Shown: one piece after another, positions 1 through 64,000 of the stretch
Position numbering within the stretch: position 1 is the first letter of the stretch
Layout of the letters: every line of letters begins with the position of its first letter
Source: Dysgonomonadaceae bacterium PH5-43
Lineage (GTDB): Bacteria > Bacteroidota > Bacteroidia > Bacteroidales > Azobacteroidaceae
DNA: 64,000 nt
Direction: 5' to 3'
Assembly: GCA_029916745.1 (NCBI GenBank)
Contig: JARXWK010000014.1
Span: 1 to 64,000, forward strand
Program-made: the position numbers and the translations under genes
The notes under the pieces: model-generated
The model's database searches: none
What the model was told of the DNA's origin: nothing
The model's input: only the letters and a program-made list of their open reading frames with translations

Positions 1-100
1 AACAAACAAATAGATATATTGCTGTTAATCAGCTGAATAAAATTATTTAACATAAAAAAGAAGCTCTTAAATTTGGATTACAACATAGAAGAGACATCGC

Positions 101-144
101 CTCTCTTAGTAGAGAGAAGACCCTAAGTGAAGCTTTGCATTTTT
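101..144 (+). repeat. Fragment of the modular intergenic repeat (right end of the array)
   Basis: This stretch carries the last hairpin unit, CTCTTAGTAGAGAGAAG, followed by the end motif CCTAAGTGAAGCTTTGCA and a T run. It closely matches the right end of the array in the long copies near 28.42, 44.70 and 63.09 kb. The left module and the alpha, beta and gamma modules are absent, so it is a solo end fragment. It lies about 50 bases beyond the stop codon of the gene on the minus strand. The rest of positions 1-192 shows no gene; only a weak hairpin (GGATTTGCGTCC, about 171-182) is visible near that stop. Confidence 0.7.
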
Positions 145-192
145 AGGAGAAAAATACTTGCCAAAAGATAGGATTTGCGTCCTTTCTTATTC

Positions 193-2670
193 TCAATTAT
201 TCACTATTTGACCATCAGATATTCCCTGACAATCAATTATTATTTTACTCCTTGAACTGTTATTATAGAACTGGATTTTTGCTTTCCCTTCATATTGTGT
301 ATCTATATTAGGATTCCAATACAAGGTACGTCTGTAATCGACATCACCAAAAACAGGAGGATTAGCTTTGTAATCGGGGTTATAAAAATCTTTAGCCTCC
401 GAATAGCCTTGAAAACTGGTATGACGAAGACCTTCGGGATAATAATTTATGTCGTTGTTGTGTAAATGTAAATAGATAAATACTTTAGGTGTAATCATTC
501 CGCCTTTATTACAAGTAAAATCACTCTTAGTCCAAGCATACAAATCAGTATAATATACATCTATTTTAGAAATTTCTTTTATCTCTACCTGACTTGGGAA
601 TCCATAATAAAGGAATACTTTATCTTCCATTTGCTTGAATGTCATAAGTTTATCATTGTGCCCATAACACCAATGTATATCTCTATTATTGAATTTACCC
701 TCATACATATCATACTGCGATAATTTTTGATGCAAATATTCATTAACTGTATAAAAATAATTTGCGCCTTTATCTTGCAAATCATTGTAATCTTTATCTA
801 CATCAAATACAATGTCAGGGCCTGTGTGCTTCGAGACTCTCTTTTTTATAACTACCTCTCTTAATAACTTTTCGTCTAACACAGATGTTTTTTTAGAACT
901 TTCATTTTGCAATTTTGGCATTAAATAAAATCTATTGTCAATGTCTAATTCACTTAAAGAAAAGGATTTTAGATTGGGAGAAATAGTTCGGTCTAATAAT
1001 ATCCTGCTCTTAAATGTTTTGCCTTTTTGAGTTGCGTGAAGTCCTAAAAACCATTTATTATACAGAGAAACCGAATCTAAAGAGAACGCAAATTCCCCTT
1101 CTTTATCTGTAATAGCCTTACCTCTAAACGACATAGAATCTTGCGTCATCCACATAAACATATTTGTATCTTTTGCAGGTTTTTTATTGCGAAAGTTCAA
1201 CACCTTTCCTGTAATCAACAAACTTTCCTCTATAGGGTGATTAGTATTGAATTGCTTAATGCCCGCCATACGTTTCCATTCGTAGCGTTTCCAGCCATTT
1301 ACCAACATTAGAAGGTCTAAGTCTCTGTCACGTTTAGGTTTACTTTCGTCATCTCCTTTGAAGTAGTACGAAGGATTTGCTATATATCCCTTAAGCTCTG
1401 ACGATAAAAGCAGATTGGTATAAACATTATCCAAGTAATATTCCTCCAAACTGTTTGCCGCCGACTTAACCGATAATGACAAATATGACGGTGTAAAGCC
1501 TTCCTTGTTTTTTGTTTCTACCGTAAGTTCTATTAATTCAAATGGATCGTAAATTTCTTTTTTACTCTTTATTGTTAAGGTTGTTGTTTGTGGGTGAGAA
1601 ATGAAAATCATACGTTCAGCGAATACTTCGCCTTTTTGGTCGAACAATGTAATGTTATTAACTCCTGTAGGTAATGCTGATTCAGGCACAACTATCTCTC
1701 GATAATCATCAGAGATAAAGGCATTGAAATAATATACCTTTCCTCTACAGGCTACACTTATACCTAAAGTATCTTGTGGTTGATTGTTTGTTTTGTTTAC
1801 TTTTATAGATAGTTCTTTATTATCGGTCTTTCCTACCGACATAACATAACCTTCTTGAAGAGGAGTCGGCAGCTCTATATCATAAGTCTTATTATTGTAA
1901 AATACTTTTGCCTTAAGACGTTTATTCTCAGAGTTAATCTCGAACGAACCTATGCCTTGATGTTCAGTATTAAAGCTTGCAAGTTCTTCGTTCCACATAC
2001 CATAAACCTTACCTGTTACTGATATGTTGGCTCCATTCTTGTCGGTTGCCTTAAAGGCAACACGCGAACGAAGACCTTTAACGAGATTGCCTCCTTCGGG
2101 ATAGAATGTAATGTTAACATCTTTGCTACTTTCTTGTCTTACTCTTTCCTTAGCTTTTTCTATAGCGTTATTATCGACAGTTATATCTGTATAATCGCCA
2201 TTTATTTTAGGTTTTTCAAACACTGGTAACACTCTACTATAAATAAAAGCTTCACCAAAGTTAAGCATACAACGAGTGTAGGCTCTAACCTCATAGAAAT
2301 CGGAGTTATGCTCTTGGGTGTTTAAGATAAACTCGCCATGCGCTTGTCCGTTATCTATTTTAATTTTTTTAGTTTCAAGAATATCGCCTCGTCCATTAAG
2401 CAGTTCTACATACAAAACTTTACTCAAGTCAGTAAAAGTATTGTTATCGGCAGAAACTACGTAAGACTTAAACCAGATTGTGTCGCCTACGAAATAACTT
2501 GTATTATCGAGATGTAAATAAACTTTCTCTTGCGGATAGTTGTAATTAAACGTGTGAATGTTCTTTACAAACTGAGCAAGTCTTTCTACGGCAGTAGAAT
2601 CGCTTTGAGAGTATATGCCCATTATAGACAAAACAAACAAAATAAAGAATGAGGTAAAGAGCTTTTTCAT
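193..2670 (-). CDS. Secreted MG2-domain (alpha-2-macroglobulin-like) cell-surface protein
   Basis: Large exported protein of 825 residues. I start it at the ATG at 2670, because MKKLFTSFFILFVLS directly from there is a clean signal peptide; an upstream ATG at 2694 would add eight polar residues. The first part has the MG2-like pattern of Bacteroidetes surface proteins (YPQEKVYLHLDNTSYFVGDT). The middle holds the family segment ending LDLLMLVNGWKRYEW. The last 200 residues look like a degenerate TonB-receptor plug (EVVIKKR and later EISKIDVYY) with no beta-barrel after it. Many relatives are annotated only as hypothetical or carboxypeptidase-regulatory-like proteins. The substrate is unknown; a role in envelope polysaccharide or protein handling is a guess. 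It stands alone, divergent from uvrA. Confidence 0.8.
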   Translation of the reverse strand: MKKLFTSFFILFVLSIMGIYSQSDSTAVERLAQFVKNIHTFNYNYPQEKVYLHLDNTSYFVGDTIWFKSYVVSADNNTFTDLSKVLYVELLNGRGDILETKKIKIDNGQAHGEFILNTQEHNSDFYEVRAYTRCMLNFGEAFIYSRVLPVFEKPKINGDYTDITVDNNAIEKAKERVRQESSKDVNITFYPEGGNLVKGLRSRVAFKATDKNGANISVTGKVYGMWNEELASFNTEHQGIGSFEINSENKRLKAKVFYNNKTYDIELPTPLQEGYVMSVGKTDNKELSIKVNKTNNQPQDTLGISVACRGKVYYFNAFISDDYREIVVPESALPTGVNNITLFDQKGEVFAERMIFISHPQTTTLTIKSKKEIYDPFELIELTVETKNKEGFTPSYLSLSVKSAANSLEEYYLDNVYTNLLLSSELKGYIANPSYYFKGDDESKPKRDRDLDLLMLVNGWKRYEWKRMAGIKQFNTNHPIEESLLITGKVLNFRNKKPAKDTNMFMWMTQDSMSFRGKAITDKEGEFAFSLDSVSLYNKWFLGLHATQKGKTFKSRILLDRTISPNLKSFSLSELDIDNRFYLMPKLQNESSKKTSVLDEKLLREVVIKKRVSKHTGPDIVFDVDKDYNDLQDKGANYFYTVNEYLHQKLSQYDMYEGKFNNRDIHWCYGHNDKLMTFKQMEDKVFLYYGFPSQVEIKEISKIDVYYTDLYAWTKSDFTCNKGGMITPKVFIYLHLHNNDINYYPEGLRHTSFQGYSEAKDFYNPDYKANPPVFGDVDYRRTLYWNPNIDTQYEGKAKIQFYNNSSRSKIIIDCQGISDGQIVNN

Positions 2671-2795
2671 GGTGATATATGTATTTGTTTCCACAAAGAA
2701 AGCAATATTTCCTTAGAAATCAAAAGAATATTGAAACGAATACAGTTGAAGCATCACGAAATAGTCTTAAATTCTAAAAGGATTGAATAGGAAAA

Positions 2796-2886
2796 ACTCA
2801 CATCTACGGTTGTGAGGTATATTGCTGCATTGTAACAACTTTTAGTTTTTATCTTTTAGTTTTTAGTTTTTATCTTACTACCTTTG
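2796..2886 (+). promoter_or_regulatory. uvrA upstream region: hairpin, beta repeat module and -7 box
   Basis: A small hairpin (CTCACA/TGTGAG, about 2798-2817) is followed by a beta repeat module at about 2837-2877, read on the minus strand as alternating AAAAACTAAAAG and ATAAAA. A Bacteroidetes -7 box TACCTTTG (2879-2886) sits about 20 bases before the uvrA ATG. The AT-rich repeat therefore supplies the sequence where the -33 box would be. No clear TTTG is seen at the right distance, so only the -7 box is well supported. Confidence 0.5.
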
Positions 2887-2906
2887 TAAGTTGATTGATA
2901 TAGAAA

Positions 2907-5696
2907 ATGATTGAGTCTAATATAATAATAAAAGGAGCGAGAGTAAACAACCTGAAAAATATAGATGTTGAAATTCCTCGTGATAAGTTTGTAGTAATTA
3001 CTGGTCTGTCGGGTTCGGGAAAGTCGTCGTTGGCTTTCGATACTTTATATGCAGAAGGACAAAGGCGTTATGTCGAAAGTCTCTCGTCTTATGCTCGTCA
3101 ATTCTTAGGTCGAATGAGTAAGCCCGAAGTAGACTATATAAAAGGTATTCCTCCTGCTATAGCAATAGAGCAAAAAGTTAATACTCGCAATCCTCGTTCT
3201 ACGGTGGGAACATCTACCGAAATATACGATTATATGCGAATGTTGTTTGCTCGTGTTGGCAAAACAATATCTCCTGTTACAGGCGAAGTAGTGAAAAAGC
3301 ATAATGTAAACGACATTATTAACGAAATGCTTACTTATCCCGAAGGTACTCGATTGGCGTTACAGACAAAGATAGTGCCTTCTGAAGATCGTAGTATGAA
3401 AGAACAATTGGAAGTTCTTATAAAAGAAGGTTATTCGCGGGTAGAAATTAATGATAAAGTTTATTCGATTAATGAAGTCGTAAAAGATGAAAGTCTTATT
3501 TTTCAAGAAAATATTTATTTGCTGATAGACAGACTCACCGCATCTGCAGATAAACAAGTTGTTTCGCGCTTGTCAGACTCTGTGGAAACGGCTTTCTATG
3601 AAGGTAAAGGTCGATGCATTATAAAATTTTACACTTCGGAAGAAACAATAGTCAAAGAGTTTTCTAACAAGTTTGAAGCCGATGGAATAGAATTTGAAGA
3701 GCCGACCGACCTTATGTTTAACTTCAACAGTTCGGCGGGAGCTTGCCCTAATTGCGAGGGCTTTGGAAAGACTATTGGAATCTCGGAAGACTTAGTTATT
3801 CCCAATCAATACCTTTCGCTTTACGAAGATGCCGTTATTTGTTGGAAAGGAGATAAGATGAGCGAATGGAAAAGAGACTTTATTAGCAATGCAAAACAAT
3901 ATAATTTCCCAATTCATAGACCTTATTGCGAGCTTACCGAAGCAGAAAAAACTCTACTTTGGGAAGGTAAAGGAACTCTTTTAGGAATAAATGCGTTCTT
4001 CGATTTTGTTCAGCAAAATCAATATAAAATACAATATCGGGTTTTGTTAGCCAGATATAGAGGTAAAACAGTTTGTCCTTCGTGTAGGGGAACTCGTTTG
4101 AAGCCGCAGGCTCTTTATGTAAAGCTACAAGGAGAAACTATAAACGACTTGATAAATCTTCCTATTCATAAGTTGAAAGATTTTTTCGACAATCTTGAAT
4201 TGAACGAACAAGAAGCCAAAATAGCAAAACGTCTGTTGATCGAGATAAATACAAGAATAAATCTTCTTATGAATGTAGGCTTGAGTTATTTAACCCTAAA
4301 CAGATTGTCGTCTTCTCTGTCTGGGGGAGAAAGTCAAAGAATAAATCTTGTAACATCTTTGGGAAGTAGTTTAGTTGGGTCGTTGTATGTTTTAGACGAA
4401 CCCAGTATCGGTCTGCACTCTAAAGATACCGACTTGTTGATTAATGTTCTTCGTCAGCTTCAATCTTTGGGTAATACGGTAGTTGTAGTCGAACACGACG
4501 AAGAGATTATTCGTGCTGCCGATTATATAATAGATATAGGTCCGGATGCCGGACAGCTTGGTGGTGAGGTTGTTTATCAAGGAAGTATGTCAAACTTAGA
4601 TAGTAATAGCGATAGCCATACAGTTAAATATCTTACAGGGAAAGAACGGATTGAAGTTCCTAAAAGACGAAGAAAATGGAATAACTATATAGAGGTACAA
4701 GGAGCAAGGATTCATAACCTTAAGAATATAAACGTTCGTTTCCCTCTTAATGTAATGACGGTAGTAACCGGAGTTAGCGGTTCGGGTAAGTCATCATTAG
4801 TTAGAGATGTATTTTACGAAGGATTGCGAAAATATTATGATAATGTAAAAGATTTATCGGCTCATCTTACTGGAGTGGCAGGCGACCTCAATCTTATTAA
4901 GAATATAGAGTTTGTAGATCAGAATCCTATAGGAAAAACCTCGCGCTCCAACCCCGTTACATATATTAAGGTTTATGACGAGATAAGAAAGCTGTTTAGC
5001 GAACAACCATTAGCAAAGCAATTTCACTTTAATCCGTCTTATTTCTCATTTAACGTAGAGGGTGGAAGATGCGAAGAATGTAAGGGAGAAGGAACAATAA
5101 CAGTAGAAATGCAATTTATGGCAGACGTTGTGCTCGAATGTGAGGCCTGCAAAGGAAAACGTTTCCGTAAAGACATACTCGATGTTTTGTACAAAGAGAA
5201 AAACATCTACGACGTATTAGAAATGACAATTGATGAAGCTATCAATTTCTTTTCTAACGAAAAAGACAGCACAGAACGTAAGATAGCTAAACGACTTCAA
5301 ACTCTACACGATGTAGGATTGGGATATATCAAGCTCGGGCAAAGTTCGTTAACTCTTTCGGGAGGAGAAAATCAGAGAGTGAAGCTGGCGTATCATTTGT
5401 TGGAAGAAAAAACAAGCTCCACCTTATTTATATTCGACGAACCCACAACCGGATTACATTTTCACGATATAAAAACCCTGATGAAAGCGTTCGATGCTCT
5501 TATTGCTAAAGGACACACCATAGTTATAATAGAACACAATATGGACGTTATAAAGATGGCAGACCATATTATCGACTTAGGGCCAGATGGAGGAGACGAA
5601 GGCGGCTATCTTGTAGCCGAAGGAACCCCCGAAGATGTTGCGCATAACAAAAACTCCCATACGGGTAAGTTCTTGAAACAAAAGCTCGAAGAATAA
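2907..5696 (+). CDS. uvrA: UvrABC excinuclease subunit A
   Basis: DNA damage recognition ATPase of nucleotide excision repair; it loads UvrB on lesions. The 929 residues match the usual UvrA length. Two ABC modules are visible: Walker A GLSGSGKS at 33-40 and GVSGSGKS at 622-629, with signature motifs LSGGES (471-476) and LSGGEN (817-822). Cysteine pairs CPNC and CPSC in the first half and CEEC/CEAC in the second are the zinc-binding sites. The stop codon directly abuts the stop of the small minus-strand gene at 5697, with no spacer. No other uvr gene is nearby. Identification is secure. Confidence 0.97.
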
Positions 5697-5921
5697 TTAT
5701 TGCTCCTTGTTTTTTCTGTTGTTCTTGTATTTCTCATTGTTTTCATACTTCTTCTTCTGAAAGAAATATGTCGCAATTATAACTACAACAACAACACCTA
5801 CAGTTGCGTAATACTGAGCAAAACTCAGTTCCTCATTCCCCTCTCTTCCGGGGTAAGTAAAAATAGCCATACCTATAAGGTAGGCAAGTAATATTAACGG
5901 AAGCGTATGATATTTCTTCAT
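5697..5921 (-). CDS. Small two-helix membrane protein of unknown function
   Basis: Protein of 74 residues. It has a hydrophobic N-terminal segment (LPLILLAYLIGMAIFTY), a short polar loop, a second membrane segment (TVGVVVVVIIATYFF) and a strongly basic, Asn/Lys-rich tail. The likely topology is two helices with the charged tail in the cytoplasm. Its stop codon is adjacent to that of uvrA, tail to tail. A minus-strand -7 box (TACCTTTG, read from 5949 to 5942) stands about 20 bases before the ATG, which supports a real gene. I do not recognise a family. Confidence 0.65.
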   Translation of the reverse strand: MKKYHTLPLILLAYLIGMAIFTYPGREGNEELSFAQYYATVGVVVVVIIATYFFQKKKYENNEKYKNNRKNKEQ

Positions 5922-6022
5922 CTCAATTTATGTTTACCCTTCAAAGGTATGTAAGTTTTAGAGATTAAGATGAATTTTGAAAAGATAAAATCGTAAATTT
6001 GCACACTCTTAATGTTTTTTAA

Positions 6023-7102
6023 ATGAAAATAGCGGCATTAGTATCAGGCGGAGTCGACAGTTCTGTTGTAGTTCATCAACTAAAAGAGGCAGGCTACGAC
6101 CCTACAATATTCTACATCAAAATAGGAATGGAAGACAAAGACGGATATATCGATTGCCCGTCGGAAGAAGATATAGAGATAACCTCCTACATAGCCAAGA
6201 AGTACGGCTGTAAAATGGAAGTGGTATCCCTGCACGAAGAATACTGGGAAAACGTAGTAAGTTACACCATCGACGCAGTAAAACGAGGTCTGACACCAAA
6301 CCCCGATATGATGTGCAATAAACTTATCAAGTTCGGAACATTCGAAGAGAAGTGGGGGCACGAATTCGACAAGATAGCCACCGGACATTACGCAACCACT
6401 ACCGAAATAAACAACAAGACATTCTTATCAACCGCAGCCGATAAAGTTAAAGACCAAACGTATTTCTTAGGACAGGTAAACTATCTGCAAATCTCTAAAC
6501 TGATGTTCCCAATCGGGAATCTGCAGAAAGGAGAAGTGAGACAAATAGCAGCCCAACAAGCACTGCCTAGCGCATTACGAAAAGACAGTCAGGGAATATG
6601 TTTCTTAGGTAAAATAAACTACAACGACTTCATTAAAAGGTATTTGGGCGAGCGTCCCGGTAAAATAGTAGAGCTCGAAACCGGAAAAGTATTAGGCAAA
6701 CACAAAGGATACTGGTTTCACACAATAGGGCAGCGCAAAGGGCTTTACCTCAGCGGAGGTCCCTGGTTTGTTATCAAAAAGGATATAAAAAGAAATATAA
6801 TATACGTATCGAACGGTTACGACCCCGAAACACAATATGGCAAAACCATAAATCTGCAGGGGTTCCACTTCATAACCGAAAACATTTGGGGAGACTTTGA
6901 AGGCGAACAAGACGTAGCATTTAAGATACGCCATACCCCTGAATTTACCTTCGGAAAGATAAAACGTATAGGCGACATTTATCGCATCGAATCCGAAGAT
7001 AAAATACAGGGCATTGCGGCTGGGCAATTCGGCGTAGTGTACGACAAAGATTGCAAACTCTGTCTGGGTAGCGGAATGATAATCGACGAAGACACCTTAT
7101 AG
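6023..7102 (+). CDS. mnmA: tRNA-specific 2-thiouridylase MnmA
   Basis: Adds sulfur to U34 of tRNA Lys, Glu and Gln in an ATP-dependent reaction. The N-terminal PP-loop SGGVDSS (residues 8-14) activates the uridine by adenylation. Cys98 in NPDMMCN and Cys193 in GICFLG are the catalytic pair expected for the bacterial enzyme. The length, 359 residues, is normal. A possible -7 box TAAATTTG lies at 5994-6001. Its last six bases overlap the 3' end of the convergent acetyltransferase gene. Secure call. Confidence 0.96.
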
Positions 7103-7375
7103 TACATCTCTAGCCGAAGGAGTGCGCGCAAACATCGCTACAACAAACCTACAAGTAGGTATAACCGTAATGTTTTTTTCGCGGGCAAAGTCTACAGCTT
7201 TTTCAAACATAGCCTTGCCAATTCCCTGTCCCTTATAACGAGGGTCTACCCCCGTGTGGTCGATAATAATAGCCTTATCGCCGTTCCAAACGAACGTCAT
7301 ATCGCCCAATTCCACGCCATCGTTCACGGCAACGAAAGCGCCATTCTTACCATTGTCTTTAACAATAACATTCAT
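7097..7375 (-). CDS. Short GNAT-family N-acetyltransferase
   Basis: Single-domain acetyltransferase of 92 residues. I start at the ATG at 7375 (MNVIVKDNG); the longer reading frame runs back into the CDGSH gene and is not protein-like there. The acetyl-CoA binding loop is visible as [18 protein letters not shown]. Fewer residues precede it than in full-length GNATs, as in the YidJ/Gtn10-like short group, whose substrates are mostly unknown. The gene begins five bases after the CDGSH stop codon, so the two are probably co-transcribed. The 3' end overlaps mnmA by six bases. Confidence 0.8.
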
Positions 7376-7379
7376 AACA

Positions 7380-7814
7380 TCAACCTTTAAAATTATTTGT
7401 AACGTGCGAGCCATCACAGTAAGGCGCATTCTTGGTTTTTCCACACCTGCAAAACGCCGTTGTGCCACTCTTCGACTCGGTAGAGCCATCTTTTCTCTTT
7501 ACTAACAAGCTTCCCGAAACCATCAGCGGACCATCAGGAGCCATCTCTACGCTTACCGTAGGTTTTTTTACATCTTCCATCGTTTCTTTTTTATCGTTGT
7601 TGTAATAATACGTCAATGCGCCCGAAGGGCATCTCTCAACCTGTTTAATAATCCTCTCGGTAGAGGCGCCATTAACATTCACCCAAGGTCGTTTTTTAGG
7701 GTCGAATACCTCCGGAAGTTCTTTCCAGCAATAAGTAATATGAATACACTTGGCAGGCAACCAAACCACGGTTATTTCGCCATTCGAATACTCACGTCTA
7801 ACTTCTTCACTCAT
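7380..7814 (-). CDS. Iron-sulfur protein: YjdI-type [4Fe-4S]-like domain fused to CDGSH domain
   Basis: Protein of 144 residues from the ATG at 7814; an ATG at 7847 is less likely. Residues 1-70 match the YjdI/Fer4_19 type domain, with Cys23, Cys29 and Cys62 (CIHITYC ... RCPSG). Residues 85-144 form a CDGSH iron-sulfur domain of mitoNEET type, with ligands Cys122, Cys124, Cys133 and His137 in CRCG...PYCDGSH. Such proteins are thought to handle redox or iron-sulfur chemistry; the exact role is not established. It forms a probable two-gene unit with the acetyltransferase. Confidence 0.85.
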   Translation of the reverse strand: MSEEVRREYSNGEITVVWLPAKCIHITYCWKELPEVFDPKKRPWVNVNGASTERIIKQVERCPSGALTYYYNNDKKETMEDVKKPTVSVEMAPDGPLMVSGSLLVKRKDGSTESKSGTTAFCRCGKTKNAPYCDGSHVTNNFKG

Positions 7815-8031
7815 AATGTTTTTATTTTTAAGTTTATATTGTAACATTAACTAAGCAGGCTTTGTTTTGGTGAAGGCAGATTGAAAAGCCTTGCCTTTAC
7901 ACTTTTCTTTTACTACTCAATGAGTTAAGGTGAGTTACGGGTGAAAAATAAAACTATATGGAGAGCTGGAAATATCGATGAAGTCAGGTGTTTTTTTTTG
8001 ACTTGTAATTTCATACTTTAACGATAAATGT

Positions 8032-8039
8032 TACCTTTG
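8032..8039 (+). promoter_or_regulatory. -7 box (TACCTTTG) before the MBL-fold gene
   Basis: A perfect Bacteroidetes -7 match only eight bases before the first ATG of the MBL-fold gene. No TTTG is found at the expected spacing. The position implies a very short leader, or a start at the second ATG (8057). Confidence 0.4.
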
Positions 8040-8047
8040 AATTTTAT

Positions 8048-8833
8048 ATGCGTAATATGTGGAATTTTAAGATAATCGAAACAGGTTTTTTCGACGCCGA
8101 CGGCGGAGCTATGTTCGGAGCAATACCGAAGAGAGCTTGGAGCAGAAAATATAAATCGACCGACGATAATTGTTGCAAACTGGCTATGAATTGTGTTTTG
8201 CTATGGAATGAAAATCGCAGGGTGCTGATAGATACTGGCGTGGGTAGTAAGGACTTAGGTAAGCTCTCGTATTACAATTTTTCTGAACTCGTAGACATTC
8301 GCCACGCCATTAAGGCGCACGGTTTTTCGCCCCTCGACATAACCGATGTTGTGTTGTCGCATCTGCATTTCGACCACTGTGGCGGCTGCACTTATCTCGA
8401 TTGTTTTGGCGAATTGAGAGTCTCATTTCCTGCCGCAATGCATTACGTAAGTCGCGCGCAGTGGGAGAATTATAAACGTCCGAACGTGCTGGAAAAAGAC
8501 TCGTTCCGACCCGAAGATATGACGATAATAGAGGCGTCGAAACTTCTTACGTTGGTCGAATCCGACGGCGAAATAATTCCAAATCTTAGTGTAGCGTTGG
8601 CAGGCGGACATACTGAGGGTCAGCTGGTTGTGAGCTTCGAGTCGGGAGGAAATCTCATATTAGTGCCGGGCGATGTTGTGCCTACTTCGGCTCATCGTTC
8701 CGATCTCTGGTTGTCGGCTTACGACGTGTCGCCGCTTCGCTCCGTTGGCGATAAAATAAAGCTGAAAGAGATAGCGAAAAATCGTCCGTCAACAACAATA
8801 TTTTATCACGACGCATACAATAAATCTAAGTAA
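8048..8833 (+). CDS. Metallo-beta-lactamase-fold hydrolase
   Basis: Zinc-dependent hydrolase of 261 residues with the complete metal site: His105, His107, Asp109 and His110 (SHLHFDHCGG), His188 (AGGHTEGQ), Asp209 (VPGDVVP) and a final His254. The N-terminal pattern, with a substrate-entry loop before LIDTGVG, is of the lactonase/MBL quorum-quenching-like group, but the substrate cannot be told from sequence. The start may be 8048 or 8057. It is monocistronic and is followed by a strong hairpin at 8871. Confidence 0.85.
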   Translation: MRNMWNFKIIETGFFDADGGAMFGAIPKRAWSRKYKSTDDNCCKLAMNCVLLWNENRRVLIDTGVGSKDLGKLSYYNFSELVDIRHAIKAHGFSPLDITDVVLSHLHFDHCGGCTYLDCFGELRVSFPAAMHYVSRAQWENYKRPNVLEKDSFRPEDMTIIEASKLLTLVESDGEIIPNLSVALAGGHTEGQLVVSFESGGNLILVPGDVVPTSAHRSDLWLSAYDVSPLRSVGDKIKLKEIAKNRPSTTIFYHDAYNKSK

Positions 8834-8870
8834 AGGACTCGCGTTTCAGTCCGAAATCATACAAAAAAAT

Positions 8871-8912
8871 GGGGATAATTGCAGCTAATTATCCCCTCGT
8901 TTATATATATTT
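8871..8912 (+). terminator. Rho-independent terminator after the MBL-fold gene
   Basis: A perfect 10-bp stem, GGGGATAATT/AATTATCCCC, with a six-base loop (8871-8896) is followed by a T/A-rich stretch. A run of A before the stem would give a U run on the other strand, so it could work both ways. It separates the MBL-fold gene from the dcw cluster. Confidence 0.7.
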
Positions 8913-9044
8913 TTTTCTCGACGTATAAAAATGTTAATAACTTTGTTTCCCCCACTGTTGGTATGGTTGAGAAATATACTGACGGACAGCGTTTTAATAT
9001 CTTCGTAACTTGTTGATAACTTTTTAATAAAAAAGATAATAAAA

Positions 9045-9078
9045 AAAGTGGCGGATTGTGGAGAATTGCGTACTTTTA
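9045..9078 (+). promoter_or_regulatory. Candidate MraZ box and promoter of the dcw cluster
   Basis: Direct repeats with a 10-bp period are seen just before mraZ: AAAGTGGCGG (9045-9054), ATTGTGGAGA (9055-9064) and a weaker ATTGCGTACT (9065-9074). Known MraZ operators are direct repeats of this kind: TGGGN with 5-bp spacers in E. coli, and AAAGTG-type decamers in mollicutes. A -7-like TACTTTTA (9071-9078) overlaps the last repeat, as expected for autorepression. The box is an inference from repeat period and motif. Confidence 0.5.
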
Positions 9079-9105
9079 CACTGAAAAATAACAAGTTACA
9101 AAAAA

Positions 9106-9552
9106 ATGGATAGATTTACGGGAGATATAGATGCAAAGGTAGACGCAAAGGGAAGAGTCTTTGTGCCCGCCGTGTTCCGTAAAATCTTACAGAAAATGGA
9201 AGACCCACGCCTTATTATGCGAAAGGATACATACAAAGATTGCTTGGTGCTGTACACTCGCGTAAGCTGGGAGGAAGAGTTAGATAGGGTGCGTTCGAAA
9301 CTAAACAGATACAACGAAGAGCATATTCAGTTCTACAGGCAGTATATGCGCGGCACCGAAACTTTAGAGATGGATATTAACGGACGCATACTTATAAATA
9401 GGAAATATTTGCAGCTGGCGTGCATCGATAAAGATGTGAAGTTTCTGGGAATGGACGACTGCATAGAGATGTGGAGTCCGAAAGTGTTTGAAGATTCTCT
9501 GGTAGATAACGATAAATTTAAAGAACAAGCAAAAATGTTTCTTGGACAATGA
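9106..9552 (+). CDS. mraZ: Transcriptional regulator MraZ
   Basis: First gene of the division and cell wall cluster, 148 residues. It has the two AbrB-like SpoVT half-sites of MraZ: DAKGRVFVPAVFRK near residues 13-26 and DINGRILINRKYL near 85-97. The family forms ring-shaped oligomers that bind direct repeats upstream of their own operon. Its TGA overlaps the rsmH ATG (ATGA), indicating translational coupling. Confidence 0.95.
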   Translation: MDRFTGDIDAKVDAKGRVFVPAVFRKILQKMEDPRLIMRKDTYKDCLVLYTRVSWEEELDRVRSKLNRYNEEHIQFYRQYMRGTETLEMDINGRILINRKYLQLACIDKDVKFLGMDDCIEMWSPKVFEDSLVDNDKFKEQAKMFLGQ

Positions 9553-10460
9553 GCGAAAACATTATATATCATACCCCCGCGCTTCTTAACGAGAGTATAG
9601 AAGGATTAAACATAAGGCCCGACGGCATTTACGTAGATGTTACGTTTGGCGGCGGCGGTCATTCTAAAGAGATACTTAAGCACCTGAATAGTTCGGGACG
9701 GTTATATGTTTTCGACCAAGACGAAGATGCGGAAAAAAACATAGTCGACAGTCAACAAATGATATTCGTGCGCAGTAACTTTCGCTATCTCTCTAACTTT
9801 ATGGATTGGCACAAAGTGGAAAAGATAGACGGATTGCTTGCCGATTTGGGAGTATCTTCTCATCATTTCGACGATGAAACACGAGGTTTCTCCTTCCGTT
9901 TCGACAGCGCGCTCGATATGCGAATGAATAAACGAGGTGGAAAAACGGCAGCCGAAATCCTAAATACTTATAGCGAAGAGGCTCTGTCGGACGTTTTCTT
10001 CTACTACGGAGAACTGCGCAATGCGAGGGCTATTTCGAGAAGCATTGTTAAAATAAGAGGCGAAAAGAGTATCGATACTGTTAATGACTTTCTGGAGATA
10101 CTTAAGCCGTTCTTCGGTCGCGAGAAGGAGAAGAAGTATTTAGCTCAGGCCTTTCAAGCATTAAGAATAGAGGTTAACGGAGAGATGGACGCTCTTAAAG
10201 AAATGCTAACTCAGGCTGAGGCTCTCTTAAATACGGGCGGACGATTGGTTGTTATTACCTATCATTCGTTGGAGGATAGATTGGTTAAAAACTTTTTCAA
10301 AACGGGTAATTTCTCGGGCGAAGTCGAGAAAGACTTTTTTGGCAACATAAATTCTAAGTTTAGGCTTGTAAATACAAAGGTTATCGTTCCAAATAAAGAA
10401 GAGGTAGAGAGAAATCCTCGTTCGAGAAGTGCAAAATTAAGAATAGTCGAGAAGAAATAA
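9549..10460 (+). CDS. rsmH: 16S rRNA (cytosine(1402)-N(4))-methyltransferase
   Basis: SAM-dependent methyltransferase, formerly MraW, that modifies C1402 in the decoding centre of 16S rRNA. It has the SAM site VDVTFGGGGHS (about residues 29-39), the DLGVSSH motif and the C-terminal ITYHSLEDRLVK motif. The length of 303 residues is typical. It overlaps mraZ by four bases and precedes ftsL by 16 bases. Secure call. Confidence 0.97.
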   Translation: MSENIIYHTPALLNESIEGLNIRPDGIYVDVTFGGGGHSKEILKHLNSSGRLYVFDQDEDAEKNIVDSQQMIFVRSNFRYLSNFMDWHKVEKIDGLLADLGVSSHHFDDETRGFSFRFDSALDMRMNKRGGKTAAEILNTYSEEALSDVFFYYGELRNARAISRSIVKIRGEKSIDTVNDFLEILKPFFGREKEKKYLAQAFQALRIEVNGEMDALKEMLTQAEALLNTGGRLVVITYHSLEDRLVKNFFKTGNFSGEVEKDFFGNINSKFRLVNTKVIVPNKEEVERNPRSRSAKLRIVEKK

Positions 10461-10476
10461 AATAAACTTAGTGAGT

Positions 10477-10809
10477 ATGAAAACAACCGATAAGAAACAC
10501 AGAAGCTTAATTCAGTATGTATTTTCAGGGATTTTCCTTACCGAAGATGGTTTGGTTAAGCAGTCGAAGCTTATTATATTGGTCGTTATTCTATTTTTAC
10601 TGTTTATAAGTAACGATTATTCGTGTCGGAAAAAACTATATAAAATAGAAGAACTTAAAGTCGAGCTTAACGACGTAAAGTATCACAATCTGGTTATTTC
10701 CACTCAGCTTACATATAATAGTAGGCAGTCGCAATTAGAAAAACTGTTAGAAGAAAAAGGAATCAATTTGTCAGGAAATAAAAATCCTGCTTATATGATA
10801 AAGAAATAA
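10477..10809 (+). CDS. ftsL: FtsL-like cell division protein
   Basis: Bitopic membrane protein of 110 residues with a single helix (LIILVVILFLLFIS, about 29-43) followed by a short periplasmic coiled coil. The start is the ATG at 10477; a GTG two codons upstream is possible. Its place between rsmH and the transpeptidase gene, its size and topology are those of FtsL, which forms a complex with FtsB and FtsQ and activates the septal synthase. Primary sequence is poorly conserved in this family, so the call rests mainly on position and topology. Confidence 0.8.
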   Translation: MKTTDKKHRSLIQYVFSGIFLTEDGLVKQSKLIILVVILFLLFISNDYSCRKKLYKIEELKVELNDVKYHNLVISTQLTYNSRQSQLEKLLEEKGINLSGNKNPAYMIKK

Positions 10810-10839
10810 ATTATTAACCCGTTAAACTCTCTCTGCATT

Positions 10840-13029
10840 ATGTCATCAGGTCAATCAGTCAATAAGAAAATTATAACTTACTACTCTTTAATAGTAGTGG
10901 CAGTGGTGGTTATTGCAATTTTGATATTCGGGAAAGCATGCATTACATCTGTTCGAGATGGAGATAAGTGGATAGAGCACGGTAAAAAACAAGTGCGTTC
11001 TAATGTTGCGGTGCCTCCAATGAGAGGAAATATCTACTCTTCCGATTATAAACTTATGGCGGCTACCGAACCTCGTTACCGATTATATATTGATTTTTGG
11101 GCAGAGGGTATAAGTCGTGATACCTTAATGAAGTATGTAAAACCTTTGGCTGACGAACTGCATAAACTATTGCCTAAAAAAACTTCGGCTCAATACGAAA
11201 ATCATATCTTGAATGGTTGGCAGATAAAGGAGCGAGCTCAGAATCAAATAAAAGCAGGGAAAAAAAATGTGAAGCAGAACAGAGAATACAAAGTATTTGA
11301 TCACGATGTTAATTACTTGCAATGGCGACAAATCTTGAAAATGCCTTATTTCAATAAAGGACGTAACAGGTCGGGATTATACGAGCGTCAATTAACGTCG
11401 CGAACAAAACCCTACGGAACTTTAGCCTCTCGAACAATAGGTGATGTTTATGGAGAGGTTGAAAAAGGAGGTAAGAATGGATTAGAGGCTTACTACGATT
11501 CTTTGTTAAGAGGAGAGGCAGGAACAAGCACTCGTCGTAAAGTAAATGGTAAATACATATCTGTAGTAGATGAAAAACCTATAAATGGAAAAGATATTAT
11601 ATCAACAATAGATATCGACATTCAAGATATTACAGAAAAGGCATTGTTGAATAAAGTAAAAGAGATAGATGCCGAATCAGGAACTGCTGTTGTTATGGAA
11701 GTAGCCACTGGCGAAATAAAGGCTATAACCAATATGGGGCGTATTCGTGAGGGCGTTTGGAGCGAAGTTAAAAACTATGCAGTATCGGATATGAGCGAAC
11801 CAGGGTCGACATTCAAAGTAGTTTCTATGATGGTTGCATTGGAAGATGGGCTTGTTCACCCCGAAGATTCTATAGATACAGGCAATGGAGTAGCTCAAAT
11901 AGCAGGGCAGACATTGAAAGACCATAACGCAAATAGAGGAGGGTATGGGAAGATTACAGCGGCAAAGAGTATTCGTTATTCCTCTAATATAGGAGTAGCT
12001 AAACTTATTATGAAAGCTTATGGTGATAATCCTTCTAAATATGTAGAGGGTATACGTAGAATAGGTATAACTCAAGATATGAAATTAGAAATACCTGGTT
12101 ATGGCGTTGCCAAAGTGAGACACCCCAAAGAAACAGGGGGAGCATATTGGTCTCGTTCTACTTTACCGTGGATGTCTTTTGGTTACGAAACAAATATTCC
12201 ACCTATTTATACATTGTCATTCTTTAATGCTATAGCAAATAATGGCACATTAGTAAAACCTATGTTTGTTAAGGAAATAATATATGACGGAAAAGTGGTG
12301 GAGAAAAAGAAACCTACGGTTATTAATGAACATATTTGTTCGGATAATACCTTAGCTGCAATACGTCAGATGTTAGATGATGTGGTAAATACTCCTGACG
12401 GTACGGGTAAACCTGCGAGATCGAATAAGGTTCGAATATCGGGTAAGACAGGAACAGCTCAAATATCTCAAGGAGCCGCAGGGTATAAATCTGGAGGTTT
12501 ATCTCACCAAGTGTCTTTTTGTGGATATTTTCCTTCTGATAAGCCTCAGTACTCTATAATAGTAGTTATACGAAAACCACGTGTAGGTATAGCATCGGGG
12601 GGGAGTATGTGTGGAGCTGTTTTCAAAAATATAGCAGAAGAGGTGTATGCAAAGAAAGAGTTTTATAAAGAAAATTCTTTCCCAGTTGATACTCTACACC
12701 CTATAGTGCCTTATGTAAAAGCAGGATTAGCAGAGCCGTCACTTATAGCATTAAATAATTTGAAAGTCAATTATAACGATAATCAGTTGTCGGGAGAATG
12801 GTTAGATGCAGATGTGTTGGACTCAGAAAAATTAATTCTTAAAGAAAAAGCAATCAACAAAGAAACTATTCCGAATGTAAAAGGAATGGGGGCTAAAAAT
12901 GCAGTGTATGTATTGGAGGGATTGGGCTTAAGAGTTAATCTATCTGGAAAAGGAAAGGTTGCATCGCAATCTATAACTCCGGGAACTAAGATAGCGAAAG
13001 GACAAACAATAGCATTACAACTTAAATAA
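10840..13029 (+). CDS. ftsI: Septal peptidoglycan transpeptidase (class B PBP) with PASTA domain
   Basis: Penicillin-binding protein of 729 residues that cross-links septal peptidoglycan together with FtsW. An N-terminal anchor (about 10-31) is followed by the PBP dimerisation region and the transpeptidase domain, with Ser323 and Lys326 (STFK), SSN at 381-383 and KTG at 536-538. A C-terminal PASTA domain (from IPNVKGM, about 665-729) makes it SpoVD/FtsI-like, as is usual in Bacteroidales. It precedes murE by six bases. Confidence 0.95.
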   Translation: MSSGQSVNKKIITYYSLIVVAVVVIAILIFGKACITSVRDGDKWIEHGKKQVRSNVAVPPMRGNIYSSDYKLMAATEPRYRLYIDFWAEGISRDTLMKYVKPLADELHKLLPKKTSAQYENHILNGWQIKERAQNQIKAGKKNVKQNREYKVFDHDVNYLQWRQILKMPYFNKGRNRSGLYERQLTSRTKPYGTLASRTIGDVYGEVEKGGKNGLEAYYDSLLRGEAGTSTRRKVNGKYISVVDEKPINGKDIISTIDIDIQDITEKALLNKVKEIDAESGTAVVMEVATGEIKAITNMGRIREGVWSEVKNYAVSDMSEPGSTFKVVSMMVALEDGLVHPEDSIDTGNGVAQIAGQTLKDHNANRGGYGKITAAKSIRYSSNIGVAKLIMKAYGDNPSKYVEGIRRIGITQDMKLEIPGYGVAKVRHPKETGGAYWSRSTLPWMSFGYETNIPPIYTLSFFNAIANNGTLVKPMFVKEIIYDGKVVEKKKPTVINEHICSDNTLAAIRQMLDDVVNTPDGTGKPARSNKVRISGKTGTAQISQGAAGYKSGGLSHQVSFCGYFPSDKPQYSIIVVIRKPRVGIASGGSMCGAVFKNIAEEVYAKKEFYKENSFPVDTLHPIVPYVKAGLAEPSLIALNNLKVNYNDNQLSGEWLDADVLDSEKLILKEKAINKETIPNVKGMGAKNAVYVLEGLGLRVNLSGKGKVASQSITPGTKIAKGQTIALQLK

Positions 13030-13035
13030 GTCTAT

Positions 13036-14487
13036 ATGAAAATAAAAGAGTTTATAGATATTTTATCTCCTATAAAAGTTATAAATAATGGAGATGTAGA
13101 GATTAGAGGAATACATTCCGACTCAAGAAAAATAGAGTTGGGCTATTTATTTTTTGCTATTGCTGGAACACAGTCAGATGGACACCTTTTTATAGATAAA
13201 GCGATAGAAAATGGAGCTGTTGCTGTAGTCTGCGAAAATATTCCCGAAAAAATAAATAATGACATTGTATATATACAAGTAAAAAATAGTGCGGAAGCTT
13301 TAGGTTGTAGTGCATCGTGTTTTTATGGAGAACCTTCGAAACAGCTTAGCTTGGTAGGAGTAACTGGAACTAATGGCAAAACAACTATTGCAACACTACT
13401 TTATACATTATTTAGAAGGTTAGGTTATAGAGTAGGCTTGTTATCTACGGTTGTTAATTATGTAAATGAAAGAGAGGTAGCAGCTACTCATACAACACCC
13501 GATGCTGTTGAGTTGAATAGACTTTTAGCAGAAATGCTTGAAGAAGGCTGCGAATACGTTTTTATGGAGGTTAGTTCGCATTCTGTAGTTCAAAAGAGAA
13601 TAAGTGGATTAACTTTCGCTGGAGGTATATTTACTAATCTAACTCGAGACCATCTTGATTATCACGAAACCTTTGATGCTTACCGTGATGCGAAAAAAGC
13701 TTTTTTCGATATGCTTCCTTCCGATGCTTTTGCGTTAACCAACAAAGATGATAAAAACGGAATGTTTATGTTGCAAAATACAAAAGCAGATAAATATACT
13801 TATTCGTTTCAGGCTTTGGCAGATTATAAAGGCAAGATATTGGAGTCTCATTTAGATGGAACTTTAATGCTTGTAAACGGTACGGAAATCCTAACGCAAT
13901 TTGTAGGTAAATTTAATGCCTATAATCTATTAGCCGTATATGGTGCTGCGTCATTATTGAAACAAAATGAAAATGAGATTATAGTGCTTCTGAGTACTTT
14001 ACAATCTGTATCGGGAAGATTTGAAACTATTCATTCTCCAGATGGCTATACCGCTATTGTTGACTATGCCCATACTCCAGATGCACTCACTAACGTATTG
14101 AATACTATTAATGAAGTTCTTGATGGAGGTGGTAATATAATAACTGTTGTAGGTTGTGGGGGAAATAGAGATAAAGGTAAGCGTCCTATTATGGCTAAAG
14201 AAGCAGCTCGATTAAGCAATAGAGTGATATTAACCTCAGATAATCCTCGTTTTGAAGAACCTGAAGATATTATTAAAGATATGGAAGCGGGTCTTGATAT
14301 TTTAGATAAGAAGAAAGTTGTTAGTATTACGGATAGAAAAGAAGCTATTCGAACCGCTTGTTTGTTGGCTCAAACAGGTGATATTATACTTGTTGCTGGC
14401 AAAGGGCACGAAGATTATCAAGATGTAAAAGGCGTTAAAAGTCATTTTGACGATAGAGAAGTTATAAAAAATATATTTAATTCTTAA
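13036..14487 (+). CDS. murE: UDP-N-acetylmuramoyl-tripeptide synthetase (meso-DAP adding)
   Basis: Cytoplasmic Mur ligase that adds the third stem-peptide residue. It has the ATP loop [10 protein letters not shown] (about 112-121) and the central Mur ligase domain. The C-terminal motif DNPR (in [11 protein letters not shown]) is the determinant for meso-diaminopimelate rather than lysine, so the wall is predicted to be of the DAP type. Length 483 residues. It ends 11 bases before mraY. Confidence 0.96.
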
Positions 14488-14498
14488 GTAAGAAACTG

Positions 14499-15758
14499 AT
14501 GTTATACGATTTGTTTGATTATTTGAATAGACTTGATTTTCCTGGAGCTGGAATGTTTCAGTATGTTTCGTTTCGTTCTGCTTTTGCAGTTATTCTTTCC
14601 TTAGTTATTTCAACCTTTATAGGGAAAAGAATAATAAACTGGTTGAAGAAAAAACAGATAGGAGAAACTATTCGTGATTTAGGCTTAGAAGGACAAAAGT
14701 CAAAGAAAGGAACTCCAACAATGGGAGGAATAATAATCATAATATCAATATTAGTTCCTGTTTTATTACTGACTCGATTATCTAATGTTTATGTAATATT
14801 GATGATTATTACAACTGTGTGGTTGGGAATGGTAGGTTTCTTTGACGACTACATCAAGGTGGTAAAGAAAGATAAAGAGGGAATGTCGCCCAAAATGAAA
14901 ATTATATCTCAAATAGGATTAGGATTGATTGTTGGCTTAACTCTTTACATAAGTCCTAACACCGTAATGCGTGAAAATGTTGAAGTAGTTAAAGAAGAAG
15001 GAAAGATAGAACAAGTATATTCCCCAGCCATCAAATCAACGCAAACAACTATACCTTTTGTAAAAGGGAATAACTTAGATTATCGTAATCTTGTTTCTTT
15101 TGTTCCACTGAAATACAGAACTGCAGCTACTTGGTTTTTATTTGTTGTTGTAACAGTGATGGTAGTTATTGTAGTTTCTAATGGAGCTAATCTTACAGAT
15201 GGTATTGATGGATTAGCCGCCGGAACTTCAGCTATTATAGGAACAGTATTGGGTGTACTTGCTTATGTGTCATCTCACTTGGGATATGCGGCTTACTTTA
15301 ATATAATGTATATACCAGGGAGTGAAGAGTTGGTTATTTTTGCCGCTGCTTTTATAGGGGCTTGTATGGGTTTCCTTTGGTATAATGCCAATCCGGCTCA
15401 AGTGTTTATGGGCGATACAGGTTCTCTTACGCTTGGAGGTATAATAGCTGTTTTTGCAATGATTATTCATAAAGAATTATTATTACCTATTATCTGCGGA
15501 ATATTCTTTGTTGAGGCTTTTTCGGCATTCCTTCAAGTGATGTATTTCAAATATACAAAGAAAAAATATGGAGTAGGGAAGAGAATATTTAAGATGACTC
15601 CCTTGCATCATCATTTTCAAAAACCAGGAGATGGAAGTATAGATGCAATAATACAGAAGCCGATAGCTCCAGTTCCAGAATCTAAATTGGTAGTTCGTTT
15701 TTGGTTAATAGGAATTATTTTGGCAGTTTTAGCAGTAGCAACATTAAAGATGAGATAA
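14499..15758 (+). CDS. mraY: Phospho-N-acetylmuramoyl-pentapeptide transferase
   Basis: Integral membrane enzyme that makes lipid I by moving phospho-MurNAc-pentapeptide to undecaprenyl phosphate. Visible motifs are GTPTMGG, FDDYIKV, the catalytic segment DGIDGLAAG and PLHHHFQ on the cytoplasmic loop. At 419 residues it is longer than the 360 of E. coli; the extra 50-60 residues lie in the middle (around NTVMRENVEVVKEE) and are normal for Bacteroidetes. Ten or so membrane segments. The murD start follows five bases after its stop. Confidence 0.96.
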   Translation: MLYDLFDYLNRLDFPGAGMFQYVSFRSAFAVILSLVISTFIGKRIINWLKKKQIGETIRDLGLEGQKSKKGTPTMGGIIIIISILVPVLLLTRLSNVYVILMIITTVWLGMVGFFDDYIKVVKKDKEGMSPKMKIISQIGLGLIVGLTLYISPNTVMRENVEVVKEEGKIEQVYSPAIKSTQTTIPFVKGNNLDYRNLVSFVPLKYRTAATWFLFVVVTVMVVIVVSNGANLTDGIDGLAAGTSAIIGTVLGVLAYVSSHLGYAAYFNIMYIPGSEELVIFAAAFIGACMGFLWYNANPAQVFMGDTGSLTLGGIIAVFAMIIHKELLLPIICGIFFVEAFSAFLQVMYFKYTKKKYGVGKRIFKMTPLHHHFQKPGDGSIDAIIQKPIAPVPESKLVVRFWLIGIILAVLAVATLKMR

Positions 15759-15763
15759 TAGAG

Positions 15764-17098
15764 ATGAAAAGAATGGTTATATTAGGTGCTGGAGAGAGCG
15801 GAGTTGGGTCAGCAATTTTAGCTAAAAAACAAGGATACGATGTATTTGTATCTGATTTTTCTTCTATTATTCCTAAGTATAAGGTTATGTTGGATAACCA
15901 CGCAATAGAGTATGAAGAAAAACAACATACCGAAGATAAAATATTGAATGCCGACGAAGTTATTAAAAGTCCAGGTATTTCAGATAAAGTATCAATCATT
16001 CAAAAGATAAAAGCAAAAGGTATAAATATAATTTCCGAAATAGAATTTGCTGGAAGATACACCAATGCAAAAACTATATGCATAACGGGAAGTAATGGTA
16101 AAACCACAACAACATCTCTTATCTATCACACTCTTAAAAAAGCAGGGCTAAATGTGGGTTTAGCAGGTAATATAGGAGATAGCTTTGCATTGCAAGTTGC
16201 AGAGAAAGATTATGATTATTATGTATTAGAGCTTAGCAGTTTTCAACTTGATGGTATGTACGATTTCAAGGCTGATATTGCAATTTTATTGAATATTACT
16301 CCCGACCATCTTGATAGATATGATTATAATATGCAGAACTATGTGGATTCAAAATTGCGTATAATACAGAATCAAACAGAAAATGATGCATTTATCTATT
16401 GGATAGATGATCCTATCATTAATAAAGAATTAGAAAAAATAAAATCAGATGTAACTCTTTATCCTTTCTCAGACATAAAAAAGAATGGGGCGCGAGCATA
16501 TACAGAAAACAACAACATTATAATAAACACCATTAAAGGTACATTTAATATGGAAGAAGAATTAGTAGCATTAACAGGGAAACATAATTTGTATAATTCT
16601 CTTGCTTCAGGAATTACAGCAAAATTATTAGATATTAAAAATGATGTGATACGTGAGTCTCTTAGCGACTTTAAAGGTGTTGAACATCGCTTAGAGAAAG
16701 TGGCACGAGTAAAAGGTGTTATGTATATTAACGACTCAAAGGCTACTAATGTAAATTCGTGTTGGTATGCTCTTCAAAGTATGAAAACTCCTACTATATT
16801 AATACTTGGAGGAACTGATAAAGGTAACGATTACTCAGAAATAGAAGAACTGGTTAAAGACAAATGCAAGGCTCTGATTTTTCTTGGAGTAGACAATAGT
16901 AAGCTACATCAGTTTTTTGATGGCAAGATAGATATTATAGAAGATGCTAATTCAATGAGTGAGGCAGTAACTAAAGCTTACAAGATCGCAGAGAAAAACG
17001 ATACGGTTTTGTTATCTCCATGCTGTGCGAGTTTTGACTTGTTTAAGAATTACAATGACAGAGGTGATCAATTTAAAGAGTGCGTAAGGAGGTTATAG
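15764..17098 (+). CDS. murD: UDP-N-acetylmuramoylalanine--D-glutamate ligase
   Basis: Adds D-glutamate to UDP-MurNAc-L-alanine. I start at the ATG at 15764 (MKRMVILGAGESGVG), since the Rossmann-like loop follows at once and earlier codons lie inside mraY. The ATP loop ITGSNGKTTT is near residues 106-115 and the C-terminal domain has ILGGTDKGNDY. 444 residues, normal. The ftsW gene starts three bases after its stop. Confidence 0.96.
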   Translation: MKRMVILGAGESGVGSAILAKKQGYDVFVSDFSSIIPKYKVMLDNHAIEYEEKQHTEDKILNADEVIKSPGISDKVSIIQKIKAKGINIISEIEFAGRYTNAKTICITGSNGKTTTTSLIYHTLKKAGLNVGLAGNIGDSFALQVAEKDYDYYVLELSSFQLDGMYDFKADIAILLNITPDHLDRYDYNMQNYVDSKLRIIQNQTENDAFIYWIDDPIINKELEKIKSDVTLYPFSDIKKNGARAYTENNNIIINTIKGTFNMEEELVALTGKHNLYNSLASGITAKLLDIKNDVIRESLSDFKGVEHRLEKVARVKGVMYINDSKATNVNSCWYALQSMKTPTILILGGTDKGNDYSEIEELVKDKCKALIFLGVDNSKLHQFFDGKIDIIEDANSMSEAVTKAYKIAEKNDTVLLSPCCASFDLFKNYNDRGDQFKECVRRL

Positions 17099-17101
17099 AT
17101 T

Positions 17102-18343
17102 ATGGGAGTAGATTTCGCAAATAAAATATTTAGAGGCGACAGGGTTATATGGATGATATTCTTATTCTTGTGCCTAATATCAATAGTTGAAGTATATAGT
17201 GCGTCAAGTACTCTTACTTTTAGAACAGATTATTGGCGACCCATATTACGTCATTCGATGTTTATAATATTGGGGGCTGGAGTAGTTTTAATAGTTCATG
17301 CTATAAAACCTAAGTATTTTAGAGCAATTGTGGTTTTATTGCCTATTGCTTGCATTTTAATGCTATCTACTCGTTTGCTGGGTTCTTCAGTTAATGATTC
17401 TTATCGATGGATTAATATTGCTGGTTTTACTTTTCAACCATCAGAAATGGCAAAATTGTGTTTGGTTGCTTTTATTGCTTTTATATTGAGTCGGCGCAAA
17501 AATATGTCAAGTAAAGCTTTTTTTTGGTGGCTACTTATTCCTACTGGAGTTACTTGTGCTATTATATTTATTGATAATGGTTCAACAGCTATAATGCTCG
17601 CAGGAATAGTTTTTCTTATGATGTTTATTGGTCAGGTACCATTTAAAGATTTAGGAAAGATGTTTCTTATTGGAATAGTTATGATTACATTGCTTATATC
17701 AGTGAATGAAGTTATGCCAGATAATCATAAGTTTTTACCTCGTGTTTCTACTTGGGGAGAACGTTTCAAAGATTTTTTTAATGCTGATGATAATGTGAGG
17801 AATGAGGGCTTTGAAATAAATGATGATAATTTTCAAGTATCTCACGCCAACATAGCAATATCTAATGGTAAAATATTTGGTAAATGGCCAGGTAATAGCG
17901 AAGAGAGGCATTCTCTCCCTCAAGCTTACTCTGATTTTATTTATGCAATTATAATTGAAGAACTTGGACTTGTAGGAGGTTTCATTGTCCTTTTCTTATA
18001 TATAGTTTTATTTGTCAGGGCAGGAATTATAGCAAATCGAACGGATAGTTTTTTCCTTAAATTATTGGTTATGGGCTCGGGGTTAATTATTATAACCCAA
18101 GCGTTGGCAAATATGGCAGTAGCAGTCAACCTTATTCCGGTTACGGGTCAAACTTTACCCTTGATAAGTAGAGGCGGTACTTCAACTCTTATCACTTGTG
18201 TTTATTTCGGAATAATATTAAGCGTTAGCCGTTATGCAATTCCGCGAGGAGCTAAAAGAGAAGAAGAAATAGAAAAAGAGATAGCAGAAGCTAAAGCAAA
18301 TGCGAATATGGATACTGATGAATTAATGAAACAATTTGAGTAG
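17102..18343 (+). CDS. ftsW: Septal peptidoglycan glycosyltransferase FtsW (SEDS family)
   Basis: Polytopic SEDS protein of 413 residues that polymerises lipid II at the septum. It begins with a short cytoplasmic segment then EVYSASS after the first helix. Family segments include GSSVNDSYRWI, FQPSEMAKL and, near the end, LPLISRGGTSTL. A charged cytoplasmic tail of about 35 residues, rich in Glu and Ala, follows the last helix. It is placed between murD and murG, as in most dcw clusters. Confidence 0.95.
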   Translation: MGVDFANKIFRGDRVIWMIFLFLCLISIVEVYSASSTLTFRTDYWRPILRHSMFIILGAGVVLIVHAIKPKYFRAIVVLLPIACILMLSTRLLGSSVNDSYRWINIAGFTFQPSEMAKLCLVAFIAFILSRRKNMSSKAFFWWLLIPTGVTCAIIFIDNGSTAIMLAGIVFLMMFIGQVPFKDLGKMFLIGIVMITLLISVNEVMPDNHKFLPRVSTWGERFKDFFNADDNVRNEGFEINDDNFQVSHANIAISNGKIFGKWPGNSEERHSLPQAYSDFIYAIIIEELGLVGGFIVLFLYIVLFVRAGIIANRTDSFFLKLLVMGSGLIIITQALANMAVAVNLIPVTGQTLPLISRGGTSTLITCVYFGIILSVSRYAIPRGAKREEEIEKEIAEAKANANMDTDELMKQFE

Positions 18344-18346
18344 TTT

Positions 18347-19453
18347 ATGAAAAAGCCAAAGGTAATTATAAGTGGAGGTGGAACAGGGGGGCATATCTTT
18401 CCTGCTATTTCTATTGCTAATGCAATAAGAGAAAAATATTCTGATGCTGAAATCCTATTTGTTGGTGCTGAAAACAAAATGGAAATGGAAAAAGTACCTG
18501 CGGCTGGTTATAATATAAAAGGATTGCCCGTTGCCGGTTTAGATAGGAAGAATTTACTTAAAAATATCTCTGTTCTTTTCAAATTTGTAAAAAGTATGTA
18601 CCTTGCAAACAAAATTATAAAAAGCTTCAATCCTGATATAGCTATAGGAGTAGGAGGGTATGCAAGTGGACCAACTCTAAAGGCTGCATCTCGAAGAGGT
18701 GTTCCAACTCTGCTACAAGAACAAAACTCTTTTGCAGGTGTTACAAATAAGTTGTTAGCTAAAAAAGCAGCAAAGATTTGTGTAGCTTATGAAGGTATGG
18801 AACAATTCTTTGAAAAAGATAAAATAGTTCTAACAGGAAATCCTGTTAGGCAAGATTTGGTTTGCTTGGAAGATAAGCGACAAGAGGCTTATTCTTATTT
18901 CAGTCTAAATCCTCAAAAGAAAACTATATTAGTGGTTGGAGGCAGTGGAGGAGCGCGTACTATAAATGAAAGTATCATTGCGGCTTTACCTGAATTATCA
19001 GAGAATAAAGATATACAAATTATATGGCAGTCGGGAAAATACTATTATTCTTCTTCGAAAAATAGTTTGGAGAAATATAGTGATGCTCCTGTAAAGCTAA
19101 CGGAGTTTATCTCACGTATGGATTTAGCTTATGCGGCTGCTGATATTATTATATCAAGAGCAGGAGCGGGGTCAATCTCTGAGTTTTGTTTGTTAGGCAA
19201 ACCAGTTGTATTAGTTCCGTCTCCTAATGTGGCAGAAGATCACCAACGTAAAAATGCAATGGCTTTGATAAATAAAGGAGCAGCAATAATGGTAGAAGAT
19301 AAAGATGCAGTTAGAGATTTAATACCAACAACTATTGAAGCTATTAGTAACAATGAATTGTTAGATAAATTAAGTATCAACATAAAGAAATTGGCACTTC
19401 CCGATTCTGCAAAAATGATATTGAAGGAAATAGAAAACATTATTACAAAATGA
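18347..19453 (+). CDS. murG: Undecaprenyl-PP-MurNAc-pentapeptide GlcNAc transferase
   Basis: Peripheral membrane GT28 enzyme that converts lipid I to lipid II. The glycine loop SGGGTGGHIFPA near residues 9-20, GVGGYASGP near 100 and the second glycine loop VVGGSGGARTIN mark the two Rossmann domains. The acceptor motif region shows SRAGAGSISEF. Length 368 residues. Its stop overlaps the murC ATG by four bases. Confidence 0.97.
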   Translation: MKKPKVIISGGGTGGHIFPAISIANAIREKYSDAEILFVGAENKMEMEKVPAAGYNIKGLPVAGLDRKNLLKNISVLFKFVKSMYLANKIIKSFNPDIAIGVGGYASGPTLKAASRRGVPTLLQEQNSFAGVTNKLLAKKAAKICVAYEGMEQFFEKDKIVLTGNPVRQDLVCLEDKRQEAYSYFSLNPQKKTILVVGGSGGARTINESIIAALPELSENKDIQIIWQSGKYYYSSSKNSLEKYSDAPVKLTEFISRMDLAYAAADIIISRAGAGSISEFCLLGKPVVLVPSPNVAEDHQRKNAMALINKGAAIMVEDKDAVRDLIPTTIEAISNNELLDKLSINIKKLALPDSAKMILKEIENIITK

Positions 19454-20844
19454 ATAATATATTTAATATAGAATCTCTTTATTTTATTGGAGCTGGAGGA
19501 ATAGGAATGAGTAATCTGGTTCGTTATTTTTTATCTGAAGGTAAAAACATAGCTGGTTATGATAAGGTAGAATCTGCGCTTACTCGTCAGCTTAATGAAG
19601 AAGGTGCTTATATTCATTATGAAGATAATGTAGAGCTAATCCCCGAAGCATTTAAGAATAAAGAGAATACTTTAGTTGTTATAACTCCTGCTATTCCAGC
19701 CGAGCATGCCGAGCTTAATTATTTTAAGGATAATGGATTTAAGATGATGAAACGTGCTCAGTTATTGGGCGAAATAACAAAAACCAAAAGAGGTATTTGT
19801 GTGGCAGGTACTCATGGTAAAACAACAACTTCAAGTATTATTGCTCATCTATTGAAACAATCTAAAGTTGATTGTAATGCTTTTTTGGGCGGAATACTAA
19901 AAAACTACAATAATAATCTACTTCTTTCAGATAAAAGTGACCTTACTGTTATTGAAGCTGACGAATACGACCGCTCTTTTCATTGGTTAAGTCCTTATAT
20001 GGCTGTAATAACTTCTGTCGCCCCCGACCATTTAGATATTTATGGAACAGAAACAAGTTACCGAGAAGCTTTTGAACATTTTACATCTTTAGTGAAAGAG
20101 GGAGGGACGTTGTTTATGGAGCAAGGAGTCGATATTACTCCTCGTTTACAAAACAATGTAAAGCTTTATTATTATGGTGGAGATATTGATAAAATAAAAG
20201 GAAAAACTCCAGATTTTTATGCTAAAAATGTAAGAATAGATAATGGTGAACTTTATTTCGACTTTGTTGCACCTGAAATTACTATTGCAGATGTTCAATT
20301 AGGAGTGCCGATAGAGATAAACATTGTGAACGGTGTTGTAGCTATGGCTGTAGCTCTTATGAATGGAGTAACTCCAGAAGAACTTAAAGCAGGAATGGCT
20401 TCGTTTAAAGGTCCGAAACGCCGTTTCGATTTCCATATAAAGAGCGATTCCATTGTGTTAATAGACGATTATGCTCATCACCCAGAAGAATTAGAGGCAA
20501 GTATTACTTCTGTTAGAAGATTATACCCAGATAGAAAACTTACCGTTGTTTTTCAACCGCACCTATATTCAAGAACAAATGACTTTTTTGTAGAATTTGC
20601 AAAATCATTATCTTTAGCAAATAAAACAATTCTTATACCTATTTACCCAGCTCGTGAGAAGCCAATGCCAGGAGTAAACTCTCAAATGATACTTAACTTG
20701 GTAACTTCTCCCGAAAAAGAATTAGTAGAGTATAATGAGTTAGTAAATAAAATAAACAAAGAAAATACAGATGTGCTTTTGATTGCAGGAGCAGGGGATA
20801 TAGAACTATTAGTTGAACCTATTAAAAGAAAATTATATGATTAA
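19450..20844 (+). CDS. murC: UDP-N-acetylmuramate--L-alanine ligase
   Basis: First Mur ligase; it adds L-alanine to UDP-MurNAc. The N-terminal motif FIGAGGIGMSNL, the ATP loop VAGTHGKTTTSS and the later DDYAHHPEE are all intact. 464 residues. It overlaps murG by four bases at the start and ftsQ by eight at the end, showing tight coupling in the cluster. Confidence 0.97.
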   Translation: MNNIFNIESLYFIGAGGIGMSNLVRYFLSEGKNIAGYDKVESALTRQLNEEGAYIHYEDNVELIPEAFKNKENTLVVITPAIPAEHAELNYFKDNGFKMMKRAQLLGEITKTKRGICVAGTHGKTTTSSIIAHLLKQSKVDCNAFLGGILKNYNNNLLLSDKSDLTVIEADEYDRSFHWLSPYMAVITSVAPDHLDIYGTETSYREAFEHFTSLVKEGGTLFMEQGVDITPRLQNNVKLYYYGGDIDKIKGKTPDFYAKNVRIDNGELYFDFVAPEITIADVQLGVPIEINIVNGVVAMAVALMNGVTPEELKAGMASFKGPKRRFDFHIKSDSIVLIDDYAHHPEELEASITSVRRLYPDRKLTVVFQPHLYSRTNDFFVEFAKSLSLANKTILIPIYPAREKPMPGVNSQMILNLVTSPEKELVEYNELVNKINKENTDVLLIAGAGDIELLVEPIKRKLYD

Positions 20845-21571
20845 AAAGGTTGCCCTTATTTGTTTATCTCTTTTCTTAGGAGTGTATATCGTATTTGCTA
20901 TCGTATTTGTAAATCCTTTGTCGGACAACGATAGGAAGTGCGAAAGTGTGGAAGTGGATATTGAAGATAATTCGGAGAATGTATATTTTAATGAAGCTCA
21001 GATATTATCGTATCTCAATGGTATGAATCTAAATCCTCAAGGTAAAAACTTATCTGTAATAAACGTAAATGCTATAAAGGCAGGATTAGAAGAAAATAGA
21101 TTAATAAAAAAGGCCAATGTATACAAAACTATAGATGGTTCGGTTAAGATAGAAATATTTCAACGGACACCAGTTCTACGCATAATGTCGGACAAGGGGA
21201 ATTACTATATAGATAATGAAGGACAAGTTATGCCAGTTCCCTTAAACTTTGCAGCTTACCTTCCTTTAGCTACAGGGAATATAAACGAAGAATATGCTAA
21301 AGATAAATTATACGAGTTTGCTCTATACATACAAAAGGATAAGTTTTGGAATGCTCAAATAGAACAAATTTATGTAACTCAGAACAAAGATATAGAACTA
21401 ATTCCTCGAGTAGGTAATCATCAGATTATTTTAGGAAAGATAGAAGATTATAAAGAGAACTTAGACAAGTTGAAACTTTTTTATGATAAAGGATTGAATA
21501 AGATAGGTTGGAATCGTTATTCAATAATAAACTTAAAATTCAAAGATCAGGTTGTTTGTACAAAAAGATAA
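20837..21571 (+). CDS. ftsQ: Cell division protein FtsQ
   Basis: Bitopic divisome protein. I start at the ATG at 20837 (MIKKVALICLSLFLG), eight bases inside the end of murC; it gives 244 residues with one N-terminal helix (about 4-24). The periplasmic part begins with a POTRA-like region (YFNEAQILSYL ... IKKANVYKTIDGSVKIEIFQRTP in outline). The sequence is divergent, but position between murC and ftsA and topology make the call firm. Confidence 0.9.
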   Translation: MIKKVALICLSLFLGVYIVFAIVFVNPLSDNDRKCESVEVDIEDNSENVYFNEAQILSYLNGMNLNPQGKNLSVINVNAIKAGLEENRLIKKANVYKTIDGSVKIEIFQRTPVLRIMSDKGNYYIDNEGQVMPVPLNFAAYLPLATGNINEEYAKDKLYEFALYIQKDKFWNAQIEQIYVTQNKDIELIPRVGNHQIILGKIEDYKENLDKLKLFYDKGLNKIGWNRYSIINLKFKDQVVCTKR

Positions 21572-21577
21572 ATAGTT

Positions 21578-22924
21578 ATGAAACAGGGTGAATATGTTGC
21601 GGCTTTAGATTTGGGAACATCTAAAATGCTTGGAGTAGCAGCAAGCAAAGACGAAGATGGAGTTTTGAAAATTCTTGCGTCTGAGAAAGTAGCGTCGGAT
21701 AAATGTGTTCGTCGTGGATTTGTGTATAATATAAAAGATGCTGCTGATAAGGTTTCTTCTTTAGTTGAAGGTCTGAAAGCAAACTTGAAGCCTAATCTTA
21801 AAAAGATATATGTTGGCGTTGGCGGACAATCATTACGTTCTGAATATCACTCGGTAAAAATAGAACTGAATGGAGAAGCGGTAGATGATGATGCTTTAGA
21901 ATACTTATACGAAGAGTGTAAACAGTATCAGGAAGAATATCCTGAAGTATTAGATATAGTGTCTCCCGAATATTTCTTAGACGGAAGACCAGAAAGAAAT
22001 CCTAAAGGAGTGCCTTGCGATGTAATAGAAGCTAAATATCAATTAATAATTGGTCGCCCTTCTTTTAAGACTTGCTTGAAAACTGTAATTGAAGACTGTG
22101 AAATAGAAATAGCAGGATTTGCCATAACTCCATTGGCTACAGCCGAAGCAGTATTGTCGTCGAAAGAAAAAGAATTGGGTTGTGCTCTTGTTGAGTTTGG
22201 GGCAGGCGTAACTTACCTTTCTATTTACAAAGGTGGATTATTAAAATATTTAGTAACAATTCCTTTAGGGGGAGATGTAATTACTAAAGATCTTTGTGAT
22301 ATGGAGCCTTTAGAAGCTGATGCCGAAGATTTGAAAATTAGTGAAGGTAACGCTATAAGTGAGTCAGAGCCAGAAAACAAATACGATATTATTATTGCTG
22401 CTCGTATTAATGAAATTATTGCGAACATTAAAGAGCAAATAAAAATATCAGGATACAACGAATCTACTCTAAAAGGAGGAGTAATAATTACAGGAGGAGG
22501 CTCTTTGCTAAACGGTTTAACTAAATCGCTTACCATACAAACAAATATGTCGGTTAAATTAGCAACTGCCAATAAGTATAAGATAGAGGGAGGTGTTAAT
22601 AACTTTATCGATAACCCTGCCAATGCAACAATCTTCGGACTGTTGATGCTTGCCAATGAAAATTGTGCGGAAGAAATTCCAGAAGAGCCAAAGGTAGAGG
22701 AACCAACAATTCCTAAAGAACAAGTTTTAGGTCCTGATATATTTGGAGATGAGCCTATAAGAGATAAAAAATCGAACTCTAATAAAAGGAAATCAACAGA
22801 GCCTAAAGCTCCAAGATCTAATTCTATCGGTAATTTCTTAAAACGACAGGTTAATGTGATTACTAAAGATCTTTTCGGAGATGACGATATGAATGAAGAA
22901 TACAAAGATAATAAAGACGAATAA
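21578..22924 (+). CDS. ftsA: Cell division protein FtsA
   Basis: Actin-like ATPase that tethers FtsZ to the membrane. The phosphate-1 motif AALDLGTSKM lies at residues 8-17 and the adenosine motif GGVIITGGGSLLNG near 299-312. The body is followed by an acidic, proline-rich linker of about 60 residues. An amphipathic segment (NFLKRQVNVITKDLF) lies near the C-terminus and could be the membrane-targeting helix, with a further acidic tail after it. 448 residues. Confidence 0.95.
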   Translation: MKQGEYVAALDLGTSKMLGVAASKDEDGVLKILASEKVASDKCVRRGFVYNIKDAADKVSSLVEGLKANLKPNLKKIYVGVGGQSLRSEYHSVKIELNGEAVDDDALEYLYEECKQYQEEYPEVLDIVSPEYFLDGRPERNPKGVPCDVIEAKYQLIIGRPSFKTCLKTVIEDCEIEIAGFAITPLATAEAVLSSKEKELGCALVEFGAGVTYLSIYKGGLLKYLVTIPLGGDVITKDLCDMEPLEADAEDLKISEGNAISESEPENKYDIIIAARINEIIANIKEQIKISGYNESTLKGGVIITGGGSLLNGLTKSLTIQTNMSVKLATANKYKIEGGVNNFIDNPANATIFGLLMLANENCAEEIPEEPKVEEPTIPKEQVLGPDIFGDEPIRDKKSNSNKRKSTEPKAPRSNSIGNFLKRQVNVITKDLFGDDDMNEEYKDNKDE

Positions 22925-22935
22925 AACTTAGCCTC

Positions 22936-24255
22936 ATGGAAACAAATAATGAAATACTGAAAGACTTTGGACTCCCTAAAGAAATTCCTACTATAATAAA
23001 AGTGATAGGAGTTGGAGGCGGTGGTGGTAATGCTGTTAGCCACATGTACAATGAAGAAATAAAAGACGTTAATTTTGTTCTTTGTAACACAGACCAACAG
23101 GCACTACTTAAAAGTGAAGTGCCGGTTAAAGTACAGTTAGGAAAAAAAATAACACAAGGATTAGGCGCAGGCAATAAGCCCTTTGTTGCCAAGCAGGCAG
23201 CCGAAGAAAGCATAGAAGATATTAAAGCTCTATTTAACGATGGAACTAAAATGACTTTTATTACTGCGGGTATGGGAGGCGGTACGGGAACTGGAGCTGC
23301 TCCTGTTGTTGCTAAAATAGCAAAGGAAATGGGAGTGCTTACCGTAGGTATTGTTACTATTCCTTTTTTGTTTGAAGGCGAAACTAAAATATTCCAAGCC
23401 TTAAGAGGTGTGGAACAAATAAAAAATAATGTCGATGCTTTATTGGTCATAAACAACGAGCGATTAAGAGATATTTACACTGATTTAGATGTGTTAAATG
23501 CCTTCAAAAAAGCAGACGATACCCTTTCGGTTGCTGCAAGAAGTATAGCAGAAATTATTACTCTACCGGGACACGTCAATCTTGACTTTGCCGATGTAAA
23601 CACAATACTCAGAGATGGTGGTGTTGCCATAATGAGTAGTGGCTTTGGAGAAGGTGAAAATAGGATTACAAAAGCTTTTGAAAGTGCTCTCAACTCACCA
23701 TTACTTAACAGTAATGATATTTTCGAAGCAAAGAAAATACTTTTCAACGTTTACTTTAGTGAGGAGAAACCTCTGATGATGGAAGAGATGAATGAGGTTA
23801 ACGACTTTATGGCTAAGTTTAGCAAGAAGATGGAAGTTATATGGGGTGCCGCAGTCGACAATAAACTAAAGGGAGAAACCAAAGTAACAATACTCGCTAC
23901 GGGATTTGGTACGGAAAATATACCTCATATGGACGAAGTTCTTAGGCGACAAGACGAACTTGATGAGAAAGAACTTCAAGCAATTAGGGAAGAAGAGGAA
24001 AGAAAGCGTCAGGAAGAAGAAGCCGAACGCATTAAAAGAAGAGACGAAATGGCGGGTATTTACGGAACGGAAGCAGCCCGTAACATAGGAAAGGCATCAA
24101 TCCCTAAGCCTTTCATATTTACTGTAGACGAACTTGATGATAACGATATTATAGAAACTCTTATAAACAATCCTGCATACAATAGAGAATCAAGAGTTAT
24201 GCAAGAAATAAGAGACAAACAATCGGCATCGAAACTAAATTACGAAAACGACTAA
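22936..24255 (+). CDS. ftsZ: Cell division protein FtsZ
   Basis: Tubulin-like GTPase that forms the Z ring. The signature GGGTGTG is at 114-120, preceded by GVGGGGGNAV near the N-terminus. The core ends around residue 330. It is followed by a highly charged linker rich in Glu, Arg and Lys (about 330-375) and a conserved C-terminal peptide region around DNDIIETLINNPAYNRE that should bind FtsA. 439 residues. It lies 11 bases after ftsA. Confidence 0.97.
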   Translation: METNNEILKDFGLPKEIPTIIKVIGVGGGGGNAVSHMYNEEIKDVNFVLCNTDQQALLKSEVPVKVQLGKKITQGLGAGNKPFVAKQAAEESIEDIKALFNDGTKMTFITAGMGGGTGTGAAPVVAKIAKEMGVLTVGIVTIPFLFEGETKIFQALRGVEQIKNNVDALLVINNERLRDIYTDLDVLNAFKKADDTLSVAARSIAEIITLPGHVNLDFADVNTILRDGGVAIMSSGFGEGENRITKAFESALNSPLLNSNDIFEAKKILFNVYFSEEKPLMMEEMNEVNDFMAKFSKKMEVIWGAAVDNKLKGETKVTILATGFGTENIPHMDEVLRRQDELDEKELQAIREEEERKRQEEEAERIKRRDEMAGIYGTEAARNIGKASIPKPFIFTVDELDDNDIIETLINNPAYNRESRVMQEIRDKQSASKLNYEND

Positions 24256-24275
24256 TAATTAAACAAACAAAATAT

Positions 24276-24725
24276 ATGGGTTTATTTGAACAAATAAGCG
24301 GTGATATAAAAACCGCAATGTTAGCAAAAGATAAAATTCGCTTAGAAGCTTTGCGAGGTGTGAAGAAAGAGTTCCTTGAGGCTAAAACCGCTAAAGGTTC
24401 TGATGGTGAACTTTCTGATGATATGGCTGTCAAAATTATTCAACGTATGATTAAGCAACGTAAAGACAGTGCAACTATATACACAGAACAAAACCGTCCT
24501 GAACTTGCAGAAAAAGAACTTGCAGAAGTGGCGGCTTTGGAAGATTATCTTCCTAAGCAAATGACAATAGAAGAACTTGAAGCTGCTCTTAAAGAGATTA
24601 TATCAGAGGTAGGAGCTTCTTCGCCTAAAGATATGGGTAAGGTAATGGGAGTTGCGACTCAAAGATTAGCCGGAAAAACAGAAGGTCGATTAATATCGGA
24701 AACGGTAAAAAGATTACTGAATTAA
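24276..24725 (+). CDS. GatB/YqeY domain-containing protein
   Basis: Small helical protein of 149 residues matching the YqeY family, which resembles the C-terminal tRNA-binding domain of GatB. Typical segments are EALRGVKKEFLEAKTAKG, a conserved AEKELAEVAALEDYLPKQM stretch and SPKDMGKVMG near the end. Some relatives are linked to tRNA-dependent amidation, but the function alone is unclear. It follows ftsZ by 20 bases, as in other Bacteroidales, and closes the cluster. Confidence 0.9.
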   Translation: MGLFEQISGDIKTAMLAKDKIRLEALRGVKKEFLEAKTAKGSDGELSDDMAVKIIQRMIKQRKDSATIYTEQNRPELAEKELAEVAALEDYLPKQMTIEELEAALKEIISEVGASSPKDMGKVMGVATQRLAGKTEGRLISETVKRLLN

Positions 24726-24768
24726 CTGTTAGCAGACAATTGGCTTGGTTAAAATCAGTTAATTAACA

Positions 24769-24813
24769 TTTGACAAACGCCTTTTTGTTTTGTATCTTTG
24801 TGTAAACAAAAAG
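24769..24813 (+). promoter_or_regulatory. Promoter with -7 box inside a perfect inverted repeat
   Basis: TTTG at 24769-24772 and TATCTTTG at 24793-24800 are separated by 20 bases, an excellent match to the Bacteroidetes promoter. A perfect 10-bp inverted repeat, CTTTTTGTTT (24781-24790) and AAACAAAAAG (24804-24813), flanks the -7 box symmetrically. This could be an operator. No protein gene starts within 300 bases downstream. Confidence 0.6.
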
Positions 24814-24852
24814 TATATTGCCGCTGAGAGATTGTTCTCAGTGGCTTTTTTT
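24807..24852 (+). ncRNA. Candidate very short transcript between promoter and terminator
   Basis: If transcription starts about seven bases after TATCTTTG, it meets the intrinsic terminator at 24821-24852 after only about 45 nucleotides. The product would be a small hairpin RNA or a premature-termination leader. No known family is recognised. The claim rests only on the promoter and terminator spacing. It is also possible that the terminator mainly serves ftsZ-yqeY read-through. Confidence 0.3.
24821..24852 (+). terminator. Rho-independent terminator
   Basis: Stem CCGCTGAGA/TCTCAGTGG (nine pairs, one G-T) with a six-base loop, followed by C and a run of seven T. It is well placed to end both the yqeY transcript, 95 bases upstream, and the short transcript proposed from the promoter at 24769. 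Confidence 0.75.
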
Positions 24853-25122
24853 GTCCTTTTCTATTACAAAGACGGTGTTTTTATACCAAAAACTCAGTGA
24901 GTTTGAAGAAGGAACACACAGAGTTTAAAGGTGAAATACACTGAGGTTTTTCAGTAGCTCACAGAGTTTTTGTGAAAAGTCTTTGTTAGTTCAATAATGC
25001 TCGGTGCTCACTAAAAAGCAAACAGTTAAACATTCACAAAAAAGGTTATAAGTTAGATGAGAGAGTGTACCCCAAAAACTTAAAACCTATAACAATAAAC
25101 TTATAACTTATTATTATCTTTG
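24853..25122 (+). promoter_or_regulatory. Gene-free metG upstream region with ACTCAGTGAG-type repeats and -7 box
   Basis: No ORF is seen here. Four degenerate copies of an (A)CTCA(G/C)TGAG(G)TTTTT motif occur: AACTCAGTGAGTTT (24891-24904, nearly palindromic), then variants near 24916-24926, 24938-24952 and 24957-24972. Similar motifs occur at 44419-44480. Near 25044-25110 an inverted pair, GGTTATAAGTTA and AAACTTATAACTTA, precedes the metG -7 box TATCTTTG (25115-25122). No T-box or other known riboswitch is recognised. Confidence 0.4.
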
Positions 25123-25150
25123 CGTTCAAAATAAATTAAACTTATATATT

Positions 25151-27190
25151 ATGAGTAAAGAATTTAAGAGAACGCTTATTACTTCAGCGTTGCCTTACGC
25201 CAACGGACCAGTACACATCGGACATCTTGCAGGAGTTTATATTCCTGCCGATATTTATACCAGATATTTACGCCTTAAAGGACAAGATGTTTTACATATA
25301 GGAGGCTCAGACGAACACGGTGTGCCTATAGCTATTAAGGCTAAGAAAGAAGGCATTACTCCACAAGAAGTAGTAGATCGTTATCACTTTATCATAAAAA
25401 AATCTTTTGAAGAACTGGGAATATCTTTCGATATATACTCTCGTACCAGTTCTGAAACTCATCATAAAACCGCTTCCGACTTTTTTCGTAAGTTGTACGA
25501 CAAGGGAGAGTTTATAGAAAAAACATCAGAACAATATTACGACGAAGAAGCTAAGCAGTTTCTTGCCGATAGATACATAACAGGTACTTGTCCGCATTGT
25601 AAAAACGAGAATGCCTACGGCGATCAGTGCGAAGCGTGCGGAACTTCGTTAAGTCCTCTCGACCTTATAAATCCTAAATCAGCAATATCAGGTAGTGTGC
25701 CTGTGCTTAAAGATACTAAGCATTGGTATCTCCCTTTAGATAAACACGAAGCTTGGCTTAAACAATGGATATTGGAAGACCATAAAGAATGGAAATCTAA
25801 CGTTTATGGACAATGTAAATCGTGGTTAGATATGGGCTTGCAGCCAAGAGCAGTAAGTCGCGACTTAGATTGGGGCGTTCCTGTGCCAATAGAAGGAGAA
25901 GAAGGTAAAGTGCTTTATGTTTGGTTTGATGCTCCTATAGGATATATATCAAATACAATAGAGCTTCTTCCTAACGATTGGGAGAAGTGGTGGAAGAGTG
26001 AAGATACAAAACTTGTACACTTTATAGGTAAAGACAATATAGTATTCCACTGTATCGTGTTTCCAAGTATGCTAAAGGCAGATGATAGTTATATATTGCC
26101 AGAAAACGTTCCTGCTAATGAGTTTCTTAATCTTGAAGGAGATAAAATATCAACTTCTCGTAACTGGGCTGTGTGGTTGCACGAATATCTTGAAGACTTT
26201 CCGGGTAAACAAGATGTGCTTCGTTATGTGCTTACTGCTAATGCTCCCGAAAGCAAAGATAACGACTTTACTTGGAAAGACTTTCAGGCTCGTAACAACA
26301 ACGAACTTGTAGCTATTTTAGGTAATTTCGTAAACCGTGCTTTGGTGCTTACTCAAAAATATTTTGAAGGAAAAATACCGCAAAGGGGAGAGCTTGACGA
26401 TTATGACAAGCAAACCTTAGAAGACTTCTCTGGGGTTAAAAAGAATCTTGAACATTACTTAGAACATTATCGTTTCCGTGATGCGCTTAAAGAGGCAATG
26501 AATCTTGCGCGTATAGGAAATAAATATCTTGCAGACACCGAACCTTGGAAGGTCGCAAAAACAGATATTAATCGCACTGCTACAATATTAAATATTGCTC
26601 TTCAAATAACTGCTAACTTGGCGATAGCTTTCGAACCATTCTTACCTTTTACTTCAGATAAGATTAAGAATCTTCTTAATAAGAACGACTTAAAGTGGGA
26701 CGAACTGGGCAATGTTGATTTACTTGAAGCAAATCATCAGACAGAGAAACCGTATTTGCTTTTTGATAAGATAGAAGACGAAGAAATAGACAAGCAAATT
26801 AAAAGACTTGAAGAGATAAAGAAAGCTAACGAACTGCAAAACAAAAAGGTAGAGCCTGTAAAAGAGAATGTTGCTTTTGAGGATTTCACCAAATTAGACA
26901 TCCGTGTTGGCAAAGTGTTAGAGTGTACTAAGGTGCCTAAGGCTGACAAACTGCTTCAATTTAAGTTAGACGATGGCTTAGGTGGACGCACAATTCTTTC
27001 GGGCATAGCGCAATACTACAAACCCGAAGAGCTAATGGGTAAGAATGTGTGCTTTATAGCAAACCTTGCTCCTCGTAAAATAAAAGGTATAGAGTCGCAA
27101 GGTATGATACTTTCAGCAGAAAATCCAGATGGAAGTGTTTCTGTTATTCAACCTATGGGAGACGTAACTCCAGGAAGTAGGATAAGTTAA
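25151..27190 (+). CDS. metG: Methionine--tRNA ligase
   Basis: Class I aminoacyl-tRNA synthetase, 679 residues. The HIGH motif is at 22-25 and the KMSKS equivalent is KISTS at 332-336. A zinc knuckle with Cys147, Cys150, Cys160 and Cys163 is intact. The last 100 residues (from [15 protein letters not shown]) form the OB-fold tRNA-binding domain found in dimeric MetG. Its 3' end lies 13 bases from that of the convergent SDR gene. Secure call. Confidence 0.97.
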
Positions 27191-27203
27191 GTAACTTATC
27201 CTA

Positions 27204-27962
27204 TTATCCTCGGTGTACTATAGTGCCACTTGCTTGGTTTGTAGGTAAAACTAATATATCTGCTATTTGAACGTGTGCAGGAGCAGACGCTGCAAAGTAA
27301 ACCGACTCAGCGATATCTTCGGGAGTTAAAGGCTTAAATCCGTTATAAACAGCATCGGCTTTGTCTTTATCTCCCCTAAAACGAGTTATACTAAAGTGTG
27401 TTTCTGCCATTCCGGGCTTTACATTAGTAACCCTAAGAGGAGTATCAACAAGGTCGATACGAAGTCCGTCAGATAATGTTTGTACGGCAGCTTTGGTTGC
27501 ACAGTATACGCTACCGCCAGCATAAGCCGCTTCGCCAGCTATAGAGCCTATATTTATAATGTGTCCTTTGCCTCTTTTTATCATTCCAGGCACAACAAGG
27601 CGAGTCATAGTAAGCAGCCCTTTAATATTTGTGTCTATAACAATGTCCGACTCTTCAAGATTTACCTCAAACTCTTTATCTACACCTATTACTAATCCTG
27701 CATTGTTTACCAGAACGTCTATTGCTTGCCATTCTTCTGGAATAGTTTCGATAATACTTTTAGCCGTAGCTTTATCTCTAACGTCGAATACTAAAGGAAG
27801 AACCTCTACGCCATATTCTTGCTTTAGTTTATCCGCAATACTATTAAGAAGTTCGGGCTTACGTCCGTTAATAATAAGGTTGTAACCTTCTGATGCAAAT
27901 TTGTAAGCACAAGCTTCACCTATTCCGCTTGTAGCTCCTGTTATAAATACTGTATTGTTCAT
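27204..27962 (-). CDS. Short-chain dehydrogenase/reductase (YdfG-like)
   Basis: NAD(P)-dependent oxidoreductase of 252 residues from the ATG at 27962. The cofactor motif GATSGIG is at 9-15, NNAG at 86-89, and the catalytic residues are Ser140, Tyr153 and Lys157. The arrangement and the segment NIKGLL followed by INIGSIAGEAAY resemble YdfG, the NADP-dependent 3-hydroxy acid/serine dehydrogenase, but substrate is not certain. A minus-strand -7 box TAATTTTG is read from 27994 to 27987. Its promoter side faces the repeat element at 28.04 kb. Confidence 0.88.
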   Translation of the reverse strand: MNNTVFITGATSGIGEACAYKFASEGYNLIINGRKPELLNSIADKLKQEYGVEVLPLVFDVRDKATAKSIIETIPEEWQAIDVLVNNAGLVIGVDKEFEVNLEESDIVIDTNIKGLLTMTRLVVPGMIKRGKGHIINIGSIAGEAAYAGGSVYCATKAAVQTLSDGLRIDLVDTPLRVTNVKPGMAETHFSITRFRGDKDKADAVYNGFKPLTPEDIAESVYFAASAPAHVQIADILVLPTNQASGTIVHRG

Positions 27963-28040
27963 TATGTAATTGTTGTTTACCAAAGACAAAATTACAGAAT
28001 TTTTCTGTGCTACTGATTAATTTTACAAAGAATATGTAGT

Positions 28041-28549
28041 TTTCTATTTCACCCAAATTCTCGACATTTTTTCAACTTACTTATTTTCACAAGACTTCTC
28101 TTTTTACTATTAATTTGATATTATAGACCCTTTGTGTTATTTAAGAGAAGAGGTAAGAGAGTAAGCAAACCGCATCAATAGACAACTATCCGTAATTACT
28201 TAACTCTCGGAGAAGAGCGTAAAAGTGAGCGACTGGACAAATGGTCGGCTATATCTCTCTTGCGAAGCACTTCGTAGCTCTCTGTAGAACTCCCTCTTCG
28301 TTCTTAGTAGATGGGCGAGCTGCTTCTTATTAGATACCCGATGTAGCTCTTAGTAGATACCCCTCGCCATTGTTAGTAGAGAGGAGGGCTGCTTCTTAGT
28401 AGAGACACGAGGGGTCTCTTAGTAGAGAGGAGACCCTAAGTGAAGCTTTGTATTTTTTGAACTAAGAACTAAGAGTGAAGAACTAAGAATTGGCGCGAAG
28501 CGACAAGCGAGCAAACTCGCAGTTAAAAACTAAAAGATAAAGTTAGGGC
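28041..28549 (+). repeat. Long modular intergenic repeat, copy B
   Basis: No ORF. The left module (28041-28255) is shared with copies C and D: TACTTATTTTCAC-like start, TTTGATATTAT, then CTCGGAGAAGAGCGTAAAA and GCGAAGCACTTCG. Next comes a shortened array (about 28255-28440) of degenerate units CTCTTAGTAGAGA or CTTCTTAGTAGATA, spaced 20-26 bases with GC-richer spacers such as GGCGAGCTG. The array ends in CCCTAAGTGAAGCTTTG. The alpha module (28459-28506, GAACTAAGAACTAAGAG) and the beta module (28521-28541, AAAAACTAAAAGATAAAG) follow; gamma is missing. It is directly followed by a piece copied from nadK. Confidence 0.85.
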
Positions 28550-28551
28550 TA

Positions 28552-28602
28552 CCTGCCACCTTAGGAGTGTAAGCAAAGGTTTTAGAAAGATAATTATAAA
28601 AA
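28552..28602 (+). repeat. 51-bp copy of an internal nadK segment
   Basis: This stretch is identical to 31148-31198, inside the nadK gene, except for one base (AAAGGT here, AAATGT in nadK). Both are in the same orientation on the plus strand. It starts exactly where the beta module of copy B ends. It has no reading frame of its own and looks like a recombination or copying scar. Confidence 0.85.
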
Positions 28603-28637
28603 ATATTTCAAACACGCTAAAATCTATTAAAATATTG

Positions 28638-28645
28638 TATCTTTG
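28638..28645 (+). promoter_or_regulatory. -7 box (TATCTTTG) before the degraded lipoprotein region
   Basis: A perfect -7 match 44 bases before the lipoprotein remnant. The usual TTTG at -33 is not clear. It may be the leftover promoter of a lipoprotein or beta-propeller operon of which only fragments remain. Confidence 0.4.
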
Positions 28646-28689
28646 TCCAGCTCCGATAGAAGCAATGGAAAACGATATAGCCATTTTAA

Positions 28690-28812
28690 TGCCGATTTTT
28701 ACTGGGGATATTTCAGAAAATTATAGGGTCTTTGGTTGTAATTGGCTTCTCTTTGCAGGCTTGCGATAATGATTTTATGGATGAATTTACAAATAAAAAA
28801 TGGTTTAATTAG
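28690..28812 (+). pseudogene. Lipoprotein N-terminal remnant
   Basis: Reading this frame without a start codon gives LGIFQKIIGSLVVIGFSLQAC, a complete lipoprotein signal peptide with lipobox LQAC, then 16 residues and a stop. The only ATG nearby (28665) opens a different frame that closes at 28769. The piece therefore looks like the 5' end of an exported lipoprotein gene that has lost its start by frameshift and its body by deletion. It lies just before other damaged genes. Confidence 0.5.
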
Positions 28813-28826
28813 AAATATCAAATTAT

Positions 28827-29048
28827 ATGAAAAAGAGTAGGAGTATTTTGAAGTGGGCGCTTGTGTATATATTTGCATTCTATTTTATAATAGCAAATGA
28901 CAGCATTTCTTCTCAGGGATACTTGGAGTTTGATTATTTTAATTATTTGATCAGGGCAGCAATTTTCGTTATTTTGTTTTGGATTTCTACAAAAATACTC
29001 ACTAAGGTTAATTTCTTCCGAAAAAAATCAAAGGATAAGAAAATATAA
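28827..29048 (+). CDS. Small two-helix membrane protein, unknown
   Basis: 73 residues. A first membrane segment (WALVYIFAFYFIIAN), a short polar loop with acidic residues, a second segment (LIRAAIFVILFWIST) and a basic tail (KKSKDKKI) suggest a small inner-membrane protein with its tail in the cytoplasm. I recognise no family. Its stop is immediately followed by the open frame of the truncated propeller gene, so it sits at a rearrangement junction. It is AT-rich and could be part of an accessory locus. Confidence 0.55.
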   Translation: MKKSRSILKWALVYIFAFYFIIANDSISSQGYLEFDYFNYLIRAAIFVILFWISTKILTKVNFFRKKSKDKKI

Positions 29049-29078
29049 GTTTTATATCGAACTCACGTTATTTACATA

Positions 29079-30014
29079 ATGGATCATCTTCAAAGGATTT
29101 TTTGCTATAATATGTCAGGAGACTTGATTTACATAATTAACCAGCGCGGACAAGGACCTCAAGAATATGTTAATGCAACCGATTTTGGAGTTGATAGGTT
29201 TTCAGATAAATTGTTTGTTTATGATGATCATACAAGAAGAATATTGGTTTTTAATAAACAGACAGGAATTTATATTTCCGATTTTTCAACTCGGCATATG
29301 CTTCCTACTAATTTTGGAATTACAGATGGAGTTTTCTTTTTTAATAATGATGATGACCGTCGTGTAGTTGACAAAAGAAAACAGAAATACAACCTGTTTT
29401 ATTCCGAAACAGGAGAGCAAATAGATAATTGTTTTTTGCCACATGATGCGATTGCCGAATATCATTTTGGAGGTGGAGATGGCGGCCATCCGTTTTTTTA
29501 CAATGAAGGTCAATTGTTATATAATAAAATATTTGACAGTCGAATTTATTGTTTGAAAAAAAATCAGATTATTCCGCTGTTCGATATTATTCTTCCCAAT
29601 CAATTACCAATAAGAAAAATTGAAGAAAAAATGGAGCACATAGATGTTGTACGTTCTAATTATTCGTATGCGCTCAGTAATATTTTCATCAGTGAGGGAA
29701 TTGTTCATTTTATTTTTTCTAAAGATGGATTTATACAGAGTTGCTATTATGATTTAGATTCGGATCGAGTATTATTTTGTGGGCCAAGGGTACTTGCTGA
29801 AACAAGGAAACATTTACCATTCTATTCTCTAGTGCAAGGAGTATATAATGAATGTTTTTTTGCGCTTATTTCTCCTGTCGAAATAGAAAGAAGGAAAGAA
29901 ATTCATCCTGGATTCTTTACACAAGACTTGAAGAACATAACACTTGATGATAATCCCGTGATTGCATTTTATAAAATCAACAAAAATGAACGGAACAAAA
30001 TTAGAGATGTTTAG
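29079..30014 (+). CDS. 6-bladed beta-propeller protein, 5'-truncated
   Basis: 311 residues from the ATG. The sequence starts in the middle of a blade (DHLQRIFCYNMSGDLIYIINQRGQGPQEY). The same RGQG-x-x-EY element appears only after about 120 residues in the intact relative at 45316. The open frame runs back to 29049 and still reads blade sequence (VIYIMDHLQRIF), so homology is older than the available start. No signal peptide is present. I infer that the first 100 or so residues were deleted and the gene is a remnant, or at best makes a cytoplasmic fragment. Its end overlaps the next gene by 29 bases. Confidence 0.7.
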   Translation: MDHLQRIFCYNMSGDLIYIINQRGQGPQEYVNATDFGVDRFSDKLFVYDDHTRRILVFNKQTGIYISDFSTRHMLPTNFGITDGVFFFNNDDDRRVVDKRKQKYNLFYSETGEQIDNCFLPHDAIAEYHFGGGDGGHPFFYNEGQLLYNKIFDSRIYCLKKNQIIPLFDIILPNQLPIRKIEEKMEHIDVVRSNYSYALSNIFISEGIVHFIFSKDGFIQSCYYDLDSDRVLFCGPRVLAETRKHLPFYSLVQGVYNECFFALISPVEIERRKEIHPGFFTQDLKNITLDDNPVIAFYKINKNERNKIRDV

Positions 30015-30315
30015 CGAAGAAGCTAAACGTAAAGCCAAAGAAATAAAATCGAATTTACATACCATTGCACTTTTGGGATATGTTTTGATAGGGATAAGTT
30101 GGCATGTTTATTCGTCCAAATGGTTAATGATTGTATCTATTTTGGTTGCTTTTACTGCTTTTACGGCAAGTATGTATTATGCTTTGAGTAATAGAAAATT
30201 CGAAAAGGTAGAGAGCCATAATAAACTTATCTTTATAGAAGGCGTGAGGGGCATTTTTTTCTCAGCACTTTTAATATTAGTATGTGTGGGCCGATTTTAT
30301 ATTAGATATATGTAG
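29986..30315 (+). CDS. Small membrane protein, unknown
   Basis: 109 residues from the ATG at 29986, which overlaps the end of the propeller gene. A charged N-terminal region rich in Glu and Lys is followed by two closely spaced hydrophobic segments (IALLGYVLIGISWHVY and WLMIVSILVAFTAFTAS). After a polar stretch there is a third (GIFFSALLILVCVGRFYI). No known family is recognised. The overlap suggests it was co-transcribed with the propeller gene before that gene was truncated. Confidence 0.6.
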   Translation: MNGTKLEMFSEEAKRKAKEIKSNLHTIALLGYVLIGISWHVYSSKWLMIVSILVAFTAFTASMYYALSNRKFEKVESHNKLIFIEGVRGIFFSALLILVCVGRFYIRYM

Positions 30316-30326
30316 ATGGCTAAATG

Positions 30327-30366
30327 GGAAAATCGCTAAATTTTATATTGGATTTGGCGACTTTCC
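30327..30366. terminator. Hairpin between converging genes
   Basis: An imperfect stem of up to 15 pairs (GGAAAATCGCTAAAT with ATTTGGCGACTTTCC) lies between the plus-strand membrane gene and the minus-strand nadK. It lacks a clean T run, so it is only a possible bidirectional terminator. Confidence 0.35.
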
Positions 30367-30435
30367 TATTTTAGTTAAAGTTTCTTTTGTGTAGAAAATC
30401 GAGTTTCGACATAACCCCAAAATCTCAGGTTAATT

Positions 30436-31308
30436 TTATTCTCTAATATCAGAACCCCAAAACAATTTGTTGCGAAGAGTTTCGTAGAAGTTCTGACTTT
30501 CTCTCTTTATAATCTTAATTGAATAATCGGCTTTCTCGATTTCAAATTCACTGCCCGAAGTAAATACTTTAGAACGTCCATCTAACGAAACTAAAAAGTT
30601 TTTGCTTCGCGATTCTACCTTCACTTTTATTTTATAGTTTTCAGGAATAACCAAAGGGCGAATGTTTAGCGAGTGAGGAGCTACAGGGCTTAACACAAAG
30701 TTGTTTGAGTCGGGCGATATTATAGGTCCGTTAACGCTAAGGTTATAGGCTGTAGAACCAGTGGAAGTAGCAATTAATAAACCATCTGCCATATAGTTTG
30801 CGAGAAACTCATCGTTGAGATAAGTTTGTATTGTTATCATAGCAGAAGTATCGCGTTTTAAGATGGCAATTTCATTTAGAGCGCAATTGTTTTCTTGTTC
30901 GCTAAAGTCGGGCGATATTATTTTTAGTAGACTACGTTCTTCTATTCTATAACGATTGTTGGTTAAGTCATCTAAAGTTGCGTCTATTTCCGAAGTGTTT
31001 ATGTCGGCAAGGAAACCTAAGCGACCAGTGTTAATCCCTAATATAGGAATGTTTTGCCTTCTTACCCAGCCTGCTGTTTTTAAGAAAGTGCCATCGCCGC
31101 CCAAACTTAGAGCAACATTTATAGGAAACTCATCTTGATTAATCAAGCCTGCCACCTTAGGAGTGTAAGCAAATGTTTTAGAAAGATAATTATAAAAACT
31201 CTTTTCTACCCAAACCTCAGAACCAAGTTCGAATAGACAATCGAAAAGTTTCTTTATCTCATTTTGTTTCCCTGCCTGATAGTCGCTACCAAATATACCT
31301 ATTACCAT
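30436..31308 (-). CDS. nadK: NAD kinase
   Basis: Phosphorylates NAD to NADP. The motif LGGDGTFLKTAGW is near residues 69-81, and the conserved ATSTGSTAYNLS and downstream VAPHSLNIRPLV segments are intact. 290 residues, normal length. It starts two bases after the stop of the CBS-domain gene, so the two form one unit. A 51-bp internal piece (31148-31198) is duplicated in the intergenic region at 28552. Confidence 0.96.
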   Translation of the reverse strand: MVIGIFGSDYQAGKQNEIKKLFDCLFELGSEVWVEKSFYNYLSKTFAYTPKVAGLINQDEFPINVALSLGGDGTFLKTAGWVRRQNIPILGINTGRLGFLADINTSEIDATLDDLTNNRYRIEERSLLKIISPDFSEQENNCALNEIAILKRDTSAMITIQTYLNDEFLANYMADGLLIATSTGSTAYNLSVNGPIISPDSNNFVLSPVAPHSLNIRPLVIPENYKIKVKVESRSKNFLVSLDGRSKVFTSGSEFEIEKADYSIKIIKRESQNFYETLRNKLFWGSDIRE

Positions 31309-31310
31309 AA

Positions 31311-31970
31311 TTACATTCCTAAATAAAACATCAATTCATCGAAGCGGTCTTTTGCCGTTTCGTCGCTCAGCATTTGTTTCTGTGCATAATAACGTACGGG
31401 ATAATTGAATCTTTCGAGACTTCTAACCACATTCGAAGCATCTTCTAAATCAATCTTTAATAAAAGAATAAGTTTAGAAGTTTTCTCGTCCATAAAAGTA
31501 AACACATCAGATACTTTGGCGTTGTTTTGCTCTACTAAATGAATAATATGAGAGAGAACATACTCTTGCGGATTGAGTTCTACTGCTATAATAGCTCCTT
31601 CTTTACTTATATTGCAAAGCTCACCTATCTTTTCTAAAAGATTATTGAGAGTTATAACTCCCTGATATTCCCCTGTTTCGTTTACTACAGGTAGTATGCT
31701 TAGTCTGTACTGATTAATTATTCCTATAACATCAAAAATAGAGGTATTCTCTTTAGCATAAGGAGCAAAGATGCTTAGATTTTCAATAGAATCTTCAGGG
31801 TTTCCCATTCTGAAAATGTCTGTCTCCGAAACAATGAAACTAAACTTACCGTCTTTCAGCACAGGAAGGTGCTTTAGCTTATAATCTTCCATTAACGACA
31901 AAGCCAAAGTGCCAGAATCTTCACAATTTAATGCTGGAATTTCATTTGTTAAGAATTCTTTACTAAACAT
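31311..31970 (-). CDS. CBS-domain protein
   Basis: 219 residues with two CBS motifs in the first 120 residues (LKHLPVLKDGKFSFIVSETDIF and LSILPVVNETGEYQGVITL in outline). A C-terminal ACT-like region follows (GAIIAVELNPQEYVLSHI). CBS pairs bind adenine nucleotides, and the fixed position before nadK in this phylum suggests a regulatory tie to nucleotide or energy state, but this is inference. A minus-strand -7 box TAATTTTG is read from 32034 to 32027, overlapping the exbB leader. Confidence 0.8.
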   Translation of the reverse strand: MFSKEFLTNEIPALNCEDSGTLALSLMEDYKLKHLPVLKDGKFSFIVSETDIFRMGNPEDSIENLSIFAPYAKENTSIFDVIGIINQYRLSILPVVNETGEYQGVITLNNLLEKIGELCNISKEGAIIAVELNPQEYVLSHIIHLVEQNNAKVSDVFTFMDEKTSKLILLLKIDLEDASNVVRSLERFNYPVRYYAQKQMLSDETAKDRFDELMFYLGM

Positions 31971-31974
31971 TTTC

Positions 31975-32003
31975 TTTGAATTAAAGTAAATAGCTTATTT
32001 TTG
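31975..32003 (+). promoter_or_regulatory. Promoter of the exbB-exbD-tonB unit
   Basis: TTTG (31975-31978), 17 bases, TATTTTTG (31996-32003). It lies in the divergent region with the CBS/nadK unit, and the two promoters overlap, so expression of the two units may be linked. Confidence 0.5.
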
Positions 32004-32081
32004 TGATGTCATATAACATAACAATGCAAAATTAAATTATTTATTTAAGAATAGAGTAAAAAACTAATAAATATAACTCAA

Positions 32082-32789
32082 ATGAACTTATTATTATTTA
32101 TCCAAGAGGGTCTCTCTGAGACTGCAACAAATGTAACAGAGATATTAGCCTCTGAAGCTGTTGAAGTTAAAATGAATGTTTTAGAACTGGCAATGAAAGG
32201 CGGTTGGCTAATGATACCAATTATATTACTTCTTTTTATAGCTATCGCAGTTTTTATCGAACGAATTTTAGTTGTAAATAAAGCAGCCAAAGAAGATGAT
32301 ACATTTATGGATAGAATAAAAGATTATATCCACGACGGAAATATTAAATCGGCAGAGAATTTGTGTCTGTCAACTAATACTCCTTATTCAAGAATGATTC
32401 TTAAAGGAATACAACGCTTAGGTCGCCCTATGAACGACATACTTGTTGCAATAGAGAATGTGGGTAATATAGAGATTGCTCGTTTAGAAAAAGGATTTGG
32501 TTGGGTTGCAACTACTGCGGCTGCGGCTCCTATGATAGGTTTCTTAGGAACAGTAACTGGTATGATTAAAGCTTTCTTCGATATGGCTAATGCTGGTACT
32601 AATGTTGATATTACATTATTGTCGTCGGGTATCTACGAAGCTTTGGTAACTACTGTGGCTGGTCTTTTTGTTGGTATTATTGCTATGCTTGCTTATAACT
32701 TCTTAACAGCAAGAGTTGATAGTGTGGTAACTAAGATGGAGACAAAGACAATGGACTTTATGGATTTATTGAACGAACCAACAAAATAA
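32082..32789 (+). CDS. exbB: MotA/TolQ/ExbB proton channel protein
   Basis: Inner-membrane stator subunit that uses proton flow to energise TonB. 235 residues with an N-terminal periplasmic piece, a first helix (WLMIPIILLLFIAIAVFIE) and the paired helices of the channel: TTAAAAPMIGFLGTVTGMI and GIYEALVTTVAGLFVGIIAML. The gene is followed after seven bases by exbD and then by a TonB-like gene. It is likely to serve the receptor genes downstream. Confidence 0.92.
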   Translation: MNLLLFIQEGLSETATNVTEILASEAVEVKMNVLELAMKGGWLMIPIILLLFIAIAVFIERILVVNKAAKEDDTFMDRIKDYIHDGNIKSAENLCLSTNTPYSRMILKGIQRLGRPMNDILVAIENVGNIEIARLEKGFGWVATTAAAAPMIGFLGTVTGMIKAFFDMANAGTNVDITLLSSGIYEALVTTVAGLFVGIIAMLAYNFLTARVDSVVTKMETKTMDFMDLLNEPTK

Positions 32790-32796
32790 AACAATA

Positions 32797-33204
32797 ATGG
32801 CATTAAAAAGAAGACGCAAGATTAGTGCTGAGTTTAGTATGGCATCAATGACGGATATGATATTCTTACTACTCATATTCTTTATGATAACATCAACTCT
32901 TGTTGTGCCAAATGCTATTAAGGTTGTATTGCCTCAAAGTTCGCAACAAACTTCAGCTAAACCATTAACAAGAGTAACGATAGATGAAAATCTTAATTAC
33001 TATGTAGCTCATGGTAAAGAAAAAGAACAACAAGTAAGCTTTGAAGAGATTGTTCCTTTCTTACAAGAGAGTTACAATAAAGACCCTGAAATGTACGTGG
33101 CATTATATGGTGACGAAACAGTGCCTTACTCTGAAGTAATAAAACTAATTGATATTGTTAATAAGAATGATTTCAAAATGATTTTGGTAACTCGTCCGAA
33201 ATGA
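32797..33204 (+). CDS. exbD: ExbD/TolR biopolymer transport protein
   Basis: Bitopic stator partner of ExbB. 135 residues with a basic N-terminus (ALKRRRKISAEF). A single helix then starts at SMTDMIFLLLIFFMITST and holds the proton-translocating Asp, in the context MTDMIF. The periplasmic domain follows. It overlaps the TonB gene by four bases (ATGA). Confidence 0.93.
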   Translation: MALKRRRKISAEFSMASMTDMIFLLLIFFMITSTLVVPNAIKVVLPQSSQQTSAKPLTRVTIDENLNYYVAHGKEKEQQVSFEEIVPFLQESYNKDPEMYVALYGDETVPYSEVIKLIDIVNKNDFKMILVTRPK

Positions 33205-34016
33205 AAATAACAAAAGAAGAAATATTAGGCTATTTAGGTTCGGCAGCTTTTTGTCTTATCCTTATCCTTGTCCTTTACTTTACTTTTTTGCATACACAAG
33301 TGAAAGCAGAGGAAGAAGGTGTATTGGTGAACTTCGGAAACGTTGATTTTGCTGCAGGAACTTTTGAACCTAAGGCGGAAGGAGAGAACCGACAAGTTCC
33401 ATCAGAAAATGTTAGCCCTACAATAGAAACTCCTCAACAATCGGAAACTCCAGCTGTTATAACACAAACAGACGAACAAACAGTTGCTATTAAAGCTGAA
33501 GATAAGGAGAAAATGGAGAGAGAAAAGAAAGAGGCAGAACAACGACGTATAGCTGAAGAGCAACGTAAACGTGCTGAGGAAGAACGCAAACAAAGAGAGG
33601 CTATAAATCAACAAATGGCAAATGCTTTCGGAGCGGGAGATACGTCTAAAGGAAATGAAGGAACTGCTGCCGATGGAGCAGGCAATCAAGGTAGTAACGA
33701 AGGAAATGCGCCCACAGGTTCTTATACCGGTGTTGGAGGTATAGGAAACTTCGACCTTAATGGACGTTCGTTAGGTGCAGGAGGTTTGCAACGACCTGCT
33801 TATGCAGCACAAGAAGAAGGAACTATAGTGGTGGAAATAACGGTAGATCCTAAAGGAAATGTAATAAATGCCGATATAAGACTTAAAGGTACCAATATAG
33901 AAAATGCTAATATGAGACGTTCGGCTTTAGAAGCTGCTCGCAAAACAAAGTTTAACGTAATAACAGGAACGCAAAATCAGATAGGTTCCATAACTTATAG
34001 ATATTCACTTAAATAA
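33201..34016 (+). CDS. tonB: TonB-like energy transducer
   Basis: 271 residues: one N-terminal helix (AAFCLILILVLYFTF), a long Glu/Lys/Arg/Gln-rich linker containing a basic-acidic helix region (about 95-135), a Gly/Asn-rich spacer and the C-terminal TonB domain. The C-terminal domain begins at EGTIVVEITVDPKGNV and ends in SITYRYSLK. It contacts TonB boxes of outer-membrane receptors. The immediate downstream receptor (34767) is the obvious partner, although the system may also serve others. Confidence 0.88.
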   Translation: MKITKEEILGYLGSAAFCLILILVLYFTFLHTQVKAEEEGVLVNFGNVDFAAGTFEPKAEGENRQVPSENVSPTIETPQQSETPAVITQTDEQTVAIKAEDKEKMEREKKEAEQRRIAEEQRKRAEEERKQREAINQQMANAFGAGDTSKGNEGTAADGAGNQGSNEGNAPTGSYTGVGGIGNFDLNGRSLGAGGLQRPAYAAQEEGTIVVEITVDPKGNVINADIRLKGTNIENANMRRSALEAARKTKFNVITGTQNQIGSITYRYSLK

Positions 34017-34040
34017 GATAAACAGTTAATTTTATTTGCC

Positions 34041-34589
34041 ATGAAGAAAGTATTTGTGTTTTTAGCCAATGGTTTCGAAGAAATTGAAGCTATAAGTATT
34101 ATTGACGTATTACGTCGTGGAGAGTTAGACACTACAACTGTATCAATAACAGGAGATAAAAAAGTTGTTGGTGCTCACAACATAACTGTTGTAGCCGATA
34201 AACTTTATAATGAGGTAGACTTCTCGGAAGGACAAATGTTGGTGCTTCCTGGGGGAATGCCTGGAGCAAGTAACTTAGATGCTCATTCGGGACTGAAAAC
34301 TTTAATTAAAGAATATAATCTTAAAGGTAAAAATATTGCTGCTATATGTGCAGCTCCTTTGGTGTTTGGCGGTTTAGGATTGCTTAAAGATAAAAAAGCT
34401 ACAGCTTATCCGGGCTTTGAATCTCAATTAATAGGAGCCGAGTACGTAGAAGAAGGAGTAGTTAAAGACAACAATATTATTACAGGAAGAGGTCCTGGCT
34501 TTGCAGCAGATTTTGCATTAGCCTTAGTTGCCGAATTGCAAGGATCCGATAAAGCCAACGAAGTTGCATCTGGTATGTTGTTGAAGTAA
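34041..34589 (+). CDS. DJ-1/PfpI family protein
   Basis: 182 residues, very similar in pattern to YajL/DJ-1. It has GFEEIEA near the N-terminus, LPGGMPGASNL, and the reactive Cys103 in AAICAAP, with the expected downstream GRGPGFAADFAL. Relatives act in oxidative-stress protection or as chaperone/deglycase-like enzymes; the exact activity here is unknown. It is 24 bases after tonB and may be in that transcript. Confidence 0.9.
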   Translation: MKKVFVFLANGFEEIEAISIIDVLRRGELDTTTVSITGDKKVVGAHNITVVADKLYNEVDFSEGQMLVLPGGMPGASNLDAHSGLKTLIKEYNLKGKNIAAICAAPLVFGGLGLLKDKKATAYPGFESQLIGAEYVEEGVVKDNNIITGRGPGFAADFALALVAELQGSDKANEVASGMLLK

Positions 34590-34654
34590 CGTAATGCAAA
34601 GCTACCTAAATAAGCAACTATCCCACTAAATGTAAGCCAGAGTTTTCCAATTTA

Positions 34655-34723
34655 TTGCTATTTACCAAGCCTCAAATACCTAATATTTGCTATTGCCAAG
34701 CCTTTAGTATCGCCCTACCTTTG
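34655..34723 (+). promoter_or_regulatory. Promoter of the iron-uptake operon with repeated upstream element
   Basis: TTG (34693-34695), 20 bases, TACCTTTG (34716-34723) forms a good promoter. Two direct copies of a TTGCTATT...CCAAGCCT element (34655-34672 and 34687-34703) stand 32 bases apart, about three helical turns. The second overlaps the -33 box. They are candidate binding sites for an iron- or siderophore-responsive regulator; no Fur-box consensus is recognised. Confidence 0.5.
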
Positions 34724-34766
34724 CACCACAAAATAGAACTATTATAAATAGCAAATAGGCATTAAT

Positions 34767-36959
34767 ATGAATAAACATAAAAAATATCTTTTAATTATTG
34801 CAACATTTATCTCCTTTAGTATTCCTACACCTTACATTTACGCAGTTACAGATTCGATATTTATAAAAGAGCAAACTCTTAAAGAAGTAACAATAAGAGC
34901 AAAATCACAAATAGAACGTATCAATGAATCGGCTTATAACGCATTGGCTATAGACACTAAAAATCTACACAATGTAAACTCAGAACTTTCGCAAGCATTG
35001 GCTAAAGCTCCGGGTATGAAAATTCGAGAAGCAGGGGGTGTTGGTTCTGATATGCGATTAATGATGGACGGATTTAGCGGTAAACATATTAAGGTTTTTA
35101 TAGACGGAATCCCTCAAGAGGGCGTAGGAGGTTCGTTTTCATTAAATAATATTCCGATAAACTTTGCCGAACGTATAGAAGTATATAGAGGAGTTGTTCC
35201 TGTTGGGTTTGGTTCTGATGCATTAGCTGGTGTTATAAATGTTGTTACAAATAAAAATCGCAAAAGATGGTTTATTGATGCTGCTTACTCTTACGGCTCT
35301 TTTAATACTCATAAAACTTATGTCAACTTTGGGCAGACTTTGAATTCGGGATTGACTTATGAAGTTAATGCTTTTCAAAATTATTCTGACAATAACTATA
35401 AAATAGATGTTGCTGTTGAAGAATTTCGTGGACCTAACGCTAATGATGGTTCAAGTCTAAACAGTAAGGATATTCAAACTGTAGAACGTTTTCACGACAC
35501 TTATCACAACGAAACTGTAATAGGCAAAGTTGGAATTATAGGAAAGAGTTGGGTCGATAGATTAATGTTAGTTATTAATTATTCGCAATATTATAAGGAG
35601 ATACAAAACGGAGTTATACAGAAAGTGGTATTCGGAGATAAACATCGTAAAGGGAATTCTATTATTCCTTCATTAGAGTATCGTAAGCGTGATTTATTTA
35701 CAGATGGACTAAATATAATGTTTACGACAAACTATAATTATAATACTGTGAATAATGTCGATACCGCCTCCTTTAAATATAACTGGAGAGGAGAAAAACA
35801 AAAAAGTTCGGCGGGAGAAACAAGTTATCTCGACACAAAATCTAAGAACAACAACTGGAATGCAACATTTACGGCAGACTATAGATTAGGCGATATTCAT
35901 ACAATCACATTCAATCACGTAATAAATAGTTTTAAGAGAACTAACACTGGAACTTCGGGAGCAAGTAATTCTAATCTGGCAAATGCCATTCCTAAAATTA
36001 CACGTAAAAACATTGGTGGATTGTCTTATCTGCTAACCCCTTCTAAAATATGGAATGTTTCAGTTTTTGGGAAATATTATAATCAGTACGGAGAAGGTCC
36101 TTTAGCAACGGATGCTAATTCTACTAATTATATTAAATCTACTAATTCGGTAAACGCTTTTGGATATGGAGCTGCTGGTACTTATTCTTTCTTTGAAATG
36201 TTTCAAACTAAACTTTCGTACGAAAAAGCTTATCGTTTGCCTACTAATGAAGAAATGTTTGGAGATGAAGATATGGAGAAAGGTGATTTTTCTCTAAAAC
36301 CTGAAAATAGCGACAATATTAACATAAGTCTAAACATAAGCAAACAACTTGGCAAACACTCAGTGTTGTTAGAAGGTGGCTTAGTTTATAGAAATGCTAA
36401 AAATTATATTCAGAGAACAATTAACTTAGGTACTAAAGCAAGCACTATTTACGGAACTTATCAAAATCACGGAAAGGTAGAAACGAAAGGATATAACATC
36501 TCCTTACATTATAATTATGGTGGCATAATAAGCATAAACGGAAATATTACAAGAATGGACGCTCGGGATAATGTAAAAACTATAGAACAAGGTTCTTCTC
36601 AATTAAGCAATACTTATGGTGCTCGAATGAGGAATACTCCATATCTATTTGCCGATTCTGATATTTCTTTTTACCTCTATAATATTGGAAAGAAAGGTAA
36701 TGTGCTGACATTTAGATATGATAATTTCTATACTCATAGCTTTCCTCTTTATTACGAAAACTTGGGTGCTCGAGATAAGAAGATTGTAGACACACAGTTT
36801 GCTAATAACTTAAGTTTGGTTTATAGTATGGAGAATGGAAAGTATAACGTATCGTTTGAGTGTAAGAATTTTACTAATGCTAAACTTTACGACAATTATG
36901 GCTTACAGAAGGCAGGGCGTGCTTTCTATGGTAAGCTAAGAGTGTTTTTTGGAGCATAA
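34767..36959 (+). CDS. TonB-dependent outer-membrane receptor, XusA-like
   Basis: 730 residues: signal peptide (KYLLIIATFISFSIP...YA), then directly the plug domain (LKEVTIRAKS, later APGMKIREAGGVGSDM and the IEVYRGVVPVGFG element) and a 22-strand barrel ending in an aromatic-rich strand, GRAFYGKLRVFFGA. There is no carboxypeptidase-like extension as in SusC. With the lipoprotein and PepSY gene behind it, the order matches XusABC of Bacteroides, which imports siderophores made by other bacteria. The ligand here is inferred, not shown. Confidence 0.85.
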   Translation: MNKHKKYLLIIATFISFSIPTPYIYAVTDSIFIKEQTLKEVTIRAKSQIERINESAYNALAIDTKNLHNVNSELSQALAKAPGMKIREAGGVGSDMRLMMDGFSGKHIKVFIDGIPQEGVGGSFSLNNIPINFAERIEVYRGVVPVGFGSDALAGVINVVTNKNRKRWFIDAAYSYGSFNTHKTYVNFGQTLNSGLTYEVNAFQNYSDNNYKIDVAVEEFRGPNANDGSSLNSKDIQTVERFHDTYHNETVIGKVGIIGKSWVDRLMLVINYSQYYKEIQNGVIQKVVFGDKHRKGNSIIPSLEYRKRDLFTDGLNIMFTTNYNYNTVNNVDTASFKYNWRGEKQKSSAGETSYLDTKSKNNNWNATFTADYRLGDIHTITFNHVINSFKRTNTGTSGASNSNLANAIPKITRKNIGGLSYLLTPSKIWNVSVFGKYYNQYGEGPLATDANSTNYIKSTNSVNAFGYGAAGTYSFFEMFQTKLSYEKAYRLPTNEEMFGDEDMEKGDFSLKPENSDNINISLNISKQLGKHSVLLEGGLVYRNAKNYIQRTINLGTKASTIYGTYQNHGKVETKGYNISLHYNYGGIISINGNITRMDARDNVKTIEQGSSQLSNTYGARMRNTPYLFADSDISFYLYNIGKKGNVLTFRYDNFYTHSFPLYYENLGARDKKIVDTQFANNLSLVYSMENGKYNVSFECKNFTNAKLYDNYGLQKAGRAFYGKLRVFFGA

Positions 36960-36995
36960 ATAATATAACAAGACATATACTTAATTAAAAAACAA

Positions 36996-38387
36996 ATGAA
37001 ACAAATGAATTTAATCTGGGCTCTATTTGTAGCTCTATTTGCAGGAAGTTTATTCACTGCTTGTAACGATGACAATAATGGTAGTGGTAATGGTGGAGAT
37101 GATAACGGTAACGCAAATGCGGATACCACAGTTTATGTTATCTCTGCTTTAGACGGAGATGCAACCTATTTATTAGAAACAACCTCGTTAGACGAAGGGA
37201 CAGTTTCGGCAAAAAAAACCGGAGCCGAAAGCGAAGCTGCTACCTATTGGGTATTTTATGGTGATAAATATCTTTATCGGTTAGTTTATAATCAGGGAGA
37301 AGCAGGTGTTACAACTTCTTACTCTCTCGATAGATATGGTTTAGCTCAAAAGCGCGATTACGAATACTTGATTAAACGCTTTACTTCTTATGGTATCTAC
37401 AGCGATTACATCATCACGGTGTCGGCTGGCGACAGAGGACAAGAATATGCAGATGCAGAAGGCAATCTTGCTCAAGGTTTATTTTTAGGTTATCTTGATA
37501 CTGAAAAAGAAACTTATTCTTCTGCCGAAATAAATGCTGAGAATTATCTTGGCAATGGAGAATATGTAACTTTAGCAGGTATAGAAGAGGCTAATGGCAA
37601 TATCTATTCGGCTGTTATTCCGATGGGATTAAGTAAATATGGAGTATTGGCAGAAGGTGGTAAGTATGTAAAATATCCAGAACTTGTAAAAACAGAGTCA
37701 GGAGGCAGCAACAGTAGTGCTTACGAAGAAGGAGAACTTTTATGGACTCAATATCCTAACGAAGCTTGGTTGGCTATTTACGATAATGAATCGTTTGAAA
37801 ACCCTACGTTAATTAAAACAGAAAAGATTAGTTATGCAACCGGACGTAATCGTTCGCAATATTACCAAACAACTTGGGCTGCAGACAATGGTGATGTATA
37901 TATGTTCTCGCCAAGTTATGCTAAAACTATGTCGGAAGAAGTTCAGCGTACAACTTTGCCAGCTGGTGTAGTTAGAGTGAAGTCTGGCGAATACAAATTC
38001 GATGATGATTATTATTTCAATATAGAACAAGCAACAGGAGGCAAATCTTTCCAACGTTGTTGGCATATTAGTGGCAACTATTTCTTAATGTTAATGTACG
38101 ACCAAGAGTTAACTCCAAGTGTAAAAGCAACAACAAGCTCTATGGCTATTTTTGATGCCGAAGCCCAACAATTAACTTATATTACAGGTCTACCATCTGC
38201 CGATGAACTCTCAGCTTTTGGCAGCACACATTATTTCGAGAACGACAAAGCTTATGTTGCAGTTACAACAACAGTAGATGATTATCCTGCTATTTATGTT
38301 ATAGATGCAAAAACTGCTACGGCTACTAAAGGTATTACAGTTGAAGCTAAATCAATAAATGCAGCTGGAAAATTAAAAAGTTATTGA
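36996..38387 (+). CDS. DUF4374 lipoprotein, XusB-like siderophore binder
   Basis: 463 residues. A lipoprotein signal ends in the lipobox SLFTAC. The residues after the Cys are [13 protein letters not shown], an acidic stretch like the surface-export signal of Bacteroidetes lipoproteins. The rest has the repeated blade-like strands of the DUF4374 beta-propeller family, which includes the surface lipoprotein XusB. The start may be 36996 or 37005. It lies between the receptor and the PepSY gene, overlapping the latter by one base. Confidence 0.85.
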
Positions 38388-39556
38388 TGAAAAGGTTATT
38401 TAAGAATATACATCTTTGGCTTTCTATTCCTTTCGGAATACTTATTAGTGTAATCTGTTTCTCTGGCGCGATACTTGTGTTTCGCGCCGAGATAGAAGAT
38501 TTCGTTTATAAAGACTTAATCTTTGCGAAACAACACGAAGGAGAAAAGCTTTCAATTTCTGAATTATTACCATTAATAAGTAATCAAATAAAAGATGATG
38601 AAGTAACTGGAATAAACATACCTTCAGACAATAAACGCAACTACAGTATTTCTGTGGCTTCCAATCCGAGGGCTGCTATTTATATAGATGCATACACGGG
38701 CGAAGTGTTAGGCAAAGTAGAAGGAACGTTTTTTCCTAAAACACTTCAGTTTCATCGTTGGTTACTTATTGATAGAAGTATAGGAAAGCCTATTATAGGT
38801 TATTCCACTTTAATCTTCGTAATAATACTAATAAGTGGAATAGTTATATGTTTCCCTAAAAACAGGAAACAACTTAAACGCATCTTTACAATAAAGATAA
38901 CGAAAAGTTGGAGACGTTTTTGGTACGACTTACACGTTAGTGCTGGAAATTATGTTCTTATCGGATTATTAGCTCTGGCTCTTACTGGGCTTACTTGGTC
39001 GTTTGCTTGGTGTAGAGAACCTTTTTATCGTATGTTTGGGGTTGATGCCACTCAAATGACTCACGGAGGAGCTAAAAACAATCAACAACAAGCGGAAAAA
39101 CAACCTCGGCAACAAAAACAACTGTCGGAACAGCAAGGTAAACGCCCTCATCGTGAAGGAGAGCAAGGCCGACCAGAAAGGGGAGCGAAAGCAACTATTG
39201 AGGTAGAACAGGAAAGTTATCTTCATTGGGACGAAGTATTTTCTTATGTTCAAAAAGTAAACCCCAAAAACGAAAAGATTAGTATAAAAAACGGAACTGT
39301 AACCGTAACGCAAAATAAAACATTCGGAAACAGTAGAGCTTCCGACAATTATACTTTCGACAACAATACGGGCAAGATTTTAGAATATCGACCTTACGAG
39401 AAACAAGAACGAATGAATAAGGTTCGTGGTTGGATTTATTCTATACACGTTGGTTCGTGGGGAGGCTTATTTTCTAAGATACTAACTTTCATTATTGCTT
39501 TTATAGGAGGCACACTTCCTCTTACGGGATATTATCTTTGGATTAAAAAGAAATAA
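38387..39556 (+). CDS. PepSY-associated transmembrane protein, XusC-like reductase candidate
   Basis: 389 residues from the ATG at 38387. Four main membrane segments are seen: one at 8-33 and others near 140-160, 190-215 and 355-385, with periplasmic loops. Two PepSY-type stretches have FYLWI/ALT...TWSF-like features. A Gln/Arg/Lys-rich low-complexity stretch lies around 225-265. Histidines in the helices may bind heme, as proposed for inner-membrane ferric-siderophore reductases of this family. It is the third gene of the receptor operon. Confidence 0.82.
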   Translation: MKRLFKNIHLWLSIPFGILISVICFSGAILVFRAEIEDFVYKDLIFAKQHEGEKLSISELLPLISNQIKDDEVTGINIPSDNKRNYSISVASNPRAAIYIDAYTGEVLGKVEGTFFPKTLQFHRWLLIDRSIGKPIIGYSTLIFVIILISGIVICFPKNRKQLKRIFTIKITKSWRRFWYDLHVSAGNYVLIGLLALALTGLTWSFAWCREPFYRMFGVDATQMTHGGAKNNQQQAEKQPRQQKQLSEQQGKRPHREGEQGRPERGAKATIEVEQESYLHWDEVFSYVQKVNPKNEKISIKNGTVTVTQNKTFGNSRASDNYTFDNNTGKILEYRPYEKQERMNKVRGWIYSIHVGSWGGLFSKILTFIIAFIGGTLPLTGYYLWIKKK

Positions 39557-39568
39557 TATCTACATTTG
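39537..39568 (+). promoter_or_regulatory. Promoter of the nucleotidyltransferase gene
   Basis: TTTG (39537-39540), 20 bases, TACATTTG (39561-39568). The -33 box lies inside the end of the preceding gene. The spacing fits the Bacteroidetes consensus. Confidence 0.55.
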
Positions 39569-39597
39569 TAGACGTATAATAAATATCAGACGTTCTT

Positions 39598-40686
39598 ATG
39601 AAGGATAATTTTTGTGTAATAATGGGTGGTGGTATAGGAAGCCGCTTTTGGCCATTTAGTAGAGAGGATAAACCCAAACAGTTTCTTGATTTCTTTGGAA
39701 CAGGTCGCTCGCTGTTGCAACAAACTTTCGACCGTTTTAGTCAAATAATACCAACGGAAAATATTTTTATTGCAACTAACGATGCTTATGCGGATTTAGT
39801 TAAAGAGCAACTTCCTGAGATAACAGATAAGCAAATACTTCGAGAACCGACTCGTCGTAATACAGCTCCTTGTATTGCTTATGCCGCTTTTCATATTAAA
39901 GCGATTAACCCAAATGCAAACATAGTTGTAACTCCTGCCGACCATTTAATTTTACAAGAACATCATTTCTTGAAAAATATACAAACAGGATTGAATTTCG
40001 TGCGTGAATATCCTGCGTTACTTACTTTAGGCGTAAAACCTGAACGACCAGAAACAGGATATGGATATATTCAAACCGATGAAGGTGTTGGCGGAGGTAA
40101 CATACAGAAAGTAAAGGTGTTTACAGAAAAACCGAACTTAGAACTTGCAGAACTCTTTGTTAAGAGTGGCGACTTCTTTTGGAACTCTGGTATATTCCTT
40201 TGGAATGTTAATACAATACTAAAGGCTTTCGAAGAACATCTTCCTGCTGTACATAATCGACTTGGTCAGGATTTAGATAAATATAATACTCCCGAAGAAC
40301 AAAAATTCATTAACGAAGCTTACCCAACTTGCCCTAACATATCTATTGATTATGGTATTATGGAAAAGGCTAATAATGTTCATATGTTGGTTGCCGACTT
40401 TGGGTGGTCTGATTTAGGTAATTGGAGTTCTATCTACGACCTCACTGTTGACGAAAAAGACGAAAGCAAGAATGCAACATTGAAATGTAAATCTTTATTT
40501 ATAGATAGTAGCAATAACTTAGTTACAACTAATTCTGATAATAAATTGGTTGTTGTGCAAGGCTTAAAGAATTATATAGTTGTTGAGTCGGACAATATTC
40601 TTCTTATTTGTAAACGAGAAGAAGAGCAACGCATTAAACAAATTGTTGCTGATATTGAAATCAAATTTGGCAAAGAATATATTTAA
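39598..40686 (+). CDS. Mannose-1-phosphate guanylyltransferase
   Basis: Makes GDP-mannose from mannose 1-phosphate and GTP for glycan synthesis. 362 residues with the nucleotide-binding start IMGGGIGSRFWPFSR and KPKQF, then ADHLI, EKPNLELAE and FFWNSGIFLWN. It lacks the C-terminal isomerase domain of bifunctional ManC enzymes, so it is the single-function form. It stands alone and is closed by a strong bidirectional terminator. Confidence 0.92.
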   Translation: MKDNFCVIMGGGIGSRFWPFSREDKPKQFLDFFGTGRSLLQQTFDRFSQIIPTENIFIATNDAYADLVKEQLPEITDKQILREPTRRNTAPCIAYAAFHIKAINPNANIVVTPADHLILQEHHFLKNIQTGLNFVREYPALLTLGVKPERPETGYGYIQTDEGVGGGNIQKVKVFTEKPNLELAELFVKSGDFFWNSGIFLWNVNTILKAFEEHLPAVHNRLGQDLDKYNTPEEQKFINEAYPTCPNISIDYGIMEKANNVHMLVADFGWSDLGNWSSIYDLTVDEKDESKNATLKCKSLFIDSSNNLVTTNSDNKLVVVQGLKNYIVVESDNILLICKREEEQRIKQIVADIEIKFGKEYI

Positions 40687-40710
40687 GACAAATAAGAATT
40701 AAGAGAAAAG

Positions 40711-40748
40711 GGTACAAGCGAATATAACAAATCGTTTGTACCTTTTTT
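40711..40748. terminator. Bidirectional rho-independent terminator
   Basis: A stem of 11 pairs (GGTACAAGCGA with TCGTTTGTACC, one G-T pair) with a 10-base loop is followed by six T, and preceded by AAAA. It separates the plus-strand guanylyltransferase gene from the minus-strand methyltransferase gene and can serve both. Confidence 0.8.
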
Positions 40749-41448
40749 ATTTATAAAGAGAAAAAATACACTGTCTTTTACCTAAGTCTGGCAATGCCTT
40801 TTTCCAATCGGCTATTGTTTTTGTTTTTATGTATTCGTTAGAAAGAGTAATATCGGCCGCAATACATAACTTTGTTGTAGGTCGGCAAGTCTTAACTATT
40901 TCTTCTAACATTTTGTTGTTTCTATAAGGTGTTTCAATAAACAGCTGTGTTTGACTTTTTGAGTATATAAGAGTTTCCAACTCTTTAAGAGTTTTAATTC
41001 TTTGATTAACCTCTATGGGTAAGTAGCCATTAAAAGCAAAACTTTGTCCGTTAAATCCCGATGCCATTAATGCTAACAATATTGAAGAAGGACCTATTAA
41101 CGGAACTACTTTTATATTCTTTTGCTGAGCTATAGCAACAACATCTGCTCCTGGGTCGGCAATGGCAGGACAACCAGCTTCTGATATTATTCCTATAGAA
41201 TTATTTTCTTTTATCGGGTCTAAATATCCCGACAGCTCTTCTTGTGTGGTATGTTTATTAAGAGTAAAGAATGTAAGTTCGTCTATATTGATTGACGAGT
41301 CGGTTTGTTTCAAGAAACGTCTTGCCGAACGGATATTCTCTACAATAAAATATTTTAATGAGAGTATTACTTCTTTGTTGTATTCGGGCAATACACGAGA
41401 TATTTCTGTATCTCCCAAAGTAACAGGAATTAAAAATAGATTAGCCAT
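40747..41448 (-). CDS. RsmI-like SAM-dependent methyltransferase
   Basis: 233 residues of the tetrapyrrole-methylase fold. The segment IGIISEAGCPAIADPGADVV matches the RsmI signature in a divergent form, and VPLIGPSSILLALMASGF is the substrate loop. This short group, common in Bacteroidetes, is annotated as RsmI (2'-O-methylation of 16S C1402) or only as a SAM methyltransferase. It lacks the usual RsmI N-terminal LY(L/I)V(A/P)TPIGN, having LFLIPVTLGD instead, so the target is less sure. Confidence 0.75.
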   Translation of the reverse strand: MANLFLIPVTLGDTEISRVLPEYNKEVILSLKYFIVENIRSARRFLKQTDSSINIDELTFFTLNKHTTQEELSGYLDPIKENNSIGIISEAGCPAIADPGADVVAIAQQKNIKVVPLIGPSSILLALMASGFNGQSFAFNGYLPIEVNQRIKTLKELETLIYSKSQTQLFIETPYRNNKMLEEIVKTCRPTTKLCIAADITLSNEYIKTKTIADWKKALPDLGKRQCIFSLYK

Positions 41449-41515
41449 TGTCTTCTATATTAGTTTGCAAAAGTACTAAATTAATATTTACTTTGTACCC
41501 TATAACAATAAGAGA

Positions 41516-42841
41516 ATGAAACTTCCGATAGCTTTCGAAAATCAAATAAAAGAGATTATAGGTGATGAGTGGAACAACTTCGTTAATGCTTTAGAGGAAG
41601 ACAGTCCGACAAGTATTCGTCTTAATTCTAATAAATACCACGAAGCCGATAATCTGAAAACAAACCAACCTATACCTTGGGCTTCTAATGCTTATTATTT
41701 AGATACTCGCCCTATCTTTACTTTAGACCCATTGCTTCACGCTGGAGTTTACTATGTACAGGAAGCTTCATCGATGTATTTAGAACAGATTATAAAAAAG
41801 CATCTTGCACCCTCTATTAAAGTTTTAGATTTGTGTGCTGCACCTGGCGGCAAGTCCACTTTAATATCATCTCTATTGTCGGAAGATAGTTTGTTGGTAG
41901 CAAATGAAGTGATACGCACACGGTCTAACATTCTTTCTGAGAATCTTATTAAATGGGGAAATCCAAATACAATAGTAACAAATAACGACCCTGCTGATAT
42001 AGGCAATAAGCTTAACTCTTATTTTGATATAATTGTTGCCGATGTTCCTTGTTCTGGCGAAGGAATGTTCAGGAAAGACAATGCTGCGATAAACGAATGG
42101 TCGCCTAACAATGTGAAACTTTGCGCCGAACGACAAAGACGAATTATAGCCGACATATGGTCGTCGCTTAAACCTGGCGGCATTTTAATTTATAGCACTT
42201 GCACATTCAACAAAGAAGAAAACGAAAACAATTTAGAGTGGATTTGCAACGAGTTAGGAGCCGAGATATTAGATGCTCCTTGTAGGTTTTACCCACACAA
42301 AAACAAAGGAGAAGGCTTTTTTATTGCTTCTCTACAAAAAGCGGCAAGCGACGAAAGCAACACATACAGATGCGCAAAGAAAAATAAAAAAGACAACAAA
42401 TCATCTAAAGGAATTAAAACACCAGAAGAGATTAAGCAACGGATTATAAACGCTGATGCCTTTTCTTTTCATCAAAAAAATGATAGTTTCATCGCTATTC
42501 CTCTTGCCGTTGTAGATAGTTATAGAGACATTGCTTCTTGTCTTAAAATAGTATCGGCAGGTATTAGTATTGGAGAAATAAAGGGTAAAGATATTATTCC
42601 ATCTCACAGTTTAGCATTGTCTAATTGTTTATCTGAAAGTTTTTATCCTACATTAGAGCTTGATAAAGAGAGTGCAATTAAGTATCTACGAAAAGACTCG
42701 TTCGATTGTGATTTGCAAAATTTACATAAGGGCTATGTAATTGTTACTTACAATAATCGTCCTTTGGGCTTTATCAAGAATATAGGTACTCGCTTCAATA
42801 ATCTTTATCCTAACGAATGGCGAATTAGAATGAATGTCTAA
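41516..42841 (+). CDS. rRNA (cytosine-5-)-methyltransferase, RsmF/NOL1-NOP2-sun type
   Basis: 441 residues. The SAM site VLDLCAAPGGKST, the catalytic motifs VPCSGEGMFRK and STCTFNKEENE, and a C-terminal PUA-like region (LHKGYVIVTYNNRPLGFIK) match the RsmF/YebU group that methylates 16S rRNA. Both cysteines needed for m5C transfer are present. Its stop codon overlaps that of the convergent GH10-like gene by four bases. Confidence 0.9.
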   Translation: MKLPIAFENQIKEIIGDEWNNFVNALEEDSPTSIRLNSNKYHEADNLKTNQPIPWASNAYYLDTRPIFTLDPLLHAGVYYVQEASSMYLEQIIKKHLAPSIKVLDLCAAPGGKSTLISSLLSEDSLLVANEVIRTRSNILSENLIKWGNPNTIVTNNDPADIGNKLNSYFDIIVADVPCSGEGMFRKDNAAINEWSPNNVKLCAERQRRIIADIWSSLKPGGILIYSTCTFNKEENENNLEWICNELGAEILDAPCRFYPHKNKGEGFFIASLQKAASDESNTYRCAKKNKKDNKSSKGIKTPEEIKQRIINADAFSFHQKNDSFIAIPLAVVDSYRDIASCLKIVSAGISIGEIKGKDIIPSHSLALSNCLSESFYPTLELDKESAIKYLRKDSFDCDLQNLHKGYVIVTYNNRPLGFIKNIGTRFNNLYPNEWRIRMNV

Positions 42842-44355
42842 AGTTTTACCGACTTCGACTTCCCTTTTTTCGACTCATTATGATATCTATCAACTGACGT
42901 AACTACGTATTTATACTTAGTTTTGCCATTCTTGTAAGGTAAGAGGATAGAAGTATTTTGAGTTACCGCAACTATTTTAGATGCATCGTTTAGATTTTCT
43001 TTCTCTTTATTGTTGAAACGATATACAACATAATATTGTGCGTTTGTAGGATCGCTTTTATCTCCATTAGCTTTCCATATTAGGCGATGAACATTATGTT
43101 TTTTATCAACCTTGAGCGACTTAACGTCTTTGGGCTTACCATCATAAAGATGAGAATAAGCAGGAATTATAGCTGGAGATTTATGATAATTTGTTTTTAA
43201 GCTATCAATTATACCACCGTTGTTGTTTAAGATTTCGTAAACAGGCCAAAAACAATTACCATACACTCCCGGCAAAGTTCGAGTAAGTTCCATTTTTCTA
43301 CTAAGTTGATTCTTGGCAGGCTGACGCAAATCACGAGTTTTCATAGTGCGGTCTACATCTTGTCCGATATAAAGATGCGCTCCATAGTTGTTGAGAGTCC
43401 ACCACTTAATAAGCGTTTCATAATCAGCAGCCGAATGTCCTATCTCCCAATATATTTGAGGAATATTATAATCTACCCAACCGTTTTCTACCCAAAGTTT
43501 AACATCAGCATAAAGGTTGTCGTAATTTTGCAAGCCATTAGTATTACTTCCCGAACCATCAGGAGTACTTTTCTTATTCCTATATATCCCAAAAGGACTA
43601 ATACCAAATCTCACATAAGGCTTCTCTAACAAAATTGTATTCTTAATGCGCTCTATAAGAATATTTACATTGTTTCTGCGCCAATCATCGCGTCTGCTTT
43701 TATCAAAACCTTGAAGTTCTCCGTATATATTAAAACTTATATCATCAGGGAAGTTTTCCCCAGCTATTGGGTAAGGATAAAAATAATCGTCCATATGAAT
43801 TGCATCAATATCATATCGCTGAACTATATCTTTTACAATTTTACAGATGTAATTTCGACTTTGAGGAAGTCCAGGGTCAAAGTAAATCTGTTTCCCGTAC
43901 TTAACAAACCATTCGGGGTGTTGATGATATATGTGAGAATGATGAATAGTTTCATTATCGGAAACGGCAATTCTGTATGGATTAAGCCAAGCGTGAAACT
44001 CTATACATCTTTTGTGAGCCTCCTCTATAAGAAACTCCATAGGGTCGAAATTGTTGTCGGGAGCCTTACCTTGTTGCCCTGTAAAGTGTTTACTCCAAGG
44101 CTCGATTTCAGAATAATAAAAAGCATCAGCACAAGGTCGTGCTTGAAAAACTATAGCGTTAAAATTGTAAGCCTTCAAGCTATCCAACATATTAATAAAA
44201 TACGTTTGCATTTCAGATGCCGACATATTTTTGTAACGGTCTTGCCACATAGTGCTAATCCAAACTCCTCGAAACTCTCTCTTAGTTGTTGTTTGAGCAG
44301 CGGTATTAAAAGATAGCGATATAAGAATGGCAATTATTAAGACTAAAGTTCTCAT
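42838..44355 (-). CDS. Family 10-like glycosyl hydrolase (GHL10/DUF187), secreted
   Basis: 505 residues with a signal peptide (LVLIIAILISLSFNTAAQ). It begins REFRGVWISTMW, the hallmark of the GHL10 group, with YDIDAIHMDDYFYPYP holding probable catalytic acids in a TIM barrel. The last 90 residues look like a fibronectin-type domain (HRLIWKANG ... QYYVVYRF). Relatives cleave or bind cell-envelope glycans; substrate is not known. A minus-strand -7 box TACCTTTG reads from 44385 to 44378, just before the ATG. Confidence 0.85.
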   Translation of the reverse strand: MRTLVLIIAILISLSFNTAAQTTTKREFRGVWISTMWQDRYKNMSASEMQTYFINMLDSLKAYNFNAIVFQARPCADAFYYSEIEPWSKHFTGQQGKAPDNNFDPMEFLIEEAHKRCIEFHAWLNPYRIAVSDNETIHHSHIYHQHPEWFVKYGKQIYFDPGLPQSRNYICKIVKDIVQRYDIDAIHMDDYFYPYPIAGENFPDDISFNIYGELQGFDKSRRDDWRRNNVNILIERIKNTILLEKPYVRFGISPFGIYRNKKSTPDGSGSNTNGLQNYDNLYADVKLWVENGWVDYNIPQIYWEIGHSAADYETLIKWWTLNNYGAHLYIGQDVDRTMKTRDLRQPAKNQLSRKMELTRTLPGVYGNCFWPVYEILNNNGGIIDSLKTNYHKSPAIIPAYSHLYDGKPKDVKSLKVDKKHNVHRLIWKANGDKSDPTNAQYYVVYRFNNKEKENLNDASKIVAVTQNTSILLPYKNGKTKYKYVVTSVDRYHNESKKGKSKSVKL

Positions 44356-44404
44356 TTATTGTTTGTTTTATCGAAAACAAAGGTAAAACAAAATAAGAAA
44401 AACA

Positions 44405-44587
44405 TACTATGATTTTTGAAAAACTCACTATGTTTCCTCTCGCAACTCACTGTGATGCGACACAAAACTCAGTCAGGTTTTTTTGTAACACAGTACAAGA
44501 AAGTTAAAAACTAAAAACTAAAAGATAAAAGTTGAAAAACCTCGATGAAATCAGGGATTTTTTGGTTTTACAACGTTTCACCAAAAG
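44405..44587 (+). repeat. ACTCACTGAG-type motifs plus an extra beta module
   Basis: Between the GH10-like gene and copy C: three variants of ACTCA(C/G)T motifs (about 44419-44435, 44454-44463, 44466-44481), like those before metG. A separate beta module follows at 44501-44535, and then TCGATGAAATCAGGG (44542-44556). The last resembles TCGATGAAGTCAGGT at 7975-7989. No ORF is present. Confidence 0.45.
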
Positions 44588-45190
44588 CCCGTAGGCAACG
44601 CTTCGCTCGCCGTACGGCTATGGAAGTTTTACCCCTTTGGGTATCCTAACTTTTATCTTTTAGTTTTTAGTTTTTAACTTGTGAAACACAAAGCTTCACT
44701 TAAGGGCTTCTCTCTACTAAGAGACCCCTGCTCTCTCTACTGAGATAGGCGAGGTCTCTCTTAGTAGAACGACGGGGTGGTTTAAGTATAAAGACGAGAC
44801 CGTTCTACTAAGAGCGACATCGGGTCTCTACTAAGAAACAGCTCGCCTATCTACTAAGAAAGGCGAGGGGTATCTAATAAGAAGCAACCGTCCTCTCTAC
44901 TAAGAGCAACAAGGGAGTTCTCCTAAGAAGCGGAGAGAGAGTTCTATTAAGGGCAACGAAGTGCTTCGCAAGAGAGATATAGCCGTTCATTTGTCCAGTC
45001 GCTCATTTTTACGCTCTTCTCCGAGAGTTAAGATATTACAGATAGTTGCTTGTCGGGGTCGTTTGTTTACTCTCTTGCCTTCTCTCTCAAATTAAGCAAA
45101 GGGTCGATAATATCAAAATAATATAGAAAAGAGAAGTATTGTGAAAATAAGTAAGTAGAGGAAATGTTGAGAATTAGGTAGAAATAGAAA
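44588..45190 (-). repeat. Long modular intergenic repeat, copy C
   Basis: Same element as copies B and D on the opposite strand. Read on the minus strand, the left module runs from 45190 to about 44965. An array of about ten short-hairpin units follows, ending at 44691 with CTTAAGTGAAGCTTTG. Next come a beta module (44645-44680) and a gamma module with its hairpin, GCGAAGCGTTGCCTACGG, at 44588-44622. The alpha module is missing. The array is nearly the same order as in D. It fills the 960-base gap between two divergent genes. Confidence 0.9.
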
Positions 45191-45315
45191 AAATAAAGAT
45201 AAAACTTTCGCTGAATAGTTACTTCAAAACTGCTAAAAGTTAAAAAAACGACAAAATATTTGCTTTCCAAATCTAAAATGCGTTAATTTACACCTTAGTT
45301 ATATATAGAGAAAAA

Positions 45316-46533
45316 ATGAAAACAAAGAAATTAATAGGAGTAATCGCCATTTTAGGGATTGCTACAGTAGCTGCAATCGTTATTTTTAATACGATTGTTA
45401 ACAATAACGACAAGAACAAAGGTGCAAATACGTTTATTAATGAAGAAAATGTAATTGTAGCTTCAGTATCTAAACCAGATTATATTAATCAGCATTTCTT
45501 TGACGCTAGCCAGTATGCCGACTCTGTAAAATTTATTCGCTTGGAGACCACAGACGAGAGTTTAATAGGAGGCATAACCGAATTGTTGTTTGATGATGAT
45601 TATGTCATTGTTGCTGATCGCAAGACTGCTTCTATCTTTTTCTTTGACTACGAAGGTAATTATTCCCACAAAATTAATAGGCGAGGACAAGGTGAAGGTG
45701 AATATCTTAGCTTAAGTCATGTAATGCTTGATAAAGAGAATGATGAAATTATAATTCTTGACATGAATTTACGAGCACTATTAAGATATGATTATCAAGG
45801 CAATCAAATTTCAAAGATAAGTAACTTTGACGATGATATGGTTCCTAGGGATATAATCAAACTTCCATCTGGCGATTTCTTATGCTATCGACAAGACCGT
45901 CTTGGAGATGAGGAAAAATGGCAAGCAGGAGTATGGAAAGTAAAAAAAGATGGTTCTTTGGATAAATTTATATATACATTAGATTTTGATACTAATTCTA
46001 GCTTCGTTCAATCTGTATATCATCTATCTTATCTCCATGATGGCAAAATAAGTTTTGTAGACCAAAACAAAACGGCGGTATTCAGTATAGATGAAAATGA
46101 TATTGTAAGCAAAATAGTTGAATTTAAAGTTCCTGGAAAAACGCTGGCTGAGATGCCAACTGTAGATAAATCTGATGGTGGTTATTATAGCATTTTTTGC
46201 AGTGAAGAAAAAGGAGATTATATATTTACTCAATGGATAGATCCTGAGAATAGAGTATTTCAAACTATTTTAACAAAAAGTACTGGAAAAATAGAAACTG
46301 GTATGGCTTTCTATCCTTTTGTATTTGGCACACACCTCCCTGGCAACAGTTTTGTTAGAAATAATAATCCTAAAATTTCTTCATCTTACTTTTACCCATC
46401 AACAATTCTTCAATATACACAATTAGACTTGCCAGATGAGTACAAACAACCTGCAGAGAAAATTATAGAAGGAATGACTTTGGAAGAAATTGAAGATTCT
46501 AATCCAATAATTCAATTGTTATATATAAAGTGA
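45316..46533 (+). CDS. 6-bladed beta-propeller protein, membrane-anchored
   Basis: 405 residues. The N-terminus has one hydrophobic segment (LIGVIAILGIATVAAIVIF) with no lipobox, resembling the leader of NVEALA-type peptides that often accompany this family; that link is a guess. The propeller starts near residue 65, with blades such as EGNYSHKINRRGQGEGEYLSL and repeated short Asp-rich turns. Function is unknown; such proteins cluster with thioredoxin-like proteins, as here. It is the intact relative of the truncated gene at 29079. Confidence 0.8.
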   Translation: MKTKKLIGVIAILGIATVAAIVIFNTIVNNNDKNKGANTFINEENVIVASVSKPDYINQHFFDASQYADSVKFIRLETTDESLIGGITELLFDDDYVIVADRKTASIFFFDYEGNYSHKINRRGQGEGEYLSLSHVMLDKENDEIIILDMNLRALLRYDYQGNQISKISNFDDDMVPRDIIKLPSGDFLCYRQDRLGDEEKWQAGVWKVKKDGSLDKFIYTLDFDTNSSFVQSVYHLSYLHDGKISFVDQNKTAVFSIDENDIVSKIVEFKVPGKTLAEMPTVDKSDGGYYSIFCSEEKGDYIFTQWIDPENRVFQTILTKSTGKIETGMAFYPFVFGTHLPGNSFVRNNNPKISSSYFYPSTILQYTQLDLPDEYKQPAEKIIEGMTLEEIEDSNPIIQLLYIK

Positions 46534-46538
46534 ACAAT

Positions 46539-46631
46539 ATGAAAAGCACTTATCAAAAGACCTATGGACGAGTACAACGAACCTATTTTGTGTATTTACC
46601 ATATAAACAACAAATGACATTATATATATGA
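46539..46631 (+). CDS. Possible 30-residue leader peptide
   Basis: A short ORF starts six bases after the propeller stop, and its TGA overlaps the tlpA-like ATG as ATGA, which would couple translation. The peptide is rich in Tyr, Lys and Gln and has no family match. It could be a real leader, or chance. Confidence 0.25.
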   Translation: MKSTYQKTYGRVQRTYFVYLPYKQQMTLYI

Positions 46632-47515
46632 GAAGGATTATTTTATTACTTATACTTTTCGTGTCGTTAACTATTAGCGCACAAAACAACAACTACAATA
46701 TAGAGGAACAGAAACTTGAAGGGTACATCGTTGAACTTGAAAAACTTCACGAGACTATGATTTCCGTAAAAAAGCTTGAAACTCTTATGGCTGAGTTTGA
46801 AAAAATACCACAAGAGACTCTACAAGATCGAGAAGTTTTAGAAACTTACCAAAGTCGATACGATGAAGTTTTCAAAGAGATGACTATAGAGTACATAGAT
46901 TATATTAAAGTAAATCCCAGTTCTATGCTCAGTTTACTAATAGCAGCCGATTTGTTTGAGCAAATAGATAATGCATATTCGTACGAAGAACTATTGGACG
47001 TATTAAGTCCAGAACTATTAGAAAACGAAATAGGAACATCTTTAATTCAAAAGAATAACGACAGAAAGAAAACATCTATAGGCTCAATTGCTCCAAATTT
47101 CACACTTGACAATGTAAATGGCGAATCGGTTTCGTTGTCAGACTTTAGAGGGAAGTATGTGCTGATAGACTTCTGGGCAAGTTGGTGCCGTCCTTGCAGG
47201 AAAGAAAATCCATATTTAGTACAGGCTTACGAAAAGTTCAAAGATAAAAACTTCGAAATAATAGGCGTATCGTTAGATAATCCCGGCGGCAAACTTAATT
47301 GGGTAAACGCCATAGAGAAAGACGAACTTACTTGGATTCAAGTTTCAGATTTAAAAGGCTGGCAAAGCTCCGCAGCTATAGAATATAAAGTATTATCTAT
47401 ACCGCAAAATTTCTTAATCGACCCCGATGGGATAATTATTGCTAAGAACTTAAGAGGAAATGAACTCGAAAAAGTATTGACAAGAGTTGTGTGCTTCGCA
47501 CAAGATAAAAACTAA
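46628..47515 (+). CDS. TlpA-like thioredoxin-domain protein
   Basis: 295 residues, exported by the signal IILLLILFVSLTISA. Residues 25-145 are a mostly helical domain, and the thioredoxin fold begins near 150 (IGSIAPNFTL), with active-site Cys187 and Cys190 in WCRPC and a cis-Pro in the SIPQNFLID segment. It probably reduces disulfides in the periplasm. The last residues (VVCFAQDKN) and the stop are encoded by the beta repeat module, so the natural C-terminus seems to have been replaced. Confidence 0.88.
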   Translation: MRRIILLLILFVSLTISAQNNNYNIEEQKLEGYIVELEKLHETMISVKKLETLMAEFEKIPQETLQDREVLETYQSRYDEVFKEMTIEYIDYIKVNPSSMLSLLIAADLFEQIDNAYSYEELLDVLSPELLENEIGTSLIQKNNDRKKTSIGSIAPNFTLDNVNGESVSLSDFRGKYVLIDFWASWCRPCRKENPYLVQAYEKFKDKNFEIIGVSLDNPGGKLNWVNAIEKDELTWIQVSDLKGWQSSAAIEYKVLSIPQNFLIDPDGIIIAKNLRGNELEKVLTRVVCFAQDKN

Positions 47516-47722
47516 AAGATAAAAGTTAACGTGCTCTTCCTTATCCCTTAGGTAACGCTACGCTCACCTAAGGTTATTGAGGCATAGCCCATCATCGGGC
47601 TACCACCTGCCTGAAAGGCGGAATTTGCATAGCCGTATGGCGAGCGAAGCGTTGCCTACGGTTGCAGAAATAAGTTGCCGCTTCGCGCCAGCTCTTAGTT
47701 CTTCACTCTTAGTTCTTAGTTC
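47503..47722. repeat. Solo repeat modules between convergent genes
   Basis: In order: beta (47503-47530); a gamma variant forming the hairpin CCTTAGG/CCTAAGG (47546-47573); a short hairpin-bearing spacer; gamma (47628-47661, CCGTA/TACGG type); and alpha in reverse (47678-47722). There is no array and no left module. Both flanking genes end inside the modules. The hairpins could serve as terminators, but there is no T run. Confidence 0.8.
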
Positions 47723-48564
47723 ATCTTGTAGCTTATATTGTCAATTAGTCTTACCTCGCCCGCAAAAACAGCAATACAACCTACAGGGTTATCGCTATCT
47801 TTCCAATTTTGTATCGACTGTAAACTTAAAGCATCAACAATATCGAAATACTCTACATCTAATTCTGGTAGAGAATTGAGGGTATTCACAACCTTTAATT
47901 TTACCTCGTCTACCGTATACTTTTCCGCAAGAGCTTTACTCTCAAATAAAGTTTTATAAATAGATGGAGCTGTTTTGCGTTGAGTTTCTGAAAGACGAGT
48001 ATTGCGACTGCTCATCGCCAAGCCATCTGACTCTCTTACAATAGAACAAGGTATTATCTTAACTGGTATATTAAACTGTTTTACCAACTCTTTTACTATG
48101 GCAAGCTGTTGAAAATCTTTTTCTCCAAAATAAGCATTGTTAGGAGCTACCATCTCAAATAAACGACTAACAATCTGTGCTACCCCGTTGAAATGACCAG
48201 GTCGAAACTTGCCTTCCATAACTGTTTCAAGACTTCCAAAACCAAACTCACGAGTGTCTGGTTCAGGATAAATCTCTGTTTCGGAAGGAGCAAAAACATA
48301 AGTATTGCCAACTTCTTCCAACAACTTACAATCAGCATCTAAAGTGCGTGGGTATTTTTGCAAGTCATTTTTATCATTAAATTGAGTTGGATTGACAAAT
48401 ATACTAACTACAGAAATGTCATTTTCTGCAACGCATCTTTTTACCAACTCTATGTGTCCTTGATGTAATGCCCCCATAGTAGGAACAAAACCTATTGTTT
48501 TGTTATTATCCCTATCAACCTTCAATAAAGATTGTAACTCTTTTACGCCATATATTACTTTCAT
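47716..48564 (-). CDS. panC: Pantothenate synthetase
   Basis: Joins pantoate and beta-alanine to make vitamin B5. 282 residues with the MGALHQGH nucleotide motif (30-37), [18 protein letters not shown] and the MSSRN motif near 185. The stop codon (TAA in GAACTAAGAAC) lies in the reversed alpha repeat module. panB and panD are not in the window. A minus-strand -7 box TAGTTTTG is read from 48597 to 48590. Confidence 0.96.
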
Positions 48565-48673
48565 TACGCCAACTTTTATAAAAATCGTGCAAAACTAAGT
48601 AAATAAAAGCTAATCTTAAAGCATATTGAGAGTAATTAGTTGTAAGTTTGGAAAATTGTGGCGTTTTTTTTAT

Positions 48674-48681
48674 TATCTTTG
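48674..48681 (+). promoter_or_regulatory. -7 box (TATCTTTG) of the GT5-like gene
   Basis: A perfect -7 match 25 bases before the ATG at 48706. A TTTG at 48647-48650 is 23 bases upstream, slightly far. It drives the unit that begins with the glycogen-synthase-like gene, divergent from panC. Confidence 0.45.
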
Positions 48682-48705
48682 CAGGTAGAAATTAAAAGAA
48701 TAATA

Positions 48706-49515
48706 ATGGTTGCAAAAAAGATCCTGTTTATAACAACAGAAATCACTCCTTATCTGCCAGAAACAGAAATGTCTGTTATAGCGCGAAAACTTCCTCAAGG
48801 AATTCACGAACGTGGAAAAGAAATTAGAACTTTTATGCCTAAGTTCGGAGCCATTAATGAAAGACGAAATCAACTTCACGAGGTGATACGCCTCTCGGGA
48901 ATGAATCTTATCATTGACGACACAGACCACCCTTTAATAATAAAGGTTGCTTCTATTCAGTCTGCTCGTATGCAAATATACTTTATAGATAATGAAGATT
49001 TCTTCAATAGAAAATATCTTCTAACAGATGATAAAGGTAAAGAATTTGAGGACAACGATGAGAGATCGATATTCTATGTTAGGGGTGTAATGGAAACTGT
49101 AAAGAAATTAAGATGGTGCCCCGACTTAATCCACTGTCATGGTTGGATGACGGCTTTAGCTCCTCTTTATATTAAAAAACACTACAACGAGGATCCATAC
49201 TTCAAAAATTCAAAAGTTGTTTATTCTTTATACGATGACGACTTTACTCAACCTTTAAGAGAACGCTTCTCTGAGAAACTATTGATAGATGGGGTTTCTC
49301 CTTCTGATGTTGAAGTAATCAAAGATAAGGCAGACTTCGAATCATTAAGCAAACTTGCTATTGATTATTCTGACGGTATAATTCAGAGCAGCAAAGATGT
49401 TAATCAAGCAATTAAGGATTACGCTCAGCAAAAAGGCTTACCTTTCTTAGATTATCAGCCAGAAGATATATATATGGATAAGTTTAATGAGTTTTACGAT
49501 CAATTATTAGTTTAG
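48706..49515 (+). CDS. Glycogen/starch synthase-like protein, N-terminal GT5 domain only
   Basis: 269 residues from the ATG at 48706 (MVAKKILFITTEITPYL). It has the N-terminal Rossmann fold of GT5 synthases (family segments FMPKFGAINERR, HCHGWMTALAP). It ends before the C-terminal sugar-nucleotide domain, and the usual KTGGLGDV loop is replaced by ETEMSVIARKLP. It is therefore probably not an active glycogen synthase. Short forms of this kind recur in Bacteroidetes next to DUF4270 genes; function unknown. Confidence 0.8.
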   Translation: MVAKKILFITTEITPYLPETEMSVIARKLPQGIHERGKEIRTFMPKFGAINERRNQLHEVIRLSGMNLIIDDTDHPLIIKVASIQSARMQIYFIDNEDFFNRKYLLTDDKGKEFEDNDERSIFYVRGVMETVKKLRWCPDLIHCHGWMTALAPLYIKKHYNEDPYFKNSKVVYSLYDDDFTQPLRERFSEKLLIDGVSPSDVEVIKDKADFESLSKLAIDYSDGIIQSSKDVNQAIKDYAQQKGLPFLDYQPEDIYMDKFNEFYDQLLV

Positions 49516-49519
49516 TAAA

Positions 49520-50944
49520 ATGAAAACAAAGTTCTTTTTATTTACTTTCGTTTCTGCTTTATTTTGTTTAATAAGTTGCGATGATAATATCGATTCTATA
49601 GGTTCGGGTATTCAGCCCGATGGTGGCAAAATAGAAATCTACGACTTGTCTCTGGAAGTTAAAGGGGAAACAGTTAAATTAGATTCGATATATGCAAAGT
49701 CTGTAGCTGGACTTTTGGGCAATATTAATCACCCTGTATATGGTTCTGTAAAAGGAGATTTTGCTTGTCAGTTTTATCCTTCAGGCGGATTTGAGTTAGA
49801 CAGTATGATAGTAGATGACATAGATTCTATACAGCTTAAACTGTTTTATTACTATTATCTCGGAGACTCATTAGCTCCTATGGAAATTACTGTTTATCCT
49901 GTAGTAAAACAATTAGAAGAGAATTATTACACAAACTTAAATCTGGGAGATTATGCAGATATGAACTCTGTATTAGGCAAAAGAGTGTATACGGCTCGAG
50001 ACTTAAACATTTCGGATTCGCTAAACTCAGCTAATATAATAGACCAAAAATATAAAGTGCTTTCTGTTACTCTTCCTAAAGAATTAGGAACTAAATTTTA
50101 CAATGAATATAAGAAAGGAAAAGAAGGAGCTTTTGCTTCTGTTGAGGCTTTCGCCGATTTCTTTCCTGGTGTTTATGTAACAAATACTTTTGGTAGCGGA
50201 AGTATGTTGGAAATAGAAAAAACATCTATATATATGTATTATGAACGTCTTGCCGCAAGTGAAGATACAATAATACAAACCACCACTTTTGCATCTGTAG
50301 ACGTAACCAAAGAAGTGGTACAGTTAAATAATTATAAGAGTTCGGGAGATGAAACTTTATTAGCACCAAGCTCTGATAAGATGTATCTAAAAACTCCAGC
50401 AGGAGTGTTCTCTAAGGTAACTATACCTTTGTCTCAAATAGTAGATTCTATAGGCTCTCGACAATTTAGCAATGTAAAGCTATCTATAAATGCTTATCCA
50501 AAAGAAACTAATGATTTCGCTTGGGAATTCCCCGGTACTGGAAATGCTGTAGGTTTAGAAACTGCAAGAGCTAAACTGTTGTTAATAGAGCCCGATTCTA
50601 TCAATAGATTTTTTGAAAATCAATTGTCGGCAGATACTTACACCACTTACTATGCAACGCTTAATTCTGCAACTAATTCTTATATATTCAGTAATATATC
50701 GAACTTGTTGCAAGCCCGTATAGATGATGCAAAAACAGCTGGCAGACCTTGTGAAGACTTAGAGTTAATGTTAATACCGGTTACGGTTCCTTATTATTAT
50801 TCGTCTACCGATTACTATTATACTAATCCGTTAGATTATGCGTCTTACCACTATTTATATCCATCGGCGGTAACACTAAAGAAAGGAGCTAATAACCTTA
50901 ACGTACAAATTATAGCTGCCGATCTCGAATCAAAAGGGGATTAA
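49520..50944 (+). CDS. DUF4270 lipoprotein
   Basis: 474 residues. A lipoprotein signal (FFLFTFVSALFCLISC) ends in Cys20, followed by acidic DDNIDSIG. The body shows the DUF4270 pattern: NHPVYGSVKGDFACQ and a Tyr-rich region near the end. Distinct role unknown. It follows the GT5-like gene by four bases, so the two are likely co-transcribed. Confidence 0.88.
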   Translation: MKTKFFLFTFVSALFCLISCDDNIDSIGSGIQPDGGKIEIYDLSLEVKGETVKLDSIYAKSVAGLLGNINHPVYGSVKGDFACQFYPSGGFELDSMIVDDIDSIQLKLFYYYYLGDSLAPMEITVYPVVKQLEENYYTNLNLGDYADMNSVLGKRVYTARDLNISDSLNSANIIDQKYKVLSVTLPKELGTKFYNEYKKGKEGAFASVEAFADFFPGVYVTNTFGSGSMLEIEKTSIYMYYERLAASEDTIIQTTTFASVDVTKEVVQLNNYKSSGDETLLAPSSDKMYLKTPAGVFSKVTIPLSQIVDSIGSRQFSNVKLSINAYPKETNDFAWEFPGTGNAVGLETARAKLLLIEPDSINRFFENQLSADTYTTYYATLNSATNSYIFSNISNLLQARIDDAKTAGRPCEDLELMLIPVTVPYYYSSTDYYYTNPLDYASYHYLYPSAVTLKKGANNLNVQIIAADLESKGD

Positions 50945-51031
50945 TCCAACATTTAAAGAGTTTTGTAAAATGTAGCTTTTTTATAAACAAAGGATTATAT
51001 TTGTATCCTGATTTCCTAATAGTTTTTAAAG

Positions 51032-52474
51032 ATGATAAAGCAACAGCTATCTCAAAAGTTACAGCAAAAGTTATCGCCTCTGCAAATACAGCAGGTAAAA
51101 CTATTGGAGCTTAATTCTCTCGAAATAGAAAACAGAATTAATCAAGAATTGGAAGAGAATCCAGCTCTCGATGAAACTGCGGATAGTAATTTTGAAACAG
51201 AACTTCCAAATGATGATGACTTCGATAACGAAGATCCATCACTCGGCGACTATCGAACAGAAGATGATATTCCCGACTATAAACTACAACAAAACAATAG
51301 TAGGGGAGAACAAAAAGAGAATATACCCTACTCTGAATCAGAAACATTTCAAGAATTTCTTTTAAACCAACTTCGACTTAAAAATCTTTCGGAAGAAGAT
51401 TTTAAAGTCGGAGAATATATCATTGGAAACATTGATAGTGATGGTTATATGCGACGAGAGATTAACGCCATTGCCGATGACTTAATCTTTCAATATAATA
51501 TAGATATTTCAACAACAAAAATCAATGAAATATTATCTATAATTAAAAGTTTAGACCCAGCAGGTGTTGGAGCTGCAAATTTGCAAGAATGTCTTTTGTT
51601 AGAACTGAAAAGAAAAAAAGAAACCCCAGAGAGAGAACTTGCTATCAAGATACTACAATCTTATTTTGATGCTTTTTCGAAAAAACAATTTGAAAAAATA
51701 GCGAAAAGCTTAAATATTTCGGAAAAAGAGTTGAAAGATGCAACAAAAGAAATAACTTTGCTAAACCCTAAGCCTGGTAATTCTTGGGGTAGTTCTATAG
51801 AAACTAAAATGTCGCATATTGTTCCCGATTTTATTGTAGAGACAATGAATGGGGAGTTGCTTTTTTCTATGGCAGATCAAAATATTCCGGAGCTGAAAGT
51901 CAGTAATGAATATAACGACATAATAGATAATTACCAGAAAGCTATCAAAAACAAAAAGAAACCAACAGCAAAACAGGAAGAAGCTATTATCTTTGCAAAG
52001 CAAAAGATAGATTCTGCCAAGTGGTTTATTGATGCTATAAAACAACGGAGTATAACATTGGAAAAAACAATGCTTACAATCATTGAAATTCAGAGAGCAT
52101 TTTTTCTTTCGGGAGAAGAATCTGACTTAAAACCAATGATACTTAAAGATGTTGCGGAGCGTTGCGGATACGACATATCAACTATTTCAAGAGTGAGCAA
52201 TAGTAAATATGTTCAAACAAACTGGGGAGTATTTCCTCTTAAATATTTTTTCTCTGAGTCTATGGTTAATGATGAGGGAGAGGAAATATCAACGAGAGAA
52301 ATAAAAGCTATATTGAAAAAATGTATAGAAGAAGAAGATAAAAAGAAACCTCTAACCGACGATTTATTGTCGGCAGAGCTTAAAGAGCGAGGGTATGAAA
52401 TAGCTCGAAGAACTGTTGCTAAATACAGGGAGCAACTAAATATTCCAGTTGCTCGATTGCGAAAAGAACTATAA
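51032..52474 (+). CDS. rpoN: RNA polymerase sigma-54 factor
   Basis: 480 residues. The Gln/Leu-rich region I (QQLSQKLQQKLSPLQIQQVKLL) interacts with activators, an acidic region II follows, and the DNA-binding end has the helix-turn-helix and the RpoN box ARRTVAKYRE near 457-466. A -7-like TATATTTG is at 50996-51003. No bacterial enhancer-binding protein is in the window. Confidence 0.97.
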   Translation: MIKQQLSQKLQQKLSPLQIQQVKLLELNSLEIENRINQELEENPALDETADSNFETELPNDDDFDNEDPSLGDYRTEDDIPDYKLQQNNSRGEQKENIPYSESETFQEFLLNQLRLKNLSEEDFKVGEYIIGNIDSDGYMRREINAIADDLIFQYNIDISTTKINEILSIIKSLDPAGVGAANLQECLLLELKRKKETPERELAIKILQSYFDAFSKKQFEKIAKSLNISEKELKDATKEITLLNPKPGNSWGSSIETKMSHIVPDFIVETMNGELLFSMADQNIPELKVSNEYNDIIDNYQKAIKNKKKPTAKQEEAIIFAKQKIDSAKWFIDAIKQRSITLEKTMLTIIEIQRAFFLSGEESDLKPMILKDVAERCGYDISTISRVSNSKYVQTNWGVFPLKYFFSESMVNDEGEEISTREIKAILKKCIEEEDKKKPLTDDLLSAELKERGYEIARRTVAKYREQLNIPVARLRKEL

Positions 52475-52501
52475 TATCAATCAATTAAATTATTTAAGAT
52501 T

Positions 52502-52879
52502 ATGAATTTTCCTGAAAATTTGAAGTACACAAAAGACCACGAATGGATTCGTGTAGATGGCGACATTGCTTATGTTGGTATAACTGATTATGCTCAAGAT
52601 CAATTGGGTGAAATTGTTTTTGTTGACGTTGCTACTGAAGGCGAAACAATAAGCAAAGATGAGGTTTTTGGTTCTATTGAAGCGGTTAAAACTGTTTCTG
52701 ACTTATTAATGCCTGTTAGCGCTGAAGTTATTGAATTCAATGCAGCATTAGAAGACCAACCTGAGTTAGTAAATTCTGATGCTTACGGCGAAGGCTGGAT
52801 AATCAAAGTTAATATTCAAGATGCTTCTGAATTAGACGGTTTAATGTCGGCAAGTAGCTACCAAGAGTTTATTGGATAA
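52502..52879 (+). CDS. gcvH: Glycine cleavage system H protein
   Basis: Lipoyl carrier of the glycine cleavage system, 125 residues, with the lipoylated Lys63 in [12 protein letters not shown]. Sequence blocks such as [10 protein letters not shown] and YGEGWIIKV are typical. The P and T proteins are elsewhere. It lies four bases ahead of purE. Confidence 0.97.
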
Positions 52880-52883
52880 TCTG

Positions 52884-53390
52884 ATGAAACCTTTAGTTAG
52901 TATTATAATGGGAAGCACTTCGGATCTTCCCATTATGAGTAAAGCTGCAAAGCTTTTCGATGAGTTTGAAATCCCTTTTGAAATGCAAGCTTTGTCGGCT
53001 CATAGAACCCCAGCTGAAGTAGAAGAGTTTGCAAAAAATGCAAAAAACAGAGGTGTAGAAGTTATTATAGCTGCGGCTGGAATGGCTGCGCACTTACCTG
53101 GCGTTATTGCATCTATGACCACATTGCCTGTTATAGGAGTTCCTATAAGTGCCTCTTTAGATGGAGTTGATGCTCTGTTAGCTATTGTACAAATGCCTCC
53201 GGGTATTCCTGTAGCAACAGTAGGTATAGATGCTGCGATGAATGCAGCGATCTTAGCAACTCAAATTATTTCAGTAAAAGACGAAACTTTACAAGTTAAA
53301 CTTGCCGAATACAAAGAAAATCTTAAAACTAAGATTGTTAAGGCTAATGAAGAACTTTCGTCAGTGAAATATAAATTCAAAACGAATTAA
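52884..53390 (+). CDS. purE: N5-carboxyaminoimidazole ribonucleotide mutase
   Basis: Purine synthesis enzyme, class I PurE. 168 residues from the ATG at 52884. Active-site motifs are GSTSDLPIM and SAHRTP, with AAAGMAAHLPG. The purK partner is not here. It lies between gcvH and ispG with almost no spacing. Confidence 0.96.
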   Translation: MKPLVSIIMGSTSDLPIMSKAAKLFDEFEIPFEMQALSAHRTPAEVEEFAKNAKNRGVEVIIAAAGMAAHLPGVIASMTTLPVIGVPISASLDGVDALLAIVQMPPGIPVATVGIDAAMNAAILATQIISVKDETLQVKLAEYKENLKTKIVKANEELSSVKYKFKTN

Positions 53391-53394
53391 ATAG

Positions 53395-55227
53395 ATGTCG
53401 TTTAATTATTCAAGAAGACAAGCATCAGTAACAGAGATAGGGAATACTCCCTTGGGAGGTAGTAATCCTATAAGAATACAATCGATGACAAACACATCGA
53501 CTATGGATACTGATGCTTGTATTAAGCAAGCCATAGCTATTATCGAATCTGGCGGAGAATACGTTAGACTTACCACTCAGGGGGTGCGCGAAGCTGAAAA
53601 TCTCAAGTATATTAAACAGGGATTAAACGAGTTAGGATACCATACTCCTCTTGTTGCCGATGTGCATTTTAACCCTAAAGCAGCAGAAGCGGCTGCTCAT
53701 ATTATTGAAAAAGTTAGGATAAATCCGGGCAATTTCGCCGACCCGGTTAAGACTTTCAAAACATTTGAATACTCCAATGAAGAATACCAACTTGAACTTG
53801 AAAAGATAAGAGAACGTTTTATCCCTCTCTTAAATATTTGTAAAGAACATAATACCGCTATTAGAATAGGAGTTAATCACGGTTCTCTTTCTGATAGAAT
53901 TATGAGCAGATATGGAGATACTCCTCAAGGTATGGTGGAGTCGTGTATGGAATTTCTAAGGATTTGTATTGATGAAAACTTTACAAATATCGTAATCTCT
54001 ATCAAGGCTTCTAATTCGTTTGTTATGGTAAGAACTGTAAGACTTTTAGTTGACCAAATGGGAGAGGAAGGTATGAATTTTCCTTTACACTTAGGGGTAA
54101 CAGAGGCAGGAGAAGGAGAAGATGGAAGAATTAAATCGGCTGTTGGCATAGGCACTTTGTTATTAGAAGGCATAGGAGATACAATTCGTGTTTCGTTAAG
54201 TGAAAATCCTGAAAAAGAAATACCTGTGGCTCGTTCTTTGGTTGAATATGTGAATGAAAAAGCAAAACTTCCAACTATCAATCAAGAATTATCTTTGCTT
54301 TACAACAAATTTAATCCACAAAGAAAAAAAACTATACCTATATATAATATAGGAGGTGAAAATGTTCCAATAGTTATATCTGATAGATCAGAAAAAGAAA
54401 TCACCGCAAACAATAAAGAAGAAATAACTCCCGATTATATATATGTAGGTGCTCAATTCGCTAAAAACAGAATCTCTGACACTCCTATAATTGTAGATGC
54501 GGATTATTATATTGATGAAGATAATACTTATCCTTTATTTAATATTACACAACAAGATTCGTGGATTACTCACAAAGGACTTTGTTTTGTAAATCTAACA
54601 TTCAGCAATTTAGATAATAAACTAATCGAAACTCTAAAAGAAAAGAACAATACTGTTATTATTATAAATTCTGAATCGGATAATATATACGAACAAAAAG
54701 CTTTTATCCATAAATTAATGGATAATGCGATACAAAATCCAGTAGTAATAAAGACTATTTATCAAGAATCAGAATTAGAACAACTACAAATAAAATCATC
54801 TGTAGACAATGGTTCTTTCTTTTTAGATATGCTTGCCGATGGTATTATGATTTCAAATAAAAACACCTCTATACCTGCGGAAGTTATTGACGAATGTGCC
54901 TTTGGAATATTACAAGCTACCGGACGAAGAATATTCAAGACTGAATATATTTCTTGTCCTGGCTGCGGACGAACATTATTCGATTTACATTCAGCAATAC
55001 GAAAAGTAAAAACAGCAACCTCTCATCTTAAAGGAATGAAGATAGCCATTATGGGTTGTATAGTAAACGGACCAGGCGAAATGGCTGATGCCGATTACGG
55101 ATATGTTGGAGCTGGCGTTGGCAAGGTTAGCCTTTACAAGGGTAAAGAATGTGTATTGAAAAACATTCCCGAAGAAGAAGCTGTTGACGCATTAATAGAC
55201 CTAATATCTAAACAAACAACGCGTTAA
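53395..55227 (+). CDS. ispG: (E)-4-hydroxy-3-methylbut-2-enyl-diphosphate synthase, large form
   Basis: Makes HMBPP in the MEP isoprenoid pathway. At 610 residues it is the two-part Bacteroidetes/plant-type protein, with the TIM barrel at the front (QSMTNTSTMDTDAC) and an extra insert domain of about 250 residues. The C-terminal [4Fe-4S] ligands are Cys521, Cys524 and Cys555, plus Glu562. Follows purE by four bases. Confidence 0.96.
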   Translation: MSFNYSRRQASVTEIGNTPLGGSNPIRIQSMTNTSTMDTDACIKQAIAIIESGGEYVRLTTQGVREAENLKYIKQGLNELGYHTPLVADVHFNPKAAEAAAHIIEKVRINPGNFADPVKTFKTFEYSNEEYQLELEKIRERFIPLLNICKEHNTAIRIGVNHGSLSDRIMSRYGDTPQGMVESCMEFLRICIDENFTNIVISIKASNSFVMVRTVRLLVDQMGEEGMNFPLHLGVTEAGEGEDGRIKSAVGIGTLLLEGIGDTIRVSLSENPEKEIPVARSLVEYVNEKAKLPTINQELSLLYNKFNPQRKKTIPIYNIGGENVPIVISDRSEKEITANNKEEITPDYIYVGAQFAKNRISDTPIIVDADYYIDEDNTYPLFNITQQDSWITHKGLCFVNLTFSNLDNKLIETLKEKNNTVIIINSESDNIYEQKAFIHKLMDNAIQNPVVIKTIYQESELEQLQIKSSVDNGSFFLDMLADGIMISNKNTSIPAEVIDECAFGILQATGRRIFKTEYISCPGCGRTLFDLHSAIRKVKTATSHLKGMKIAIMGCIVNGPGEMADADYGYVGAGVGKVSLYKGKECVLKNIPEEEAVDALIDLISKQTTR

Positions 55228-55323
55228 TATTATTTTTTTTAGCTTTTGAGAATGTTTTTACAAAAAATTTAATAGCTTTGTAAGAATATTAATGAGATAG
55301 TAATATCTATAAATTGTGGCCCT

Positions 55324-57195
55324 ATGAATAATCCTTTAGATTCAGAACGTATTGCGAATGAAAATGCGGCTGAGGATATGAGAGTAAACAATGTTTCTGA
55401 AGAAAACACAAGTGTTAATCTTGAAACAAATGAAGAAGTACAAGTTGTGGAAGAAAAAAAATCTATCGATTGTAGTTGTCTTACGAAAGAAGAAATAGTC
55501 GACCGATTGAGCGTTGTAGTTGAAGAAGGTGTTACCGAAAAAACAAAAAGTGAGGTAGAATCTTTGAAGCAGGCTTTCTATAAACTTAGAAAAATTGAAA
55601 TAGAAGAAGAAAAGAAAGAATTTTTGAAAGCAGACAATCAAGAAGAAGACTTTGTGCCGACAGAAGATCTTGCAGAAACTAAACTTAAGGAGCAGTTAAC
55701 TATATTCAGAGAAAAGAAAGCTACAATTATTGCTGAAGAAGAAAAGATTAAAGAAGATAATCTTAATGCTAAAAAAGAGATTATCGACAACATAAAAGAA
55801 CTTATCGAAAGTAAAGATGATTTCTACAAGGTATATAATGAGTTTAAGAAACTACAACAACAGTGGAAAGAAATAAAACAAGTTCCTGCCTCTGCTGTAA
55901 ATGACTTATGGAAAGAATATCAATACTACAGCGAAAAATTCTACGATCTGGTCAAGATTAACAATGAAATGCGCGACTACGACTTCAAGAAAAATCTCGA
56001 ACTAAAACAAAATCTTTGTGAAGTAGTAGAAAAACTTGATCAAGAAAAAGATGTAGTTTCAGCATTCTATCAGCTACAAAAATTTCACCAAGAATGGAGA
56101 GAAATCGGACCTGTTGCTCGTGAAATAAGAGAAGAAATTTGGTCTCGCTTCAAAAAAGCGTCTTCTGTGATAAATAAAAAACATCAAGACCATTTTGAAA
56201 CTTTGAGAAATTCTGAACAAAAAAATTTAGAAGAGAAAACGGCTATCTGCGAAGAAATAGAAGCTATAGACTTCTCAAAGCTTAATAGTTATAAAGAGTG
56301 GGACGAACAAAATAAAAATGTTATTAAGCTTCAAGAAAAGTGGAAAACTATAGGGTTTGCTCCAAAGAAACATAATGTCAAAATATTTGAAAGATTTCGT
56401 GCTGCTTGCGATAACTTCTTCCAAAAGAAAGGCGAATTCTATAAGAATATCAAAGACAATATGGAAACTAACTTGACTGAAAAAACAGCTCTTTGCGAAG
56501 AAGCTGAAGCTCTTAAAGATAGTCAAGATTGGAAATCTACAACAGAAAAGATGGTAGCTCTTCAAAAGAAATGGAAAACATCAGGTCCTGTTCCAAGAAA
56601 ATACTCTGATAATCTATGGAAACGTTTCATTGCTGCTTGCGATTATTTCTTTGAACAAAAGAATATACATTTCTCTTCTCAAAAAACAGAAGAAACAGAC
56701 AATCTAAATAAAAAGAAAGAAATTATAGCAAACATAAAAGCTATAGACGAAAGTATTCCATCTAATGAGGCTGTAAAAACTCTAAGAGCTTATATTTCAG
56801 AGTTTAATAGTGTCGGTTTTGTTCCTTTCAAAGATAAAGATAAAATTTATAAAGAGTTTAGAACAGAAGTAGACGCTCAATTCGACAGATTAAAAATAGA
56901 TGAATCCGAACGACGCTTACAATCATTTAGAACGAATGTTAAAGATATGATTTCGGGCGATAAACCGAAAAATAAATTATTTAACGAACGTGATAAATTG
57001 ATGAGAACTTATGAGAGAATTAAGAATGATCTTCAATCTTACGAAAACAATATAGGCTTCTTATCTATCTCGTCTAAAGGAGGAGGTGGCTTAGTAAAAG
57101 AGCTGGAAAAGAAAATTGAAAGTCTTAAAAGTGAGCTAATCTTAATAGAAAAGAAAATAGACACTATCGATCAAGCTTTAGATGCTCAAGATTGA
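55324..57195 (+). CDS. DUF349 coiled-coil protein
   Basis: 623 residues, highly charged, with several repeats of the DUF349 pattern, in which Trp-containing helices recur (WKEIKQVPASAVNDLWKEY; WREIGPVAREIREEIWSRF; WKTIGFAPKKHN; WKTSGPVPRKYSDNLWKRF). Long coiled coils are likely. DUF349 proteins have been tied to ribosome-associated functions in other phyla; here the role is unknown. It ends one base inside the pfkA ATG, overlapping the stop (TGATG). Confidence 0.85.
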   Translation: MNNPLDSERIANENAAEDMRVNNVSEENTSVNLETNEEVQVVEEKKSIDCSCLTKEEIVDRLSVVVEEGVTEKTKSEVESLKQAFYKLRKIEIEEEKKEFLKADNQEEDFVPTEDLAETKLKEQLTIFREKKATIIAEEEKIKEDNLNAKKEIIDNIKELIESKDDFYKVYNEFKKLQQQWKEIKQVPASAVNDLWKEYQYYSEKFYDLVKINNEMRDYDFKKNLELKQNLCEVVEKLDQEKDVVSAFYQLQKFHQEWREIGPVAREIREEIWSRFKKASSVINKKHQDHFETLRNSEQKNLEEKTAICEEIEAIDFSKLNSYKEWDEQNKNVIKLQEKWKTIGFAPKKHNVKIFERFRAACDNFFQKKGEFYKNIKDNMETNLTEKTALCEEAEALKDSQDWKSTTEKMVALQKKWKTSGPVPRKYSDNLWKRFIAACDYFFEQKNIHFSSQKTEETDNLNKKKEIIANIKAIDESIPSNEAVKTLRAYISEFNSVGFVPFKDKDKIYKEFRTEVDAQFDRLKIDESERRLQSFRTNVKDMISGDKPKNKLFNERDKLMRTYERIKNDLQSYENNIGFLSISSKGGGGLVKELEKKIESLKSELILIEKKIDTIDQALDAQD

Positions 57196-58208
57196 TGAGA
57201 ATAGGTGTATTATCTTCGGGAGGAGATTGTCCGGGTATTAATGCCACAATAAGAGGAGTAGGCAAAACGGCTTTGTGTCATTATGGTATGGAAGTTATTG
57301 GAATCAAAGACGGATTTCAAGGACTAATAAAGAAAGACTATATCCATTTGGAAGAAAAAGCATTGTCGGGTCTGCTCAACTTAGGGGGAACTATATTAGG
57401 GACATCTCGCGAAAAGCCTTTTAAGAAACTACTAAAAGAAGACGGAGATAAATCCAAAATCATTATTGACAGCTACCACGAACTTGGCTTAGATTGCTTG
57501 GTGTGTATTGGAGGTAATGGAACTCAAAAAACTGCTTACAAAGTTTCTCAATTAGGATTAAATGTTATTAGTATTCCCAAAACAATAGATAATGATGTTT
57601 GGGGTACTGATACTACTTTTGGATTCGATTCGGCAGTAGACATTGCCACGGAAGCCATAGATCGACTTCACTCAACAGCAAGCTCTCATAAACGAGTTAT
57701 GGTTATAGAGCTTATGGGGCATAAAGCTGGTTGGATAGCTTTGCACGCTGGGATAGCTGGAGGTGCCGATGTTATTCTTCTTCCTGAGTTAGGATACGAC
57801 CCAAACAAGATTATTCAAGCTATTACGGATAGAGCAAAAAAAGGAAAACAGTTCTCTATTGTTGTTGTTGCCGAAGGTCTAAAAATAGAAGGAGAGAAAA
57901 AGAATCCAGCACGATATATATCAAAGATGATAGAAGAAGAGACGGGCATAGAATGTCGAGAAATGATTCTGGGCTATGTGCAAAGGGGAGGAAGTCCTTC
58001 TGCTTACGACAGAAATCTGGCTACACGTTTTGGAGGCTATGCTGCAGACCTAATTGCAAATAAAGAATACAACCGAATGGTGTGCCTTAAGGCAGACAAA
58101 ATTGAATCTCTTCCACTGTCGGAAGTGGCAGGTAAATTGAAGTTAGTTACTCCAGATAACGAACTAATTCAACAAGGAAGAAAGATAGGTATTTCCTTTG
58201 GCATTTGA
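57195..58208 (+). CDS. pfkA: 6-phosphofructokinase
   Basis: 337 residues from the ATG at 57195. Motifs: GGDCPGIN (9-16), GGNGT (106-110), PKTIDND (128-134) and MGHKAGWIAL. Gly109 is where ATP-dependent enzymes keep Gly (position 104 in E. coli), while PPi enzymes have Asp. Lys129, in PKTIDND, is of the PPi or group III type. The pair suggests a group III, ATP-using enzyme, which I infer only from these residues. Asn108 replaces the usual Asp of the GGDG motif. Confidence 0.93.
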   Translation: MRIGVLSSGGDCPGINATIRGVGKTALCHYGMEVIGIKDGFQGLIKKDYIHLEEKALSGLLNLGGTILGTSREKPFKKLLKEDGDKSKIIIDSYHELGLDCLVCIGGNGTQKTAYKVSQLGLNVISIPKTIDNDVWGTDTTFGFDSAVDIATEAIDRLHSTASSHKRVMVIELMGHKAGWIALHAGIAGGADVILLPELGYDPNKIIQAITDRAKKGKQFSIVVVAEGLKIEGEKKNPARYISKMIEEETGIECREMILGYVQRGGSPSAYDRNLATRFGGYAADLIANKEYNRMVCLKADKIESLPLSEVAGKLKLVTPDNELIQQGRKIGISFGI

Positions 58209-58234
58209 TAATTCTTTCTTTTATTGTATTTTTG
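58204..58234 (+). promoter_or_regulatory. Promoter of ffh
   Basis: TTTG (58204-58207), 19 bases, TATTTTTG (58227-58234). The -33 box overlaps the pfkA stop codon. An excellent match to the consensus. Confidence 0.65.
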
Positions 58235-58264
58235 TAGTCTGAAAAATAAAAATCATAAAATATA

Positions 58265-59596
58265 ATGTTTGAAAATTTAAGTGATAGATTAGAACGGTCG
58301 TTTAAGCTACTTAAAGGTGAAGGTAAAATTACCGAAATAAATGTAGCTGAAACACTAAAAGATGTTCGCAAGGCATTGTTAGATGCCGACGTAAATTATA
58401 AAGTTGCAAAATCGTTTACTGACACTGTAAAAGAAAAAGCATTAGGAGCTAATGTGCTTACAGCCGTTAAACCAAGCGAGTTAATGGTTAAGATAGTTCA
58501 CGATGAACTTACAGAACTTATGGGTGGCGAAACAGCCGAACTAAACCTAACACGCAAACCTGCAGTTATATTAATGTCGGGATTACAAGGGTCTGGTAAA
58601 ACTACTTTCTCTGGCAAGCTGGCAAAAATGCTTAAAGAGAAGAAAAGCAAAAAGCCTCTTTTAGTAGCCGACGATATTTACAGACCTGCTGCTATAGACC
58701 AATTAAAAGTTCTTGGAGAACAAATAGGAGTAGAAGTTTATTCAGAGCCTGAAAATAAAAACCCTATAGAAATTGCTCTTAATGCTATTAAACACGCAAC
58801 ACAAAAAGGTTGCGATGTAATAATCATAGATACTGCTGGTCGATTAGCTATCGACGAACAGATGATGAACGAAATAGAATCTATTAAGAAAGCAGTTAAT
58901 CCCGACGAAATATTATTCGTTGTAGATTCTATGACAGGGCAAGATGCAGTTAATACAGCTAAAGAGTTTAACGAAAGATTAGATTTTACAGGAGTTGTAC
59001 TAACTAAATTAGACGGAGATACTCGCGGTGGAGCTGCTCTTTCTATTCGTACAGTAGTAAACAAACCTATAAAGTTTGTCGGTACTGGAGAAAAGATGGA
59101 TGCAATAGATCCATTTCACCCTAAACGTATGGCCGACCGTATTCTTGGTATGGGAGACATCGTTTCTTTAGTAGAAAAAGCACAAGAACAATACGATGAA
59201 GAAGAAGCTCGCCGTTTACAAAAGAAAATTGCTAAAAATCAGTTCGACTTCAACGACTTTCTTTCGCAAATAAACCAAATCAAGAAGATGGGTAATCTTA
59301 AAGATTTGGCAGCTATGATACCAGGTTTAGGTAAAGCTATTAAAGACGTAGACATCGACGATGATGCTTTCAAGAGTATTGAAGCTATTATTTATTCTAT
59401 GACTCCAGAAGAAAGAGCTAACCCTGGTTTACTTAATGGAAATAGAAGAGCTCGTATTGCAAAAGGGAGTGGAACCAATGTTGCCGATGTAAACAAACTT
59501 CTTAAACAATTTGAAGAGACTCGTAAGATGATGAAGCTTATGACAACTTCAAAGAAAGCACCTGGCAAAGGAGGCTTATTCAAACGAAAAAGATAA
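58265..59596 (+). CDS. ffh: Signal recognition particle protein
   Basis: GTPase that carries ribosome-nascent chains to FtsY. 443 residues. The N domain is followed by the G domain with [15 protein letters not shown] (about 107-121), DTAGR and [14 protein letters not shown]. The Met-rich M domain is at the end, with PGLGKAIKD and Lys/Arg-rich tail. SRP RNA is not seen in the window. It precedes folD by 11 bases. Confidence 0.97.
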
Positions 59597-59607
59597 ACAA
59601 CAATACA

Positions 59608-60486
59608 ATGAAACTAATAGACGGAAAAGCTGTAGCTGCTACAATCAAACTTGAAATAGCAGAAGAAGTAAAACAAATAGTTGCCAATGGAGGTAAAAGA
59701 CCTCATCTTGCGGCAATATTAGTAGGACACGATGGTGGTAGCGAAACTTACGTAGCAAACAAAGTAAAAACTTGCGAAGAGGTTGGCTTTAAGTCTTCTT
59801 TAATAAGATACGAAGATAATGTTACAGAAGAAGAGCTGTTAAATAAGGTGCAAGAGCTTAACAATGATGCCGACGTTGACGGTTTTATTGTTCAACTACC
59901 TTTGCCTAAGCATATTTCTGAACAAAAGGTTATTGAAGCTATTGACTTTCGTAAAGATGTTGATGGTTTTCACCCTGTTAATGTAGGGCGTATGTCTATT
60001 GGTCTTCCTTGTTTTGTGTCGGCAACTCCTGCGGGAATACTCGAACTTCTTAAGCGTTACGATATCGAAACTTCAGGTAAACACTGCGTTGTGTTGGGAA
60101 GAAGCAATATAGTAGGTAAGCCTATGGCAACACTAATGATGCAAAAAGCTTATCCTGGCGATTGCACAGTAACTGTTTGTCATAGTAGAACAAAAGATAT
60201 AAAGAAATACACTTTAGAGGCTGATATTATTATAGCAGCATTGGGAGTGCCGGGCTTCTTAAAAGAAGATATGGTAAAAGAAGGAGTTGTTGTTGTAGAC
60301 GTAGGAACAACAAGAGTACCTTCCGACAAAACTAAGTCGGGATTTAAGCTAAGTGGTGATGTTTGTTTTGATGAAGTTGCTCCAAAATGTTCGTATATCA
60401 CTCCTGTTCCAGGCGGAGTAGGTCCGATGACTATCATTTCTTTAATGAAAAATACGCTTCTTGCAGGAAAAAGATCTATTTATTAA
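59608..60486 (+). CDS. folD: Bifunctional methylenetetrahydrofolate dehydrogenase/cyclohydrolase
   Basis: Interconverts one-carbon folates. 292 residues with [13 protein letters not shown] (catalytic Lys), [23 protein letters not shown] and [10 protein letters not shown]. Normal length. It follows ffh closely and is likely co-transcribed. Confidence 0.96.
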
Positions 60487-60505
60487 TATTTTTCTCAACT
60501 AATGC

Positions 60506-60535
60506 TTGACAAATAAAATAAAAGTAGTACCTTTG
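60506..60535 (+). promoter_or_regulatory. Promoter of the tRNA-His gene
   Basis: TTG (60506-60508), 19 bases, TACCTTTG (60528-60535), about 28 bases before the tRNA. It is a close match to the Bacteroidetes consensus, and the tRNA is therefore a single-gene transcript. Confidence 0.7.
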
Positions 60536-60562
60536 CACCGCTGATTAAGCAAATCAGAATAT

Positions 60563-60637
60563 GGTGGTTGTAGCTCAGTTGGTTAGAGCATCAGATTGTG
60601 GTTCTGAGGGTCGCGGGTTCGAATCCCGTCTTCCACC
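60563..60637 (+). tRNA. tRNA-His (anticodon GTG)
   Basis: Full cloverleaf: D arm TAGCTCAGTTGGTTAGAGC, anticodon stem TCAGA/TCTGA with loop TTGTGGT (anticodon at 60598-60600), and T arm GCGGG TTCGAAT CCCGT. The extra G at -1 (60563) and C73 are typical of tRNA-His. The acceptor stem GTGGTTG/CTTCCAC has two U-U mismatches (5-68 and 6-67). CCA is not fully encoded; the genomic sequence after C73 is CAT. Confidence 0.93.
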
Positions 60638-60641
60638 CATT

Positions 60642-60672
60642 AAAAAAGCATTTCTTAGGAGATGCTTTTTTG
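60642..60672 (+). terminator. Terminator of the tRNA-His gene
   Basis: AAAAAAGCAT pairs with ATGCTTTTTT around a loop of about 11 bases, ending in a T run directly after the tRNA. A plain intrinsic terminator. Confidence 0.75.
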
Positions 60673-60750
60673 TTTTTGACTCTTTCCTTCTTTAATTTTT
60701 AGTTTATTCAACTATCTTTGTAGCCATATAACTTTAATTGACACACAATA

Positions 60751-62649
60751 ATGAAAACAATAATTGATCTTTTTGAAGAAAGCGTCCACAAATTTACCAA
60801 TAATACCTTCCTCTGGGAAAAGAAAACAGATATATTTGAACCACTAACTTATATTCAAACAAAGAAACAAGTGCTCCGATTAGCAGGAGGCTTAATAAGT
60901 ATGGGTATAAAATCTGGCGACAAAGTAGCCCTTTTGTCAGAAGGTCGAAATGATTGGGTTATTGGGGAATTAGGAATCCTTTACACTGGAGCAGTAAACG
61001 TGCCTCTATCTATTAAACTCGAAGAAAGTAATGATTTAATATTTCGCATACAGCACTCCGAATCTCGTTTTATAATTACTTCAAAAAATCAATTAAAGAA
61101 GATAAGAGCCATAATAAATGATTGCCCTTTAGTAGAAAAAGTAATAATATTCGACAATATTGATGCTTACGATGGCAAAGAGGTTCCTTATGAAAATGTA
61201 TTAACGCTTGGAGATAAATACCTTGAGACAAATAAAGACGAACTGATTAAATTAAGTCAAGCTATAAAAGGCAATGATATGGCTAACATTAGTTATACAT
61301 CAGGAACTACCGCAGACCCTAAAGGCATTATGCTTTCACATCGCAACTACACAGCCAATGTAGAACAGGCAATGTCTTTAATAAAGATTAATCCAAGCGA
61401 TAGTAATCTTATAATAATTCCTCTCGATCATTGCTTCGGACACGTTGCGGGCTTTTACTCCTTTATGGCTTACGGAGCTAATGTTGCCACAGTACAAGTA
61501 GGACGAACGCCAATGGAAAGCTTGAAAAATATTCCTCTTAACATTAATGAATTTAAGCCTACAGTATTGATGAGTGTGCCTGCCTTAGCGAAAAACTTCA
61601 GAAAAAATATAGAAAACACTATCCGTAAAAAAGGGAAGAACACCGAAAAACTCTTCAATCACGCCCTTAAGGTTGCATATGCTTACAATAAAGAAGGTTA
61701 TAACAAAGGAGGGCTATTCCAACTTCACAACAAGCTGATGCTAAAGATTTACGACAAGTTGATTTTCTCTAAAGTAAGAGAAGGTTTAGGCGGACGATTA
61801 AAATTCTTTATCGGTGGAGGTGCTTTGTTAGATATCGAACTTCAACGCTTTTTCTATGCCATTGGCATTCCAATGTTTCAAGGATACGGATTAAGCGAAG
61901 CCACTCCTGTTATTTCGTCTAATAGTATGAAGAAACACAAGCTGGGTTCTTCTGGAGCTTTAGTCAAAAATCTGAAACTTAAGATTTGCGACCAAGATGG
62001 GAAAGAACTTAAGAAAGGTCAAAAAGGTGAGATTGTTATAAAGGGAGAAAACGTAATGCTCGGTTATTGGAAAAACCCTACAGCTACAGCAGAAACAATA
62101 AAAGACGGATGGCTACACACTGGCGATATGGGGTACTTGGATAAAGATGGTTTTTTATACGTTCTCGGACGCTTCAAAAGTTTACTTATAAGTAGTGATG
62201 GCGAAAAATACAGTCCCGAAGGAATAGAAGAAGGCATCGCCGACACTACTAAATACATTGATCAAATGTTGCTTCACAACAATCAAGACCCATATACTGT
62301 AGCTTTGATAGTTCCCGATAAAGAACAACTTAAAAAATACATAGAGCGTATTAAGCCCGGCTTAGCGTGGGAAAGCAAAGAAGCTAAAGAATTAGCATTG
62401 CTTAAACTACAAGACGTAATAAACAGATATAAAAGTGGCGGAGTTTCGGCAGGCGAATATCCCGAAAGATGGCTTCCCGCTGCCATTGCTGTGTTGCCTG
62501 AAGCTTTCACGGAACAAAATCAGCTATTAAATTCTTCCCTTAAGATGGTAAGAGGTAAGATTGAAGAGAAATATGCCGACCGTTTACAATATCTTTATAC
62601 CCCGGAAGGTAAGAATATCGTTAACGAAAAAAATATCGAATCGATTTAA
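60751..62649 (+). CDS. Long-chain acyl-CoA synthetase (AMP-binding)
   Basis: 632 residues of the ANL superfamily. It activates a fatty acid to acyl-AMP and then acyl-CoA. The ATP motif is YTSGTTADPKGIMLSH (about 185-200). Further motifs are GYGLSEATPV, the TGDMGYLDKDG hinge and LGRFKSLLISSDGEKYSPEGIEE, in which the adenylation Lys is expected later. Preceded by a -7 box TATCTTTG (60713-60720). No neighbour tells the chain length. Confidence 0.92.
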   Translation: MKTIIDLFEESVHKFTNNTFLWEKKTDIFEPLTYIQTKKQVLRLAGGLISMGIKSGDKVALLSEGRNDWVIGELGILYTGAVNVPLSIKLEESNDLIFRIQHSESRFIITSKNQLKKIRAIINDCPLVEKVIIFDNIDAYDGKEVPYENVLTLGDKYLETNKDELIKLSQAIKGNDMANISYTSGTTADPKGIMLSHRNYTANVEQAMSLIKINPSDSNLIIIPLDHCFGHVAGFYSFMAYGANVATVQVGRTPMESLKNIPLNINEFKPTVLMSVPALAKNFRKNIENTIRKKGKNTEKLFNHALKVAYAYNKEGYNKGGLFQLHNKLMLKIYDKLIFSKVREGLGGRLKFFIGGGALLDIELQRFFYAIGIPMFQGYGLSEATPVISSNSMKKHKLGSSGALVKNLKLKICDQDGKELKKGQKGEIVIKGENVMLGYWKNPTATAETIKDGWLHTGDMGYLDKDGFLYVLGRFKSLLISSDGEKYSPEGIEEGIADTTKYIDQMLLHNNQDPYTVALIVPDKEQLKKYIERIKPGLAWESKEAKELALLKLQDVINRYKSGGVSAGEYPERWLPAAIAVLPEAFTEQNQLLNSSLKMVRGKIEEKYADRLQYLYTPEGKNIVNEKNIESI

Positions 62650-62653
62650 GATT

Positions 62654-63276
62654 TTTCTCTACTTACTTATTTTCATAAAACTTCTCTTTTTTCTATTATT
62701 TTGATATTATCGACCTTTTGCGTCATTTAAGAGAGGGATCAAGATAGTAAGCAAACTACCCCCGATAGGCAACTATCTGTAATATCTTAACTCTCGGAGA
62801 AGAGCGTAAAAATGAGCGAGTGGACAAATGGACGGCTCTATCTCTCTTAAGAAGCACTTCGCAGCTATTAGGAGAACCACCTTATCTTTGTTACTAAAGA
62901 GGCGAGCTGCTTCTTACAAGATACCCCTTGTCTCTCTTAGCAGATACCCCTCGCCTTTGTTAGTAGATAGGCGAGCTGTTTCTTTGTAGAGACCCGATGC
63001 CGCTCTTCGTAGAACGGTCTCGTCTGTATACTTAAGACACCCCATCGTTCTTAGTAGAGAGACCTCGCCTATCTCAGTAGAGAGAGCAGGGGTCTCTTAG
63101 TAGAGAGAAGCCCCTAAGTGAAGCTTTGCATTTTTTGAACTAAGAACTAAGAGTGAAGAACTAAGAGTTGGCGCGAAGCGACAAGCTCGCAGTTAAAAAC
63201 TAAAAGATAAAAGTTAGGGTTACCCAAAGGGTAAAAATTCCATAGCCGTACGGTGAGCGAAGCGTTGCCTACGGGG
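62654..63276 (+). repeat. Long modular intergenic repeat, copy D
   Basis: The most complete copy and the main content of the 720-base gap before the next gene. It starts five bases after the acyl-CoA ligase stop. The left module (62654-62860) holds TTTGATATTAT and CTCGGAGAAGAGCGTAAAA. The array (about 62860-63110) carries around eleven units of CTCTTAGTAGAGA or variants, such as ATAGGCGAGCTG spacers. The end motif CCTAAGTGAAGCTTTGCA, alpha (63137-63186), beta (63191-63213) and gamma (63220-63275, GCGAAGCGTTGCCTACGG at the end) follow in order. No ORF is present. Copy D agrees with C over nearly all of the array. Confidence 0.9.
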
Positions 63277-63369
63277 GACCGTTGTTGAGCTACAGATGAA
63301 AAGTGTGAAGGGTGCAAATCGAAAGGCAAGATATAATAAAACCTGTCTTTCTGCGTTTATTAAAACGTG

Positions 63370-64000
63370 ATGAAGAAATATTTATTAGCAGCAGTTGTAT
63401 TGGTTTTAGGGTTTACTAATGTTTTTGCTCAAATGCAGAAAATAAAGAACCAACCTTATGGTGATCAGAAGTTATATCACTTCGGTATTACTGTGGGAAT
63501 GAACTTTCAGGATATAGATATTACCAATTCAGGTATGCAGACTGATGGTGAAACTTGGTTTGCAACTATACCCAATTATTCGCCAGGCTTTAGTGTGGGA
63601 TTATTGGCTGACTATTATCTAAACCACTTCTTGAATTTAAGAGTTACTCCTACGCTTCATTTTGGCGACAAAAACTTCCAGTTTATAGAGCAAGAGACTG
63701 GTAAAATACATAAAGCTTCTATACGCTCTAATTATTTACATATACCGGTCGACTTAAAGGTGCGTTCTTTACGGCTTAATAATTATCGTCCTTATTTTCT
63801 TGTGGGTGCTTATGCCGGTTTAGATTTAGGACGACAAACTGATAAAGTTGTTTATCTTAAAGCTATGGATTACGGAATTAATATAGGTATAGGTTGCGAC
63901 TTTTATATGCCTATTATTAAGGTTGTTCCTGAGTTAAGATTTAGCTTTGGTTTAGGAAATATTATAGAAACTAAACGAACCGACTTAACGGATATGAGTT
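63370..64000 (+). CDS. porT: PorT-like outer-membrane protein, type IX secretion (3' end beyond window)
   Basis: 210 codons are visible and the frame is open to the window end. A signal peptide (KKYLLAAVVLVLGFTNVFAQ) is followed by YHFGITVGMNFQDI, then YSPGFSVGLLADYYLNHFLNLRVTPTLHFG and a barrel pattern like PorT/SprT of P. gingivalis and F. johnsoniae, needed for type IX secretion. The identification is by eye. It starts about 94 bases after copy D. Confidence 0.75.
   Translation, partial: MKKYLLAAVVLVLGFTNVFAQMQKIKNQPYGDQKLYHFGITVGMNFQDIDITNSGMQTDGETWFATIPNYSPGFSVGLLADYYLNHFLNLRVTPTLHFGDKNFQFIEQETGKIHKASIRSNYLHIPVDLKVRSLRLNNYRPYFLVGAYAGLDLGRQTDKVVYLKAMDYGINIGIGCDFYMPIIKVVPELRFSFGLGNIIETKRTDLTDMS

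Follow-up and report, generated by a model that had tools for sequence, protein, structure and literature searches.

Small transposable units carrying a tandem array have rarely been described in bacteria, and the two examples that our searches of open-licence papers gave (PMC4596501, in the sections drawn on here), BrickBuilt and PgRS/464, both belong to Porphyromonas gingivalis. BrickBuilt is a MITE whose leader and tail enclose an imperfect 23-nt tandem repeat (Klein et al. 2015, PMC4596501). According to the same sections, it is dispersed in 19 copies, reported to be always intergenic, and its IS5-like TIRs (GAGACCTTTGCA) resemble those of resident IS elements, both TIRs being found in 4 of the 19 copies. 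Long stem-loops are predicted within it, it displayed promoter activity in reporters, and it is confined to P. gingivalis and its near kin P. gulae (PMC4596501, same sections). It is also named in the part used here of a 2024 review on prokaryotic MITEs (PMC10969869). The other example, MITE464/PgRS, is presented in those sections of PMC4596501 as a dispersed MITE-like element with internal 41-nt repeats.

These features are echoed by a repeat family of Dysgonomonadaceae bacterium PH5-43, three members of which lie in the window, the stretch of 64,000 nucleotides of contig JARXWK010000014.1 analysed here. Each combines a left module (the leader), an array of short cores, a tail and right-hand modules. 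In copy 1, on the plus strand, the leader (28041..28261) is followed by seven cores at exactly 23-bp steps (28279..28426), by the conserved tail CCTAAGTGAAGCTTTGYATT (28435..28454) and by right-hand generic repeats (28459..28547), namely AACTAAG heptamers and then a AACTAAAAGATAAAG module, with similar sequences in congeneric genomes. Copy 2, on the minus strand, begins with an outer left end that we call type a (CTATTCAGCGAAAGTTTTATC, 45198..45218), possibly a diverged TIR; its left module (44970..45190) precedes 10 recognisable cores (44713..44952) in steps of 23 bp with one of 24 and one of 45, the tail (44685..44705) and right-hand modules (AACTAAAAGATAAAAGTTAGG, then CCATAGCCGTACGGCGAGCGAAGCG and following bases; 44588..44670). 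Copy 3, on the plus strand, lacks about the first 26 bases of the left module (62653..62848), which begins just past the stop codon of the preceding gene (60751-62649); its array of nine recognisable cores (62866..63104; steps of 23 bp, one of 45 and one of 46) is followed by the tail (63113..63132) and by right-hand generic repeats with a CCATAGCCGTACGG module (63137..63275).

The three copies are thus present where the earlier note had placed them and, as it had said, without long ORFs. Its right-hand modules are also there; part of them, made of AACTAAG heptamers and AACTAAAAGATAAAAG, is a generic repeat found in congeneric genomes as well. Heptamer repeats of the type AACTAAG/AACTAAA adjoin the right ends of many members (28459-28488 and 63137-63166 in the window; L052:30-165 and L057:490-570 elsewhere).

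Far from being limited to three copies, the family numbers at least 86 tail-bearing members dispersed over the genome (2,537,984 bases, 46 contigs), 38 of them oriented on the plus strand and 48 on the minus strand. The left module of copy 1 is present genome-wide in 38 near-full and 2 partial copies, 34 of the 38 starting at the same first base, and the tail CCTAAGTGAAGCTTTGYATT in 79 copies at no more than 2 mismatches (control 0). Members were anchored on tails with up to 4 substitutions in the genome stretches examined; this gave 88 places, of which two were dropped for want of a core upstream, C1:75343, which is unrelated, and C4:12137, probably a decayed family member. The leader form accounts for 35 of the 86 members and the leader-less form for 51. 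Over array and tail, pairwise identity averages 75% among 83 members (median to the nearest neighbour 88%, best pair 94.8%), and the 38 left modules average 83% (best pair 97.2%). Since no two arrays are nearly identical, and even the best leaders reach only 97.2%, there is no sign of recent movement.

Several contigs of the assembly end within the repeat or next to members, as at the starts of C14, C15, C18, C24 and C37. Contigs C9 and C14 share identical first 95 bases, which in C14 sit inside an array member. Because the assembly breaks within the repeat in this way, the count of members is a lower bound and the true copy number is probably above 86. At two places, C2_145069 and C8_48228, flanking DNA is common to both members on both sides, which may point to the duplication of a larger unit.

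The array unit is made of a 10-bp quasi-palindromic core (TCTTAGTAGA) and a 13-bp spacer. Exact cores occur at 486 sites genome-wide (233 forward, 253 reverse) against 11 (5 and 6) for the reversed pattern, and pairs of exact cores 23 bp apart number 184 (93 and 91) in the whole genome, against 0 and 0 for the reversed control; at up to 2 mismatches, 460 such pairs are found (209 and 251). Over the 86 members, 759 of 841 consecutive steps measure 23 bp and 61 measure 22 bp, the walk along the array being limited to slips of 2 or less, so that larger ones could not show. In the window copies, the steps of 45 and 46 bp fall where one core has decayed, and Tandem Repeats Finder reports periods of 23, 46 and 69. 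The spacing first described as 20-26 bases is therefore really 23 bp, with single steps of 24 and of 45/46 in the window copies. Arrays hold 9 to 14 units in 78 of the 86 members, although the far units may be overcounted, as the walk tolerated up to 4 mismatches per core.

Spacers at positions 1 to 7 from the tail each have their own consensus, for instance ACCACCCCGTCGT at position 3, from the 38 members that have a 23-bp step at this point, and gACCCGATGccGC at position 5, from 80 members. What had been noticed as spacers repeating between copies is thus a set of spacers common to the members and fixed by position, and this position specificity indicates that the array is copied whole, as one unit. 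The core centre is TAGT in 464 of 927 unit slots and the inverted ACTA in 78; the other 385 slots carry other centres (TACT 72, TATT 48, ACTT 38, CAGT 31 and more). Flips of the core are concentrated at positions 1 to 3, with ACTA in 44 of 85 cases at position 2, and leave the flanking spacers unmoved; identical flanking contexts with both centre orientations were found in 2 of 6, 2 of 35 and 2 of 33 cases at cores 1, 2 and 3, respectively. As TAGT and ACTA differ at all four bases, an inversion in one step is likelier than a series of point mutations, and we infer that cores flip by template switching at the small hairpin. Transposition itself does not account for the regularity of the 23-bp step.

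As far as the sections of PMC4596501 drawn on here allow the comparison, BrickBuilt and the present family share a 23-nt tandem repeat, a leader, a tail, dispersal, intergenic location, long predicted stem-loops and many copies without intact ends. They differ in copy number (19 for BrickBuilt and at least 86 here) and in the TIR, IS5-like (GAGACCTTTGCA) in the former and TATTRCTGTCCGRTAAAA of an IS4-family IS in the latter. Against the BrickBuilt unit AGAYCATARTATCCTCTCRTRTG, the present units match at 10-13 of 23 positions, as shuffles do, and seven of seven unit consensuses do no better; with a unit match no better than shuffles and another TIR, identity with BrickBuilt was rejected. Position-specific spacers, a quasi-palindromic core and a centre flipped in place are seen in the present family. 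The family works like BrickBuilt without being one. MITE464/PgRS, compared by description only and within the same sections, also has an internal tandem repeat, although its 41-nt unit differs. In the open-licence PMC literature we found no description of such an element elsewhere, and a search for the letters of the core returned, among the matches listed, papers that by title all deal with other subjects.

Two better known classes of repeats come to mind. REP, BIME and REPIN sequences, mobilised by RAYT (PMC3733652, in the part used here), are likewise many-copy quasi-palindromes outside genes, and the present core contains a GTAG stretch; the difference is that the present units form long 23-bp arrays inside a larger element. 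The profile Y1_Tnp/RAYT PF01797 has 0 matches in the genome, the control search giving matches in 5 of 14 genomes, so that the exclusion of REP/BIME made from the window holds. That of CRISPR holds as well. The likeness is one of short repeats with spacers, while here the repeat is a degenerate 10-bp one and the 13-bp spacers, far from being unique to a locus, are shared and fixed by position across loci.

In the left flanks of some members, the TIR TATTRCTGTCCGRTAAAA stands directly before the leader or before the start of the short form. It is absent from all three window copies, copy 2 having the type a outer end instead. At up to 4 mismatches, it was found at the left of 14 of 83 members (the search covering 70 bp about the start of the leader or the 166 bp preceding the nine-unit array; reversed and complement controls 0/83 each) and, in the 200 bp after the tail, at the right of 2 of 86 (C2_116154 and C12_27439; control 0/86). 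At this threshold the TIR is missing on the left in 69 of 83 cases and on the right in 84 of 86, and no full-size member has both, C2_116154 and C12_27439 not being among the 14 with a left TIR. With 5 mismatches, 15 left (controls 3 and 1) and 8 right matches (control 3) appear, and these weaker matches were left unused. The outer end of type a, CTATTCAGCGAAAGCTTTATC, precedes 18 of 38 left modules when up to 5 mismatches are allowed (0/38 in the reversed control) and may be a diverged TIR.

The same TIR bounds a resident IS at C26:4411-5819, of 1,409 bp, whose TIRs (TATTACTGTCCGATAAAA) match each other at 18 of 18 positions and which is flanked by a 9-bp target duplication, GTTGAGAAT (9/9). 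This IS carries, unlike the members, a transposase; the protein, of 404 aa with PF01609 (DDE_Tnp_1) and PF14294 (DUF4372), belongs to the IS4 family by NCBIfam NF033592 (199 bits, cut-off 115). Several members have the TIR of this IS as their left end, with 0 mismatches at C2_81862 and 1 mismatch at C2_131015. A second IS, on C3, has a diverged TIR and a target duplication TTTGATTCT (9/9). In total, IS4-like transposases are found at three places in this genome, and 14 of 38 genomes of the genus, this one included, have a match. A tyrosine-recombinase gene (Phage_integrase and Arm-DNA-bind_5; L156:1554-2765, minus strand) directly adjoins the IS on C26. A further MITE-like family, on C6, C15, C16, C20 and C27, has this same TIR with CTTTAACCTCATAACAACATTAGCGAAACA or a near variant of it behind, and a 58-bp element on C23, at about 46638-46695, is little more than two facing TIRs.

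Two smaller elements connect the TIR with the array. At C23:35371-35536, a 166-bp element is bounded on either side by the TIR (TATTACTGTATGGTAAAA on the left; the right one has 4 mismatches) and contains array units and a tail. With E<1e-4, its inside is matched by 72 of the 86 members and, in the reversed control, by 0; no 9-bp duplication is seen at the expected place (2/9). At C3:125563-126305, a 743-bp TIR element contains an array relic matched by 23 of the 86 members (reversed control 0); it sits in a CRISPR-like repeat with a duplication of 8/9, and unoccupied copies of that repeat are visible alongside. The CRISPR-like array that it interrupts extends over about 125.5-127.1 kb of C3 (repeat GTTGTGATTTGCTATCAAAATTGTATCTTTGACATATTGGAAACA). 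For full-size members, inspection by eye for target duplications gave no convincing case. MITEs with TIRs had been excluded in the earlier note. This exclusion is not upheld for the family, given the left TIR in 14 of 83 members and the 166-bp member bounded at both ends.

The family appears restricted to its own genome. The search of the genome and its relatives that had been proposed revealed many further copies in the former, whereas none of the 37 other genomes of the genus, compared at one genome per species, has the core pair, even with 2 mismatches allowed. With the whole copy as query and an E-value limit of 1e-3, matches appeared in 17 of 57 relatives, namely 16 of the 33 that belong to the genus and 1 of the 24 others; among the matches listed, all lie within positions 477-573 of the query, in heptamer-type repeats. 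Such right-hand-module matches were considered as relatives of the element and rejected, as the ten loci inspected in the genus consist of repeats of the type AACTAAG/AACTAAA. Core pairs are absent from the plasmid and phage sets. One pair each was found in genome_contigs (a Betaproteobacteria MAG) and in viral_contigs, and we read both as chance. A 25-base stretch of the leader has 0 exact matches in genome_contigs, a set that possibly does not contain this genome or a near one.

Members occupy intergenic regions. In the 86 members, array and tail are covered by no ORF of 80 aa or longer, with the exception of one of 85 aa at C19_8352, and neighbouring ORFs, allowed to overlap by up to 60 bp, enter array or tail by at most 19 bp. 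Gene calls in this analysis are plain ORFs. Of the 41 leader-less members whose two neighbours are known, 18 are placed between convergent genes, against 13 of 89 background gaps of at least 30 bp (p 6.6e-4) and 6 of 57 of at least 100 bp (p 2.5e-4). The leader form, found between convergent genes in 5 of 34 cases, does not differ from the background. Measured from the edge of the nine-unit array, the median distance to a gene 3′ end is 76 bp on the upstream side (31 members) and 104 bp on the downstream side (32 members). The leader faces a gene start, the upstream neighbour pointing away, in 21 of 34 members of the leader form against 12 of 43 leader-less ones (p 0.005), and the leader form lies between divergent genes in 12 of 34 cases, as does the background (31/89). 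As these 21 upstream neighbours point away and 12 members are in divergent gaps, the leader form does not avoid gene starts.

The excess of leader-less members in convergent gaps would suit a functional intergenic array at gene 3′ ends, the hairpin units serving as terminator, insulator or protector of mRNA ends between convergent genes. So would the strong folding, since members reach on average -79.9 kcal/mol over 230 nt (76 members) when mononucleotide shuffles reach -55.9. We nevertheless consider such a role unlikely. Leader-bearing members are without the convergent bias, and the background gaps were taken from the same stretches, next to elements, the window alone giving 4 convergent gaps in 24 (3 in 14 at 100 bp or more). 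Insertions that avoid promoters would yield an identical bias, and promoter avoidance is enough to explain the leader-less pattern. Moreover, chimeras in which the 23-base columns are dealt among members at the same positions fold as well as real arrays (-79.5), and left and right halves pair no better within a copy (-63.96) than between copies (-64.93), 4741 of 5000 permutations being as good or better. As chimeras and permutations do as well, folding comes mainly from unit composition and not from a fold maintained copy by copy. In copy 2 (44300-45400), a scan gave 0 sites resembling intrinsic terminators (shuffles 0.9) and 4 promoter-like sites (shuffles 2.4, sd 1.5). The predicted long hairpins, with a 42-bp perfect stem in one of the 76 members and a slight advantage of real arrays over blocks shuffled in order (-76.9), could also evoke a conserved structured RNA, that is a dispersed non-coding RNA gene. 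The mean longest perfect stem is 14.2 bp, against 13.6 for chimeras, 13.2 for order-shuffled arrays and 8.4 for mononucleotide shuffles. Yet covariation is lacking and the antisense strand folds equally strongly (-82.6). In Rfam, the region of copy 1 (27990-28640) has no match at E up to 1, and the window, with copies 2 and 3 searched at gathering score only, gives tRNA alone at that score. The transcribed structured RNA offered among the initial options thus finds no support from covariation or Rfam, and we hold it to be very improbable. The lowest of eight folds inspected, that of the member at C25:25797 on the minus strand (-102.7 kcal/mol in 285 nt), shows a long unbroken helix and looks as though a palindrome had recently been made perfect.

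The array could alternatively be a protein-binding one, in which the core TCT-TAGT-AGA, recurring every 23 bp, is read by a nucleoid protein or a dimeric DNA-binding one. The strict register, a core at every position while spacers vary by position, and the occurrence of the centre in both orientations, as a dyad site would allow, are all compatible with this. It seems quite unlikely to us, however, when spacers 1-7 are conserved among members too, so that conservation of the core may reflect descent only, and when 385 of 927 slots carry other centres. The flips, for their part, need few events, being found at positions 1-3 with few contexts showing both orientations, and a step of 23 bp does not correspond to an integral number of helical turns. 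A last reading would make the arrays old remnants of recombination that gene conversion has spread, with the TIRs inserted at their edges afterwards and independently. That TIRs are found on a minority of ends, and that ends are modular and swapped, speaks for it. In several members, on the other hand, the TIR directly abuts the leader at identical first bases (CTTTTTCTATTTC) or abuts the short form at its start CAATCTTAGTAAAAG or near it, and the 166-bp member has TIR boundaries on both sides, which makes this reading hardly credible.

We consider it probable that the arrays belong to a genome-specific, minisatellite-bearing and MITE-like non-autonomous family, once mobilised in trans by an IS4-family transposase, with most copies now most likely decayed. 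The 86 oriented members resemble prokaryotic MITEs in being below about 1 kb, non-coding, in many copies and intergenic, and a non-autonomous element is the best supported of the three options proposed at the outset. Against this reading speak the lack of a full-size member with both TIRs or with a convincing target duplication, the different end of type a on 18 of 38 left modules, the presence of the leader form near gene starts, the want of any sign of recent movement and the regularity of the 23-bp step. According to this scenario, the IS4-family transposase would have acted in trans on TIR-bearing members and so allowed their spread, after which copies would lose one or both ends by decay, recombination or nested insertion. 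The array may have grown by tandem duplication of the 23-bp quasi-palindromic unit, with cores flipping in place through template switching at small hairpins. Selection would remove harmful insertions, leaving copies that are intergenic and, in the leader-less form, mostly at gene 3′ ends.

A wider proposal, which we regard as doubtful, is that MITEs with a 23-bp minisatellite arose independently at least twice, in BrickBuilt and here, with unrelated units and different IS movers, that a factor of the cell stands behind the 23-bp dyad units, and that the arrays were adopted as 3′-end boundary elements between convergent genes. If it were true, a dimeric DNA-binding protein, an accessory site of the transposase or the spacing of hairpins in single-stranded DNA would select or generate 23-bp dyad units. 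Sharing with BrickBuilt the 23-bp step, but neither the sequence nor the IS family, and exceeding it in copies more than fourfold, the family would make this kind of element comparable across organisms, and in its about 86 natural copies the growth of the array, the flipping of cores and the loss of ends may be read.
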